A stretch of DNA of 64,000 nucleotides, taken from assembly GCA_016758965.1 (NCBI GenBank), contig JAEPRB010000002.1, forward strand, positions 465,732-529,731, written 5' to 3'. The notes below the pieces were generated by a model that ran no database searches, was not told the origin of the DNA, and saw only the letters and a program-made list of their open reading frames with translations. Made by a program: the position numbers and the translations under genes. The DNA comes from Circinella minor (lineage: Eukaryota; Mucoromycota; Mucoromycetes; Mucorales; Lichtheimiaceae). Position 1 is the first letter of the stretch; the number at the start of each line of letters is the position of its first letter. Below are positions 1-64,000 of the stretch, piece after piece.

Positions 1-1
1 T

Positions 2-3000
2 ATGACCGTACCTAGATCTTCTTCTTCATCGTTCTTACCAGTGCATGTGCTTGCCCAACAAGATCGTGATAGTGGAATTTCAACCGAAGGCGAATCCGAC
101 GCAGAAATGTTTAGCAGTACCAACACAAGTCGACCCACAACATTATTAGCACCCATGGCGACGCGACAACAACAATACCCATTCAGTGACGACGAAGAAT
201 TACCTTCCATTCAAGAATCACTACAACAACAACAAGAAAATATCTTAAATAGTGAAGCTGTGTTTAGTTCAAAAAGTTATCAAAATCATCAAGCAGAGCA
301 AGCCATGGCTTCTATAAAACAATTATTAAGAGAAGATTCTTGGAAAAAGGCATTAAAACATAAGAGCGGTGTTATAGTTTATATGCTGAATTCATCATCA
401 TCGAAACAAAACAGTATTAATAATAAGGCACCGATATTTAAAGGTGAAACAGTTATTCATGGATTTTCACCACAATCTGTATTTTATGTTATTGGAATGA
501 GAAAACTTTGGGATCCTGCGTAAGTTTTTTTTAGTCACGATATATATTTTTTATTTATCACCATGGAAACTTAAAAAACATCGAATATTTTTCTAATAGA
601 TTTGAAGAAGGCCGACTGATAGAAAATTTAAACGAAACAACATCAGTTACATATGAATCATATCACTCAACTTCATCATCCAAGTAAGCTTTATAAAAAA
701 AATTGTTTGACAACCTTAATTTATAACTTGGCGCTAACAAATAATTTATATATGGATATTAATTTACGAAAATAGAGCATATGATGTTTCCGTTGTTGAA
801 AGAATCGAATGTTCAGCAGATGGTGTTATTTTATTTGCATGTACAAGTATAGAAACCCCTAAAATACCCAAAGTACCTGGTCGAACTCGAAGGCAAATGA
901 AGGTTATTACATATTTCAAAACAACAAAAAATGTTTTTATTATTGCTATTATTCTTCCACGTATGATGGAAAGGATTAGATGAAGTGTTTATATAACATT
1001 AAATTATTTTTATTTAGTTACAAGGATGGATTTTGAAACCATTACATACAACACCCCCCTCAACGAAAGTAACATATATTACTCAAGAAAGTGTAAAAGG
1101 GTGGATTCCCGGATTGACAAAAAAATCATTGGCAAGAAGACCACTCGTCATTGCTGATGTTCAAAATTATTTACATCAAAAAGCCGAACGATCGAAAGAT
1201 ACTAATAGATTCCCCGCATCACCAAATCCTACTCAACAAATTTCTACAGATATTACCCATAATAATACTACTACAACATCTAATCTTACCACTTCAGGAA
1301 CATATGGTGCTAATTCGAATTCTACTTTGTTAACTTCAGGTGGACAACGTAGACCTTCAATTATGGCACAGCAACAAGAACAACAACAAAAACCGAAATC
1401 AATTTTACAAAAAACATCATCGTCAAAGTTAGTATAATAATAATTGGCATGCATATATTTGTGTCATGGTAAAAGTAAAATTATCAAAAGTTAACTTACT
1501 TTATTTGGTTATAGTCTGTTACACCCAAAAAATAATAGCTTACGAAGTATATTAACGAACCCACCTCCGCGAAAGTCTTCACTTTCTTCACCCACAGCCT
1601 CTCGCTCTTCTTCTGTCACACGAAAAATCAAATTCGCCGATGATGATATGTCTCAACGTAGCAGCACACCTTCTTCAATTACACCTTCAATAATCAATAA
1701 TTACAACAACGAAGGGGACAGTAATAATGCCTATCAAGAAAATATCAGTTCAGCATCCTTATCAGCAGCAGCGGTTCTAGCAGCAGCATCAGCTTCTCAA
1801 CAAAATATCAGTAGATTATATCCACCTTCACGACATAGAACCAGTCGAAAGCAATGTATAGAAACTTTAAAACGACTAACATCAAGTGATTTGGATGAAT
1901 GGAAGGAATTAGGCGAACGTAACAGTAGTAAGCTGTATTCGAAATCTGTACAAGGATCTGCATTACCGATTCTTCGAGGTGACGTTACCATTAATGGTCG
2001 ATGGACGCCAGAACAAGTTTGTTCAGTTATTCAGTGCTTTGGCGCACGTAAGATATGGGACGAATATTTTGAGACGGGTCATATTGCCGAACGGTTTTCA
2101 CAAAAGGAATATTTGGTGTATACTCAAATGCGCAGCATATTCCCTATTCACAGCCGAGACTTTTCATTATTGACAATGATTGATAGTGATCCAGTCTCAG
2201 GAACCATTCATGTTGCTTCTACAAGTGTATCAGATGGCTTAATACCAGTTATCAAGCCCCATGTACGTGGCCAAATTGTTGTTTATGGATGGGCATTACG
2301 TCCAATCAAAGGGAATAAGGGCGTTGAACTGACATTCGTTTCACAAATGGAGCTGGAGGGATCAACACCATTACCACCGGCAATTATTCGACAATTAACA
2401 ATGGAAGTACCTGCATGTGTGGACCGTGTTCAATGGTATCTTCGTCAACACGGCTGTCCACCTTATATTCGTCGTGTGGCAGGAAAAATCACTCAGGAAC
2501 AATTTGATTCCAAAGAAAAGACTTATCGTATTTCATTTACAGCAAAACATAAACCATCACAACATCGTCAACATAGTAATTGGTGTACGGATATACGAAC
2601 AAATCCATCCATGTATGGTTCTGGGTTTAATGTACAAGTAACACCTGCAGAATATACTCGTGTCGAATTACGAGCGGATGATATGGGCATTCGGGTATAT
2701 ACCATGGATGATGCGGTGGAGGGACATTTAGTAGAAGTGGCAATTATTCCCAATTTGCCTGGATCTGGACCCAAGTTTACTTGGAATGGACAATCATTGA
2801 AAGAGGAAAAGAAAGAAGAAGAAAAAGAAAAGAATATACCCACTGTTAAAGTGGAACGAGTACGGGTATCACCAGAAGAGCATTCTGATCAACAGCAACA
2901 GAAGCATCAGGAAGAAACTATGCCAGCAACGATGCCACCTACACCACCATTATTGGCTACGTCAGAGCATGAAGAAAAACTTGAACCTTCTATTTTATTA

Positions 3001-3440
3001 CCACCTAGCTCTAAACAGTCTCAGCTTCATTCTGAACAACGACGACTTGAACCATTAAACACAAAATGGGACCCATCTGAAGCATGTATGTTTTATTGAT
3101 AACTTTAATTTCTAATATTTTTTTATGTTCATACTTCTCACTTACATTATATATATTCATATACAGGGTTCCATTCTCTACATGATTCGCGCGTAACTAC
3201 ACCAACAACAGCAACAAGTCGAGATGTAAGTTTATATATAAAAGATATAGTATATTTAAATTATTGTTTGTGTAAATCGATAACTAATAAATGATTATGT
3301 TTATCTAGTTTATGAAACGACGAAATAGCCATGTTTTAGTTATTAGTGATGAACTCTCGTTTACTGGCCCACAACTATCTGTCATCTTTTTACTCATGGC
3401 ATTATGTTACTATATGGGCAAATTTTCCTGTCGATGTTAG
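2..3440 (+). CDS. Tandem START-domain (lipid-binding) protein with C-terminal membrane segment, 5' partial
   Basis: Seven exons are read in one frame: 2-519, 600-683, 776-902, 1018-1427, 1515-3085, 3167-3225 and 3309-3440 (stop TAG). They give 966 residues from the Met at position 2, but the gene probably starts before the window. A first START/StAR-like domain spans about residues 100-270 (begins SWKKALKHKSGV, includes MRKLWDPA). A second, better conserved one spans about 490-715 (CIETLKRL, GARKIWDEYF, FPIHSRDF, VGR-like WALRPIKG, YLRQHGCPPYIRR). A beta-rich domain without a name follows (about 720-800). The last exon encodes a hydrophobic stretch (LSVIFLLMALCYYMG) about 10 residues from the end, so the protein is probably tail-anchored. 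START domains bind and carry lipids or sterols; the ligand here is unknown. Gln/Ser-rich linkers separate the domains. Family assignment is from remembered motifs. Confidence 0.8.
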
Positions 3441-3644
3441 AGAAAGATCTGTTGTTTTCTTCCAATTACTCACTTTACATTTACATCTTGTATTAATATT
3501 TATTTGTTTTTTAAATAGTTTTTTTGTTTGTACATAAGAAAAAATTTAATATATTTTTATTGCCATAGAAAGAAGGCCAAGAAAAAAAAACACAACAATT
3601 GATTATTACTATTATTTGTATAAAAAAAACCGATGTTAATACTT

Positions 3645-4987
3645 TTACAATTTGGATTCTTGAGGTTCCTTATACAAAACAGCCAAGCCATTGGAAAGAA
3701 CCACGCGATCACCGACTTTTGCACTAAAAATGACACCCTCTGTCTTTGGCTCAGGACCAGGAACCTTCCACATGGAAATAGTTACAGTTTCACCTGGTAG
3801 GACAGGTTTGGCAAAACGAGCATGAATGGATTTAAATCGAAGACGATCATTATCACCGAAGTTCTTAAGAATTGAGTGAGCAGATTTACCATAAGAGCAA
3901 AGGCCATGAAGGATAGGTCGTGGGAAACCAACAGCTTGAGCGATATTAGGATCGGCGTGAAGTGGATTGAAATCACTAAAATGTAAATATGTGCGTGTTA
4001 GAGAGAGATAGCGAATAATTTTGTAGCACATATATGTAAAGTTTTATTTTAATTTATAATGTAAAAAACTTACCCATTAAGACGGAAAATCAATGCTTGA
4101 CTTCGAGTAGTACTAAAAGTATCGGTAGCATCGGCAGGTCGATTAGGTGGAGTATAAGATTTTTGTTTTGGACCTTTGGGTCCCTATATATATATATATA
4201 TATTAGCAGCATTAATAAATGTTGTGTTTTGATATCATTTATATCGAAATAATATAAAATAAATTACGTACACCCCAGCCTCCATAATCACGAACAAACA
4301 TGCCAAGTGACAAACGATAATAATGAACATTATCTTTTTCACCATAAAGATCAATTACGCTGTCAAGCAACATACCAGATTCTATTATATTTTTCACATG
4401 TTATTAAAATTTCCCCTTTTTCTTTCTAACGAGCCAGATCAATTGTGTCCTTACAATCATAATTTTTTAGGGACACGTGATTGGGTAATCTTTTTTTCTT
4501 TTTGGAATATTACGTTACCTTTGTCATAAACACCACGAAGTGTTTTTACGGAACGAAATCTACCTCCTTCAACAGGAAAAGGATTTATGACTTCAACAGT
4601 TTGTTCACCATGGACAATCTTATTAGGGTCATACCATGGCATACCAGGAACAGAACCACCTGCTTGCCAACGTTCAATAAAGGAATTGACGTCCCAACCA
4701 GCATCCTTTAAAAGTAATGATACGGGATAAGTAGGAAAGGGGCCAAAATCTATATCCAATTCATATAACCATCTTAATTCATCCTCCGGAATACCGATTG
4801 AGAGCGCATACAATAAATAATCTCGACGTGTACATGCTACCTATTTTTTATTATTAATTTGTTGTGTATGATTTTCAATTTGTATCATACTTCAGATAGT
4901 ATTACTACTATTTTGACTTACAATATCAGGTTCTCCTACGTGACCAACAGCTTTTGATAAATCCGGTTTAAATCCTTCAACAGGCAT
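3645..4987 (-). CDS. Peroxisomal enoyl-CoA hydratase 2 (MaoC-like double hot-dog protein) with SKL tail
   Basis: Five exons (4922-4987, 4519-4840, 4272-4381, 4074-4183, 3645-3975) give 312 residues. The N-terminal half ([33 protein letters not shown]) matches the substrate-binding hot-dog domain of MFE-2/hydratase 2. The C-terminal half carries the hydratase 2 active-site segment DFNPLHADP followed by [13 protein letters not shown], formed across the last intron. These enzymes hydrate trans-2-enoyl-CoA to (3R)-hydroxyacyl-CoA in beta-oxidation. The protein ends in SKL, a canonical PTS1, so it should be in the peroxisome matrix. No dehydrogenase domain is fused, unlike fungal Fox2. The start is the only in-frame ATG at the head of exon 1 ([15 protein letters not shown]). 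A purine-rich leader lies upstream at 4988-5100. Confidence 0.88.
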
Positions 4988-7500
4988 TTTAATTTTTTTT
5001 TTTTTGAGTACTAAAGAAAAGAAAAAAGTAGAGAAAAACGGGGAAGAAAAAAGAATTCAAAATATTAAAAAAGCGTGTGGGGTAAAGAAGAAAAAAAAGT
5101 CGGAATGAAGTTTGATAATGCATTTCCCAATCCTTGTTACACGGGTGGGGTTTGAGTCAGTCATAGAGCCGTGCGATGATCACACGCGCATAATCCTTGA
5201 CCTATATTATATGTAATCGTTTTTTGTTTTAATTGGAAATTACTAAAAACTTTAAAATTGCAGGACATCAAAAGATGAATAAATGGTAAAATTCATAACA
5301 TGCATTTTTCTTAGGTATATTGAGGTACACCTATATACATAGAATATAAAATACCATGTACACTGAAGTTTTCTTTTTTACTAATGTAATAATTATGTAT
5401 TACGACAGTTATAAGTACATTGTATAAAATATATATGCTTGTATACCACTATATTTACATTTGTGTCAGCATTTTGGTACGATCCAGTTCCCACAGCAAG
5501 AACCAAATGTACTTAAAAATAGTTAATACGTACTGGACTCTTGTCTATGTATATATTGCTTTCTTTTTTGTTAACGTATTCATGAAACACACGGAATACC
5601 GATCTTTTTTTTTTCAAATTAGTTTTGCTTAAAGTTCATGAATAAAAGCCAGAAAAACTGAAAGTAAATTTCCTACGGAGGGCTTAATAGTTATCTAGTA
5701 CGTATCCTTAAACTTTTAAAAGCGGTTTTGGAACATACTATATAGTCTTTTTTTCACATACAAATCATTGGTTATTCATAAAGGCGAGATTCATGGAGTA
5801 ATAAGGAAAACGTGTTCCATTTTTTCTTTTTCTACAATTCACACAAATAATTCCTTTTCGAAAGAGAGAAATAATCTAACCCAACAGTTAAAGTATTTTA
5901 ACCATAGCTTTGCTATGTTTGGTGTTGATATTCATGAAGCACATAATACGTATGTGGTGGATTTAATTTGTCGAACTCATACTAAATCTAAAAGCTTAAC
6001 AGTTGCCTTCTACTGATAACATAGACGTTATAGCTATCTGATTTTAAATGTGAATCTTAATCAGATGTATAATAAATAATAAAAAATTGATGTTCTTCTT
6101 GGATATTACTTACGGACACATACTACTGAATTAAAATATATCTTCACACAAAAATTAATAGTAATATAGGATGTGTCCAAGAACATCATGTACATTTATT
6201 GGAAAACGTGATGACTAGCATCTGCTAAGATAAATTAATATGTTGCAATTATATACCTCTCTTCGTGTTATATTTCATCATATAGCCATTGAAAGCCCAC
6301 AGGGTATGTTGTTTATGTTCTTCTACGTATTTAAAAATATACTAAGTTCATCAGTGTGTAAATATTAGTAATAATTGTAACCACTCCCAAGTATTTAAAA
6401 TCAACGAAAATGATATTATGTTGTGAGAGTTTATAATACTATTACTGTGTTTATTAACATCGAGCTTCTACTTTTGAAATTTTATTTATAATCAAAATTA
6501 AGCAACTTTTTTTTTACCGAAAGAGAGTGATATAACTTACACTCGACCACCTCATAAACTTTCTAACGTGTCAAGAAAAAAATAACATGCTAATAATTTG
6601 AAATTGTATGACGCATATGTTGGATTCCCCTTTATTCCGGAGCGAATAAAACTTGTACTTAACAATATTAATTGCTTAACCCATAATAGAAAGGAAAAAA
6701 AAACTAACTAACATGAGCACAATTTAAAGCTTTTATAACAATTATTATGGGACAGTACCTTTGCTTGTCTAATCCTTTTAGATGTATTTATTATTTTATC
6801 ACGCGATGTTATTTTGTTTATGGGGTGGTGGTAGATAATGTACAGTATTATACTTTACTATACAAAGAAAAGAAAATTGGTTGTGCTGTGCATTATTATA
6901 TTAGGCATTATGATAACAAAAACTTCCGTGCATACTACAACACAATACATCTGGTCATAATAATTTTTATTGCATTTTTTAACATGGACAAATAAAAATG
7001 AATTACTTCCATGAAAACTTACAAGCGAGAAAAGACTATTGGTTTAAAAATAACCTGCTTCTATTTTCTGCAGAATTGTTATACTATACTACCACTATTT
7101 TTATGATGTAGAAATCTGATACGTAAGGTTCAATGCTTAATATTGATAAATACACCCCATTATCTACCTCTTTTCTTCCTTTCAATGAACTTTTTCTTGT
7201 ATGTTTAAGAAAAAAGTAAGCAAGTATACTGACGTAAATATTTTTTCTGCCTCTCTCACTCTAGCTCTTTTCCTCCAACAGTTATATATTATGTATACAG
7301 ATTTATAGTAACAGTTATTATACGTATTATATATTTATGGTTCAGAGTTTTTTTTTGTCTCTTCTGATTGTATACGTATATGGTTGTTACTATGATTAAC
7401 AATACTTATTCATGAGTCTCTTGTCAAGGTGACGATGGTAGGGGAGAAGCTTGGTGAGATTTTCAACATTACACAATAAATATAATTGGCGGTATACTAT
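4988..7500. other. Intergenic, AT-rich, no gene seen
   Basis: This holds the promoter of the hydratase gene (purine-rich to about 5100, then a less AT-rich stretch 5120-5210) and the region downstream of the calmodulin gene. The short open frames in it have no conserved motif, no splice support and low-complexity composition. The only structure noticed is an imperfect inverted repeat at 6089-6187. Confidence 0.6.
6089..6187. repeat. Small imperfect inverted repeat
   Basis: The left arm reads GATGTTCTT, a 16-nt insertion, then GGACACATACTA. The reverse complement of the right arm (about 6166-6187) reads GATGTTCTTGGACACATCCTA. The whole is about 99 bp and looks like a miniature element or a foldback relic. 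No target duplication could be seen. Confidence 0.4.
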
Positions 7501-8635
7501 TTAAGGACCCTATATATAAGTAAATAAAGCAACGGTTAAATCATTATTAAAGTGTTGCGCGCCGTTGGCGTTTTTCTTTTTAATGCATTTTGCTAGAATG
7601 ACGAAAATATATATCAATACTTACCAACATTTTTACAAATTCTTCATAATTGATCACCCCGTCCTTGTTCGCATCAGCTTCCAATAACATTTGTTCCAAT
7701 TCTGCTTCTGAAATTTTTTCACCTACGTATTTTTTCAAATTGATATATAAGGATAAGGATGAGAAGGGGGAAGTTGATGATTTACTGTGAGTTATTAATT
7801 GTCAAAATAGAGCTTACCCAAATTATTCATAACATTTCGTAGCTCATTGGCCGAGATGGTCCCGTCGTTGTTTTTGTCGAACACTTTGAAAGTTTCCAAT
7901 AATTCTCGTTGTGCATCCACATTGGATTTTGTTCTAAAAAAACGCGCCGTATAATAAAAAAAATAACAGTAAAGAAAAAAAAGAAAAGAAAAGGGTTAAA
8001 GCTTTATTATAAGCATGTACCGTATATGTCTTTCCTCGCTTTCCTTCCTTTCTTTGGAAAAGTCATTATTATATATACCTGGTGAGCATACTCAAAAACT
8101 CTTCAAAATCAATCGAACCACTGCCATCCGCATCAAGTTCCCGAATCATACTCTTAACTTCAACTTCAGAAACTGACATGTTTAACGCTTTCATAACACC
8201 ACCAAGCTCTCTTGCATCGATTGTTCCGTTTCCATCCTATATATATATATAATTTAATATTGTTGTTGTATATACATATCTGTAAACAGTACGTTTATTT
8301 TGCGCCTTCTTTTCTGTCGCTCATGGTGATTGTTTTTTTTTATGTACCTTATCAAATTGTTCAAAAGAAAACTTATATTCTTCGATTTCTTCTTTTGTAA
8401 ATTGATCAGGCTGTATAATAAAGAAAAAAAATAGGTATCAAAATTTATCAGAAAAAAAAAGTTCCATATGGTTTTCCTTCACTAAACCCTCTCTCTCCTC
8501 TTCCTTTAAAAAAACAGTTTCCCTCAACACCCTCTTTTCTTATTCTTTTTTTTTTCTATAGTCATAAACAAAAACAAAACAAAAAATAACCCCATGATAA
8601 TAATGACAGGGTACTTTCAATTTTCTTTTTACCAT
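7501..8635 (-). CDS. Calmodulin
   Basis: Six exons: 8633-8635 (ATG only), 8348-8410, 8079-8236, 7818-7933, 7625-7722 and 7501-7509, totalling 148 residues, the usual calmodulin length. Four EF-hand loops are intact: DKDGNGTIDARE, DADGSGSIDFEE, DKNNDGTISANE and DANKDGVINYEE, each with the acidic position 1 and Glu at position 12. Exon 1 is just the start codon followed by GTAAAA; an intron directly after the ATG is a known feature of calmodulin genes. The N-terminus PDQFTKEEIEEYKFSF is somewhat diverged from ADQLTEEQIAEFKEAF. The last exon (Gly-Pro-stop) is the least certain part: it rests on one acceptor (TATATAG), and family members usually end in a lysine. Calmodulin binds calcium and activates kinases, calcineurin and other targets. 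Confidence 0.82.
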
Positions 8636-8829
8636 ATTTTAATATAAAAGAGCAGTGGAAAAAAAAAAGGTCAGAAACAGGTTTATAACGCGTTCAAAAG
8701 TTCGAAAGCGTGTGAGTGTGAGAAAGAAAGAGAAAAAAAAGGAGTCAACAAAAGAGAGAGAAAGAAAAAGATTACGTAGGACACTAAGTTAGTGCATTTA
8801 TTTTATTTTATATTTGTATTATTTTATTT

Positions 8830-10130
8830 TTATTTGTGACACTGTTCATCATCCGAACCATTATAATATGAAGAAGTGGCGGAAGATGAACATGAGGTTT
8901 CAAACATAATATTATTTTGAGGATGAACAAGACAACCAGGACATGTACAAGTTTCACCGCAGTAGCATGTTACTATCCTTGTTCGGATAGTGGTTGTAGT
9001 AGTGGTATTAATATTATTATTATTGTTGCTGTTGTTGCATGGTAACATTGTATTATTGGTTGTTAGGGGTGTGATGGTTACCATGACTGATTCTGCAGGC
9101 GCGTCTAAAGATCGTGGCAAACATGTATGTTGGGGTATTAAACTACCACAAAATGATGGGACTGTCGTTGGGCAAGTCATATTACTATTATTATTATTAT
9201 TATTCGTTGTAGTAGTAGTGGTAGTAAGAGGTATACTGAGAGTGCTATCATTGGAAGATGAAATTATACTACTAGAATGTTGCTGTTGTTGGAGTATATT
9301 GTCAAAAAACGTAGCCACGTCTTCTTCATTTGTAGGTTGCTGCATCTCTTGCGTAAGTGTCGATGGAGCAAATAACATATCAAACTCCGTTGGAGGTAAG
9401 TAAGGCGGCTGAGGCGTATTCGTTGCTGTAGAGGACGATGATGACAGAGTAGTTACTGTTGATGTTGCTGCAGCACCCGCAGCCACAGCCATTGATGCTG
9501 TTGCTAAACCGGCTGCTCCAGAATAGGAAGTGATGGTCGGAGAAGTGGATAATGATGAAGAACAAGTTTTTCGACGTTTTGCTGAAGAGAACAACACCCT
9601 TGTCTTTTCAGTACACGTACATTCTCCTTGTTGTTCTTGTCGACATGATGGTTGATTATCTATTAGTACATATATTTTTATATATACAAATTCATGGTTA
9701 TTAACTATATATATAACATCGTTACTAGCATCATTATATTACTAGATAATTATAAACTTACTTTTGTTATTATTATTATTATTGGCAGTCGTACAAACAC
9801 ATTTTGCATGGATTTGTTTTGTTTTCCTTAAATCTCTACAGTAAGCACATTGACTTACAGGTCTGCCTTTCTTTCGAACCTCCATAAGAGGACGATCCAC
9901 ATGGTTGCAATTGGATGAACGATGACCCTAGATCGGGAAAAAAAAAGATATTTAATATTAAAAAATTGCAATCGCCCCCAACCCGTAGTTTTTCTTTGGT
10001 ATATAAACAATTCCTTTCCCCCCACCCACCCACCCCCCAAAACTCCTTTTTAAATATAATAAATTTGTATATAGATACAAACCCTGATGCACGAGAGGCA
10101 TGCGAATTTTACACCGTCGTAAAACACCAT
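8830..10130 (-). CDS. CUF1: Copper-fist transcription factor, Cuf1/Mac1 type (copper-starvation regulator)
   Basis: Three exons (10083-10130, 9762-9927, 8830-9659) give 347 residues. The N-terminus is a copper-fist DNA-binding domain: MVFYDGVKFACLSCIR, then GHRSSNCNH, then RKKGRPVSQCAYC with the minor-groove RGRP-like KKGRP, then HAKCVC. The last exon is rich in Thr/Ser/Asn. It contains CYCGETCTCPGCLVH, that is C-x-C-x3-C-x-C-x2-C-x2-H, the C-terminal copper-sensing motif known from Schizosaccharomyces pombe Cuf1 and related to the Mac1 repeats. A second Cys-rich patch (CRQEQQGECTC) follows the second intron. Such proteins activate copper uptake genes when copper is scarce and are switched off by copper bound to the Cys motif. 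The nearest alternative, an Ace1-type detoxification activator, is less likely because of that single motif. Confidence 0.88.
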
Positions 10131-11119
10131 TCGTTATTTTATTCTTTTGTTGATGTTGTTGTTTTTTTAAGAGAAAAAAAAAGGTTTTGAGTTAAAAATA
10201 TATATATTAATATATATGTAAAAAAAAACGATGAACTGCTTTTCAAAAGCAAAAAGAGAAAAAAAAAAAAGGGGGGGATGGGGAGAGAAAAGAAGTTGTG
10301 AAAAAAGGTCCAAAACGTCTTAATTTTTTTTTTTTTTTACACTTGATAAGAAAGAAAAAGAAGAAGATGATTTATGATAGTGATGATAAATGAATGAATA
10401 ATGACAATGAAAAAATGATAATAATAAAAGCAAAAGTGGCAAGTAAAATAATGAAAAAGCTCGAGTGCAACAAGGCTCAAAGAGCTTGATACGAAATTAT
10501 AAAAGACGCAAAAGCGACGTTAATAAAATATTCAACACTATAAACGATGTTGTTGTGGCCAAAAGTACTAATCATAACCAAATTTTAAGGGAAAAATATG
10601 TGTTTTTTTTCTGTATAAATAATAAAAAATGAAAAATATATATATATAAAAGAATAGAATAAGAATTTATATAATGATAATAAAAATATGAAATAATAAT
10701 AATAATAATAATAAAAAATAAAATGGGGTTTTTTTTTCTTTAAAAAACAGGGAAAAGAAAGAGGAAAGAAGTGAAAAGAAGAAAAAACTAGTTTTCTTTT
10801 TTGATTTACTTTTTGCATTTATAAAAAAGAAGAAAGAACTTTTTTTGTGTGTATAGAATTTTGTCTGGTAACGAAAATGATGAGTAGGTAATTAATAATA
10901 ATTATCTTGCAAACCAACAACGCAACCCACATTAAAAAAAATTGTTTTTCTTTTTTGAAAAAAAAAAGGACCCCCTTAATACCACACGTATAGAATATCT
11001 TCTCTTCCCCGCCATTTTTTATTACATTAAACTTTTTTTTTTCATCATTTTTCTATTATTAAAACAGCTAACAACTATAACAGAAATAATAAAACGATTA
11101 TAAAAGAAAACTAGAAACA
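10131..11119. promoter_or_regulatory. Divergent promoter region between the copper regulator and the deubiquitinase genes
   Basis: About 990 bp of AT-rich low-complexity DNA (A/T runs, TAA repeats around 10693-10720) separate the two head-to-head genes. I saw no clear copper-response element, and no frame with conserved features. Confidence 0.5.
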
Positions 11120-13656
11120 ATGCAGTTGACGCCGGAATCTCTCCAGTCACTGTTGATCGACCTAAATCATTTTATTCATATCATTCTCGGATTAGTTATA
11201 ACGTTGGTCATCTTTGTTGCTTTTCGAGCTTTTCCATTTCATCACGATTATTCATTTTTTTTCTCGGCTGCTCGATACTTAGGATTACAACATCTTTTGA
11301 CTTATATCTGTTATACATTTAACTTGTTATACACTCCAGTGTCACTTGTCAGCTCAAAGAAGAATAAAAATAAAAAACGAAAACGATATTCATATCAACA
11401 ACAACAACAAGTAGTGGATTCGATTTATAACTCGACAACAAAAAGTGTTTCTGAATTACAATCTATATGTTTACGTGATCCAACAAGTAATAATAACAAT
11501 AATAGTAACAGCTTCTTTGGTAATAGTAACAACAACAATAACAACTATTATGTCTCAGGACTTGTTAATACTGGAAACACTTGTTTTCTCAACTCTGTTT
11601 TGCAGGTAATATATATATATATATATATATGTATATATTAGTTTTTTTCTTCAATCCCGTATATATAAAAGAATATACACATCTAATAAAGTATTATATT
11701 ACTAAAGGTTCTGTCGTCATTACCGAGATTACAAGAATATCTTGATCAAATTCAACCATCATCCAAAAATAATCGTCCAGTTTCATGGTTTTTAGCAACA
11801 ACTTTACGTCGATTAACTCAACCTATTACGAAACACTCATCGTTCAAACCTATTGATATTGTATCACTTGTTTCAGATCGACGTATAAATAGTCGTGATC
11901 AACAAGATGCCCAAGAACTTTTTCAATTAATAACAAGTGCTATCGATGTGGAAGCAGGATCATTAAAAAATTCAATGAATGGTGATGGATTCATTGTTGG
12001 GGGAGGGTTGAAAGATGTTTTATTAATGAAGCCATCTTATCAAAAACAACAACAACAACAACAACAATTAAAACGACAACGGTTAACTTCATCACCATCA
12101 TCATCATTACCTTATCGATTAGAAAATCCTTTTACGGGACTTTTAGCGAGTCGATTGTCTTGTATGCAATGTGGTTATACTGTAAGTTCTTTTGTTATCC
12201 CATCATCATTATTATTTTCAATTCATATAAATATAACGATTAAATATATATATATAGGAAGCTATTCGACACTTTTCTTTTAATAATGTACAACTCACCC
12301 TTCCTGATACAGTAAGTAATCATAATCATTGCCATAATAATGATAGTCATCTGATAAGAAAAAACTAATTTTATGGATTTGTTCTCTTAATCATGTGATA
12401 TCTAGTCTTCGACTACTTTGGAAGAATGTTTAAAAGAATTTACAGCCATGGAATACCTTTCCGATGCCACATGTCGAAAATGTGCATTGATTGATACTGT
12501 CAGTTCAATGTCCGCCCAAGTGGATGCCCTAAAGGATCAAGCCAAAAGAACCCAAGATCGTACTAGTAGAAGAACCGTACTTTCCGAAATGGTCATACTA
12601 GAAAAACGACGAAGAGAATTAGAACATAAGTTAAATGTTGGAGATATTATTGATGATGTATCTTCAATACGAGCGGTTAGTCGAATGTCAAGTAAACAAG
12701 TCATGTTTGCCAAACCACCCAAAATTTTATGTTTACATATATCAAGATCTACCTTCCATCCTTCTGGTGCCATATTCAAGAATAGCTGTCGAATTGTTTT
12801 TCCAGAATATTTGGATTTATCTTCATACAGTACGAATGGAACATTGAATACACAACCTCATGAACCTATATCATCATTACAAACAACAGCAACGATAACA
12901 CCAACATCAACAAATGAAGGTCAATATAAATTAATGGGTACTATTGTTCACTATGGTAGCCATGATTTTGGACATTTTATTGCATATAAACGACGTCTTG
13001 TTGCAGAAACATGTCATTGTCGACAATGTAAAGAAGAAAAAGAAACACTTCATGGGGATGAAAATATTTGGTATAGAATCTCGGATGAACAAGTAGACGT
13101 ATGTACAATAGACGAAGTTTTACAAAGTAATCCCTACATGTTACTGTACGAATATGTCACTACTCCTGAACCAACAGCAATCACCCCTTTAATAACTTCA
13201 TCTCATTTAACAAATTCATCTCTTTCAACAACGACTTTATTTCAGCATAATGACAAACATTTTAATACTACTACTCCTATTTTATCATCTAAAAGCGAAC
13301 AAGAAGAATCATCTATAGAGGCCTTACGAGTGGCAAAACAAAAACAAAGACAACAGGTTACAAAAAAAGTAGAACGTGTAATTGGTAATAGCAATGATGA
13401 TGATGATAATGACCTTGTACCAACAACAGGAACGCCTACAGTACCCATAACCATATCAACAACGAATAATAGTAATAATAATAATAACAATAATAATAAT
13501 AATAAGCTGCCGGCAGCATCATCATCATCATCATCACCATCTTTATCTTCATCACCTTTGCAACAAGGTTTACCACACTATATGTCAACAAGGAATGTTA
13601 CAAGACGAAGTTGGGTTGGACAACGGCGTCAGAGCGCACCCGTTATTTCCTTTTAA
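11120..13656 (+). CDS. Membrane-anchored ubiquitin-specific protease, USP30/Ubp1 type
   Basis: Four exons (11120-11605, 11708-12181, 12258-12311, 12406-13656) give 754 residues. A hydrophobic segment near residues 15-37 (HIILGLVITLVIFVAFRAF) is followed by basic residues, so the protein is likely N-terminally anchored in the ER or outer mitochondrial membrane. The Cys box GLVNTGNTCFLNSVLQ puts the nucleophile at Cys155. RDQQDAQELFQ is the usual QQDA box. A CxxC pair (LSCMQCGY) and a second (CRKCA) suggest a zinc ribbon. The His box YGSHDFGHFIAYKR gives His528, and WYRISDEQV places Ser564 where most family members have Asp or Asn. A Cys-His-Ser triad is the hallmark of USP30. The C-terminal 150 residues are Asn/Ser-rich and look disordered. 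It should remove ubiquitin from membrane proteins. Confidence 0.87.
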
Positions 13657-14247
13657 CTTGTTTCATTTTATTTTATCTTCCCAAAAAAAAAAATATAAAC
13701 CAAAATTTTATGATGAAGTCAGGTTTACTTCATTTTGATATCTACTCTTTAGTTAATTAATTAATAATAAAATAATAATAATAATAATAGTAATAATAGG
13801 TACTAAAAAGAAACAAAAAAACTTTATATAAGTGTTGTGTTCACCTTGTCCTCTTCTTTCTAATCTTCTCTCCTAAAATGGTTTGTTTGCTTTGTATCAT
13901 ATATGTATGTAACCCTTAACTTCTCTCTTTTCCTTTTCCCCTCTTCCCTAAAAAAAATCATGCATGGTTTAATAATAAGGATGGACCACATTATATCATT
14001 CATCTCTGACATTTTAATTGTGATGTGAAAAATTATTATTATTATTATTATTATTATCATGATACATAAACTTGGGGTAGTAGTATTACTATAATTGTAA
14101 CTTAAACCGATTGTTCTCCTGTTTTTTAGAAAAGACAATCGCCTTATCATAATTATAGAAATAAACAAAAGATTCTTTAACAACTTAGAAAACAATTCTT
14201 GTTAATAGTTTATATTATTTACTATTACGTATTCCTATCAATTTTTT
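13657..14247. other. Convergent 3' flanks
   Basis: This 590-bp AT-rich spacer between two converging genes must contain both 3' UTRs. A TAA/ATT repeat lies at about 13762-13800 and another at 14030-14060. No gene is seen. Confidence 0.6.
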
Positions 14248-16698
14248 TTAGCTGAAACTTTTAGGATCGGTTATATCGGGTAAAAGAAGAGAGTCACCAT
14301 GTCCCATATAAGCTAATTGTCGATTGGTAGCTACTGTTTGTCTATATAACCTTTCCAGTGGTGGTTCTTCTGGACGATGTTGTAATGCTAAATTATATAA
14401 AATTATCATATGTTATTATTGTTAAATTATTTTTATATTTGTTTGTATTCAAAGAGATAAAAAAAAATATCATACCCAACATGACAGAATTAAGTTTTGT
14501 TGCTAAAGTTTCTCGATTAGATATATCCATTAAGTATGCCATTCTACCTTTACTTGGGTCTGCATAAGCAAAAAGTGAGAATATTTCCTATATATTTATA
14601 CATATAATACATAATAAATTATAAAGTTCTCATCATTTTGAAAATAAATAAAATAAAAAGCCTTTACTTTTAATCTTGCTTCCACTTCAGGTCTTTGATC
14701 ATTTCGATATTCATTTTTTAATTTTTGACCATAATCCATAATTTTTTCTAATAAAGTGTCTTTTGTTGTTTCTTCATCAGAAAGTACCAATCCACTATCC
14801 ATAAATCCATTATTTTCATGACTACTATTACTTTGTCGACTTCTTTTTTTTCTTTCTATTACTGAAGATGATTGCTGTTGTTGACGAGGTGATTGTTCGT
14901 TACTATTATCTTCATCAACATCCATAGTATTATCTTCTTCATTATTATCACTAATACTAGCGGTAGTTGTACTATTGAATGATGATGTCGGCGATCGTGA
15001 TCGATTTTCATGTACATGTAAACTATATTCTCGAACCATTTCAATGAATTTTCTTGCTTTTAACTCAAACATAATATCGTGAGCAATTGTATCTTCTTTT
15101 TCCATACATTGAGGAAAATAAGATTTGGCAAGTTCAATAGCTTTATCAATATCACCTTTTAATATTGCTGAACGGATATCTATTTCATAACATGTAAATA
15201 GAAAAAGAGAAAAATTAAATGTTATTAGTTGTAGTTCTATTTATTTTTATATCAATTCTTTATACACACACTAAAGCTCGAAATATATTTACTTTGTCGT
15301 CTAAATATATCTTCTTCCTCTTTATCATCTGCTTTTGAAGTTCCACTATGAGATAATGCCAGTATTCGTCCAGAAGCACGTTTGATATTATTTAATGCAG
15401 CCTTGGCTGTACCCATATATCCTTGATATACAAGATAAGTTAGAACAAGTTGATCCATAGATTCTCCCGTATTTATCTTATTTTCTTTTTTCATGACTTG
15501 ATTAAAAATTTCATTTTTTCGTTCCTATACATTATGGAACACAACTATTAGTTGATGAGCATTTTTTTTTAAAAAAAAAAGAGAGAGAGAGAGAGAAAGA
15601 GAGAAATAAAGGGATAATTACTTTAATATAATGAACAATATCAAATGTAAAAGGATCTTGTCCAAAATTAACAGTAACATGTTCACCAGGAGTTCTTAAA
15701 CCAACACAAGGATATAAATCCATGGATAAGTTTAACTTTTTAAATGCAATACCCAAATAAGTCCCGTTCTTGGTATAAAATGCTGTTTCATCTGCCATAT
15801 TGATACCACATCCAATAACATCTCCTGTTGAGAAACGAGGTCCGTATGTTTTTCCTGTACCAGATTCTTCAAACGAATGACCATCATCACCATGGTATCC
15901 CCATGAATCTTTATCCCACCCTATAATAATTTTTAATCCCCTCTTTGTTAATCTCTTGAATTCGTTTCTTGAATTTTTAAGTTTACCTGGTAATCGATCC
16001 AATCCATTTTTTGCAGAACAGAAACCCATTCCAATAAATCCGTCTTCTCCTTTTGAAATAATTTTCATCTCATAATAATAAATTCCACATTGGTGTCTTA
16101 TCGGAAAGTTGCTTCGGATAGAAGCTGCATGGTGTTCGGTTTTACCAGGTCCTATTTTCTCTCTCTTTTTTTTAGCATTTATTATATTACCACAGTTAAA
16201 ATAACTATATAAATAATTAAAACTATTATTTGTTTATATATTTGTTTATTTACCTGTATACACCAAATCGAGTCCACCATTCTCTACTTCAAGATGACGT
16301 GATTTATCGTGACGATTCCATAAAGATGGTAAACGTAGATCTGGTACATTATTATCATTATCATTATTTATACTATTATTATTGGATTTAGATTTCGTTT
16401 GTAATTCGTGTTGATCTCGCTGTTGTTCTCGTAACAACGTAGCATAAAGGGTATTTTGTAAATAAGTAGGGATTTCTTCTTGTTGTTGACAAATGGAAGA
16501 GGGTGTTGTACACCGTCGTTTAGCACTACTAGAACCACTATTATTACTACCCATACTTGTTTGTAAGAAAGGTAGTGGTGTCATAAAACCATTGGGAGTT
16601 GGTCGTAAAGGAGAGGAAATAGTAGTAGTACTGGGGATAGTGACTCCAGAGTTATATGCTCCATTATTATTATTAGTATTATTATTATGTGTAGTCAT
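14248..16698 (-). CDS. GID1: Gid1/Vid30 (RanBPM) subunit of the GID/CTLH ubiquitin ligase
   Basis: Seven exons: 16254-16698, 15987-16151, 15622-15920, 15293-15524, 14668-15179, 14476-14587 and 14248-14387, for 634 residues. A Ser/Asn/Gln-rich N-terminus is followed by a SPRY domain ([64 protein letters not shown]). A LisH follows ([17 protein letters not shown]), then a CTLH ([17 protein letters not shown]) and a CRA domain ([15 protein letters not shown]). The CTLH and CRA are separated by a Ser/acidic insert. In yeast Gid1 is the scaffold of the ligase that degrades gluconeogenic enzymes. The intron at 15921-15986 is 66 nt long and stop-free, so an unspliced reading would also stay in frame. 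The start could instead be the upstream ATG at 16737; the one at 16698 is chosen as the more conventional context. Confidence 0.88.
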
Positions 16699-19600
16699 TA
16701 TATTATGTGCATACAGTCTTTTAATACAAATGAACAAGTAGAAAAGAAAGAAAGAAGAAAAATGCTACACTTTCAGTCAGAAATCACGCGAAAATATTGG
16801 GGGGTTTTGTTATAAAATACCCCCACAGATCGTCGGTTCCGTCAGTACGTTTTAGATAAAATTCATGCCCGATCTGAGTTTCCTCTCCCTCTCTATCATC
16901 TCTCTCTCACTTGAAGATAAAACAACTGTTCAGAATTTTTTATACAAAGAAGTTTTGAATAACATTAATTTATTTATTTATCATCGTCATCGTATGTAAA
17001 GTAAACTTTACTGTACCATTATTATTGACGGATACTCAAATTCTATTCAATTAGGAAATACCCTAATGTACTTCTTTTTGTTTGTTATTTATTTATTACT
17101 TTATCATGCATGATATACAAACACCTATGCTTCAACTACTAATATTATTACTTAATAGTTAACTTTCTATTTATTATATATAACATATAGTCAACATTAT
17201 ATAATTATGACTATCAAAGCCTGCTTATAGTAATAAAAAGACAGAGAATGTTCGTATCAAGATTAACTTGATTTATCGTTTTACAGCGACTGGAGCGTGG
17301 GATTATACGTCCATGTATTCCTTATTTAGTTTAGTGCATTATTCTTCTGGTTATGATACTTTTTTAGCTCAATATCATTTGACCAAAACCCTCTTTTTAT
17401 TATGATACAACACTCTGGCAACACATTAGAGCCATCTATTTATCGGTTACCTTATATTCGTTAAAATACTTGTCTCTTTATAGTAACAGTTTATAAAGCG
17501 ATTCGTTACATATAAAAGTGATCGGTAAATAAATAAAATAACAGCAAGCGCTACTATGATATTACTCTTTATTATGCACTATGGGCTAGCAACATCTGTT
17601 TTTCTTTTTCAAACATGTTTGAAAAATTACAACTACCTGGTGAAATTACCAATATAGCACTATACACCCTCGCCATTATTTTTTTTATACTATCTTATAT
17701 TTTACATTATTTGATATATATAATTATTATATGACAATTAAAAGTATCATAGAATTAAAGAAAAAGAGATTGTCTAACAGAACCAAAAGATGCACAAACA
17801 AGAGTGTTAAACTTTGTGGAAGTTACTTTTTTTTCTTGTTACATATATGTGTGAACAGGCGACTATGTAATAGCATATTGAAGATAATATTTATACGTAT
17901 AGGCATTTTATGTTGCGTGTTAATGCTCACTCCCTTATTGTCAAGACAACTAACCATTGTCATGATAATTCCATTTTGATACCTTCTGTGTTTCATCTTT
18001 GGTTACTTTATAACAACTAGCTCTCCACAGGGAATATATCCACGTATCTCAGCTTATAGATATAAGGCACCACTTTTCTATTAGGGAAAACAATATGTGG
18101 ATTATAGTACCATTTTTCTTTTTTCAACATAATAGCAACTGTGCATGAGTTTACTAATTATAATATTATAGTATGTCTTACTCTTTTTTGTATTGGTATT
18201 GGTGCTTTTCATGCGGGTTTCTCTATGAATGTCTATCATGAAAATAATAGAAATTACATACGTATAACAGCAGTAAATAATATCAATAAACTACTACTAT
18301 TGTTTACTAACACATCATGTTTGGCTATTCCTGTATAAATAAAAGCTGTACTTTATACTATCCATGCTTTATGTCTACTACTTTCTGTTCAAAAGATGCT
18401 ACGACCTGGTTTTCTATCTCCATAATATATCACCGTAAAGTTTTCTTTGTATCATACAAGATAAAGTTAACATGTTTAAGAAGAGCTAATTGTAAAGGAT
18501 AATCTACTTCTCGATTTTCTTCTTTGATACAGATCTTTCTTGCAACCAACAGTCAGATCCGTCCATCCTCTGGGAAACAGAAAAGGAAGCGATAAGTAGT
18601 TACGATGGAGGGCCAGCTGTTGTACTTATTTTTTTTTAAATAAAAAAACATTTGCTTTTTGAACGATAGCGGGCAGTCGTTATTATAATTCTTAGACATA
18701 TAAATTTGACTATAAAATATTTTCGTATGAAGTGATCGAATCAGTAACTTTTTATGTACTTGTGCATGTGTACCTTATAAAGTACAAGGTCAGCAAAGTA
18801 GACTTGCTATTATCGCAAGCTAATTTTTTAATCAAACCCAGTAGTCGCTTGTAAATGTCTGCATGGTATGCAACAACATATGACTTAATCTATATATATA
18901 GAATGTACCTATAGACATCCAATTACTTACAATCTCAATGTTTAAGAAACATCAAAATCTCACTTACTCGGACAATATTTCCAAGTAAAGTGTCAAAAAT
19001 CATTATGCATTTTATAATGCCAAATGATTTTTTATATCATAAAGAAAATGTTGGCTTAAATGTAATGATTCTTTAAACAAAAAATTGGAAAGAAGTTTGA
19101 ATGAGTGCATTTCATCAAATTGACAAATACTTGTGCTAACGATCAAGTTCTGAACTGATCGAGGACTGGACTCCTATATTTTTTTGTTTTAAGTTTTAAA
19201 CATGATAGTTTGGATGACCAGCTAAAATAATTTCATTCGATATTGAAAAAATAAATTCAGCTTTAATCATTCTTTTTAAATACATATTTTTATATAATTA
19301 TTGTTATGAACAATATGCCCACCAGGAGCTCCTCTAGGGGACTCATTTAATTAAGGTACCTAATATAATTAGCAATCCGTTCGAGTTGAGTCCATAATGA
19401 TACTCCGCCTAATATGCTCAACTAATATCATTTAAATTACAGCCATCTGTATATACAAATAATACTATTGAAAATGTGGGTAATTCAAACATGATATTTT
19501 TTATGAAAGAAATAATAATAATAGTACGTAGTAGAATAATAATAGAGGTGACATAACCATTTATAAAAAAAAATAAGACATTAGACCATATATATATAAA

Positions 19601-19806
19601 TAGAGAAAAAAAGAATAGACAATAACGTAAAATTGTCAGGAATAGGTAATAATAATAAAAATAATAATAAGCTGTATAATAAAGACAAAAAAGAAAAAGA
19701 AAACTGTAGTATATAATATATGTATAGCAAGAAAAGAGAAATAGATTTTAAGGGGTGTTAGCGGATGTGTATATAAGTATGTATAAAATTAGTATATCAG
19801 CAATGG
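16699..19806. other. Intergenic, no gene seen
   Basis: About 3.1 kb of AT-rich sequence upstream of the Gid1 gene and downstream of the RhoGAP gene. The part next to Gid1 (16800-16920) is less AT-rich and CT-rich at its far side, as expected of a promoter. A perfect palindrome TTCAAACATGTTTGAA lies near 17608-17625. A somewhat GC-richer patch at 18535-18630 carries no recognisable gene. Confidence 0.55.
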
Positions 19807-22800
19807 TTACTGTTGAGATGATTGTTGTTGTTGTTGTTGTTCCGATACTGCTGTTGCTATCGTTTTGAGTGGCATCGGTGATAAGCCTTTAAATTGATGT
19901 GGTGCATGGTGCTGTTCTTGGTCGTCCTCTTCATTATCAGAAGCAACAGTAGATTCTTGTCCTTTTAATAATTGAAGATCGTCAATATCTTCATCGTCTT
20001 CATCAAATACTGCCGTGCCTAAATAAAAAATATACCATTTTTATAAATTATAAATTATTAGTATGACTTCAACCCTCGTTACCCCAAAAATAGTAGCTAT
20101 TGTAGCAATAAAAAAAAAGAACTTACCATTCATGCTTTTTTCAATGGATACAATTGCATTAGGTGCGCCATCCATGTAATGAACACTATTGCGATTGCTT
20201 CGACCAAACTCTTCACGAAGCCGTAATGTTGCTTTTCGTTCAATACGTATTGATGGTGGTGGTTGCGGCTGTTCTAGGAAGCGTTCTTTGTTGTTGTTGT
20301 TACTTTCTTTGCCGTATTCTTCAATAGGATTATGTTGAATTTCTTCTTCACTATCATCCTCAACAAGCATTCTTGGTGCTGCATCACCATCTTCTGTGGT
20401 CCAAAAGATATATTCAAATTCACTCATGAGCAAATTAAAAACAGTTGCTGGAATACCTAAAGTAAGTGAGAATACAATGCTCACGTTTCGCATTGTCATT
20501 TTGTTTATATCTGAATTTCGAATAACCCCAATAAGATGAGCAGATAATACACGCAAAAGTGTATAATTTGCTAATGGTAATAAAGATACAAGTCGACCAA
20601 GTTCGTTAATACGATCTTTACGATCAAGTAAATCTAATAATATATCAAATCAGAATTTTAGCATCATCATTATTATCAAGGCTGTGCAATATTTGATACT
20701 AAAACAAGAATATATATCTAATAATTTTCTTACCAATAACATGCATAAAATCGTCTCTACGCTCTCGTGTAAGAACTGTTACGGGTAGTTCACGTAACCA
20801 TAGTTTCAATAATCCAGCAACAGCATGAACATCATAGTCTTCTTTTGCTGCCAAGAGATTAATATCACCTTCTTGATTGAATTTTTGTTTGAGTTTTTGT
20901 ATAACCATGTTACTGCCGCTTAGACGATACAAGCCTTCTTCCATAACTGCATTCTTTGCGTCTAAATATTCGATACATCGGTACACAATAGCAGGTAATT
21001 CATAGCTATCTGATATACGAGATACTCTAATAGCATCTTCAAGCTGCACACCAAATACCCGTCGATTGAACTTATCAGCATCTTCTGAATGACGTTCGCT
21101 TGAATCATTGGATGATCTTGTTAGCAAGCTACGAAAACCAGTAGGTACATTACTTGTACGTGGAGGTTCTGTTGTCAAGTTTGTACCACTGACATTGTTG
21201 TGATTGTTGCTGTACCCTGTTGATGTATTGTTGTCACTGCTGCTACTACTAAACATTTTCTTGCCCCACATTGTAACACGGTTTGCTTTTTGTCTGACCT
21301 TTTTATCGTTTGATGATGTTTCGTATGAAGTGCTGAGCAAGTCTTCGCTACTGCGAAATGCACCAGGAATAGGTGAAGTCATGTTGGATCGTAAACGAGC
21401 TAGATCCTCCTCTTCATTTCCTCCATCACTTTTACGGCGAGAGAGAGTGGTATGAGGGGGTGGCGGAGGAGGTGATGAAGGCATGTCATTATTACCAAGT
21501 CCTGAGGTTACAGGATTACTTGGCGACGATGTGGAAAAATAAGCGTTTGAAGATCCAGTACTACTATCTGTTGATGCCGATGGCGTCAAATGGGTAGCTG
21601 CTATAATAGGTTCGTCATTATTACCATTCATAGCCATGGTACCACCACCATTAAATAATAATGGTTGGATTCGTTGCTGTACCATTGGTGTAGATGTTAA
21701 TTTATCCATATCTGCACCATTCTTTATACTTTTAATGGGTACTGCAGCAACTGGCCGAATTTCATCCTTGGATACTTTACGCGGTTTTTCTGACTTCCTG
21801 TTACCGTTATTGTTGACACTGTTGTCGTTGCTACTACTGCTGTTGCTGGCTTTTTTAGATAGGCTGTCATGATCGAATCGAATATTATTAAGTAAAGCTT
21901 CTACCCATTCATCACGTTCTTCATCCGAGTTGGCACATAAAATATGTTTGACGATCCCGCTTGGACCAGATCGTTTTTGTTCGAGAATTAAAAATGCATG
22001 ACGATAGAGACCTGTTTCTTCATTACCAGGTGCTTGGCGACCAAGTTGAGCATTTGTTAACTTTATTGCACCAAGATAACTTCCATCTTTCTGTTAAGAT
22101 TCAAAAACAGTTAGAGAGATATTTGAATAAATAAAGGCATTAGCGTGTACTACAATCCAAAAAGGAGATTCAAAAAAAAACAGAGCCTAGAACTTACAGA
22201 TTCATAGTATTCTAGTGCGGCGCCCTTAATTTTGAAATAGCGAGCTTTCCAGCCACCAAAATTCTTTCCTCTTTTAGTGAGATAGCCAGCTTTATGACCT
22301 GCACGCTATTATAATAAACCAATTATTTATTTTGTTTAGAAAAATGGATAAGTAATTTTTTTGATGGGAAAAAAAATAATGATAATAGCTTACATGATAA
22401 TTATCACGCTCAACAATATCAGTTGTTAAGAATTCACAAACGTCTGAGATATTTATGTGTGGCAAAGAAATAATATGTTGTAAATATTGCTCCAGTGCAA
22501 CCTGTATAATAATTAAATTATTCATGCAAAAATAGAAATTTAGTATAAACCTCTAAATAGCCAAAATAATTTGCGTAACCCCAAATTTTTTTTTTTTTTG
22601 GATTACCTTTCGTTGATCGGTTTTGCTTGGTGCTCGATTGCTGGTAGAAAATAATTGTTTATCTGGCAATTTGCCAACTTTACTTCTGACATGACTTTGT
22701 ACCTTGATCTATCATTTTTATTGTATTATTTCTTTCAGAAATCTCCTTTTTTTTTTCTTTTTCTTTATAAACGCCTGACATCTAACTAGAATCATCTTTT

Positions 22801-24032
22801 ACCTTTATATCCAAAGCAAGAAAATTTGAATAAAGTTTTTCTACACGCCAAAGTTCTTCAAATTCAATGCCACGTTTACCAACTGAGATAATAAACGATA
22901 CCACTTCTCGTCCTCTGTCATTGGTTGTAATGTTGGATCCAATTACTTTTATCATAACAGTACTGATGTTTTTAGCTGTTAACGTGTTTTTATCATTTAC
23001 TTTTTGTGGTTGCTGCTGTACTTGCTGAAGTGAGTTCTCCTGCGGATGCTCTTGTAGTTGCTGCTGTGGTTCATCTTCGAGATCATCTTCTGTCTCTTCA
23101 TCTAATCCCAATGGATCACTAATGATCATACTTTCACGTTTGTTGGCTCGTGAATTATTATTAGGGATTATTAAAGCACCATCCGAAAACGATGACGTCT
23201 TTGGTGTACGAAGCATCATAGTAGGTGATGTTGGTCGTATAGATGGATCATATTCTGTAGTACGACGAGGCATGGGCTCTTGTTGTTGCTGGCGTGCAGC
23301 TGCCTTTCTCTGCATTTCTAAAACAGATGCTGATTTACTTGCAGATGGAACACCATAATACCCACGTGGTGGCTGTTGTTGTTGTGGTGGTGGTCGATGC
23401 TGCAGCTTTTTATTATCCTTTTTGTGCAGCGAAGATTGATATTGAGCATACATATGCGCATCCTTTTCAATTATTGCTTGCGGTGATGTGGGGGTCTGTG
23501 GCGGAGGGGGTGTTGATGGAGGGGGAGAAGCAGGTGTGGATGGGCGCCGATCTAATATGGCTGGTGGGGGGAGTGGGGGAGAATTCACTTCATTATAATT
23601 TTCTGTTGCTACCATCGCAGTATTTATGGTAGGATGAATAGGATGAGAATGATTATTATTATGCTGTTGCTGCTGTTGATGTGGAGCAGGGACAATATGT
23701 CGATATGGTGACCTTGGAGGCAATGTAGGCTGTGATTGTTCATTCTCCATAATTTCTGTAGCTTGCTCGGTCGGAATAAGGCCTTCTTGTTGCTGTTCTT
23801 TATTGTTACTAAGAAACTTATACTCAAGGTGACTTATTCTGTCACGAAGTCCATCACGTTCAGCTACAAGAATGGCATTGTCCTTTTGGAGATTCTGAAT
23901 CATGACGCGTTGCTTTTCAATGATCTTCCACAATTGATCGCCTTGGGACTGTATATGTTGACTTGTTGTTGTCGTTGTTGTGTGTGGAACACTGTTACCA
24001 TATACTGCCACTTCTTGCTGCTGACGGGTCAT
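19807..24032 (-). CDS. BEM3: Bem3-like PX-PH-RhoGAP protein
   Basis: Seven exons (22803-24032, 22607-22708, 22394-22501, 22198-22305, 20734-22090, 20127-20633, 19807-20018) give 1207 residues. After an N-terminal coiled coil (LWKIIEKQRVMIQNLQKD) and a long Gln/Pro-rich linker comes a PX domain at about 350-495 (GIEFEELWRVEKLYSNF, SHVRSKVGKLPDK). A PH domain follows at about 484-610 (AGYLTKRGKNFGGWKARYF, HILCANSDEERDEWVEAL), then a RhoGAP domain at about 860-1040. The catalytic arginine finger is in EEGLYRLSGS, and the downstream helix VAGLLKLWLRELPVTVL is intact. The tail is acidic and ends in a Gln run. Bem3 stimulates GTP hydrolysis by Cdc42 at sites of polar growth. The PX-PH-RhoGAP order supports Bem3 over other fungal RhoGAPs. 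Confidence 0.88.
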
Positions 24033-25388
24033 TATTTATAACTAAAGTTGATTATCGATATAATGTATATATGTGTATTTATAGTAGAAAAAAAGAAGAA
24101 GATAAAAAAAAAATAGAGGAAAGGGTATAATAATGAACTCTTCTTTTTTTATATGTAATTAATATGAAAGGAAAGGAAAGGAAGAGGGGTTTTTTGTGTT
24201 GTTAAAAAAAAAGAAAAGAAAAAAGAGTGTAAAAGATTATTTCGAGTTGCTAATTCGATAAATAAAAAGAAAAGAAAAGAAAAGAGAGAAAGAGAGAAAT
24301 AAAAAATAAAAAATAAAAAATAAAAAAAACTTAATTATTATTTTTTGTAAAAGGGTTCTCTTTCTCACTCAAAACAAAATATACTTTCTGTTTCGCTTCC
24401 CAAGAAAAATAATAATCGAGCGAGAGAAAAGGGGAAAAAGGGTTCGGTAAAAGGAGGCTCGCTTACAATAAGCATACAATAAAAATAAAAATTAAAAGCA
24501 ACACAAACTTATTAACATTATTAGCCGAAACAGTCAGTGTTGGTGCATCGTATGACAAAGTGAGAGGATAAGCGACACACATATTCACAAGGCAATAATT
24601 ATGAATATCACTTTTGTATATCCCGCACATCTTAATGTTGTGCAACCATTTCACAATAACGAGGGTTAAATATGCTTAGCGAAGCTCCGCTTTTTCTTCT
24701 TGTCAAACCTTTATTATTATTTTTATTATTATGTACTTCATATTATTTTGACAAATACATATAAGCCCGCGTAACATTTGCAAGAAAAAAAAGGAGGATA
24801 CAATTTCTTTAGTGAAAGAAGGGAAGGTAGGGAGGAGGAGTGAAAACGGAGAAAAATGATAAAAACAACTCTCTCTCATATTTCTAGTGATTATTATCAC
24901 TATTATTTGGATAATATATATATATCCACTCAACAGCTTTCTCTTTTTTATATGTATTAGCCAGAATGGATGATTTCAAGTTCTTGGTCAGTCTCCATGG
25001 TTGTGTAGTACCACCAAGCTAAATCCAGTTTATACATGAACAGCCCCTTATTATCTCAAAACTAATCGGGAGAAAGAGCCAGCTCACGTTTATGATTATG
25101 TACGTCGTACGTTTCCTTTTTTGACGCCATTATATATATACTCAGCATAAGGTTTCATTTTTGGCAAGATTTTTACTATGTAAAATTTTGAATAAACCTT
25201 CTTATTGTCAATGCATTATTATATTATCTGATCACTATTAGTAATCCCTGTTATTATGGTGACAACAGTAAATCTTTCTCTCCTCTTCTTTAGATATATG
25301 CACATATACCAGAGTTATGGTTAACACGCAGTAACAATATGATAGTTTGTGGTTTTAATAACAGTAATTATAAAATCTTATTTATTTT
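24033..25388. other. Intergenic, promoter of the RhoGAP gene
   Basis: Purine-rich low-complexity sequence near 24080-24430 includes a run of AAAAAAT units (about 24300-24330), which fits a promoter or long 5' leader. Further right I see nothing gene-like except an 18-codon ATG frame at 24966. Confidence 0.5.
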
Positions 25389-26612
25389 TTAATCATCTGA
25401 ACCAAATTGACGCCATACTGCATTTTCGTCATTTTCATCATCATTGGATTGTGCTCGTTCTTCCTTTTCATATTGTGATGCATCCACAGATACATCTCCT
25501 TCGTCCATATACTTTGTATCTGATAATGCCAATGTCTTATCTTGTTCAAACAATTGTCGACCTTTTAGAGTTTTGAAAATAGAAAAAGATCCAACATCAG
25601 ATTATATGTATAAAAAAAGAAACAAAATTCTTCTCTTCTCTCCCTCTCTTGTCTCCCTAGCTATAATAATATCATTTGATTCTTTTTTTTTCCTTCTTAC
25701 CTGTTAATTTGTTTTTGAGCTCTTTGGCACGTGCCTTCTTTTCTTCACTCTCTTGATCAGCCAATTCCTTTTCAAAGTTGGCTCTCCATTCTTGGAACCG
25801 TTCCCACGTCAACTTGGTGCCGCGGAATCGAGCGTTTTCGATTTCTTCTTCTTTACGACGACGTTCTATATCTGCTTCCTCCCGTGATCGTTGCGAATCT
25901 TCGAGAATTTGATTTAACTCTTCTTTGGCAAGTGAGGCCATTGTAAAAATCATGACCATACCTAATGATTCTTCAGCCTATTATATACACATACATAGAT
26001 AAATATTTGTTAGCAAAGCAAACAAATCTCTCCCAATCATAATCCAAATATTTTACCCCAGTTTTTAGTGCATCCATCACTCTTTCTTTTTGTGCATCTG
26101 TCAGCCTTCCTTCGGTTACATCTACACTATATTCTGGTAATTCATCGGGATACGTAGGGGTATATTTGATCCGCAACGATAGTGCACCTATATTATCATC
26201 CACAATATTTATTTGTTTTTTAGTTAGCTTACATTTATATAATGACCATAACAACAACTAAATTCTAGAAAAATAAAACACATACATGAGTGGTCTTCAT
26301 CTTGGTCGTCAGGGAAAATAGCAATTCTAAATTCATTATCACTGATTTCTATAATATAATACTATATTTAATATGAACAATGTCTAGGAGATTGTTTTGA
26401 AAAATTGTTAACAAGCTAGTCCCTGAGATTGTTGCTGTTACCTTCAAATTCCTCAGGATATATAGATTGAAGAGCTTCTAATTCATTTTGTTGTTCTTCC
26501 AAATAGTCTAAAAAGAAAGAAAAAAACCAATTATTCTGTTTAACAATAATGGATCATTGTAGCTGTTGGGAAAAGATAAACGTCTTTATTCTTTCCTTTT
26601 TTTACCTGTCAT
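25389..26612 (-). CDS. GIR2: RWD-domain protein, Gir2/RWDD1 (DFRP2) family
   Basis: Six exons (26606-26612, 26442-26507, 26286-26348, 26057-26187, 25701-25977, 25389-25561) give 238 residues. The N-terminal RWD domain shows EALQSIYPEEFE, IKYTPTYPDELPE and a GMVMIFTMAS helix. A charged coiled coil follows (ERRRKEEEIENARFRGTKL), then TWERFQEW, which is typical of RWDD1/Gir2. The acidic C-terminus ends WRQFGSDD. Yeast Gir2 binds the DRG-family GTPase Rbg2 and competes with Gcn2 for Gcn1. Exon 1 is only seven nucleotides (ATG ACA G); the frame through all five junctions supports it. Confidence 0.87.
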
Positions 26613-28786
26613 TGCGGGATCGATCAAAAAATATATCTAATCGTTCGGGTAAAGAAACTCGTATAACTTAATAGAACTATCCATCCAAATAGCGTGACTA
26701 TGAAAAATTGAATAATGCCGCTCTCTTTTCTCACAGGAGAAACTAACAGTCTACTATTCTCCACATCTTTTCATTATGCACATATCATTAATTTAATTAT
26801 AAAGCTACTTCTTCTATTCTTATCTTAGCCTTTGCTCTTTTTTTCTGCATTTGATTATTAAAAATATCGTGATAGTAAGTGTTTAATATGGCGAAAAAAT
26901 TATGTAATGAAAAAATTCCCTTTTTTTTCCAACAAGTATTCCTATTGGTAAATAGATTTATCAGATCACCAGGTTACTTCACTTTACCACGTTCTACAGT
27001 ACCATGACGGTTGTGAAGCACTGATTGGTGGTGCTTCGATATAAATATGGATAGACTTGTTTGGCACCACTCAGACGTTTTTTTTTTATCAAGTATTATA
27101 ATTTAAAAAACTGACTATAACAGCAACTGTGTAAAATGATAAAAGGATCCGCTGCTAGTGTTCAATCAAATGCACTACATTTTCTTTAAAAAAAATTCAT
27201 AGTAACACCACTGGAAGTCTTTTATTCCCTGGTAGAGCATTAAGGCTGAAAACTCACTTTTCTTTATTTTATAGATAACACTATTAAGATAAGAAGAACA
27301 CTTCTACTATTATAAATTTAGAGGTCTTTTAATGCTAATGACATTTTTATAACGTAAAAAAAAACTAAACTGAAAAAGTACATGATGTTACTATAATTAC
27401 TTTATATTTTGACTTTTAAAAAATTAAAATAGAACATTTGAAGATGAGAATGTTAAAGCAATAACCAAAACCAGAAAGTTCAAAGCCTTTCTAATAGCAG
27501 GATTTTTCCTGATGGATGACGATGCCTTTTTCTTATATTTTAGTGTCGGGAGAGCGATCGGTATAACACCCCCCAGCCGTTTCCCAAGAAACGCGGGCAC
27601 GTGATCTAACAAAATCAAAAAAAAAATATTTTCCGTCGTATGTATGCATTGAGAAATGAGATCAATTTTAGTGCCAACTTTTTCTTTCAGTAACAAATTC
27701 AATACGAATTCAAATAAAAAGTATTGGAACGATGGAAAAATTAAAAAGTAAACGAATATGGTTATATGTATCGAGTGGATGGGAGAGCATGTCTATTAGA
27801 TGAAATAATATAATCTATAAAATAGTGCATTACATTATATATGTTCATCCGAGTGCCTGTTTATATCTATCTAATTATCGAACTGGAAAGATGTAAAAAA
27901 TGTTTTAACAATTTAAGATCAGTACATATATGACGTGTCACAATTCTTATGTTAATGAGGCTCAATAATAATAATATCAATTCATCATATCTTCCATTGC
28001 TTTGCTTAATATAAAATATTGGCGTATTAAAATAACCATACTATAATTATGTTTGAAAAGGAGAGCTGTAGCTCATGTAACATAATAATTGATATTTTTG
28101 ATGCCTCATTTTTTATTGCTATTATTCTTTCCTTAATAAAATATATTAGGAGCAAAAGATAGTGGCATATATATTTTTTCGATTGTTAAGTAGCGTATGA
28201 CTTTTATTTATTATTCAATTACGTAGTAGCTGTACGTATGGTCATTAACATTTAAAAATCAATACGTAACTTTTAAAAACGTTGACAAGTTTATCACTTG
28301 TTTGATATTTATTTATATCACGAGCATTTGCACTTTTACATTATATTTTATCATCTTTGGACTGATAAATCATTTTCAATAGAAGTGATCAAAACTACGT
28401 ACGTAATGATCCTTTTTTTTTTCATTGATAACAAAACCATCCGTGAATTAAAACCAAAATAAAGCAAAAATAATCGTTTTAATTCTCACGACTTACAAGA
28501 GACTTTCTACTAATACTTTTAACGAAATGTATATATTGTTACTATTAAAAAAAGTAACCAAAATAATAATATGCTTCTTTGCCTATCCAGTGATACTCGT
28601 CTCGTTTATTTTCAATAAGTTCTCGTTGAGATCTAGTTATCTAGAAGATGTCGATGTAGTTTTTTTTGTTGTTGTCAAAAGTCCAATTCTGTTGTCATTA
28701 TGATTTTTTAGAGACCCTAAGAATGATATAAACATTGCATAAAACAAAGTTTTTTCAATCTCATGATTTGACTCATAATAAAAAGA

Positions 28787-28795
28787 TATAAATAG
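28787..28795 (+). promoter_or_regulatory. TATA box upstream of the small gene
   Basis: TATAAATAG followed by GGTC and, 20 nt later, a CT-rich stretch. The 12-mer ATAAATAGGGTC also occurs upstream of the pyruvate kinase gene (48915-48926), where a CT-rich stretch again follows. This suggests a real core promoter. Confidence 0.4.
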
Positions 28796-28948
28796 GGTCG
28801 AATATAGTTTTCATCATTTTCTTTTCACTCCCTCTCTTTTATAGTTATCATCATATACTGTATAGTACATACTGTATATCCTCGTATTCTTTATCATCTC
28901 AGCCAATAAGTCATAAAACATTCGGTCTATCGAATTTCTACTGGTTCA

Positions 28949-29170
28949 ATGACGAATTGTTTCTTTTTCCCATCCGGTCCTTCTTCTGGTACTACTAGTA
29001 GGCTATCCTGGCTTTTTCTCAAGATGTTTCTTCTGGTTAACAAGATTATCCTGAATAAGATCAGTGTTTTTCAACTGCTATTTGGTTTCTTTTTAATGGT
29101 CAAGTGGGTTGTCAGTCTATATTTTCGTTACTGTCACTACTGGTTACAAGTGCGATTTATTACTTTTTAA
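28949..29170 (+). CDS. Possible small hydrophobic protein
   Basis: A 73-codon frame with codon use unlike the flanking AT-rich DNA (GGT, ACT, CTG, AAG, GTC). A Ser/Gly/Pro start is followed by hydrophobic segments (LFLKMFLLVNKIIL and VFQLLFGFFLMVKWVV) and a C-terminus rich in Tyr, Trp and Phe. A TATA box lies 162 nt upstream. A good intron (GTAAGT at 29188, CAG ending 29261; 74 nt) begins 18 nt after the stop, so a spliced transcript is likely. No family is recognised. It sits inside the extra 1.25 kb that separates the halves of dispersed element copy A. It may equally be a non-coding transcript. Confidence 0.35.
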   Translation: MTNCFFFPSGPSSGTTSRLSWLFLKMFLLVNKIILNKISVFQLLFGFFLMVKWVVSLYFRYCHYWLQVRFITF

Positions 29171-31420
29171 ACGATACATTGTTCAGAGTAAGTAATTATT
29201 ATGGTTCTTTTTTTTTTGGTAACGGATGATGATAAATATTATATGTCATATTCATATACAGAAGATTAACTTTGAATATTTCTTTTTTTTCCTTTGATTC
29301 ATCGGGGGTGGGTCCTTTGGACCTGCTCCATTTTTTTTTTTATACTAGATCCTTAGAAAGACAACGCTCGATAACCAAGAGCATTTATGTTGCTTCTTTC
29401 TGGATATAAAAATTTGTGAGCATGTTGTCAGAAGCTTCGGCTGACGACCTCATGCGTTGTGGGACGCACCGCCTCCGGGCGCAGGCATAGGGACCAGTTA
29501 CTTCTGTTCTTCGGGACTTCTGTACACTGGAGTAGCCTTATGCTTAAAAACGTGTAAGCTAATTTCTTATTTTCTTCAGTTTTTGGGAGAAAAAGATTTC
29601 AGTAATTAACCCGCGCTTTTTTTGAAACTCCTGGGTAGCACATCGGTATATATATATATATATATATATATATGGTTGACAGGAAGAATTTATTTTTATA
29701 TTGTTGGTATATCATAATTAGTAGAGTCTTAACGAAGGCATAATTTGTCTACACGTGTAAAGTCTCGGTTTCTATCCCATTTTAGATGGGACGTAGTAAA
29801 AAAAAAACCAATGAGTATAGAAAAATATATAACATCAGATAGCATAAAAGCAATAAATATCAAAGAGAAGAGGCGAAAAAAGAATCCGAATTATATTAAT
29901 AAGTATAGCAAAGAAGCTTATTTGCTATAAAAATAAATAGCTGTGGAGCATAATAAATACATGATACTGTCATTTGATGTTTTCAGGTCAAAGATTTTTA
30001 TCAGTTATGCGAAAATTGCGCTTGGGTCTATTCTTAGCTATACCAATACGTATTAGCTTTCTAATTATAAGTAACCTTGAAGAAATTAGTAGCGGTCTGA
30101 ATACAATTCCCATTAGAAATTTCACTTCCTGTGAATCACTGTAAAAATATGCCAATCATTAAGAAAATTTCTGTAACATAAAGCATGATACCCATTGACT
30201 ACTTTAAGAACCGATCATCTTGTGTAGGACAATGTAAAGCTATTCAATGTAACACTCTATCTATGTAAGTTCTTCTGTACGCTGTTTTGTTTGCCTTTAA
30301 TATTTTACAATGGACAGCTCAACGGGTGTCCCGTTTATTAATAATAATTATGATCAATATGATCATGCTTAGTAAATGTAATATTCTTGATATCAAAATT
30401 TTGCTTTTTTACATCATGATAACAATTAACCCACATGTACCCGAACTTTCCATTATTCAGCTTCTCATTTTCAAAAAAGAAACGACTTTTTATTTTTATT
30501 TGTGCGATAATGATATTATAATTTTTAATTTGACAAAAAAATTACATGATGTTGTATGAACCAAAAGAAATTGTTGAAAGATATAAAGATTTATCAATTT
30601 ATCCTACTCTGGTCAGACTAAGAATCCTTACAACTATACCCTTCATCAAAACTAGTAGTTCTCAAAGCTCGATAGAGCGATGTGTCAATCTGTTTTGAAT
30701 AATAAAATAATTTACAGAAATAGGACAAAATAATTAGCATCACATGTCATCAACTTCTTCGTCCAGTGGTTCGATATATAACCAGTTTAATTTTAGCTAC
30801 AGGTCGCAGTAGTATTTCGCAGCATATACAACTATGAGTTACTCAGTGCTCAGCAATGCATTTTTAGATTATTATTATTTTTCAATGCATATTTTTACGG
30901 GAAAAAAATTACCATATCGACTCACCGGCGCCGGATATTTCCAGGAGAAATTCATATAAATATAGATCAGTATATATGATATGCCTGATAACACCTACAA
31001 AATTTATTGAATCATCTCCCTATCCCGGATGAAAATAAACATTAATCAAAAGTGGTATTACAATTTGGATAGGCATCCTCTTTTTTTTTTTACTGCTCAC
31101 GTTTAAGGTATTGGTCATATTTTAGTAATTGATCACAAATAATCTGAGTAGCAAAAAAAAAGAGGGGTCCATCAAATAGCAACAAAAAGTAGTCTACACT
31201 ATATCTTAGACACTATAATTCACAGTACGTAGCATTTTCTGAAAATTAGTGGCATTATCTCATGTTTATTAAATGAGATCATATATTACAGTTATCATTC
31301 TCTCGTGTCATGGTGCGAAAAAAAGCTGTGTCATACAGAAAATGAAATGTTGCATTAGGGTTCCTATCATCAATTGGATGTTACGTATTAAGCTTATAAC
31401 AGGGTAACATATACAAAAAC

Positions 31421-31421
<1 letters not shown>

Positions 31422-31456
<35 letters not shown>
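31422..31456 (+). repeat. Run of 35 A
   Basis: This uninterrupted poly-A run is preceded by ordinary sequence. It could be the tail of a retrotransposed copy, but no source gene or target duplication is visible upstream. Confidence 0.6.
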
Positions 31457-31458
<2 letters not shown>

Positions 31459-33621
31459 ATATACACATTAGCACTCGTTTTGATTCTCAATATTATTTTT
31501 TATACTGTGTTAATGTATTTATCTTTTTATGAAACTCAATATGTTATATTTTAGAGATGGTAATTAATATATCTGTGTAGCCAACCGATCGTCGCTTTTT
31601 CTATAAATAATAAAAAAAAAAAAGGTCAACACATTACTGTTATATACCCAATGTTAATAGAACCGACACACTGTTTCGTGCCATGAATTATGAATTTGAT
31701 TGTCAAGATAGTCTATGTTCTCTTGCTGGTACTACGAATACCATTGAAGTATTTCTCCTTTGCATCAAATCAAAAAAGCATATCTATCTATTTACATTAT
31801 AATTTAGTATCTACTAAGCTATTAATTACGTCAGCACTGTAGTGGAATTATATTAATAAAAGACAAAAAGTTGCATCTTTTACGTGTATGTACTTTTTCT
31901 TTTCCTCGTTGTTATCGGAGGAGTAAATAAAAAAAGAAAGTGAAGAGATAAATCTAGATAATATAAAAAAAAGGAGACCGCACGGTTGCACCATTGTACT
32001 GTTATTTTTTTTTATGAAACAGTTGTATTTGATGCATTAAACTTTGATTAATACATATCATTAATGCAAGAATATGCATGATAAAAAAACGCAAATCGCA
32101 TGGGTGCCACCGACGTAGTATAATTTTTTTTTTACCACCTGATCTCTTTTCCTCCCTTAAGCATCGGCCCATAATGCATTAAAACATTATTATTTATTTT
32201 TTCTATTTAACCGATTGATTTTAGCCGAATGATGTTGTGAAATTGTAATTACATACCAGGTACAATTCTCGTTTTTTTTAATTGGAATTAACTATGTATC
32301 ATACGCGTACTATGAGATAATGAGTGAATACAAGAAAATATTAATAGTATATTTTGATATATTCTGTCTCTTTTTTTAATGCTATAAATTTTTGCGCCAT
32401 CAAACTAGTCCATACCACTACTTTCTACTTTACTTCTGAGTTTATGTTCATATTGACCCTACGTACATAATTTAGCAAGGATTTTTTTTTCTATGAATAA
32501 TAGAGGTATATAATTGTTCTTCTGTCCAATATGTATATAAAAACTATAGTATAGAATATCTTGTTGTAATAACTATGGTTTTTCTTTTCACTCTTTATTG
32601 ATTGAACGTCAGCTATCGTTGCTGTTATATATACTAATGAGAACATAGTTCTTTTTTCTTATTTGTAAGATGCTTTTTCTGCTTACATTATCAACTGGAG
32701 GAAAAACTATATGATTGGTAGGACTTCGTGCGGTTACGATAATGTAACGCTAATAAGATATACTAAGCCATGATTACATTTTTTATTGAATGAGTGTTTC
32801 CACTTTTCTAAAAACATACATCACATCTAACAAACTATAACTACATCTAAATCCGCATAAAGAAAAATCAATGTACAGAAACCATTTTTGTAGTATAATT
32901 TTCGCATGCTCGCGCGTAAATGCAGAACACTAGAAGAGTCTTCCCATTCATTAACTATATATCTATAAAACGGTAGTTAATATAATTGATTGACAATTTA
33001 CAAGTATAATGTTATTAAGACTACGTCTGTCTCTATCAATATTAAATATTTCTATTATAGAATTTACAGGATAATATGAAACAATAAGATTTGTTCCTGC
33101 ATTGAAACATCTTTCATAAAACAATATCAAGTTCATTTTCCTTATATTCGTATTTCCCTTCGTTTCTTCTTGTTCTTTCTTTTATGCCTTTTTTTTTTTA
33201 GTATGTTATTTACTACATTTTCCGTTTACACATATAAACAAATATTTTGCTGTTTGAAAGAAGAGATGAGAAAAATAATAAAAATCACAAACAAACAAAA
33301 TAAAAAAGAAGAAAGTTAATTTTGTCGCTTATTATTTACATAAATAATATGTCATGGGATAGAAGAAAAACATTATACTTTTTAGGGGGAGAATACGAAA
33401 GTTGGCTTGATTGTTTAACCCACCAGCAAAACTTCTCATTGTTTTTCATAAAGGCTTTATTTGTAAAGTTATCAAAACGGTAAAAAGGCTCGGGATACAC
33501 TTAGAAATGTTAAAATAGGAAGTTCTACCAATATAAATTGTTGTCGACTCTTTACCTTAATATATGATAAAAACTTATTATCTTCTAATAGATGACCTAG
33601 ATGTCGTGTATTTTCTTTTCG

Positions 33622-33662
<41 letters not shown>

Positions 33663-35832
33663 CAGCCAACCCAATAGAGGTTCATCAAAAGGATATAGAG
33701 ATCAAAAAAAAAAATAAGAAAGAATTTTGTAACATTTTGACAACAAGGAAAGTACGGTGATGATCAGTAAAAAGGATCCGCAACTTTTTATTTTTGGAAA
33801 TATGTAATACAAGTGGATTCTTCTTCCTTCTTTCATGTTGGGAAAAAATGACCCGATACTGGTTGTAAAAGCCCGATTTCTTTGTCCTTGTTTGGCTTGG
33901 GAAATATAATGCATGTGTAATGTAGAACAAAATAATGATAACATTTTCATGGGGTCCATTTATGTAAGATAAGGACTAACCCATTTTAATAGCATTATTT
34001 ATAAAACTATTACGGATCTAATGCCGAGTCTTTTGGGTAGTACTACTATCAAATAAATGTATGAGCGCATTATGCATACACCATGAAATAAGAAGCTGTT
34101 ATTTAGTAAAATATTATTTATATAATACAACATAAGAGACCAGTATCAATGTGTAGATTTATGAGGAAAAGTTATATTTTTTTTCCTATTCTCCTACATG
34201 TATTGCTTTAAGTTTGGCTTTCTACTATTATTACGTATTAATTATGCTATTGTATCACGAGGCCCATGTAATAAAAATAAAATATAGTGAATGATGCGTT
34301 GATCTTTTACTATTTTACCGATTGTAGAGCAAAATATATGTGTATAAATACCAATTGACACACTTGAATAAGTTACCAATAATTTGGAAATAGTGGCGAG
34401 ATATTATGAAATAATAAATATAGTACCAATAACGAGACCAATACAACACACCATTAGGTATCTATCAAGTAATGTGATCAGAAGCTTATATAACAAGACC
34501 ACGTTTATTGTATTCTTGACGGATAATGGCGGTTTGTTTTCATCACAATATATATATATATATATATATATAATGTATAACAATTCTGGTTATGGCAACG
34601 TGACTTTTTTTTAACCAATTCATTATGATGTAGTTGCTCGTTATTATCGGGCCGTTGATAGAACCGTTTAAAGGAAGAGGAGCCATTTTCATTGTTTTAA
34701 CAGCAACTTCATTTTATCAGCATATAATACTCTTTTTTTGTGATGCTAGTAATTTACATAAGCTTCTCATTGTTGATTGTTTCATAATAATTATGGTTAT
34801 TGTTACTGATTGATTATTATATGGTGCTTGATATATCTATAAACAGCAACAAAGAATACGTAAATGATTATTATATCCACCCCCCATCTCTTCTTTTTCC
34901 TCCTTTTGTACTACGTACATGTTTCAAAAATATTATAATCTTAAAGCCACTGGTTAATATGTTATCTAGAAAGGAAAGAATGAAGTATTTTTTATAATAA
35001 TATAGAAAAAAAAAAGAGGACCACCATATATTTATTACAAACGGCAATAGGTTTTTTTTTTTTTGAAGAAAATGAAAAAAAAAAAAAAATACAGCTAATA
35101 TATAATAATAATAGTAATAATAATATATAAAAAAGAAATATAATATAGTATATGTATAAGAAGAAAAGAAAAAAATGGGAGGGGGGGAGGGGAATAATAT
35201 ATATATAGATATATATTTAAAAAAAAATACATACAAAAAGAAAGAAGAGAGTGAACATTTTAAAAAAAAATGGTGGGAATGGGGAAAGAAGAGAAAAAAA
35301 AAAGACTTTACAAAAGATGAATGATAATAATAATGGGTAATGGGATGAATATAAAGGAAGAGGTGTCAAAGTATACAAAAGAATAAAATACGTAAAATAA
35401 TAATAATAATAATAATAAACCCAAGCCGTATTCCTAAGGTGTTTGTGTATTCAAAGAACGTAAACATTCCCTCACGGGAATAACGTCGAATCAAACAAAC
35501 AATTAATTAACAACAAAACATGAAATAAAAATAAAAGGTATGCATGAGTGAGTATGGGTTTTGAAATGGGGTATGGGAAAAGTTGTATACGAGAAAAAAA
35601 AAGTGGTTGGGGGAAGAGAACAAAAGTATGAGAGTGGCAGAAAAGGGGGCATATAAAAAAGTTGTAAGCTTCTGGGAATAATGGTTGCTGATTTGAAATA
35701 ATAATGGGGGTGGTTTGTGCGGCTTTGTTCATGTGTGTGTGTGTGTATTATAATAAAATAGTAATATTAATCTTTAGAATAAAGAAAAGAGGTTGAACTG
35801 CCTCTTCCATCTTTCTAATCTTATTGTTATTA

Positions 35833-37204
35833 TCAAGCGTGGCGTTGAGGTTGTTGCATTCGAGTATTTCTGGCCCTTCGTGAAGAATTTTGGTGGTTAA
35901 GTTGATTAAGTGTTTCTTCAAGCTCTCGAACGCGTTGTTGATAATTGTGCAAATCTTTTTGCATCATTCTAATTTGTTCAACACTCTTGCGCAAAATGGT
36001 CCCTTTGTTAAGTCGAGCAACACCACCTTCTTCTGCTGTCAAAGATTCAGGCAATAAAGTGCCCAACTCCTGAATACGATCATTAATATTATCTCGTCGA
36101 CGTCGTTCCACTATTGTATTTTATAAAAATGGTTTGTTAAATCAAAATTGGGACAAAGAATATGTATTATGGAAAAAATCTATTAGAAAAATATGGCCTC
36201 TTACCTGCATTATGTGATTCTCGTCGTCGTCGTCGTTTTTCCATAATTGCTTGTAAACTATAAAAAATCATAATGTTATTAGGTTAGCTTGTATGCACGT
36301 AAAATACATATTACTATTATTATAAGCTATATAATTATTACTTTCTCTCGTCCCACCAAAAAAAAAAAAAATTGGATTCACAAAAGACTTACTTTGCTTG
36401 AGCTGCAAAATCACCATCATACGGCTCTGTTTGATCTCCGGTTTCTTGTTGCATGCTATTTCGATTACTATTTCCTTGTGGATGAGATGGTTGTTGTTGA
36501 TGATGGTCATAAATAGGTTGGTCAGCCATGATACGACCGGGACCTGGGGCCATGACGGCTGCTGCGCCTTCATCCACCAAAGAAGGATGGTGCATGTGGT
36601 TATATCCAATATTAGCAGGAGCACTTACTGCGAATGATGATGGGGTTGACTTGTAATAATATTCTGAGCTTGTTGTTGCTGTGGGGGAATAATACATCAT
36701 ATTAGGATTACCAGTTGTATTTGTTGTTGCATTATAAGGATAACGTTGTTGTTGCTGTTGCTGCTCATCCACTAAACTGTTATTGGATAAGCGCTTATGA
36801 CTATTATTAGGTGAATAACTTGACTCTTGTTGTTGTTGATCATACATGTAATTTTGTGCTGAATCATGATGCTGAGTATGTGAAAGTTGTGATTGTTGTT
36901 GACGGAGTATGGGTGATCGTTGCTGTTGGTGGTGTTGTTGGAGATCCGGTGGTGGCATACCGGTAACGGAAGAAGTCGTAGTAAGTTCCGAATAATCGAG
37001 ATCCGATAAGTTTGGTGAACTTTCTTGAGGATTTTGATGCTGTGCAAAGAAAATATGTTGACTATCCATCATTTGTGTAGGATCTAAGCCAATAGCTGCT
37101 TGATCTTTGAATCGCATTTGCTGAAGATGGTAAGTTGTTGGGTGTGCCAAACGTGAAGAAGGTCTTGGTGTCGTTTGTTGGTCTTCTGCTGCGCCAGTTA
37201 GCAT
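35833..37204 (-). CDS. bHLH-zipper transcription factor resembling the MiT/TFE class
   Basis: Three exons (36393-37204, 36205-36257, 35833-36110) give 380 residues. The first 270 are Gln/Ser/Pro-rich and likely disordered or activating. The DNA-binding part is rebuilt across two introns: [17 protein letters not shown], then [17 protein letters not shown], loop, [19 protein letters not shown]. The zipper heptads follow ([18 protein letters not shown]). The H-x3-E-x3-R contacts for an E-box are present, and the [13 protein letters not shown] and [10 protein letters not shown] strings are close to those of animal MITF/TFEB proteins. Those control lysosome, autophagy and nutrient genes; the role here is inferred only from similarity. 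Alternatives are Rtg3- or USF-like factors. The start codon is the first ATG of a long open frame. Confidence 0.85.
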
Positions 37205-38801
37205 TTTATTATTAAGTTTTTATTTTTAATATATATTTTATATAATATTAATTTTTATCTGTCCCTTGCTCTAAGTCAATGTAAATAAAAAGTCGAAAAA
37301 AAAAAGAGTTTAAAAAAAAGGTGTTGCTTTTTTTAATGGAAGAAGAAGGTGCAAAATAAAAATAAAGAGAAAAGAAGAAAGAGAGGTGGGAAAACAAAGA
37401 TAAAAAAAAATATTTATCAAAGTTTTATAAACGATGACGCGCGCGGACCAGCGCAAGAAAAAAAAAAACCGTAATACAATAGAGAACCATCATGGGAATG
37501 AAAAAAAAAAAAAAGAACTTTTACTCTGCAACTGCAAATGTAATGTACTCGGTATGACAGAACCCAATTGAGTTAGCCTATAAAAACTTTTTCAATGATG
37601 ATGAAAGATACAGTACCGTTCCTTTTATGGAACACAAAGTAGGCTCGGCATCTCGTTACAAGAACAGGGGGGAGAGGGAAAAGAAAGAGGAAGGAGTAAA
37701 AAAATAGTGTAAAAAGAGGGGGGGGGGAGTTACAAAAAAAAAATTCATAACATTTACTCCGTTTCTAGTAAAAATGCAATTATGCGCTTTTTTCATTATT
37801 ATTATTCCTGCTTTTTATGCATTTTAACTAATATGTACAAGAGTCGAAAAAAAGACGTCGTAATCTCTTGGTTAAGGAGAGGCCTGAAAGAAAAAAAAAT
37901 ATTAAGTTCTCGGGAATAAAAAAAAAGAAAGAAAGAGGAGATAGGATCGACGTCTTATTTTTTCTTTGTCGTTCGTTTTTTTCTTTCACTTCTTGATCGT
38001 CCGAACTATTTTTTTATTGTCACACGATGCGGAGAATGCAAATGACGGGAGTTTAGAGATGTTGCATTACCGGATTTTTTTTTTGTAAAAGGGTATGCAT
38101 AAAAGAGTTCATGTTTCATATTTTATGCCATAGTAAAGTTCTTCCGTTTTTTTTTTAACTTTGTTAATGTGAAAAGAATTAAAAAGAATTCTGTTGCCAA
38201 GACGATGTATAGTAAAAAAAAACCTATTTTATTTTATTTTATTTCGCCAAGAATAACTATCCAACTATAAAGATATTTCCCCGTTCCAAAGGGAACAAGA
38301 TGCGGACTACAAAGTTTAAGAGAGAAAAAGAGAGACATGAATTGCTCTCTTTTTTTTTTTTCTCTCTAGTACATATATGTATCATCATAATAGGCTGCGG
38401 TTTTTGCAAATATATTCTATTGCAAATGTGTCAATGTAACAACAAAAGTTAGTGTAAATTTTATTCATTTATTTGGAAGCGGAACGGCATTGTTTTAGGA
38501 CCGAATGGACTTCATATTATCTTTTAATCTAGTATTTTTTTTCTTATTTGTATAAACAAAAAAGGTAAGTTGCTGTGGAGGCAAAGTAAAAAGGATTTCA
38601 AAGTCTGTCACGCGAATACTATCTTGTGTATATATGATATGTCTGCTTTTGTTTTTGGAAATGCAAAGAATAAACTCTTGCCTTTTTTTTTTCCCGCCAA
38701 ATATTTTCATTACACTGCAGAGTACCATCATGTCATAGCTCTTTTTTTTTACTTTGTGTAAACATACATCTGTATTAATAATAGCGCTCACTCCGCCTAC
38801 T

Positions 38802-38832
<31 letters not shown>

Positions 38833-41800
38833 TATCTGGGAATATCAAACGCTGGTTTGATATGGGGACGTTCAAAAGAAAATAGCCAGATGACAAAAAC
38901 TGGTTGGAATTATCTATTAGACATGAGATTGAATCACGGGTCTTTTTTTAGTGGGGTAATAGAGAAAAAGAAGGTGCACAAGCGTACATAATAACCTTTA
39001 TTAATATGTTTTAATTATTCTTTCTTGTTTCCGAGATATTTAAAAGAAAAAAGAATTACGATGGTATGGAACACTATAGCAAAACATAAATTAACTTAAA
39101 TGATTATACAATATGTACCCAGAATATCATAGCAACAGCTGCTTATTTACTTTTCTTACTAGTGATGAATTTAAAAATAACACATCATCAAATTCACAAG
39201 TTGGGGCTTTTTTTATTTTCACACCTTACTTCTTTTTTTTTTTTTTTTTTTTTTGGTTTTTGGTAAATGATTGGTGCCCGCAAAGTTATAACCGAAAATG
39301 ATGATGGGTTACCCAGTACACAAAGCATGAAATAACAATATTTATAACAGCTTTCTTTCTAATAAAAAAAAACAAATCGATTATAGTAAAGATAATAATG
39401 ACAAGAATAGCTATGTAACATAAAGTATGAGTAAACTATACCAGTATGGTAGTTACCTATATCTAGTGATCTATTTCATTTGTCTTTATTTTTTTCTCTT
39501 CCGTGCTTCCGTACCCAATCCATCATTGTCTCGTAGTATATGTTTCTTTTTTGAATCTTTTAAACCTAAATTTAAAAACGTAATAACATGATTTTTAAGC
39601 CATTGCAGAAAGTAACAATAAAAATATTTATCTCTAAACATTTTCAAAGTGTTTTCGTTGAGAATAACGTCATTTTTTCTCTTTAGTTGTTCCTGACATT
39701 TTACAATGAATTTAATAAATATCAAAAACGGCATAAATAATAGACTCCGTTTCCGTTCCGCACTCTTTCTTCTCTTTCTCTCTTTTCACAAAAACAATAA
39801 CCTTGTTTCATATAAAAAACGAACTCAGCAGCAACAATGAAGATGAAATAATAAGGTTCCATCTCTACATAAAATATTATTCGTATTTGAAACTTTAAAA
39901 AAAAAACACTGGCAGTAACTGTCAATAATCTATACTAGTGTAAAACTTTTACTAATAAAGTCAATCAACATGAGCTGACATCATATCACTATCATCATTA
40001 TCGTCAACTGATGAGGATGAAGTATGGGGTTTTTCCTTTATAAAGAGAACATTATCATCAAGCCTGTGATCTATTTTCACTATTTCGGAGAAGTTTTACA
40101 CAAATCACTTGACTTGAAAAAGAAAGTGTATACAAGGTAATGATCGTCTAAACTTTAAAGTAGTTTACTTGCTTTTTAAACTGCTTAGCAGGGCAAAGAA
40201 AAGTATATCTTTTTTTTTTCACTTGCCGAGTAATAATTTACCACACCAACTATATCGGTGAAAGATCTAATATTTAATATAACATCAGAGTAAAAAAACA
40301 AATCACATTACTAAAAGATGATATCACTATTAATGGATATGAACAATAGAAACAGACATTAAAACTATAACAGCTTTTTGTTCTACATGTAGATAAAAAG
40401 AAGAGTTAAACAGATACTATTATCTATAACCAGCAATTTTATTTTTCAATTGCAAATTTTGTATCAAAAGTAATTATATACTTTTTAATATTTACTACTA
40501 GACAAGTCTTGTTACACAATGAAAATTGTAAAAGAAAAATTGTATTTCTTTGTCTTTTCAACAACTATATTAATTATTTTTGAGTAAGTTATATACAGAA
40601 AACACCAGTATTATTATTTTTCTAAAAGTATTTTTACCGCGTACTACATCCATTATTGTTACTTAAGTAATGAATGCTGGTCATAGTAGATTAAATTTAT
40701 TTATAATAAGAAAAAGAAAAATGACTGAGTGAACATTGCGTCTTTAAATAGGACATATCCACTCGAGTTCGATCCTGTTAGCAGAGTGATATGAAAAACT
40801 TAAGGGCAATAAGAAAAAATGTAAAAGGTACTGGTTATAGTAATACATTTGGTATATTCAATTTTAAATAATCATTGGAACGATGTGATACTGTGCAATG
40901 TTTTTTTTTTTGAGATAATAATTTTATTTAGCAAACCATAATATGAATCTATCGATTAGATGAAAAACTACTATTTTGCTGCTGCTTATAAAGTATCAAC
41001 ACTAATATAAGATATAAATATAGTCTCTAAATACCCAGGGTAATTACATACATTCTCTGCATAGTATTTGTGAAATAAACAGAAATATGGTCTCTATTTT
41101 TTGGTGTTTGAGGTCACTATTTTCTTTTTTATAATCGATGTTCCTACGTCTTTATTTTTATTAAATGCTTCTACTCGCATGTTATGTTTTCAAATACCAT
41201 GTATTCTTTTTTTTTTTTGCTTTTGCAGTGATTAGCACAAGGAGCGACACCCCTACCCGTTTCCAAAAAACCGCGCGTACGTGATCTAATCAAACCGGAA
41301 ATATATTTTCCGTCATCATAGGCCATTGAGAACGGGAATCAGTAACACATTTATACGAATTTAAATAAAAAGTATTGGAACGATGGAAAAATTAAGAAAT
41401 TAATAAAATAATAGGGAGAGGAAAAGGAACGAATATGGGTAAGTGTAACGTATCGATGGAAACATGTCAATCAGATGTAATAATGTTAAAATAATGTGTA
41501 AAAATATGATAACATTATAATGTGTCCATCTGCAGCTGTTTATATCTATCCAGGTATCGAACTGGAAAGATGTAGAAAAGGTCTTAACAGCGTAGTATTA
41601 GAAAAGGATGTCATGGGTTTTATATTAATAAAGTTCAATAATAATAGTAACTATATCTTTCATTGATGTGTTTAATATAAAATAGCAGTAATGGTTGACA
41701 TTTGTTATGCCTTATTTCTTATTCCTATTGCTTCTTTCTGGGGGATTTTAAAATTTGTGAGCATGTTGCCAGAAGCTTTAGCTGATGACCTCACGTTCTG

Positions 41801-44261
41801 TGGGACGCACCGGCTCCAGGTGGCGCAAGCCTAGGGACCAGTTACTTCTGCCCTTCGGGACTTTTGTATACTGGAGTATTTTTATGTTTAAAAACGTGTA
41901 AGTTGATTTCAATTTTGGGAACTCTTGGGTAGCACCAAGCAGTGAATGAAAATTTTGGTTCGCTGCTTGCTTAATCGAACTCATGTAAACACATACATTC
42001 TCGAACCTTTAAATATGATTGTAAAAGAAAAACAATGGATTATCATTCTTATATGTTTAGGCAACTTATACAACATAATTAAGACGGGAAAGGGGCAGTA
42101 TAACAGGTAACAGTGTCTACTAATGTTGATCTATCAAATCAAGTAAATATTTAATTGACTCAATTAATCAATTCACTGTTTCTAATAACCCAAGAGATTG
42201 TCGATATAACATTGCTCAGTTATCGAATCAACCTACTATACTTATATTTAGTACAAAAAGAAAATTATAGCTTCTTCTATAAAAGTGAACACAAACCATC
42301 CTAACACTTTTATATAGTTATAAAAAAATAATAGAAAGAGATATCCTCACTATTATCAAGCTCTTTTTTTTTTACTGAGTAATGTATTATGACATCATAC
42401 CTTCTTATATGCTCCATGTGCAAATAGTCCCATCACTATTTATATCAGGGTAAATAGTGCACAGTTACATTTAGTATATACAAGAAAGTGCCTTTTTCTG
42501 AAATTTTTTACTAACATCACGTCCATTCTCTTTCAATTATATTTAGGTTTCGAGTTGAACTATCATACTGCTTCTTCAGTCCTATAATTGTATATTAGCT
42601 AATAAAATAATGTTCTCATTCACTTCTCCCAAGGCCTTTTTCTATAGTATAAGTCGTAACCCTTCTTACTCTTTCTTAACAAGAAAGGTTTATATAGTTG
42701 CACACGAACAAAATTTCTGTGATAAGTACACCGTCGTTATATACACTTTATTATTATTGTTATTTACTTTAGTTAGTGCTGGAAAACATATTTATTGAAG
42801 GGTAAAATCATAATATTCTTTTTTTTTATCTTCATACATATACAATAAAAGTCCATCATCGTGGTGTACAATGCTATATAATGTAAGATTATATGAGCCA
42901 TAGTTGTAACTCAATAATAATAAAATGCATATAACTTTTAATAATAATGTTGGGTCTCTTTGTTTGTACTATCTGGATCATATTAATATTATTGTTGTTA
43001 TTACGTATTGCCCTGAACAATAAAATTGACTAATTCGGTAATAATCGTTGATGTCATTTAATACCATCATGATCACTCGATGGTGAGAAGTGGTATTATT
43101 CTTTTTTTAACCGTGTATAGATAAAAGAGTTATGCGATAAACATCATTAAGAAACTCGTGGTCAACGTAATAGTACGTCACTTGAGTCTCAAGATAAGAG
43201 GGAAGAGGGAAAAAGACAGGGTTCCTTGCAAAAGATCGGCCAAACTTTAATAATAAGTGATCCATTTTTTTTTTATCAATTTGATAACTTTTCAAATTCT
43301 TTTTCATGAAAAGTCTTTTTTCTATATATATATATATATATATATATGCATATACCCCAAAAGATTTATTGGTATAAAGTATATATCACCAGTACATACC
43401 ATTAAACACATGTATGTTATTAGAAGGAGAAAATGCTTTTTTAGCATCAAGATCTATCAGAAAATGCTTTATTTTCTTTGTTTGAATCTTATAATAAATA
43501 CTGATCGACATAATTATATCATTTGACATGATTATATTTTTTTTTTACTAGAAAATACTTTGTGTTTATCTATCATAAAACAATAACAATAACAATAATA
43601 GTTATAATGGAGAAGAAAAAAGAAGACCTCCATAGATATTCATAAGAAAGGAGTAATAAGAACTATTAATAACCAAGAAAAAAAAAGGTACCTTTCCTTT
43701 TTTGTTGCAAGGAGCAACAACAACAACAACAACAATGTTTACATTTTTATAAAATAAATCAATTCATGGAACACATTGTGGAACCCTCTAATGCAATATA
43801 TCTTACTTATAATCTATAATTCTCAACATGTATATATATATACCCCTTTATATACATTCATTACATTGTATTATAAAAAAAAAATAGGTGGCGAGTTACA
43901 TAGACTATATAGTCCACCTAGTTAGAATAAAGTAAAAAACTTGTTTATAATATTTAGTTAAACCACGAGGATTCATGCTGTTTTTTTTTTATGTTAAAAA
44001 AAAGAGTGAGGGACAAACATTAGAATAATAACAATTCTTTTACCGAAAAGCTTTTCAGTCTCTTCTTTATCTTTTGCTTTGGTGCATTTCTTTGGTGCTG
44101 TCCCAAAAAAAAAAAAAAAAAAAAAAAGTACCTTTATTTTTCTCTCTTTTTATCTCTATATCCCTCTCTCCGCCCAACTTTCTTTTTTTTTTTTTTTTTT
44201 TTTCTCTCTTCATTTCAAAAAAGCATATTAAAATATACATTAAACAACGAAATAACCCTCA
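37205..44261. other. Long gene-poor region
   Basis: About 7 kb. Next to the bHLH gene it is purine/pyrimidine-rich promoter-like sequence (37205-38400). The rest is AT-rich with homopolymers (T run about 39233-39254, A run 44104-44127, T run about 44184-44203) and holds copy B of the dispersed element. Short frames here lack any supporting feature. The last 150 bp are the CT-rich leader of the following gene. Confidence 0.5.
41228..41940. repeat. Dispersed element, copy B (contiguous)
   Basis: It is the uninterrupted counterpart of copy A. The 41-nt block is at 41355-41395 and the GC-rich core at 41752-41937. The stem 41765-41772/41782-41789 keeps seven of eight pairs (G-T allowed). The second hairpin keeps CCAGT (41838-41842), ACTGG (41870-41874) and the TTCG loop although the arms between have changed. 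Conserved blocks alternate with diverged spacers. Confidence 0.55.
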
Positions 44262-47200
44262 ATGCAAAATAGTAATAGTTGGCGTGGAACGACACGACAA
44301 CGATCGCCACTTCATTTTGATGGTGAAACAAGTAGTGAACCTTTACAATTTGGTTCTGAACCTTCGTTGACCAAAGGATCTCTTTTTGGCGGCGATTCGT
44401 CCTTTAACATGATTCCAGACGAATCTTCATTTCACCTTTCGAATTCACCTTTACCTTTGGAAATTCCCGATTCCATTAGTCAGAACGATGTAATATTACA
44501 AGGAGACGACGACGAAGACGAACAAAAAACTCCTTTACCGGATAAAAATACTCAACAACAACTCTTGGAAGCTCAACAACAACAACAACAGCAGCAGCAA
44601 CAACAGCAAAGACCTACAACAACACAAAGTTTATTAAATGACCATTCAAGCTTATTTGATCAAGAAAGTCGACTTGAGCTTCAGTTTGAATTATTATCGA
44701 TGGCAGACGCGAATATTCATTCATCATCGGATAATAATACGAGTACAGACCAACATAATAAACACTCTTTACACAACGATATTAATGATATTAATAAAAA
44801 TGATGTGTATCAAGATGAGGCTATCACCAATGGAAATAACAATAATACAGCTGAAGCACAAAAGGAACGATCAGCTACATTGACATTAAAAGAACAAGAA
44901 AAGGTAAATGAGGAAGGCTTATTAGTTGTCGCTGTCGTCATGATATCATCCATTTATTAATTATCTCATTTTTTTTTTATTTTTTGTTACAAATTTTAAA
45001 AAAAAAATTTCGTTGTTTTACAATAGACGATCGATACATTAAAGAAGGAAAATTTTGGATTAAAGCTTAAATGCTATTTCTTGGAAAAACGTTTAGATGA
45101 TATTTCTCCAGATCAAGTGGATAATGCTCTTAAGGAGGTAAAATAAATAGTAAATGATAGTTTGATGTCGATTTGTTATTTTTTATAGAGTCTAATTAAA
45201 AAAAAAAAACTAATATATTTATATATGTAAATAGAATGTGGATCTTAAAGTAACCATCCAAACACTAACACAAGAACTGAAACGATACAAGAAAATAATA
45301 TTGGATTTACAAGAAACCATGGATATCTTAGATCGTAATAATCAGACATGTCCTTTACCTCATGGTATGTCCAGTGGAGAACAAGAAGAATACGAAATAG
45401 CATTAACTAATGCGGCACAATATCAAGAAGAAAATAAACGACTACATAAAATGGTAGCTGATTTGAATGCTGAAAATGCAAAACTTCGTGTACGATCATC
45501 ACGTAATTCGAGTCCTATGCGTATTAGTCGAAGTAATAGTAATGGTAGTGGCAGTCGACATAATAATAATAATAACCATGACGACGATGGTAGTGATTAT
45601 TGGGTCAACCATCGTAGATTACAACCCAACAATAACAATAACAATAATAAAGATGAAGTTGATATGTATCGAAAAGAATGGTTACAAGCAAAACAAACGA
45701 TAGAACGACAAAATCAAACAATTCAACTTTTACGTGAAGAAAATGGATTGAATAGTGCCTCAGGAGGTACTCGAACACCGGCACGATATAATCCAAATGA
45801 TAGTCTTGTACGTTCCATTTTGTCCGATCGAGATGCTTATGTTTCTAAGGCAGAACATTATTTGAAATCAAATCAGGAGTTGCAAGAGGTAAAATAAATA
45901 AATAAATATTTAATTATTTATTTATATAGCTGTTATTGTTTATAAATATTTATGCAAAAATTTATTTATATTAGAATCTTGGACGGATGCAAGAAAGAAA
46001 TTCCGAAGTCGTGTCTCAATTATTAAACAAGAATAAAGAAATTGATAAAATGCATGAAAATATGGATGATTTGGTACGATCTTTACATGATGCAAAACAA
46101 ATTTTACGTAGCAAATCAGCCGAATGTCAAAAATTACGACAAGAGTTGGATATGTTACAAGATCGTAATAATCGAGTAAAATCATCCGTCAATGTATCAG
46201 AACTTGTTGAAACATTAAATGAATTACGTCAAGAAAATTCGGAACGTACAAAATTAGTTGAAAAATTAAAGGCTGAATTGAATGATCGAGATTATGTGCA
46301 TCGAAACGAAATTGCCAAATTGGATGCTGAAATCGAACGACGTGAACAAGAATTTATGGCATTAGAAGCTCAGGTTGTCAAGGTACCTTAATGTTTTTAT
46401 GTGATATTTTTTTTTTGGTATTATTATCAATCATCACCATGACAATGGAGTGTTATATATTATTTGTCATGTCACAAACATTCGATGTATTTGGAGAGTG
46501 TCACCCAAATTAATCTTTTTTTTTTCCTGAAATCAAAAAAAAAAAAAAACAGGTCATGAATGGAGCTGAAAAACTTGAAGCACGGGACAAGGAAAAAGAC
46601 AAACTAATTAAAGAATTGGAACGTCGACTTCATGAGCGATCATCTGCTGAAGGTGATTATGATGAAGATCTTGAACGATTAGAAGAAGAGTTACGATTAA
46701 AAGATGAACAAATTGCTAAATACGAACAACAGTTGGATGATGTGGATACCCATGAAACAGATTTGACTGCATTGGAAGAGCGATTTATCCAAGTGGAACA
46801 AACTATGGAACATAAGGATGATCAGATTAAAGATCTTGAAGAAGAACTTGAAATGATGTTACAAAAGACGCAAGAAGCTAAAAATCGATATGAAGAAGAT
46901 CTTCAAATATTAGAACGACAGTTTCAAGAAGTGGAACAAGCCATGCGTGAACGTGATGTTCGCATTGCTTCTTTGGAAGGTCATCTTGATGCCCAAACAG
47001 ATGCTATTCAACGTGAAAAAGGAATTCATAAAGAAGAGATTAAAGAATTGGAAGATAAATTACATGAAATGGCCAATTTGTTACGAGAAAAAGATATGTT
47101 GATGGCCAGTTTGGAATCACAAATGGAGCATCGTACGGCAGGAGCAAGAGATGCTGCACAAGCTTATGAAAATGATTTAGCTGATATGAAAGAGGTATGC

Positions 47201-48146
47201 GAATAAACGGGAAAAGCAAAAAGGTGGGGAGGAACATACGTTATTTATAGAGATGGTGGGAAAAAAAAGGGTGTTGATTGTTGAAGTATATTTGGTGTAA
47301 CGAAAATATTAAATAATTTCTGTATATACATTTATAGCAATTGGGCTCACGCATGATTGAAGCGGAAGAAGAATGGCAATCAAAATTGGTAGACTTGGAA
47401 GAACAGTTGAAAGCTACTGAAGATCAATTAAAAAAGGATCGTCGTCTTGCCAATGAAAAGTTAACAGAAGTTGCAAATGCAAAACGAACTTTGCAACAAA
47501 AATTGGAAAGTGCAAATAAGAAGAATGGTTTATTGAATGATCTTTTAGATCAATATCAACGATCATCAGAGGTAATATATATATATATATATATATTATT
47601 TATTTATTTTTGTGTGTAAGAAAGAAAATTTACTTTTTTTTTTTTGTTCTTCTTTATAGACAAAACATGGTTCAAGATCTACTCAGACACAACAAGCATT
47701 AACACGATTGAATCAAGAATTACAACGTGAAATTCAAGATCGTGATCGTGCTTTACAAAATGAAAGTACTCGTTTACAAGAATGTGAGCTTGACTGTGCA
47801 CGACTCGGTGAAGAACTTGAACAATTAGAACAAGAAAAACATCACCTGAATGATCTATTAACAAGAAGAAATAGTATGATCACGCGTTTATTCGAAAGAC
47901 TTGAGGTAAGACAAAAAGATTAAATTTATTTTATTATTAAAAGAGAAAGTGTGAGGTGATATATATATATATATATATATATATGATAATAATAGTATTA
48001 ATAAATAATATAATTTATAATAATCACAGACAACAAATGAACGTAAAGCAGTTATGGAAAGTGTTTTGCTACGACAGGCAACCGAAGAAATAATTGACAG
48101 TAGTAATTTAGATAAACGTGTAGATTCTGCAATGAGTTCACGATAA
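44262..48146 (+). CDS. CM1-domain coiled-coil microtubule organiser, Mto1/ApsB-like
   Basis: Eight exons (44262-44903, 45027-45137, 45235-45888, 45975-46382, 46553-47194, 47338-47571, 47660-47905, 48030-48146) give 1017 residues. The N-terminus is Ser-rich and disordered with a Gln run near residue 107. The end of exon 1 and exon 2 encode a centrosomin motif 1: KEQEKTIDTLKKENFGLKLK, then CYFLEKRLDD. CM1 recruits and activates gamma-tubulin complexes (Mto1 and Pcp1 in fission yeast, ApsB in Aspergillus). The remaining 750 residues are almost continuous coiled coil with Asn/Ser-rich breaks. All seven introns are phase 0 and most follow GAG or AAG. A spindle-pole protein such as Pcp1/Spc110 is an alternative, but no calmodulin-binding tail is seen. 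Confidence 0.82.
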
Positions 48147-49001
48147 TAATAATAACAATCCATATACTAGCATTATTTATATACACATATTCTAATCTCC
48201 ATATATACATATATATACAAAACAACAACAAACACGCACGAACATCTATCTCTCTCATTTTTACTTCATTATACTGCATAATCAAACTCCCTATTTTGTA
48301 CATAATCATATATATACACCCTATCTAAAAACAAACACATTTTATACCCTTATATTGAATTTTTACTTGTTAAATATATATTTGTATGCAGAAAAAAAAA
48401 AGACCATAGAAGAAAAAGTGAAATTCGCGGAGCCATAAAATCATTAACGAATAAACGTTTTACCCATCATCAGGAGAGATAAGATGTAACAATTCATTGG
48501 TTACGATAAATAGAATAAATCTTTACTCCGAATTTAACCAGAGCATAAACTGTTGTTTTTTAAATGATGAGATGGATAAAACCACACAACTTTTTTTTTT
48601 CTTGGTAAATAAAAAGTGGGGGGAGGGAAATGATGATGATAATAAAAGATGGGGGTGTTAAAGATAAAACGTAAGATAAAGAAGGGAAGAAGATTCCTTT
48701 ATGCAAAAAGATAAAAAAAAAAAAAAACCATCAGAAATAACCAAATAAAGAAAAGAGACTATCGTCTGTTTTTTTTTGTGTTTTTTTTGGGGGGGAGGAG
48801 AAGAAGGGGCTTTTTAAGTAGCATACTTTTTTTTTGGATCGTTGGGTGTATAAACGTGTGAGAGTATTATAATAATTTTACTGTTTCTGTTATCTGCCAG
48901 AAAAAAAAAAAAAGAATAAATAGGGTCAATCAAATCTTCTTTCTCTTCTCTTTCTTTTCTCTTCTTTACACTTCTTTTACCCCTATTTATTTTTACATAT
49001 T
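48147..49001 (+). promoter_or_regulatory. Spacer and pyruvate kinase promoter
   Basis: The left part is the 3' flank of the CM1 gene. Near the right end ATAAATAGGGTC (48915-48926) is a likely TATA element, followed by a strongly CT-rich tract (48935-48990) up to the start codon. That layout is common in strongly expressed fungal genes. G runs and A runs fill the middle. Confidence 0.55.
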
Positions 49002-51480
49002 ATGGCTCCTGTTGTCACCCCTGAAATTACTTCGAGCGTTCACTGGCTCTCTCAAATGAACGTTGATGTTGAACCCACTGCTGGACGCAAGTCTAGTATC
49101 ATTGGTACTATTGGTATGTATATATAATTATATTCAATGCTTTGTATGCTTTATTTGTTAAAAGGGTGCCCCCGGCCCTTTATTCTTTTTGGAACGCGTT
49201 TTTTGATTTTCACACAGGGTCCGCTTTTCTCTCTTTGAAACTAACCATTTTTTTATATTGAAAAAAAACAAAACAAATAGGTCCCAAGACCAACAGTGTT
49301 GAAATGATTACTCAACTTCGTAATGCTGGTCTTAACGTTGTTCGTATGAACTTCTCTCATGGTTCTTATGAAGTAAGTTATTATTATTATCTATTTGTTC
49401 TCTGGTAATCGCGGTATTCGACGGGATATTTTGGGGGACTCAAAGGCTTTTTTTTTTGACTGCGGAGATCTTCCCGAATTTTTAAAGAAAAGTTGGGGGA
49501 TAAGATACAAAGAAAACTGGAATAGTTGGGAAAAATAAAATAAACAATCGTAAAAGATCAAATGGGATTAATAGCGATCATTATTATTCTTATGATACTT
49601 TAGTACCATCAATCTGTTATTGATAATACACGCAAGAGTTATGAATGTAAGTTTAAAGAAAAATAAAAAAAAAAAGAACGAGTTTATTAATCCTTTCATC
49701 ATTTTATATAATAATAATAGTATATCCTGGACGTCCTGTTGCTATTGCTTTGGATAACAAAGGTCCTGAAATCCGTACTGGTAACATGCGTGATGATATT
49801 GAATTATCTATCACTGCCGGTCATGAAATGATCTTTAGTGTTAACCCTGAATATAAAGATATTTGTGATGACAAAGTCATGTACTTGGACTACAAGAACT
49901 TACCCAATGTTATCAAACCTGGTAAGATGATCTATGTTGATGATGGTGTTCTTTCCTTTGATGTCATAAGCATTGACGGTGATGATATTACTGTTCGCGC
50001 TCGCAACAACGGTCGTCTCTGTGCTCATAAGGGTGTTAACTTGCCCGGTACCGATGTTGATTTACCTGCTCTTTCTGAAAAGGATAAGGCTGATTTGCGA
50101 TTTGGTGTTGAAAACAAGGTCGATATGGTCTTTGCCTCTTTTGTTCGTCGTGGTCAAGATGTTAAAGATATTCGTGAAGTTCTTGGTGAAGATGGTAAAC
50201 ATATTAAAATTATTTCAAAGATTGAAAACCATCAAGGTGTCATGAACTTTGATGACATTTTGGCAGAAACTGATGGTGTTATGGTTGCACGTGGCGTAAG
50301 TAATCCTACTTTTAAGGGGGGGTTAGTGAGCAATAAGATAAAGGGATAAAGGGGAATAGATATTGAAAGGCTAAACGGCTTCTATTATTTTCTTTATTAT
50401 ATGACGTTGTTGTTGGTAATAGGATATGGGTATTGAAATTCCCTTGGAACGTGTATTCATTGCTCAAAAGATGATGATTACAAAGTGTAATCTTGCCGGC
50501 AAGCCTGTCATCTGGTAAGTCAACGTAATTTTTAATTAATTATTTATGTTAATAGGAAAATTTTAGTAATTGAAATATCATATTATATTATAATTTTTTT
50601 ATTATAGTGCCACTCAAATGTTGGAATCTATGACCGTAAGCATCGACCGTTTTTTTTTTATATAAATAGATAAAATTATGCTAAAGAAAATCGTCTCATA
50701 TTTTTATAAACTCTAATTATTTATTTCTTTATAGTATAATCCTCGACCCACACGTGCTGAAGTATCTGATGTTGCTAACGCTATCTTGGATGGTGCTGAT
50801 TGTGTCATGTTGTCTGGTGAAACTGCAAAGGGTAACTATCCCGTCGAAGCCGTTACTACTATGCATGATATTTGTCGTTTGGCCGAATCTGTCTTCTGTT
50901 ATCCTGCCACCTTCAACGAATTACGCTCATTGACAGCTTTGCCTACTGAAACAACCGAAACTGTTGCATGTGCTGCTGTCAGTGCCGCTCATGAACAATC
51001 TGCTGGTGCCATTATTGTCTTGACCACCTCTGGTAAAAGTGCTCGTTTCCTTTCAAAATATAGACCTCAATGTCCTATTATTGTTGTCACCCGTAACCCA
51101 CAAACTGCTCGTCAATCTCATTTGAACCGTGGCTGTTTCCCATTCGTGTATCCTAAACCCAGCTCTCATCCTTCTGCTGCTTTGTTGTCTCCCAGTGCCG
51201 CTCATTTGAGTCCTGCTGATGTTGCACCCTGGCAAGAAGATGTTGATGCTAGATTGATGTGGGGTATGGAGCAAGCTATTAAATATGGGTAAGTAACTAA
51301 TATTGTGATTCGGATTATTTAAATTTGGATGGAAGAATCGTATAATAATGTTGCGTGTTTTTTTTTCTTTCTTTATTTATATCTAGTTTGTTGAAGCACG
51401 GTCAACCCGTTGTTGCTGTACAAGGCTGGAAGGGTGGTCTCGGTAATACAAACACTTTGCGTGTCTTGTTTACCCCTTAA
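49002..51480 (+). CDS. PYK1: Pyruvate kinase
   Basis: Eight exons (49002-49113, 49281-49372, 49604-49646, 49721-50295, 50423-50514, 50608-50635, 50735-51288, 51387-51480) give 529 residues, close to other fungal enzymes. Visible landmarks are [37 protein letters not shown], the active-site lysine segment [44 protein letters not shown] and [11 protein letters not shown]. The C-terminal allosteric domain is complete and ends in TLRVLFTP. The enzyme makes pyruvate and ATP from phosphoenolpyruvate in glycolysis. Codon use is biased (GGT, GTT, TCT, AAG), as expected for high expression, unlike neighbouring genes. One exon is only 28 nt. The Ser/Pro-rich stretch at about residues 440-470 ([14 protein letters not shown]) lies where fungal enzymes often carry an insertion. 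Confidence 0.95.
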
Positions 51481-54097
51481 ATTTGTCATATTTTTTAAAC
51501 CAAATAATTTTTTAACATCTTGTTCATCCCGTTTTTTACCCAATTATTCATTTTTTTTCTCAAACTCGCACACACACATTCTCTCACACTAAAACTTCTT
51601 TTTGTTTTACATCATATATCACCTCTTTTTTTTTTGCAAATATTCTGTCAACATATTACATATATACATATATATCTTTTCTATTTATATAAATAAAAAA
51701 AAGAGAACCACTAGTTTATTTACTATCATCTTTGTATAATCATAAGAAGTCTTTATTTTTTAGAAATTTTTGGTGGAATGTGAGTTTGATAATATAATTA
51801 AGTTGTTTAATTTTTGTGAACCAGCTTCGTATATAAAAATCATTAAATCTGTCTGTGTATGGCAATTAATCCGAAAAATCGGGTTGTTTTCTCGCGTATA
51901 AAAACAAAATTAGGAACAGAAACTATATGTTGAAAAAAAATCCAAACTTGTGTGAAGGCGTAGGATGTTACAGGAATTCAAATCCATTTTTCATTTTATT
52001 ATTGTACTTTAGCAGTAGATCAAAAAAAATATATGTATGCTTATCGAATTCTATCTGAATGGGAGAATTGGAAAATCGCGGAAAAAAATGGGGTAGGATC
52101 GCTGCAAAGATAAATGGCAAATGTTGGATTTTATAGCGGAAATAAAATCATTGTTTGGCATAATACAAGGGAACCAATAAGCTTTTTTCTTTTAAATCTT
52201 TCAAATCTGGATTAAGTTTTTTTTTTTTTTTTTCACTTGGCAATCCTATTAAATCATTCCTGCTTCTAGATTATTATTGTACTACTATGATCAGAAAACG
52301 TGCCATCCATTATTCCTATATTTTATGAAAGATAACGGATAATTGATTCCGTTTTACTATTACAGCCTTAGAAGTTAAAATTCAAGCACCTCAAATGAAT
52401 ATGAGTGATGATACAAAATTAATTTCCTTTAGTAAAAATGAGCTATACAATTCGATACTTTCCTATGTCAAATGAATTTAAGCTATCGATTATTAAAGAT
52501 GAGCATGATCCAAATGGAACATGTATGTTGACTTTATATATTCACTTATATATGAACACTATTATTGTTGGAGATGTTGCTAAGAAGACCGCCTGTGCAG
52601 CAAATAAAAACTATCATCAGTCAGTTAAATTTGACCTCTCATTAAGATCAACCATCTGCGGTTTTCTTACTCGCATTACTTGGTCACTTTTACATTTTAC
52701 AGACTAATCCTTTGATATCGTTTATTTATTCATCGATTCGTCATAATATTAAAGAACGTCAGGTCACCTCAAGATGCCAAAAAAAAAAAATCACCCTGTG
52801 GAAGTTAACGTTTAATACGAGTAGAGAAAATTTTTTGAACTAAAGCTGAAAAAATGGGGCTTCAATAATCATCAGCTGTTATTTGATAAAAATGCTTCCC
52901 TGAGTGCTATATATCGACGATTCAATGTGCCACGTCAAGCGAAAAGTTATATCAAGAACTTGATCGCATACGCCAAACAATTCAAAGCAAATCTAAAGGC
53001 CATTTAAAAGTTTTGTTAAAGTTGATGAATAATAATAAGAAAACAAATACATTAGAAGTTTGTTTTTCATATATATCGAATTCAACGCATGGGTTACATT
53101 TTTGGGTAGTAGACCTTCTTATTTGGGTTTTTGTTGGTACTTGGCTACTGAAAATTTGGGTACTTCGCTACCGAAGGAGCTCAAAAGTACCCAAAAGCAC
53201 CTAAAGGGATTTAATGAGGGTACCTTTTTTTTAGATTCTTGGCTACTTTTGTGTATTGTGATACACATATTCCGGTTAATAATGGCTCATGCTGCACTTA
53301 ATATTATCATTCTCACATTTATATATGATGTTAAAATTTAATAAAAAAACAATAACAAAATAAAAGAAAGTAAAGGTATAATAGCCAAAAGGCCTCAAAC
53401 ATTGACTTTCTCCGTTTAACATTCCCTCACAGTCTTTCATGACTAAACAGTATATTCTACTAGAATTTATTGAAGGATAAATGTCATCAAATATTATTGT
53501 TACATAAATGTTTTCTATTTTGATACTTCTTTCTCAGACTAGTGATAAGTATTGTCAGCATCGCTCTATCATTGATAGACTCATTGTCCTGTTTATAAAA
53601 TCTCATTTTTCTTTTATTGATATTATCTTGTTAAGTACCCCCAATATGTACAGCCACAATCGTAAAAGTTGATATAGTGATTCGTTGAGTCAGGTGTTTA
53701 ATTTACTAATAAAAAATATATAATGAAATATATATATATGTTTAGATATGGTTGAATATAAAAGGAGACAACGATATTTTCAGAAGAAAAACAAAAAAAC
53801 ATTTGGTATGGTACTGAGAATAATTAAAATTATTATTTATTTCTTCCTCTACAGACATTTATATCCATTTTCATTTAATCAAAAATAATAATCTACTTGA
53901 TAATGACTTCATATTTTTTTTTAAAAAAAAAAGTAAAACGAAATAAATTTACATTAGTTGTTAAATATATATATAAAGTAAATAAAAAAGAGAAAGAAAT
54001 ACAACTATTCGTTGATCTTCGTCATTCGCTACCAATATACTATAGAGTTACTTGAAATGCTAGTAAAGATAGTGTAGTGTATAATATAGTTATCTAA
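51481..54097. other. 3' flank and coding-like relics
   Basis: After the pyruvate kinase 3' flank there are short coding-like stretches with frame breaks. 52388-52470 (+) reads QAPQMNMSDDTKLISFSK; 52520-52707 (+) reads on to CGFLTRITWSLLHFTD; 52836-53007 (+) reads KKWGFNNHQLLF through RRFNVPRQAKSYIKNL. They look like remains of mobile elements, but I cannot name the family. A hairpin with 11-bp arms lies at 53155-53195. The rest is AT-rich without features. Confidence 0.35.
53155..53195. repeat. Hairpin with AAGTACCC arms
   Basis: TTTGGGTACTT (53155-53165) is perfectly complementary to AAGTACCCAAA (53185-53195). The same GGGTACTT/AAGTACCC core forms the hairpin at 57547-57581 inside the large transposon, hinting at a shared element. 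Confidence 0.5.
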
Positions 54098-54106
54098 GAT
54101 AATAAC
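54098..54106 (+). repeat. Left target-site duplication of the MULE-like element
   Basis: GATAATAAC, matching GATAATGAC at 55043-55051 in eight of nine positions. Confidence 0.5.
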
Positions 54107-55042
54107 GAGCTTCGGTAATTCTGTAGTAATTTCCTACAGTTATTTCCAGCAGTAGTGACCAGACTTTCCCGGACAGACGCTGAACAACATGCAGCATTTT
54201 CTTATAAAAATTCACTGAATACTGGACCTGAAGTAGCTGCAGTAGTAGTACAAGAGGCTAAAGGGCAGCAACATGATCATATAACGATAAGTTTTCTTTA
54301 TATTTTCCATAGTTACAAGAATCATCTCGAGTACTTTAAATCGGTCTCCTTACTCTCAATAAATAAGCTTAATTTTTATGATTAGTGAATGTACATAACT
54401 ACTATCTGTATATGAAGCTTACTTCTTACTTCTCAAGCCTCTGAAATTCAAACAGCTTAAACATACAGTTATATATCAATTTTTGAATTATTTTATCTAT
54501 TCCCTATGTCAGGTTCGAACGCACCTGATAATTTTTCTTATTATTAAATTATTTCTATATATTATTTTCTCTTCATCTAATCAATATACACGCTATACTA
54601 CTGCAGCTATTGTAACGAGTAATTGTGATTACAAAGCAGTTTCTGTGGAGTCGGGTTAACCGAAAAATTATGGATTTGGGGCTCCACATGGTAAGTATTT
54701 TTTCTTATGAAAAAATTATTAAAGCAATTCTTATATCTGCCAGCTCAGAATTTTAATAAATATGACTAGTGATGATGTAAATCTCATAGTGAGTCATGGA
54801 AATGATAAAAAAAAAATAAAAAATTCGTGTTATGTGGCTCTTTTGATGGTGACTGATCTATGATGAGTACAACTATTGCAGCTTTCTCATTACTGCAGAC
54901 TCTACTACTGCAACTACCGCAGTCTTCCTCTTAAGGAAAGATGTGGTGAGCTTTTATTAAGCAAATCCTACATGTTGGTCGGTGTTTGCCTGGGAAAGTT
55001 CGGCCACTACTGCAGGAAATTACTGCAGAAACACCCAAGCCC
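54107..55042. mobile_element. Non-autonomous TIR element, Mutator-like, 936 bp
   Basis: The left arm (54107-54205) and the reverse complement of the right arm (about 54950-55042) align over some 80-95 bp at roughly 80 percent identity. Shared strings include TCTG-AGTAATTTCCT, GCAGTAGTG-CC, ACTTTCCC and CAACATG. The left arm has an extra 13 nt (a partial duplication of its own CAGTTATTTCC). Long terminal repeats with a flanking 9-bp duplication are typical of Mutator-like elements. There is no transposase frame inside, so it would need a helper. Identity was estimated by eye. Confidence 0.6.
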
Positions 55043-55051
55043 GATAATGAC
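55043..55051 (+). repeat. Right target-site duplication of the MULE-like element
   Basis: GATAATGAC, one mismatch to the left copy. Confidence 0.5.
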
Positions 55052-56698
55052 CTACTACTTTTCTTTGTGCATATACATTAAGTATTTTTAGTATTTTTCA
55101 ATTAGTCTATTATCTTCTTTTTTTGTATTAAGTACTATATTACTTTTTTAAAGGTTGTGATAAGGTGCCAATCGACAATATATGACTAAGTGTGTATATC
55201 TAAACTTGCTTTCAATCCGTTTTGCTTTCTTAGCAAAGAAGCCAGGTTGCCAAATTCATATAAATTCCGATTAGGAATTGTGGATATGAATTAAAGTGAA
55301 AACTGGTCGACCTAGTAGCTAATGATACCTGTCCACAGAGCTAATACTCAGCTTTTTTTAATTTACAATGGGTATAGATCATACTTCTTGATAACTTCCC
55401 ATATCTTTTTGCCATTCAATGCCGTGTATTAGGTGTCGGCCAACCACACTAATATATTCACCACACTCGACAATTTGGCCTTGTATAAGTAGACTTTCAT
55501 TAAGAGAAACCTCTTTGTAGTTCCATAATAACAATTCCCTCCAGCAATCCACCCAAATTCATTAGTCACTAGTTGCCTAATTCTTTTTCAATAAAGTTTT
55601 TACCATTCAAATAAACATAGCTCGCTCGCTTTCTTGTCTTGTTTTTTTATTGGTGTGTACCTTTTGTTATCCATGTTTTTGATGAAATTTTGTAGGAAAT
55701 AAGAGTTTATGAACCTCAACTTTAGTGCGAAATTGAAAGTATTCAAGAAATCTATTAATACAACGATTGTCAAGAATTCATTCACAAATGTCTACTGAGT
55801 CACAAAAGATTTTCTCTTTTTTATTCTGTATTATTTGTCTTTATTATTTCATATGAACTCTCATGTGCCAAACATGCTGAAAATATGCCACTTTGAGGTG
55901 TATGATAGAATAATAATTTAATTCAACAGTAAAACAAATAAATAAAATGATAATAGTCCTTTCTCCTTTGGAACAGTATTTATTTTCGGAAATAAAATAA
56001 AGATTATTATTCTATGTAGAAATTGGTCTATTTATATGAATTGTTTATTATGATGAGTTATTTCTGGTATGTCATGTGAAGAATGTATGGTAAAAACTTG
56101 TTATTTTATTTAATGTCTCCTGTTAAAACGTTAAAACACAGTGTCAGATCTCGGATATTTGTTTGAGACAGCTCATACACGTATGTAAAGAAAAATAAAA
56201 ATCTTGTTGGGATGGGGGGAAAAAGACAGAGAATTAAAGTAAGAGGTACTGGAGATGGATTGAGTAGGCTCAGTAGAAAAAGATGCTAACGGTTTATTAT
56301 CGTCAGGTGCGTTTTTTTGGGGAGAGGGAGGGGAATTTTTTTAAATATTATTATTACTATTATTAATCGATGGGTAAGTGTATTATGTAAGTGGTGGCGA
56401 ATCTAAGTTTTTTACCTAATAAGCTTAGGAGGAGAAGGATCAATTCATGTTAATAGTTGCTTGACTAGGATTTTCATTTTGATATTGCTGTTGGGTGGAG
56501 GTTGGATATTGATGATCGTCTAATTCGGCTAAGATTATACATACTACAGGCCATAAAACTTTTAGCTGTTATATCCCTAATGCAGAAGATGGTTTACTTT
56601 TTAACAGGTGATTAAGAATATAAGATAGTGAATCATTAGTTTTGGTGATGTGCATTTTAAGACGCTTATGCATTTGGAGGTAGTGTATTGAATGTTGT

Positions 56699-56962
56699 TT
56701 GGTAAACTGTGATGATAAGCATGTTATGCACGTTTTTCATTTACCACCAGAAAGCCAGCAGATTTCCCAACGGATACAACAGCTTCGCTCCTTTCTTGTC
56801 ATGGAAAGCCACATTATGGGGTTGATTCCTGATGTGGTGCGACAAGCTGCAAGAGTTTTGGATCCACTGAGTTCAGCTCTTTTGGGAGAAATATTATTAT
56901 TTTTATGTAGTCCTATTACTGATTTAGGATTGGAAGATGATGGTGCTTTTGTGTGGTATTGA
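56699..56962 (+). pseudogene. Unidentified open frame or gene fragment
   Basis: This 87-codon frame is predicted to be helical (QRIQQLRSFLVMESHIMG, ARVLDPLSSALLGEIL) and ends FVWY. It lies in relic-rich DNA with no visible promoter or introns, and the opposite strand is also partly open. It is most likely a fragment of an element gene; I do not recognise the family. Confidence 0.2.
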
Positions 56963-57156
56963 ATAAGTTGCCATATGGGAGACTGGCATAATTTGTTCTA
57001 ATGACTAGTTGATGGTTGTTGTAGAAACTGATTTTTGAGTAGTTTGAGTATGGTGTCCTCATGAAGTAGTTGTTCTTGGTATAAATATTTTGCTTAAAGG
57101 ATATTAGTACGTTCATACATGCTTGGTAGACTCGTAATGTGTCTTGTCATTTTTGT

Positions 57157-57280
57157 ATTTAACACATAATATTCATAAAGATAGTTATTTGTCTTTTTAA
57201 ATATCAAAATACAGCGTACATTCAATTATGCTTTGCTGACATATTGTGTGTTTTCCTATTTGGACCATGATTTGAGTTGT
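57157..57280 (+). repeat. Short dispersed repeat, outer copy
   Basis: About 120 bp that recur in reverse orientation at 60960-61090 inside the transposon. Shared strings are CATAAAGATA-TTATTTGTC, TACAGCGTA, AATTATGCTTTGCTGACAT and CCTATTTGGACCATGATTTG. A weaker partial copy (AAATACAGCATAG, CACTGACATTTTGG) follows at 57336-57390. Confidence 0.6.
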
Positions 57281-57487
57281 ATCGAATGTACAATAGCTTC
57301 ATAATAATGGTCATTTAATATTATATATTTAAATACAGCATAGTTTAAATATTATGTTTCACTGACATTTTGGTATTTCATGGTGTGTTTCAATGACTCT
57401 TAATATTAAAGAAGTCTGTCTTCTTTATTGATACTATTTGACATAGTACACCATGGGAAAGAATTCAAGCGATCCTAACAATCCTAA

Positions 57488-57495
57488 CAAATCCT
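57488..57495 (+). repeat. Left 8-bp target-site duplication of the large transposon
   Basis: CAAATCCT, identical to 63644-63651. Confidence 0.75.
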
Positions 57496-57519
57496 GGCTC
57501 GGATAACATGTCTGAGGCT
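57496..57519 (+). repeat. Left terminal inverted repeat
   Basis: It begins GGCTCGGATAACATG. The right terminal repeat, reversed, begins GGCGGGGATAACATG. Differences are at positions 4, 5, 16 and 17. Confidence 0.75.
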
Positions 57520-57546
57520 GAGGGAATTAATTAATTAATTTTTTGG

Positions 57547-57581
57547 AAAAGTACCCTGAAGCTTCGCTTCAGGGTACTTTT
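57547..57581. repeat. Perfect hairpin, 16-bp arms
   Basis: AAAAGTACCCTGAAGC (57547-57562), loop TTC, then the exact complement (57566-57581). It lies 28 bp inside the left terminal repeat and 160 bp beyond the stop of the transposon gene. It could be a transposase-binding site or a foldback sequence acquired by insertion. Confidence 0.7.
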
Positions 57582-57741
57582 TCAATTTATACTTGCGACT
57601 TATTGCAAAACATATATTTTTTATACAAAATAATGAGAAATGTATTTATTCATAAAAAAGTATAACAAAGTAATTGAGAATATAAATTTATAAAACTATA
57701 AATAGAGTATACGTGATGTAATATAGAAGTGCTTTATATAT

Positions 57742-60700
57742 TTATGACTGGTTATTATCAACGTTTTTGCATAATCGACGATTGTATTTGCCATTGCAGT
57801 TAGTATAGCCACACAAGGAGCATGCTGATTTTTGACGATATTTAGGCAAACCAGCTCTTAAATTTGTATTACTAGTACCAGTGATATTATTATTGATTGG
57901 AATAATCTGTTGCTGAATAGAAGGAGAAAATTGTTGAGGAGGGTGTAGTTGAGGAAGATGTTGTTGTGAATAAATTTGCTGCTGCGGATAGGTGTATTGA
58001 TATTGTGAATACTTTTGTTGTGGATAAGAACGTTGTAAATGAACTTGTTGGTATATTTGCTGATGAGAATACATTTGTGGAGGATGAGCTTGTATGGATG
58101 GTGGTTGTACTAATCCTTCTATAGTAATGTTCATATATTATTGTTAGTGTCTGCAACTGATGTCATGTCACTCCCATGTATATGAAACGTTCCATTTGTG
58201 TTAACCAACAAACATTTTAAAATAATGATACAAGATAAAACCAAGCTACCATGTCCAATAGTAGAGATTTTTATGATTACCTGTATTATTATATATTGAC
58301 TGTATGTACAAAGGAACCAAATTATAATGTATGTTGTTTCTTAAAGCAATGTTAACTGGTTGAGAAATAATGCGAGGAGCAGATGGTGCAGATGATATCG
58401 GTATAGGTGCTTTTTCAGATAGGGATGGTGGTAGTTGAGATGACGGATCTGATACTGCTGATGCTAACGGGACTGGTATTTGAACGCTTTGTTCTACCCG
58501 AATATGTTTGGTTGGTGTTGGTTGTTTTGGGGATAGAGCTGATCGTTTTCGTATTGGGGAGTGAATAGCATCTCTCGCTTTATTGATCTCCTCTTTATTA
58601 TTGTAGATTGACTGCCTAATGTTATCTTTCTCTTTCCAAGCATGATAATAATTACGCATATGCTCAAGTGTTTTGTAAAAAATAGTAATGCCGTCAACAT
58701 TCTGGGACCAGATCTTTGTAAATTCTGTATAATCAATTGTTTTTGTTTTATGCTCGGAAAAATGTTTGAGTAATAGTTCATTAAATAAAACTTCTTCTTC
58801 AGTGGTATGAACTGGTACAATTGCGTGAGCTGCTTTCTGTCGCATGGCAATAAATTTATACTGCGCACCTTTTGTTTGCAACGTTGATCTATTTATCATT
58901 AGCAAGGTCGCAATATTCAATGATGTTGACATATGGATGGTATTTTTTTCTGGTAATGTAGATTCTCTAATTCCAAATGATTTCATTGCACTCGATGGTA
59001 GTCTGGATATACCAAATTCCTCTCCCGACGAAACGAGCTGCAGTGCTTGCTGATGTACTAATGGTTCGTTATATGTAACAGATAACCCAAGTGAAATTTC
59101 TAAATCATTAATATGCTGAGTTATCTATGGGTCGTAGTGTCCAATATGTACACGACCGTATCTGTTTGCTGTCCCAACCTGTAAAAAAATGTAAAATAAA
59201 TAAATTCACTTCCATACTATTTTACACATTAATATATTAAATACAATATATAATACAACATACATCAATATTATGTCTTAAACGATAATCAGCCAATGCA
59301 GCTTCCATAAGTTCAACACTCGCACCAAATGATCCAAATCTTCGAATCAGATTCTGGTGAATACCACCCTCCAAGGAATTTGTACCACGACTACAGCGAT
59401 AGAGAGTAAGACCATCCTTGTCAGTTCCCATAGAAAAATAAAAAGGAACACCTGATGAATCTGAAACATGACCTAAATGGATAGTAGTAAGAATATTTCT
59501 GGCCTGTCTCCAATTATCATAATCGAATAATGGACGACCTGTCCTGGCACACAAAAGAGGACCATATGTTTCAAACAGATCTTTTACTGCATTATACAGT
59601 ACTTTTGGGGGTGGCACAACGCCTACAACAAATAGAAAAGTGTGTTATTATATTTGATTCTATATACAGGCATGCTTATTTTAAGTTTGAAACGTACGTC
59701 GAACTCTCCGGAATATCCAATCTGGACTTTCAGCAAGTTTTTTATTCCATGTTGTCCCTTGTTTAATCAAAATGTTACTGACCAGTTCCTTGTCACCATC
59801 ATCAATAATAAATAGGGTATCTCGAAAAGCCCTTTTGAAAACTTTGGATAAGCCATGCTTTTGGGAAATTTTTAGAATGTCCATTAAGTGGAAAGCATCT
59901 TTTAATATTCTTGAATGGGTGGGTTCTTTCTGCTTCTGCTCCAACTGTGACTTATTATTATTTGCTCTTTCCAACTGCAAAAATTGCTGTTGGCCGAATT
60001 CTTTGCTTCGTTCATCCACAGTCATAGACACCAGTTCATTATCTTCATTATTATACCCATCAATATTAGTACTATCTAATAGTTCATCTGTTTCTTCGTC
60101 AACGTCATTAACATCGTTAGAGTATATACACTCTGTATTTTAATAATAATATTTATTAGTATACAATATACATAAATTTATATATTAGCTTATATCTTCT
60201 ATCTCGAAATATAAAAGACCTACCATCTTCTGCTGTGCTTATGTGATTGTCGCTCGATTCTGTCTGCACTGATAGACACTGTTGCTCTATACTATTTGTA
60301 GGTTCTTCTTGATCAACTTCCACTTTTCAATATGTACGAAGTTCATTAATGCGGACAATCATTTTAAATGGGGGTTTTCCAAAGTCTCTTAAGCATTTGT
60401 TATGAGCTTTTACCATCGCACCTTTGATACAAACTTTTTTAACAGTTACAATAGCTTCATTTTTTTTTCAAACCTTGACCATTCAAATCGCTAGTTTGTT
60501 CTGCAATCTCACCATAAGCCGCAGCATCGCTAAGTCTTCCTCCTGGGTTGTATGAAATAGCTTGCTCTGAAGTATTTTATTATACTGTAAGTGACAGTTC
60601 CTTTGATAAACTACTGTATATATTATAAATAGCTAAAACATTACCTGTGTTATATCAATCAAATATAATATTAATAAAGAGACGTTAAAAAGTCAACGAG

Positions 60701-63413
60701 ACCCAAAAGAACAATAATTGAACTGAAGTTTATTAAAATAAAATATTATCTCTATTTATATGAATCTTATTATCGGTGGGATATATATTGATATGTGTAT
60801 ATATATAGCTATACGTAAGATTTAAATTTGTCATGGCTGTGTGAATTATGAATATAAGATTAATGATATTAAGATTAGACTTTGAGCGGTTGATGATATG
60901 ATATATCTACGCAGCTGTTATCTATTATCATTATAGAAGACGGACTTCTGTGTTCTTACAAATCATGGTCCAAATAGGGAAGTACACGAAATGTCAGCAA
61001 AGCATAATTAAAAATACGCTGTACTTTAATAATTACGTAAAATGACAAATAATTATCTTTATGAATAATATGTGTTGGATACAACAACCTGGACAAATTG
61101 GCTTAGAAATACTTGCTCCTATTACTCCATGACTTTTTACTTCCTAAAAAATTTTCAATGACACCCATGCATCCAGAGCTGCATAATTGATCTGATCTTC
61201 AGAAAGTCGTGCTGCATCCCAATTGCCAAGGCGTACCTCATCATCCTTTCTTAAAGTGCGATTCAGCACTGCTTCGCAAATCTTTTTCAAACTCATTCGC
61301 CTATCCTTAATTACTCCTTGACTTCTGCAAAAACTGCCAAGCTCATATTCACCATTACATGGAGTTTTGAAATCACATTTTGTCTTGTTCAAATCCAGAT
61401 TAACACTACAACCAATTTTCATAATAGATTTGCTCTCCAAAAGTGCACACAACGATGGCGGCAATTGATCAATATGACTGACACAACATACCAAAGCAGT
61501 ATGATCATCTGCAATTTGTATGATGACGACTTTGCCTTGGTAACCAGTACGTCTGTCAACCGGCCATTCACAGTCATACCCAATTGCTCTTTGATCATAC
61601 ACAACTTTACCATCAATTATATGCGATTGTCCTTGTTCGAGAAAAGTCTTGATACTGTCTTCAATTTGTTGATAGGTATAAATGCATTTGACAGCGACTT
61701 GGTCCTTGGGTAGTTCCAAAACTGGAAAAATCTCTGGCTCAGATATTTGAGACGGTTCTTTTTCTGTAATTGGAGTAACACCTTGTGAAAGTGATGGGAA
61801 AATGTTCTTGAGGAAGTTTTGTTCGCCAGTTACATTATCTGTAAAAAATATCTAAGGCTGTTGATAACCATACAATTCATATGCATCTCTCATAGCTGTA
61901 AAAGCATATTGTAAATGCTCCATGGATTTGTTGGGCACAAGGTATTGTAAACGCACTTCTTCGTACTCATTTAATAGAGTATAAAGTGCAGCAAAAACAG
62001 GCTGCCCATTTGCTTTATTCATAAGCTTAATAATTTTGAAAGTGTGGTCACCCTTAAGATAAATACCATCAAGGGCTTGCATTTGCTTGTCCATAAGGTG
62101 CCGCATTTCACCAATAAATGAAGTGTAAAATGATTGTAAGTACTGTGGTGATGGCAAATGGCCTGCATATTTAAGCCGATCGTCAAATTGAGAGAATGAA
62201 ACAAAAGGTTTTTGTTCTAAAGTTGGATATTTACATAAAAAAAAATAGCTTGAAGATACTGTAGCCGATGTCTTGAATATTTTAACATGTGCATTTCTCT
62301 AAGAATTTTGCTGAAACGCTTAGGTCCAACAGAATTTTGCACGCATGAGCGATAAAGATCACCAACTGGTTTTGACAGCCCACTACGATGGGTCATATAG
62401 CCAGGGTATTCACATTGAAGCATTTTAGGTAATTGGTGGATAATTTCTGAATCATGGCTAACAAATGACTTTTTACACTTGGCACAATAATAACGGTAGC
62501 CCATTATGTAAAAACAACTATTGTTATTTATTATAATTTTAATCAGTAAATATTCAAAAAAAATAAAAAAATAAATCACGTTTTAAGTTATAAAATAGGC
62601 ATACCCATCATGGTCAACAACTCGACATGCGCATGGATCTTTTTGATATCCATTGTTCTTTAATTTTTCGTCCTTATGAATAGGACATTTAAGCGTTATA
62701 AGATTTTTAGATAGCATGTGGGGAAACCAAAGAAAAACCCGTGGTTTGTATAAATCGGTTGGATCGAGATTGTGCATCAAAACAAAAAACAGATCTTTGA
62801 GATATATTTAAAAGTGACCGTCTCTATACTCCTTTGGTGTACCCTGCTCCCTGAAACGTTTTTGAAGACCAAGCAAATAGTCTTGTATCACACCTGAGGT
62901 CTGTTCTTCTTCCTTGGCGTTCTCCTCGGAAATTGGCTCATAGTCATATATATTATCATCGTCATCAGGCAATGGTGTAAGTTGAATAGCGCTATCAATG
63001 TTTTCTTTGTTGCTATTTTCCATGAGTTGAATAAGTAGCATTAATTCTTCGACCGGTGGTGAGATAACACGTTCTTCAGTCTCAATTGTTGCCTGAAGTA
63101 TTGTGCTAGAAGATTCCGATTCATTTTGAATCTCTACATTTGATTGCTGTACATTTGCACAGGGAGATTGATCAAGGAATTCATTTTGAATCACCACGTT
63201 TGATTCATCTAGACCTGTAGCAGTAGGCTGCTCTACGGCACGCTGAAGCATGTTTTGTATGTTGAGTTGGTTAGGGTCACCCCTTCCAGTTTTTTTGTTT
63301 TTTGGACGTCCTGCATTGTGATTAGATGAATTCTTAGTTCCTTTTGGTCTGCCAGGACCTTTTTCGTTTGGAAGCAATGATTTTTTTTGAGTTTGGTTTT
63401 TTGTTAGAAACAT
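57742..63413 (-). pseudogene. Degenerate AT-hook / Cys-rich / DDE transposase / 3'-5' exonuclease / zinc-knuckle protein
   Basis: Read from 63413 leftwards. Two AT-hooks (PGRPKGTK, AGRPKNKKTGRG) and an acidic linker come first. A Cys-rich domain follows (LYKPRVFLWFPHML, LKCPIH, CRVVDHDG joined by an 87-nt intron to CFYIMGYRYYCAKCKK). Next is the first part of a DDE-like core (YLKGDHTFKIIK, then IFFTDNV). Then comes a DEDDy exonuclease at 61144-61719 with all motifs: GYDCEW, GCSVNLDLNK, QINYAALDA. The core resumes (HGLSKVFKRAFRD, PDWIFRRV) and reaches RCSRGTNSLEGGIHQN, whose Glu is the probable third acidic residue. A C-terminal segment (FYKTLEHMRNYYHAWKEK) and a Gln-rich tail with CSLCGYTNCNGKYNRRLC end it. 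Introns at 62518-62604, 60133-60223, 59623-59697, 59179-59263 and 58119-58280 have good borders. In-frame stops lie at 62808, 61852, 61144, 60327 and 59125. Frameshifts lie in nine-base homopolymers at 62237-62245 and 60460-60468. I recall this domain order from large hypothetical proteins of other fungi. Confidence 0.78.
60960..61090 (-). repeat. Short dispersed repeat inserted in the transposon gene
   Basis: Reverse-oriented copy of 57157-57280. It sits where the exonuclease-side reading (HGVIGASISKPICPG) breaks off. The next recognisable coding piece (ISYNPGGRLSDAAAYG) resumes only near 60580, so an insertion of up to about 500 bp, or loss of coding sequence, has occurred here. Confidence 0.5.
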
Positions 63414-63619
63414 ATTGAGTTATATTATATAGTAATAAGGGTCTTTTGACAAAGATGAAACGTCTATTATACAGTAACTCAATGTTTAATTTAAAGCCAG
63501 AGTAGAAAGGCTATCAACATATATGGCTGAACCTATTTTCTCAATTGTTACACATGTAGTCAAAGTGTAGTTTCATTGGCAGACATAAATCGTCAAAACC
63601 TTTTTTTATTAGAAGTTCA

Positions 63620-63643
63620 AGCCTCACTCATGTTATCCCCGCC
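63620..63643 (-). repeat. Right terminal inverted repeat
   Basis: On the plus strand it reads AGCCTCACTCATG and ends CCCCGCC. It is the inverted partner of 57496-57519 and lies 206 bp upstream of the transposon gene's start codon. Confidence 0.75.
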
Positions 63644-63651
63644 CAAATCCT
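63644..63651 (+). repeat. Right 8-bp target-site duplication
   Basis: CAAATCCT, identical to the left copy. Confidence 0.75.
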
Positions 63652-63852
63652 GACATAGCAATTTAAAACTCATATTGGTCACTAGCTTGTTTTGGAAATT
63701 TGTGTATCCACAAAATTCACATCAATCATCATACATGCAAAATATTATTGGTCAAAAATAAACATTGATGGTGGTAATAAAAAATATATTCATAAAAAAT
63801 AATAATAGAAATAAAATTATAATAAAAATAAAATTATAATAAAAATAAAAAT

Positions 63853-64000
63853 AAAACAATAAAACAATAAAATAATAAAACAATAAAACAATAAAACAAT
63901 AAAACAATAAAACAATAAAACAATAAAACAATAAAACAATAAAACAATAAAACAATAAAACAATAAAACAATAAAACAATAAAACAATAAAACAATAAAA
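63853..64000 (+). repeat. Octanucleotide tandem array (CAATAAAA)n running off the window
   Basis: About 18 nearly perfect 8-bp units with one 5-bp slip (AATAATAAAA). They follow a related AATAAAA-rich region (63775-63852) and reach the last base of the window. Confidence 0.9.

Follow-up and report, generated by a model that had tools for sequence, protein, structure and literature searches.

A decayed Dada-like DNA transposon of Circinella minor with a predicted WRN-type exonuclease inside its transposase core

The window, a stretch of 64,000 nucleotides of Circinella minor DNA (positions 465,732 to 529,731 of JAEPRB010000002.1, in a genome of 46.6 Mb), is best read as carrying a DDE-type DNA transposon, now dead, from the exonuclease-bearing fungal lineage described within Dada, whose relatives are MuDR, hAT, P, Kolobok and IS256. 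A probability of roughly 0.8 is assigned to this reading, the mechanism proposed below included. A Dada-like, exonuclease-bearing element is now provided with defined ends, an 8-bp target duplication and empty sites, details that were not found in the consulted sections of the 2013 report on Dada (PMC3706591). The observation made in a preliminary description of this DNA is confirmed and its interpretation is partly supported: the bounded element, its target duplication and its empty sites stand, but the supposed complete transposon is a dead copy rather than an intact gene.

Ends, target duplications and insertion sites

Two copies of CAAATCCT enclose 6148 bases of the window that begin with GGCTCGGATAACATG... 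and finish with ...CATGTTATCCCCGCC, and the 24-bp inverted repeats at these termini match at 20 of 24 positions (Table 1). The perfect 8-bp duplication and the repeats had both been noted in the preliminary description, and they are borne out by the sequence, by the sister copy L009 and by five empty sites. When other copies were searched for the same ends, L009, which is 97–98% identical to the window element, was found to start and stop at identical bases, within its own perfect 8-bp duplication, AATAAAAT. Empty sites, in which the joined flanks hold one CAAATCCT, were likewise looked for: the flanks of the window element are part of a repeat, and five other copies of this repeat (L035–L039) run on uninterrupted at the insertion point, where they have CAAATCCT once. 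Because L009 combines identical ends with a different duplication, and because the flanks of the window element recur, joined, at the five empty sites, its ends are true boundaries. A diverged relative, L018, has the duplication TAAATTTT and four empty sites (L040–L043), and the 8-bp duplication has been verified through empty sites for the window element and L018. The left flank of the window element contains a short interspersed repeat (57353-57443), from which 34 of the 40 listed flank matches arise. At positions 539-660 of L018, that element adjoins the apparent terminus of a further family of this type (GGCCTGGGCACCATAACTGGGGCGGACGG, resembling the end of L011), which would make it a nested insertion.

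For a chance expectation, pairs of ends separated by 4–8 kb, sharing an 8-bp direct repeat and matching at 20 or more of 24 bases were sought in the window and in five Markov-1 simulated windows. The best inverted-repeat scores in the simulations were 15–17 of 24, and the only other qualifying pairs in the window, reaching 22 of 24, come from a TA-rich region at 33.6/38.8 kb. Genome-wide, the end motif occurs 59 times with at most two mismatches, against 19 occurrences of its reversed control. The end pair of C118 proved uninformative as evidence, the C118 flanks being inverted repeats of each other. Shorter counterparts of the sub-terminal palindrome occupy roughly the same place in L010, with 8-bp arms, and in L028, with arms of 7 bp; the palindrome is possibly a transposase binding site.

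Exact 8-bp duplications are present at five of the 20 loci from the same genome, namely the window element, L009, L010 (AAAATTAG), L018 and L011, the last of which is counted as weak because it is a T run; in L017, seven of the eight bases match. End-like motifs without a matching duplication border L012 and L016, and L028, a 1.4-kb deletion derivative of the element, has an offset 6-bp repeat in place of the duplication. The remaining 11 loci either lack a recognisable end on at least one side or yielded no matching pair. The duplications show that the element inserts by its defined ends, across a stagger of 8 bp, and those of different loci share no common motif. No tRNA gene was recognised in the window or in 19 loci (ARAGORN, bacterial code), and no Rfam family matched window positions 55000-64000 or 11 loci. 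Judged from these sequences, the insertions appear to be dispersed over AT-rich positions and, as far as the scanned loci go, outside any recognised tRNA or snRNA gene.

Table 1. Features of the transposon copy, in window coordinates
Feature	Position	Strand	Remarks
Target site duplication CAAATCCT, left copy	57488..57495	.	Present once at each of five empty sites
Left terminal inverted repeat, gene 3′ end	57496..57519	.	20/24 against right end; same end in L009 and L028
Sub-terminal palindrome (long hairpin)	57543..57585	.	z -8.7; almost perfect; about 50 bases inside gene-3′ end
Exon 7: C-terminal region, zinc-knuckle-like end CSLCGYTNC...C	57742..58118	-	L009 model
Exon 6: conserved C-terminal region	58281..59178	-	L009 model; conserved columns
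Exon 5: TNSLEGG and third catalytic residue (E, about 59369-59371)	59264..59622	-	L009 model
Exon 4, with DxFH motif at about 59888-59899	59698..60132	-	L009 model
Exon 3: beta-rich segment following exonuclease	60224..60566	-	L009 model
Solo LTR, 439 bp, TG...CA	60648..61086	.	ACCTG at 60643-60647 and 61087-61091; absent from L009
Exon 2: rest of zinc domain, first D, second D, predicted WRN-type exonuclease	61089..62517	-	L009 model
Predicted WRN-type exonuclease	about 61144-61600	-	In exon 2
Second D	about 61837-61839	-	In exon 2
First D	about 62047-62049	-	In exon 2
Exon 1: AT-hook-like motifs, first half of DUF6729 zinc domain	62605..63413	-	L009 model
Right terminal inverted repeat, gene 5′ end	63620..63643	.	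20/24 against left end
Target site duplication CAAATCCT, right copy	63644..63651	.

Gene organization and decay of the window copy

The gene model was built by hand on L009, where seven predicted exons separated by six GT-AG introns would encode 1549 amino acids without a stop, and the exons of the window copy were mapped from it. The motifs GDH, FTDNV, DCEW, VNLD, YAALD and TNSLEGG all lie where the preliminary description had placed them. Among the Circinella loci that cover each position, D427 is present in 17 of 17, D497 in 16 of 17, both the D and the H of DxFH in 15 of 15, and E1090 in 13 of 13. The N-terminal zinc motif takes the form C-x2-C ... C-x2-4-C in L011, L012, L022, L023 and L025 and C-x2-H ... 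C-x2-C in L009; the pattern was not found in 13 other loci, whose assembled pieces are often partial. The motifs in exon 1 resemble AT-hooks. The C-terminus of L009 (C-x2-C-x4-C-x8-C) is a knuckle without the published H spacing, and similar ends are seen in P0033 and P0014.

That the fusion is a splicing artefact is excluded by L023, in which the core from the zinc domain to the E lies in one stop-free frame of 845 amino acids (L023:3771-6281, translated whole). A host gene lying between chance repeats is excluded by the sister copy with the same ends, by the empty sites and by the deletion derivative L028.

The window copy is dead. It differs from L009 at 116 of 5700 aligned bases (96 of the differences are transitions), and it holds no working gene because it carries five premature stops, two one-base exonic indels relative to L009 (one in exon 3 and one in exon 2, which also contains stops) and a 439-bp solo LTR. 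The LTR lies at the boundary between exon 2 and intron 2, where its 5-bp duplication allows the insertion to be placed either barely within the intron or a few bases into the exon. The LTR, which gave 40 scored matches among 201 genome candidates, comes from an abundant LTR retrotransposon and was inserted after the transposon had jumped.

The transposase core and its exonuclease domain

Sequence and modelled fold both support a DDE-type core. A check against Pfam, which the preliminary description had proposed, yielded a match to MULE (PF10551) in three of five closely related proteins, albeit with E values of 2e-4 to 8e-4 that all fall under the curated cut-off. When a relative whose record lacks the exonuclease was used for the VIA fold comparison, the best ten matches were to ISCth4, Hermes, foamy-virus integrase and Transib, and ISCth4 (PDB 6xgx, 6xg8), of the IS256 family, was the closest solved fold of the transposase core. 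ISCth4 was seen in VIA only, being absent among the 50 Foldseek matches listed for the first model; the second model gave no Foldseek match at E ≤ 0.001. The loop bearing the E (794-799) has a pLDDT below 50 in the better model, and a sequence search of the PDB with the piece from the first to the second D returned three weak matches, with E values of 0.42 or worse.

The transposases of the hAT superfamily possess a C-terminal dimerisation domain, for which a Pfam scan by pieces found no match in eight window pieces or five core proteins. KDZ/Zisupton was considered because of the 8-bp duplications and was rejected, as no KDZ match arose in the Pfam scans. The KDZ/Zisupton motifs also differ from those of the window element.

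As the preliminary description had recognised, the exonuclease is located between the second and third acidic residues, inside the DDE-type core; more exactly, it sits between the second D and the conserved DxFH. Its designation as RNase D-type has to be revised: although RNase D, Nibbler and RRP6 are also among the matches, both sequence and fold place the domain nearest to WRN and then to EXD2, pointing to a WRN-type enzyme.

Nine pairs were compared by dN/dS: over the exonuclease, eight of them give 0.14–0.53 and the pair L024–L026 gives 0.75, and over the part from the zinc domain to the second D the same pairs give 0.12–0.85, a signal blurred because several of the compared copies carry stops and are decaying. 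The full set of five catalytic residues is present in 21 of 26 proteins of a first set and in 35 of 49 of a second, in which 24 of the 29 proteins with an intact DDE triad retain it. The five DDE-intact exceptions are two proteins from Boletus that are plainly dead (P0070, P0073), P0084, in which a single residue is substituted and the DxxH is altered, and the gapped P0061 and P0077; elsewhere, P0018 has lost all five residues with its DDE triad intact. In P0018, P0070 and P0073, a full-length exonuclease domain without catalytic residues thus stands beside an intact triad. By these alignments, the exonuclease chemistry is usually kept and would be dispensable in some lineages. The domain is missing from three Apophysomyces records (P0028, P0029 and P0032), which may be an annotation artefact. 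One of them, P0032, joins the transposase to SH3 domains; this is probably a merger of two adjacent genes in annotation, with capture as a possible alternative.

The exonuclease exon has at least 56 matches in its own genome. Two protein searches, which scored only the candidates that had the most words in common with the query, recovered at least 50 relatives with the first query (named as Mucoromycota, Amanita, Ephemerocybe or Podochytrium, or unnamed) and at least 49 with the second, of which 47 presumably come from Agaricomycetes, to judge by the names of the source fungi. P0033 is common to both lists, and the distinct relatives number at least 98 (P0001–P0098), suggesting that many fungal proteins annotated as '3′-5′ exonuclease' or 'DUF6729' are transposases. 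A relative of 32% identity, with the 8-bp duplication CTTGCTAT and inverted ends matching at 16 of 20 positions, lies on a contig titled Sporosarcina (L034, 1501-3938), most likely as misbinned fungal DNA in a bacterial genome bin. A search with the 235-aa exon found no relative among 171 candidates, and the viral contigs scanned contained no confirmed relative. Literature searches on DUF6729, and on Apophysomyces together with transposon and exonuclease, returned no paper.

Mechanism, competing readings and known systems

In the proposed mechanism, the transposase would recognise the GGCnCGGATAaCATG ends, with its N-terminal AT-hook and zinc regions as the probable contacts, and the D-D-E site would free the element and join it to target DNA across the 8-bp stagger, with a chemistry and a cut-and-paste mode like those of its relatives. 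The exonuclease would most plausibly act around the transposase complex, trimming 3′ ends that are exposed where donor or flanking DNA has been broken, a role to which, within this reading, slightly less than an even chance is given. As the transferred 3′ ends must be protected, the broken donor flanks are the likelier substrate.

Some observations fit the reading as an exonuclease-bearing Dada element less well. Not every locus has the expected boundaries (L012 and L016 are without a matching duplication, L028 has its 6-bp repeat, and 11 loci are without a recognisable or matching end pair), and the exonuclease is catalytically dead in some DDE-intact relatives, with a dN/dS of 0.75 in L024–L026 and stops in several compared copies. 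It could be that the exonuclease now serves mainly as a structural insertion domain, of the sort that hAT and P transposases have, and that its chemistry is dispensable for transposition. The dead full-length domains of P0018 and the two Boletus proteins, the single substitution in P0084 and the Apophysomyces records without the domain would all agree with this. Yet the retention of all five residues in 24 of 29 DDE-intact proteins and 21 of 26 in the first set, together with dN/dS values below 0.55 in eight of nine pairs, speaks against it, and the records lacking the domain may be artefacts; a mainly structural role is considered fairly unlikely. An action on RNA, for example against small RNAs with which the host silences, instead of on intermediates of transposition, finds some encouragement in the RNA enzymes of the fold family (Nibbler, RRP6 and RNase D), but it is improbable given that WRN and EXD2 are closest by sequence and fold and that the domain is fused inside a DNA-handling core.

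The duplication length, terminal inverted repeats and targets also differ from those of Dada in the consulted sections of the published account (PMC3706591), a comparison by description only. Together with the sub-threshold MULE match, the 8-bp duplications, inverted repeats and non-RNA-gene targets would suit a lineage separate from Dada, nearer MuDR or hAT, that acquired an exonuclease at the corresponding position in an event distinct from the one in the Laccaria and Ectocarpus elements. Such a lineage outside Dada is rather unlikely, however, for the DEDDy class of the exonuclease and its site between the second D and DxxH, the N-terminal zinc cysteines, the introns and the length agree with Dada as described there (PMC3706591), and the architecture is common to the relatives from Agaricomycetes, the class of Laccaria. 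It may tentatively be proposed that the exonuclease-bearing fungal elements are a lineage of their own, beside and not within site-specific Dada, with inverted ends, 8-bp duplications, broad insertion and a working WRN-type insertion domain acting on 3′ ends where the donor is broken. If so, the repeated loss of exonuclease chemistry (in Boletus relatives and in a metagenomic relative closer to the proteins of Mucoromycota) would be a natural comparison of transposition with and without end trimming. The role of the nuclease in transposition is testable because living and dead versions coexist beside intact DDE triads.

The closest known system had been missed by the preliminary description, which knew of no account linking such proteins to defined ends and a target duplication. 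In the consulted sections of their report, Kojima and Jurka (2013; PMC3706591) define Dada as a DDE superfamily with DxxH and with N-terminal CCCC and C-terminal CCHC zinc motifs, 4.7–11 kb long, producing 6-7-bp duplications by insertion in small-RNA genes, and the families examined (Dada-U6, Dada-U1) have only sub-terminal and no terminal inverted repeats. A DEDDy exonuclease is placed there between the second D and DxxH of Dada-1_LB and Dada-2_LB from Laccaria bicolor and Dada-1_ES from the brown alga Ectocarpus, and it is suggested that the enzyme likely processes cleaved 3′ ends; no termini are given for these elements in those sections. The combination of transposase and exonuclease was thus already published, the architecture being that of the window element. 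The Circinella elements share with these exonuclease-bearing Dada elements a DDE triad in which DxxH follows the second D, the position and class of the exonuclease, the introns, zinc motifs at the N-terminus (CCCC) and, in a knuckle-like form without the published H spacing, at the C-terminus, and the size (5.7 kb for L009). Compared by description only, they differ in their terminal inverted repeats (20/24), 8-bp rather than 6-7-bp duplications and defined empty sites, and in targets that, in the loci scanned, are not recognised small-RNA genes. Site-specific Dada elements of fish, Perkinsus and others likewise have the DDE and DxxH plan and the zinc motifs, but they target snRNA, tRNA and 5S genes with 6-7-bp duplications and sub-terminal inverted repeats, and no exonuclease is reported for them in the consulted parts of PMC3706591 and PMC8869645.

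The IS256 family, represented by ISCth4, offers the closest solved fold of the core, yet it is bacterial and compact, without exonuclease or zinc domains. MuDR/MULE and hAT (Hermes) are weaker matches in sequence or fold, and we know of no exonuclease insertion in either. KolobokD and KolobokE are, like the present element, DNA transposons carrying an exonuclease, which in KolobokD is suggested to digest intermediates starting at the 3′ end, but according to the consulted sections of PMC9587614 their nucleases are of the DEDDh or lambda type, their targets are TTAA, and in KolobokE the exonuclease lies downstream of the transposase domain. Because of its 8-bp duplications and inverted-repeat ends, and because no tRNA gene or Rfam family was found in the sequences scanned, the element is named Dada-like and exonuclease-bearing, short of formal membership. 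In the literature searched, the defined ends, the 8-bp duplication, the empty sites and the scattered insertion sites are what it adds to the 2013 report as consulted.
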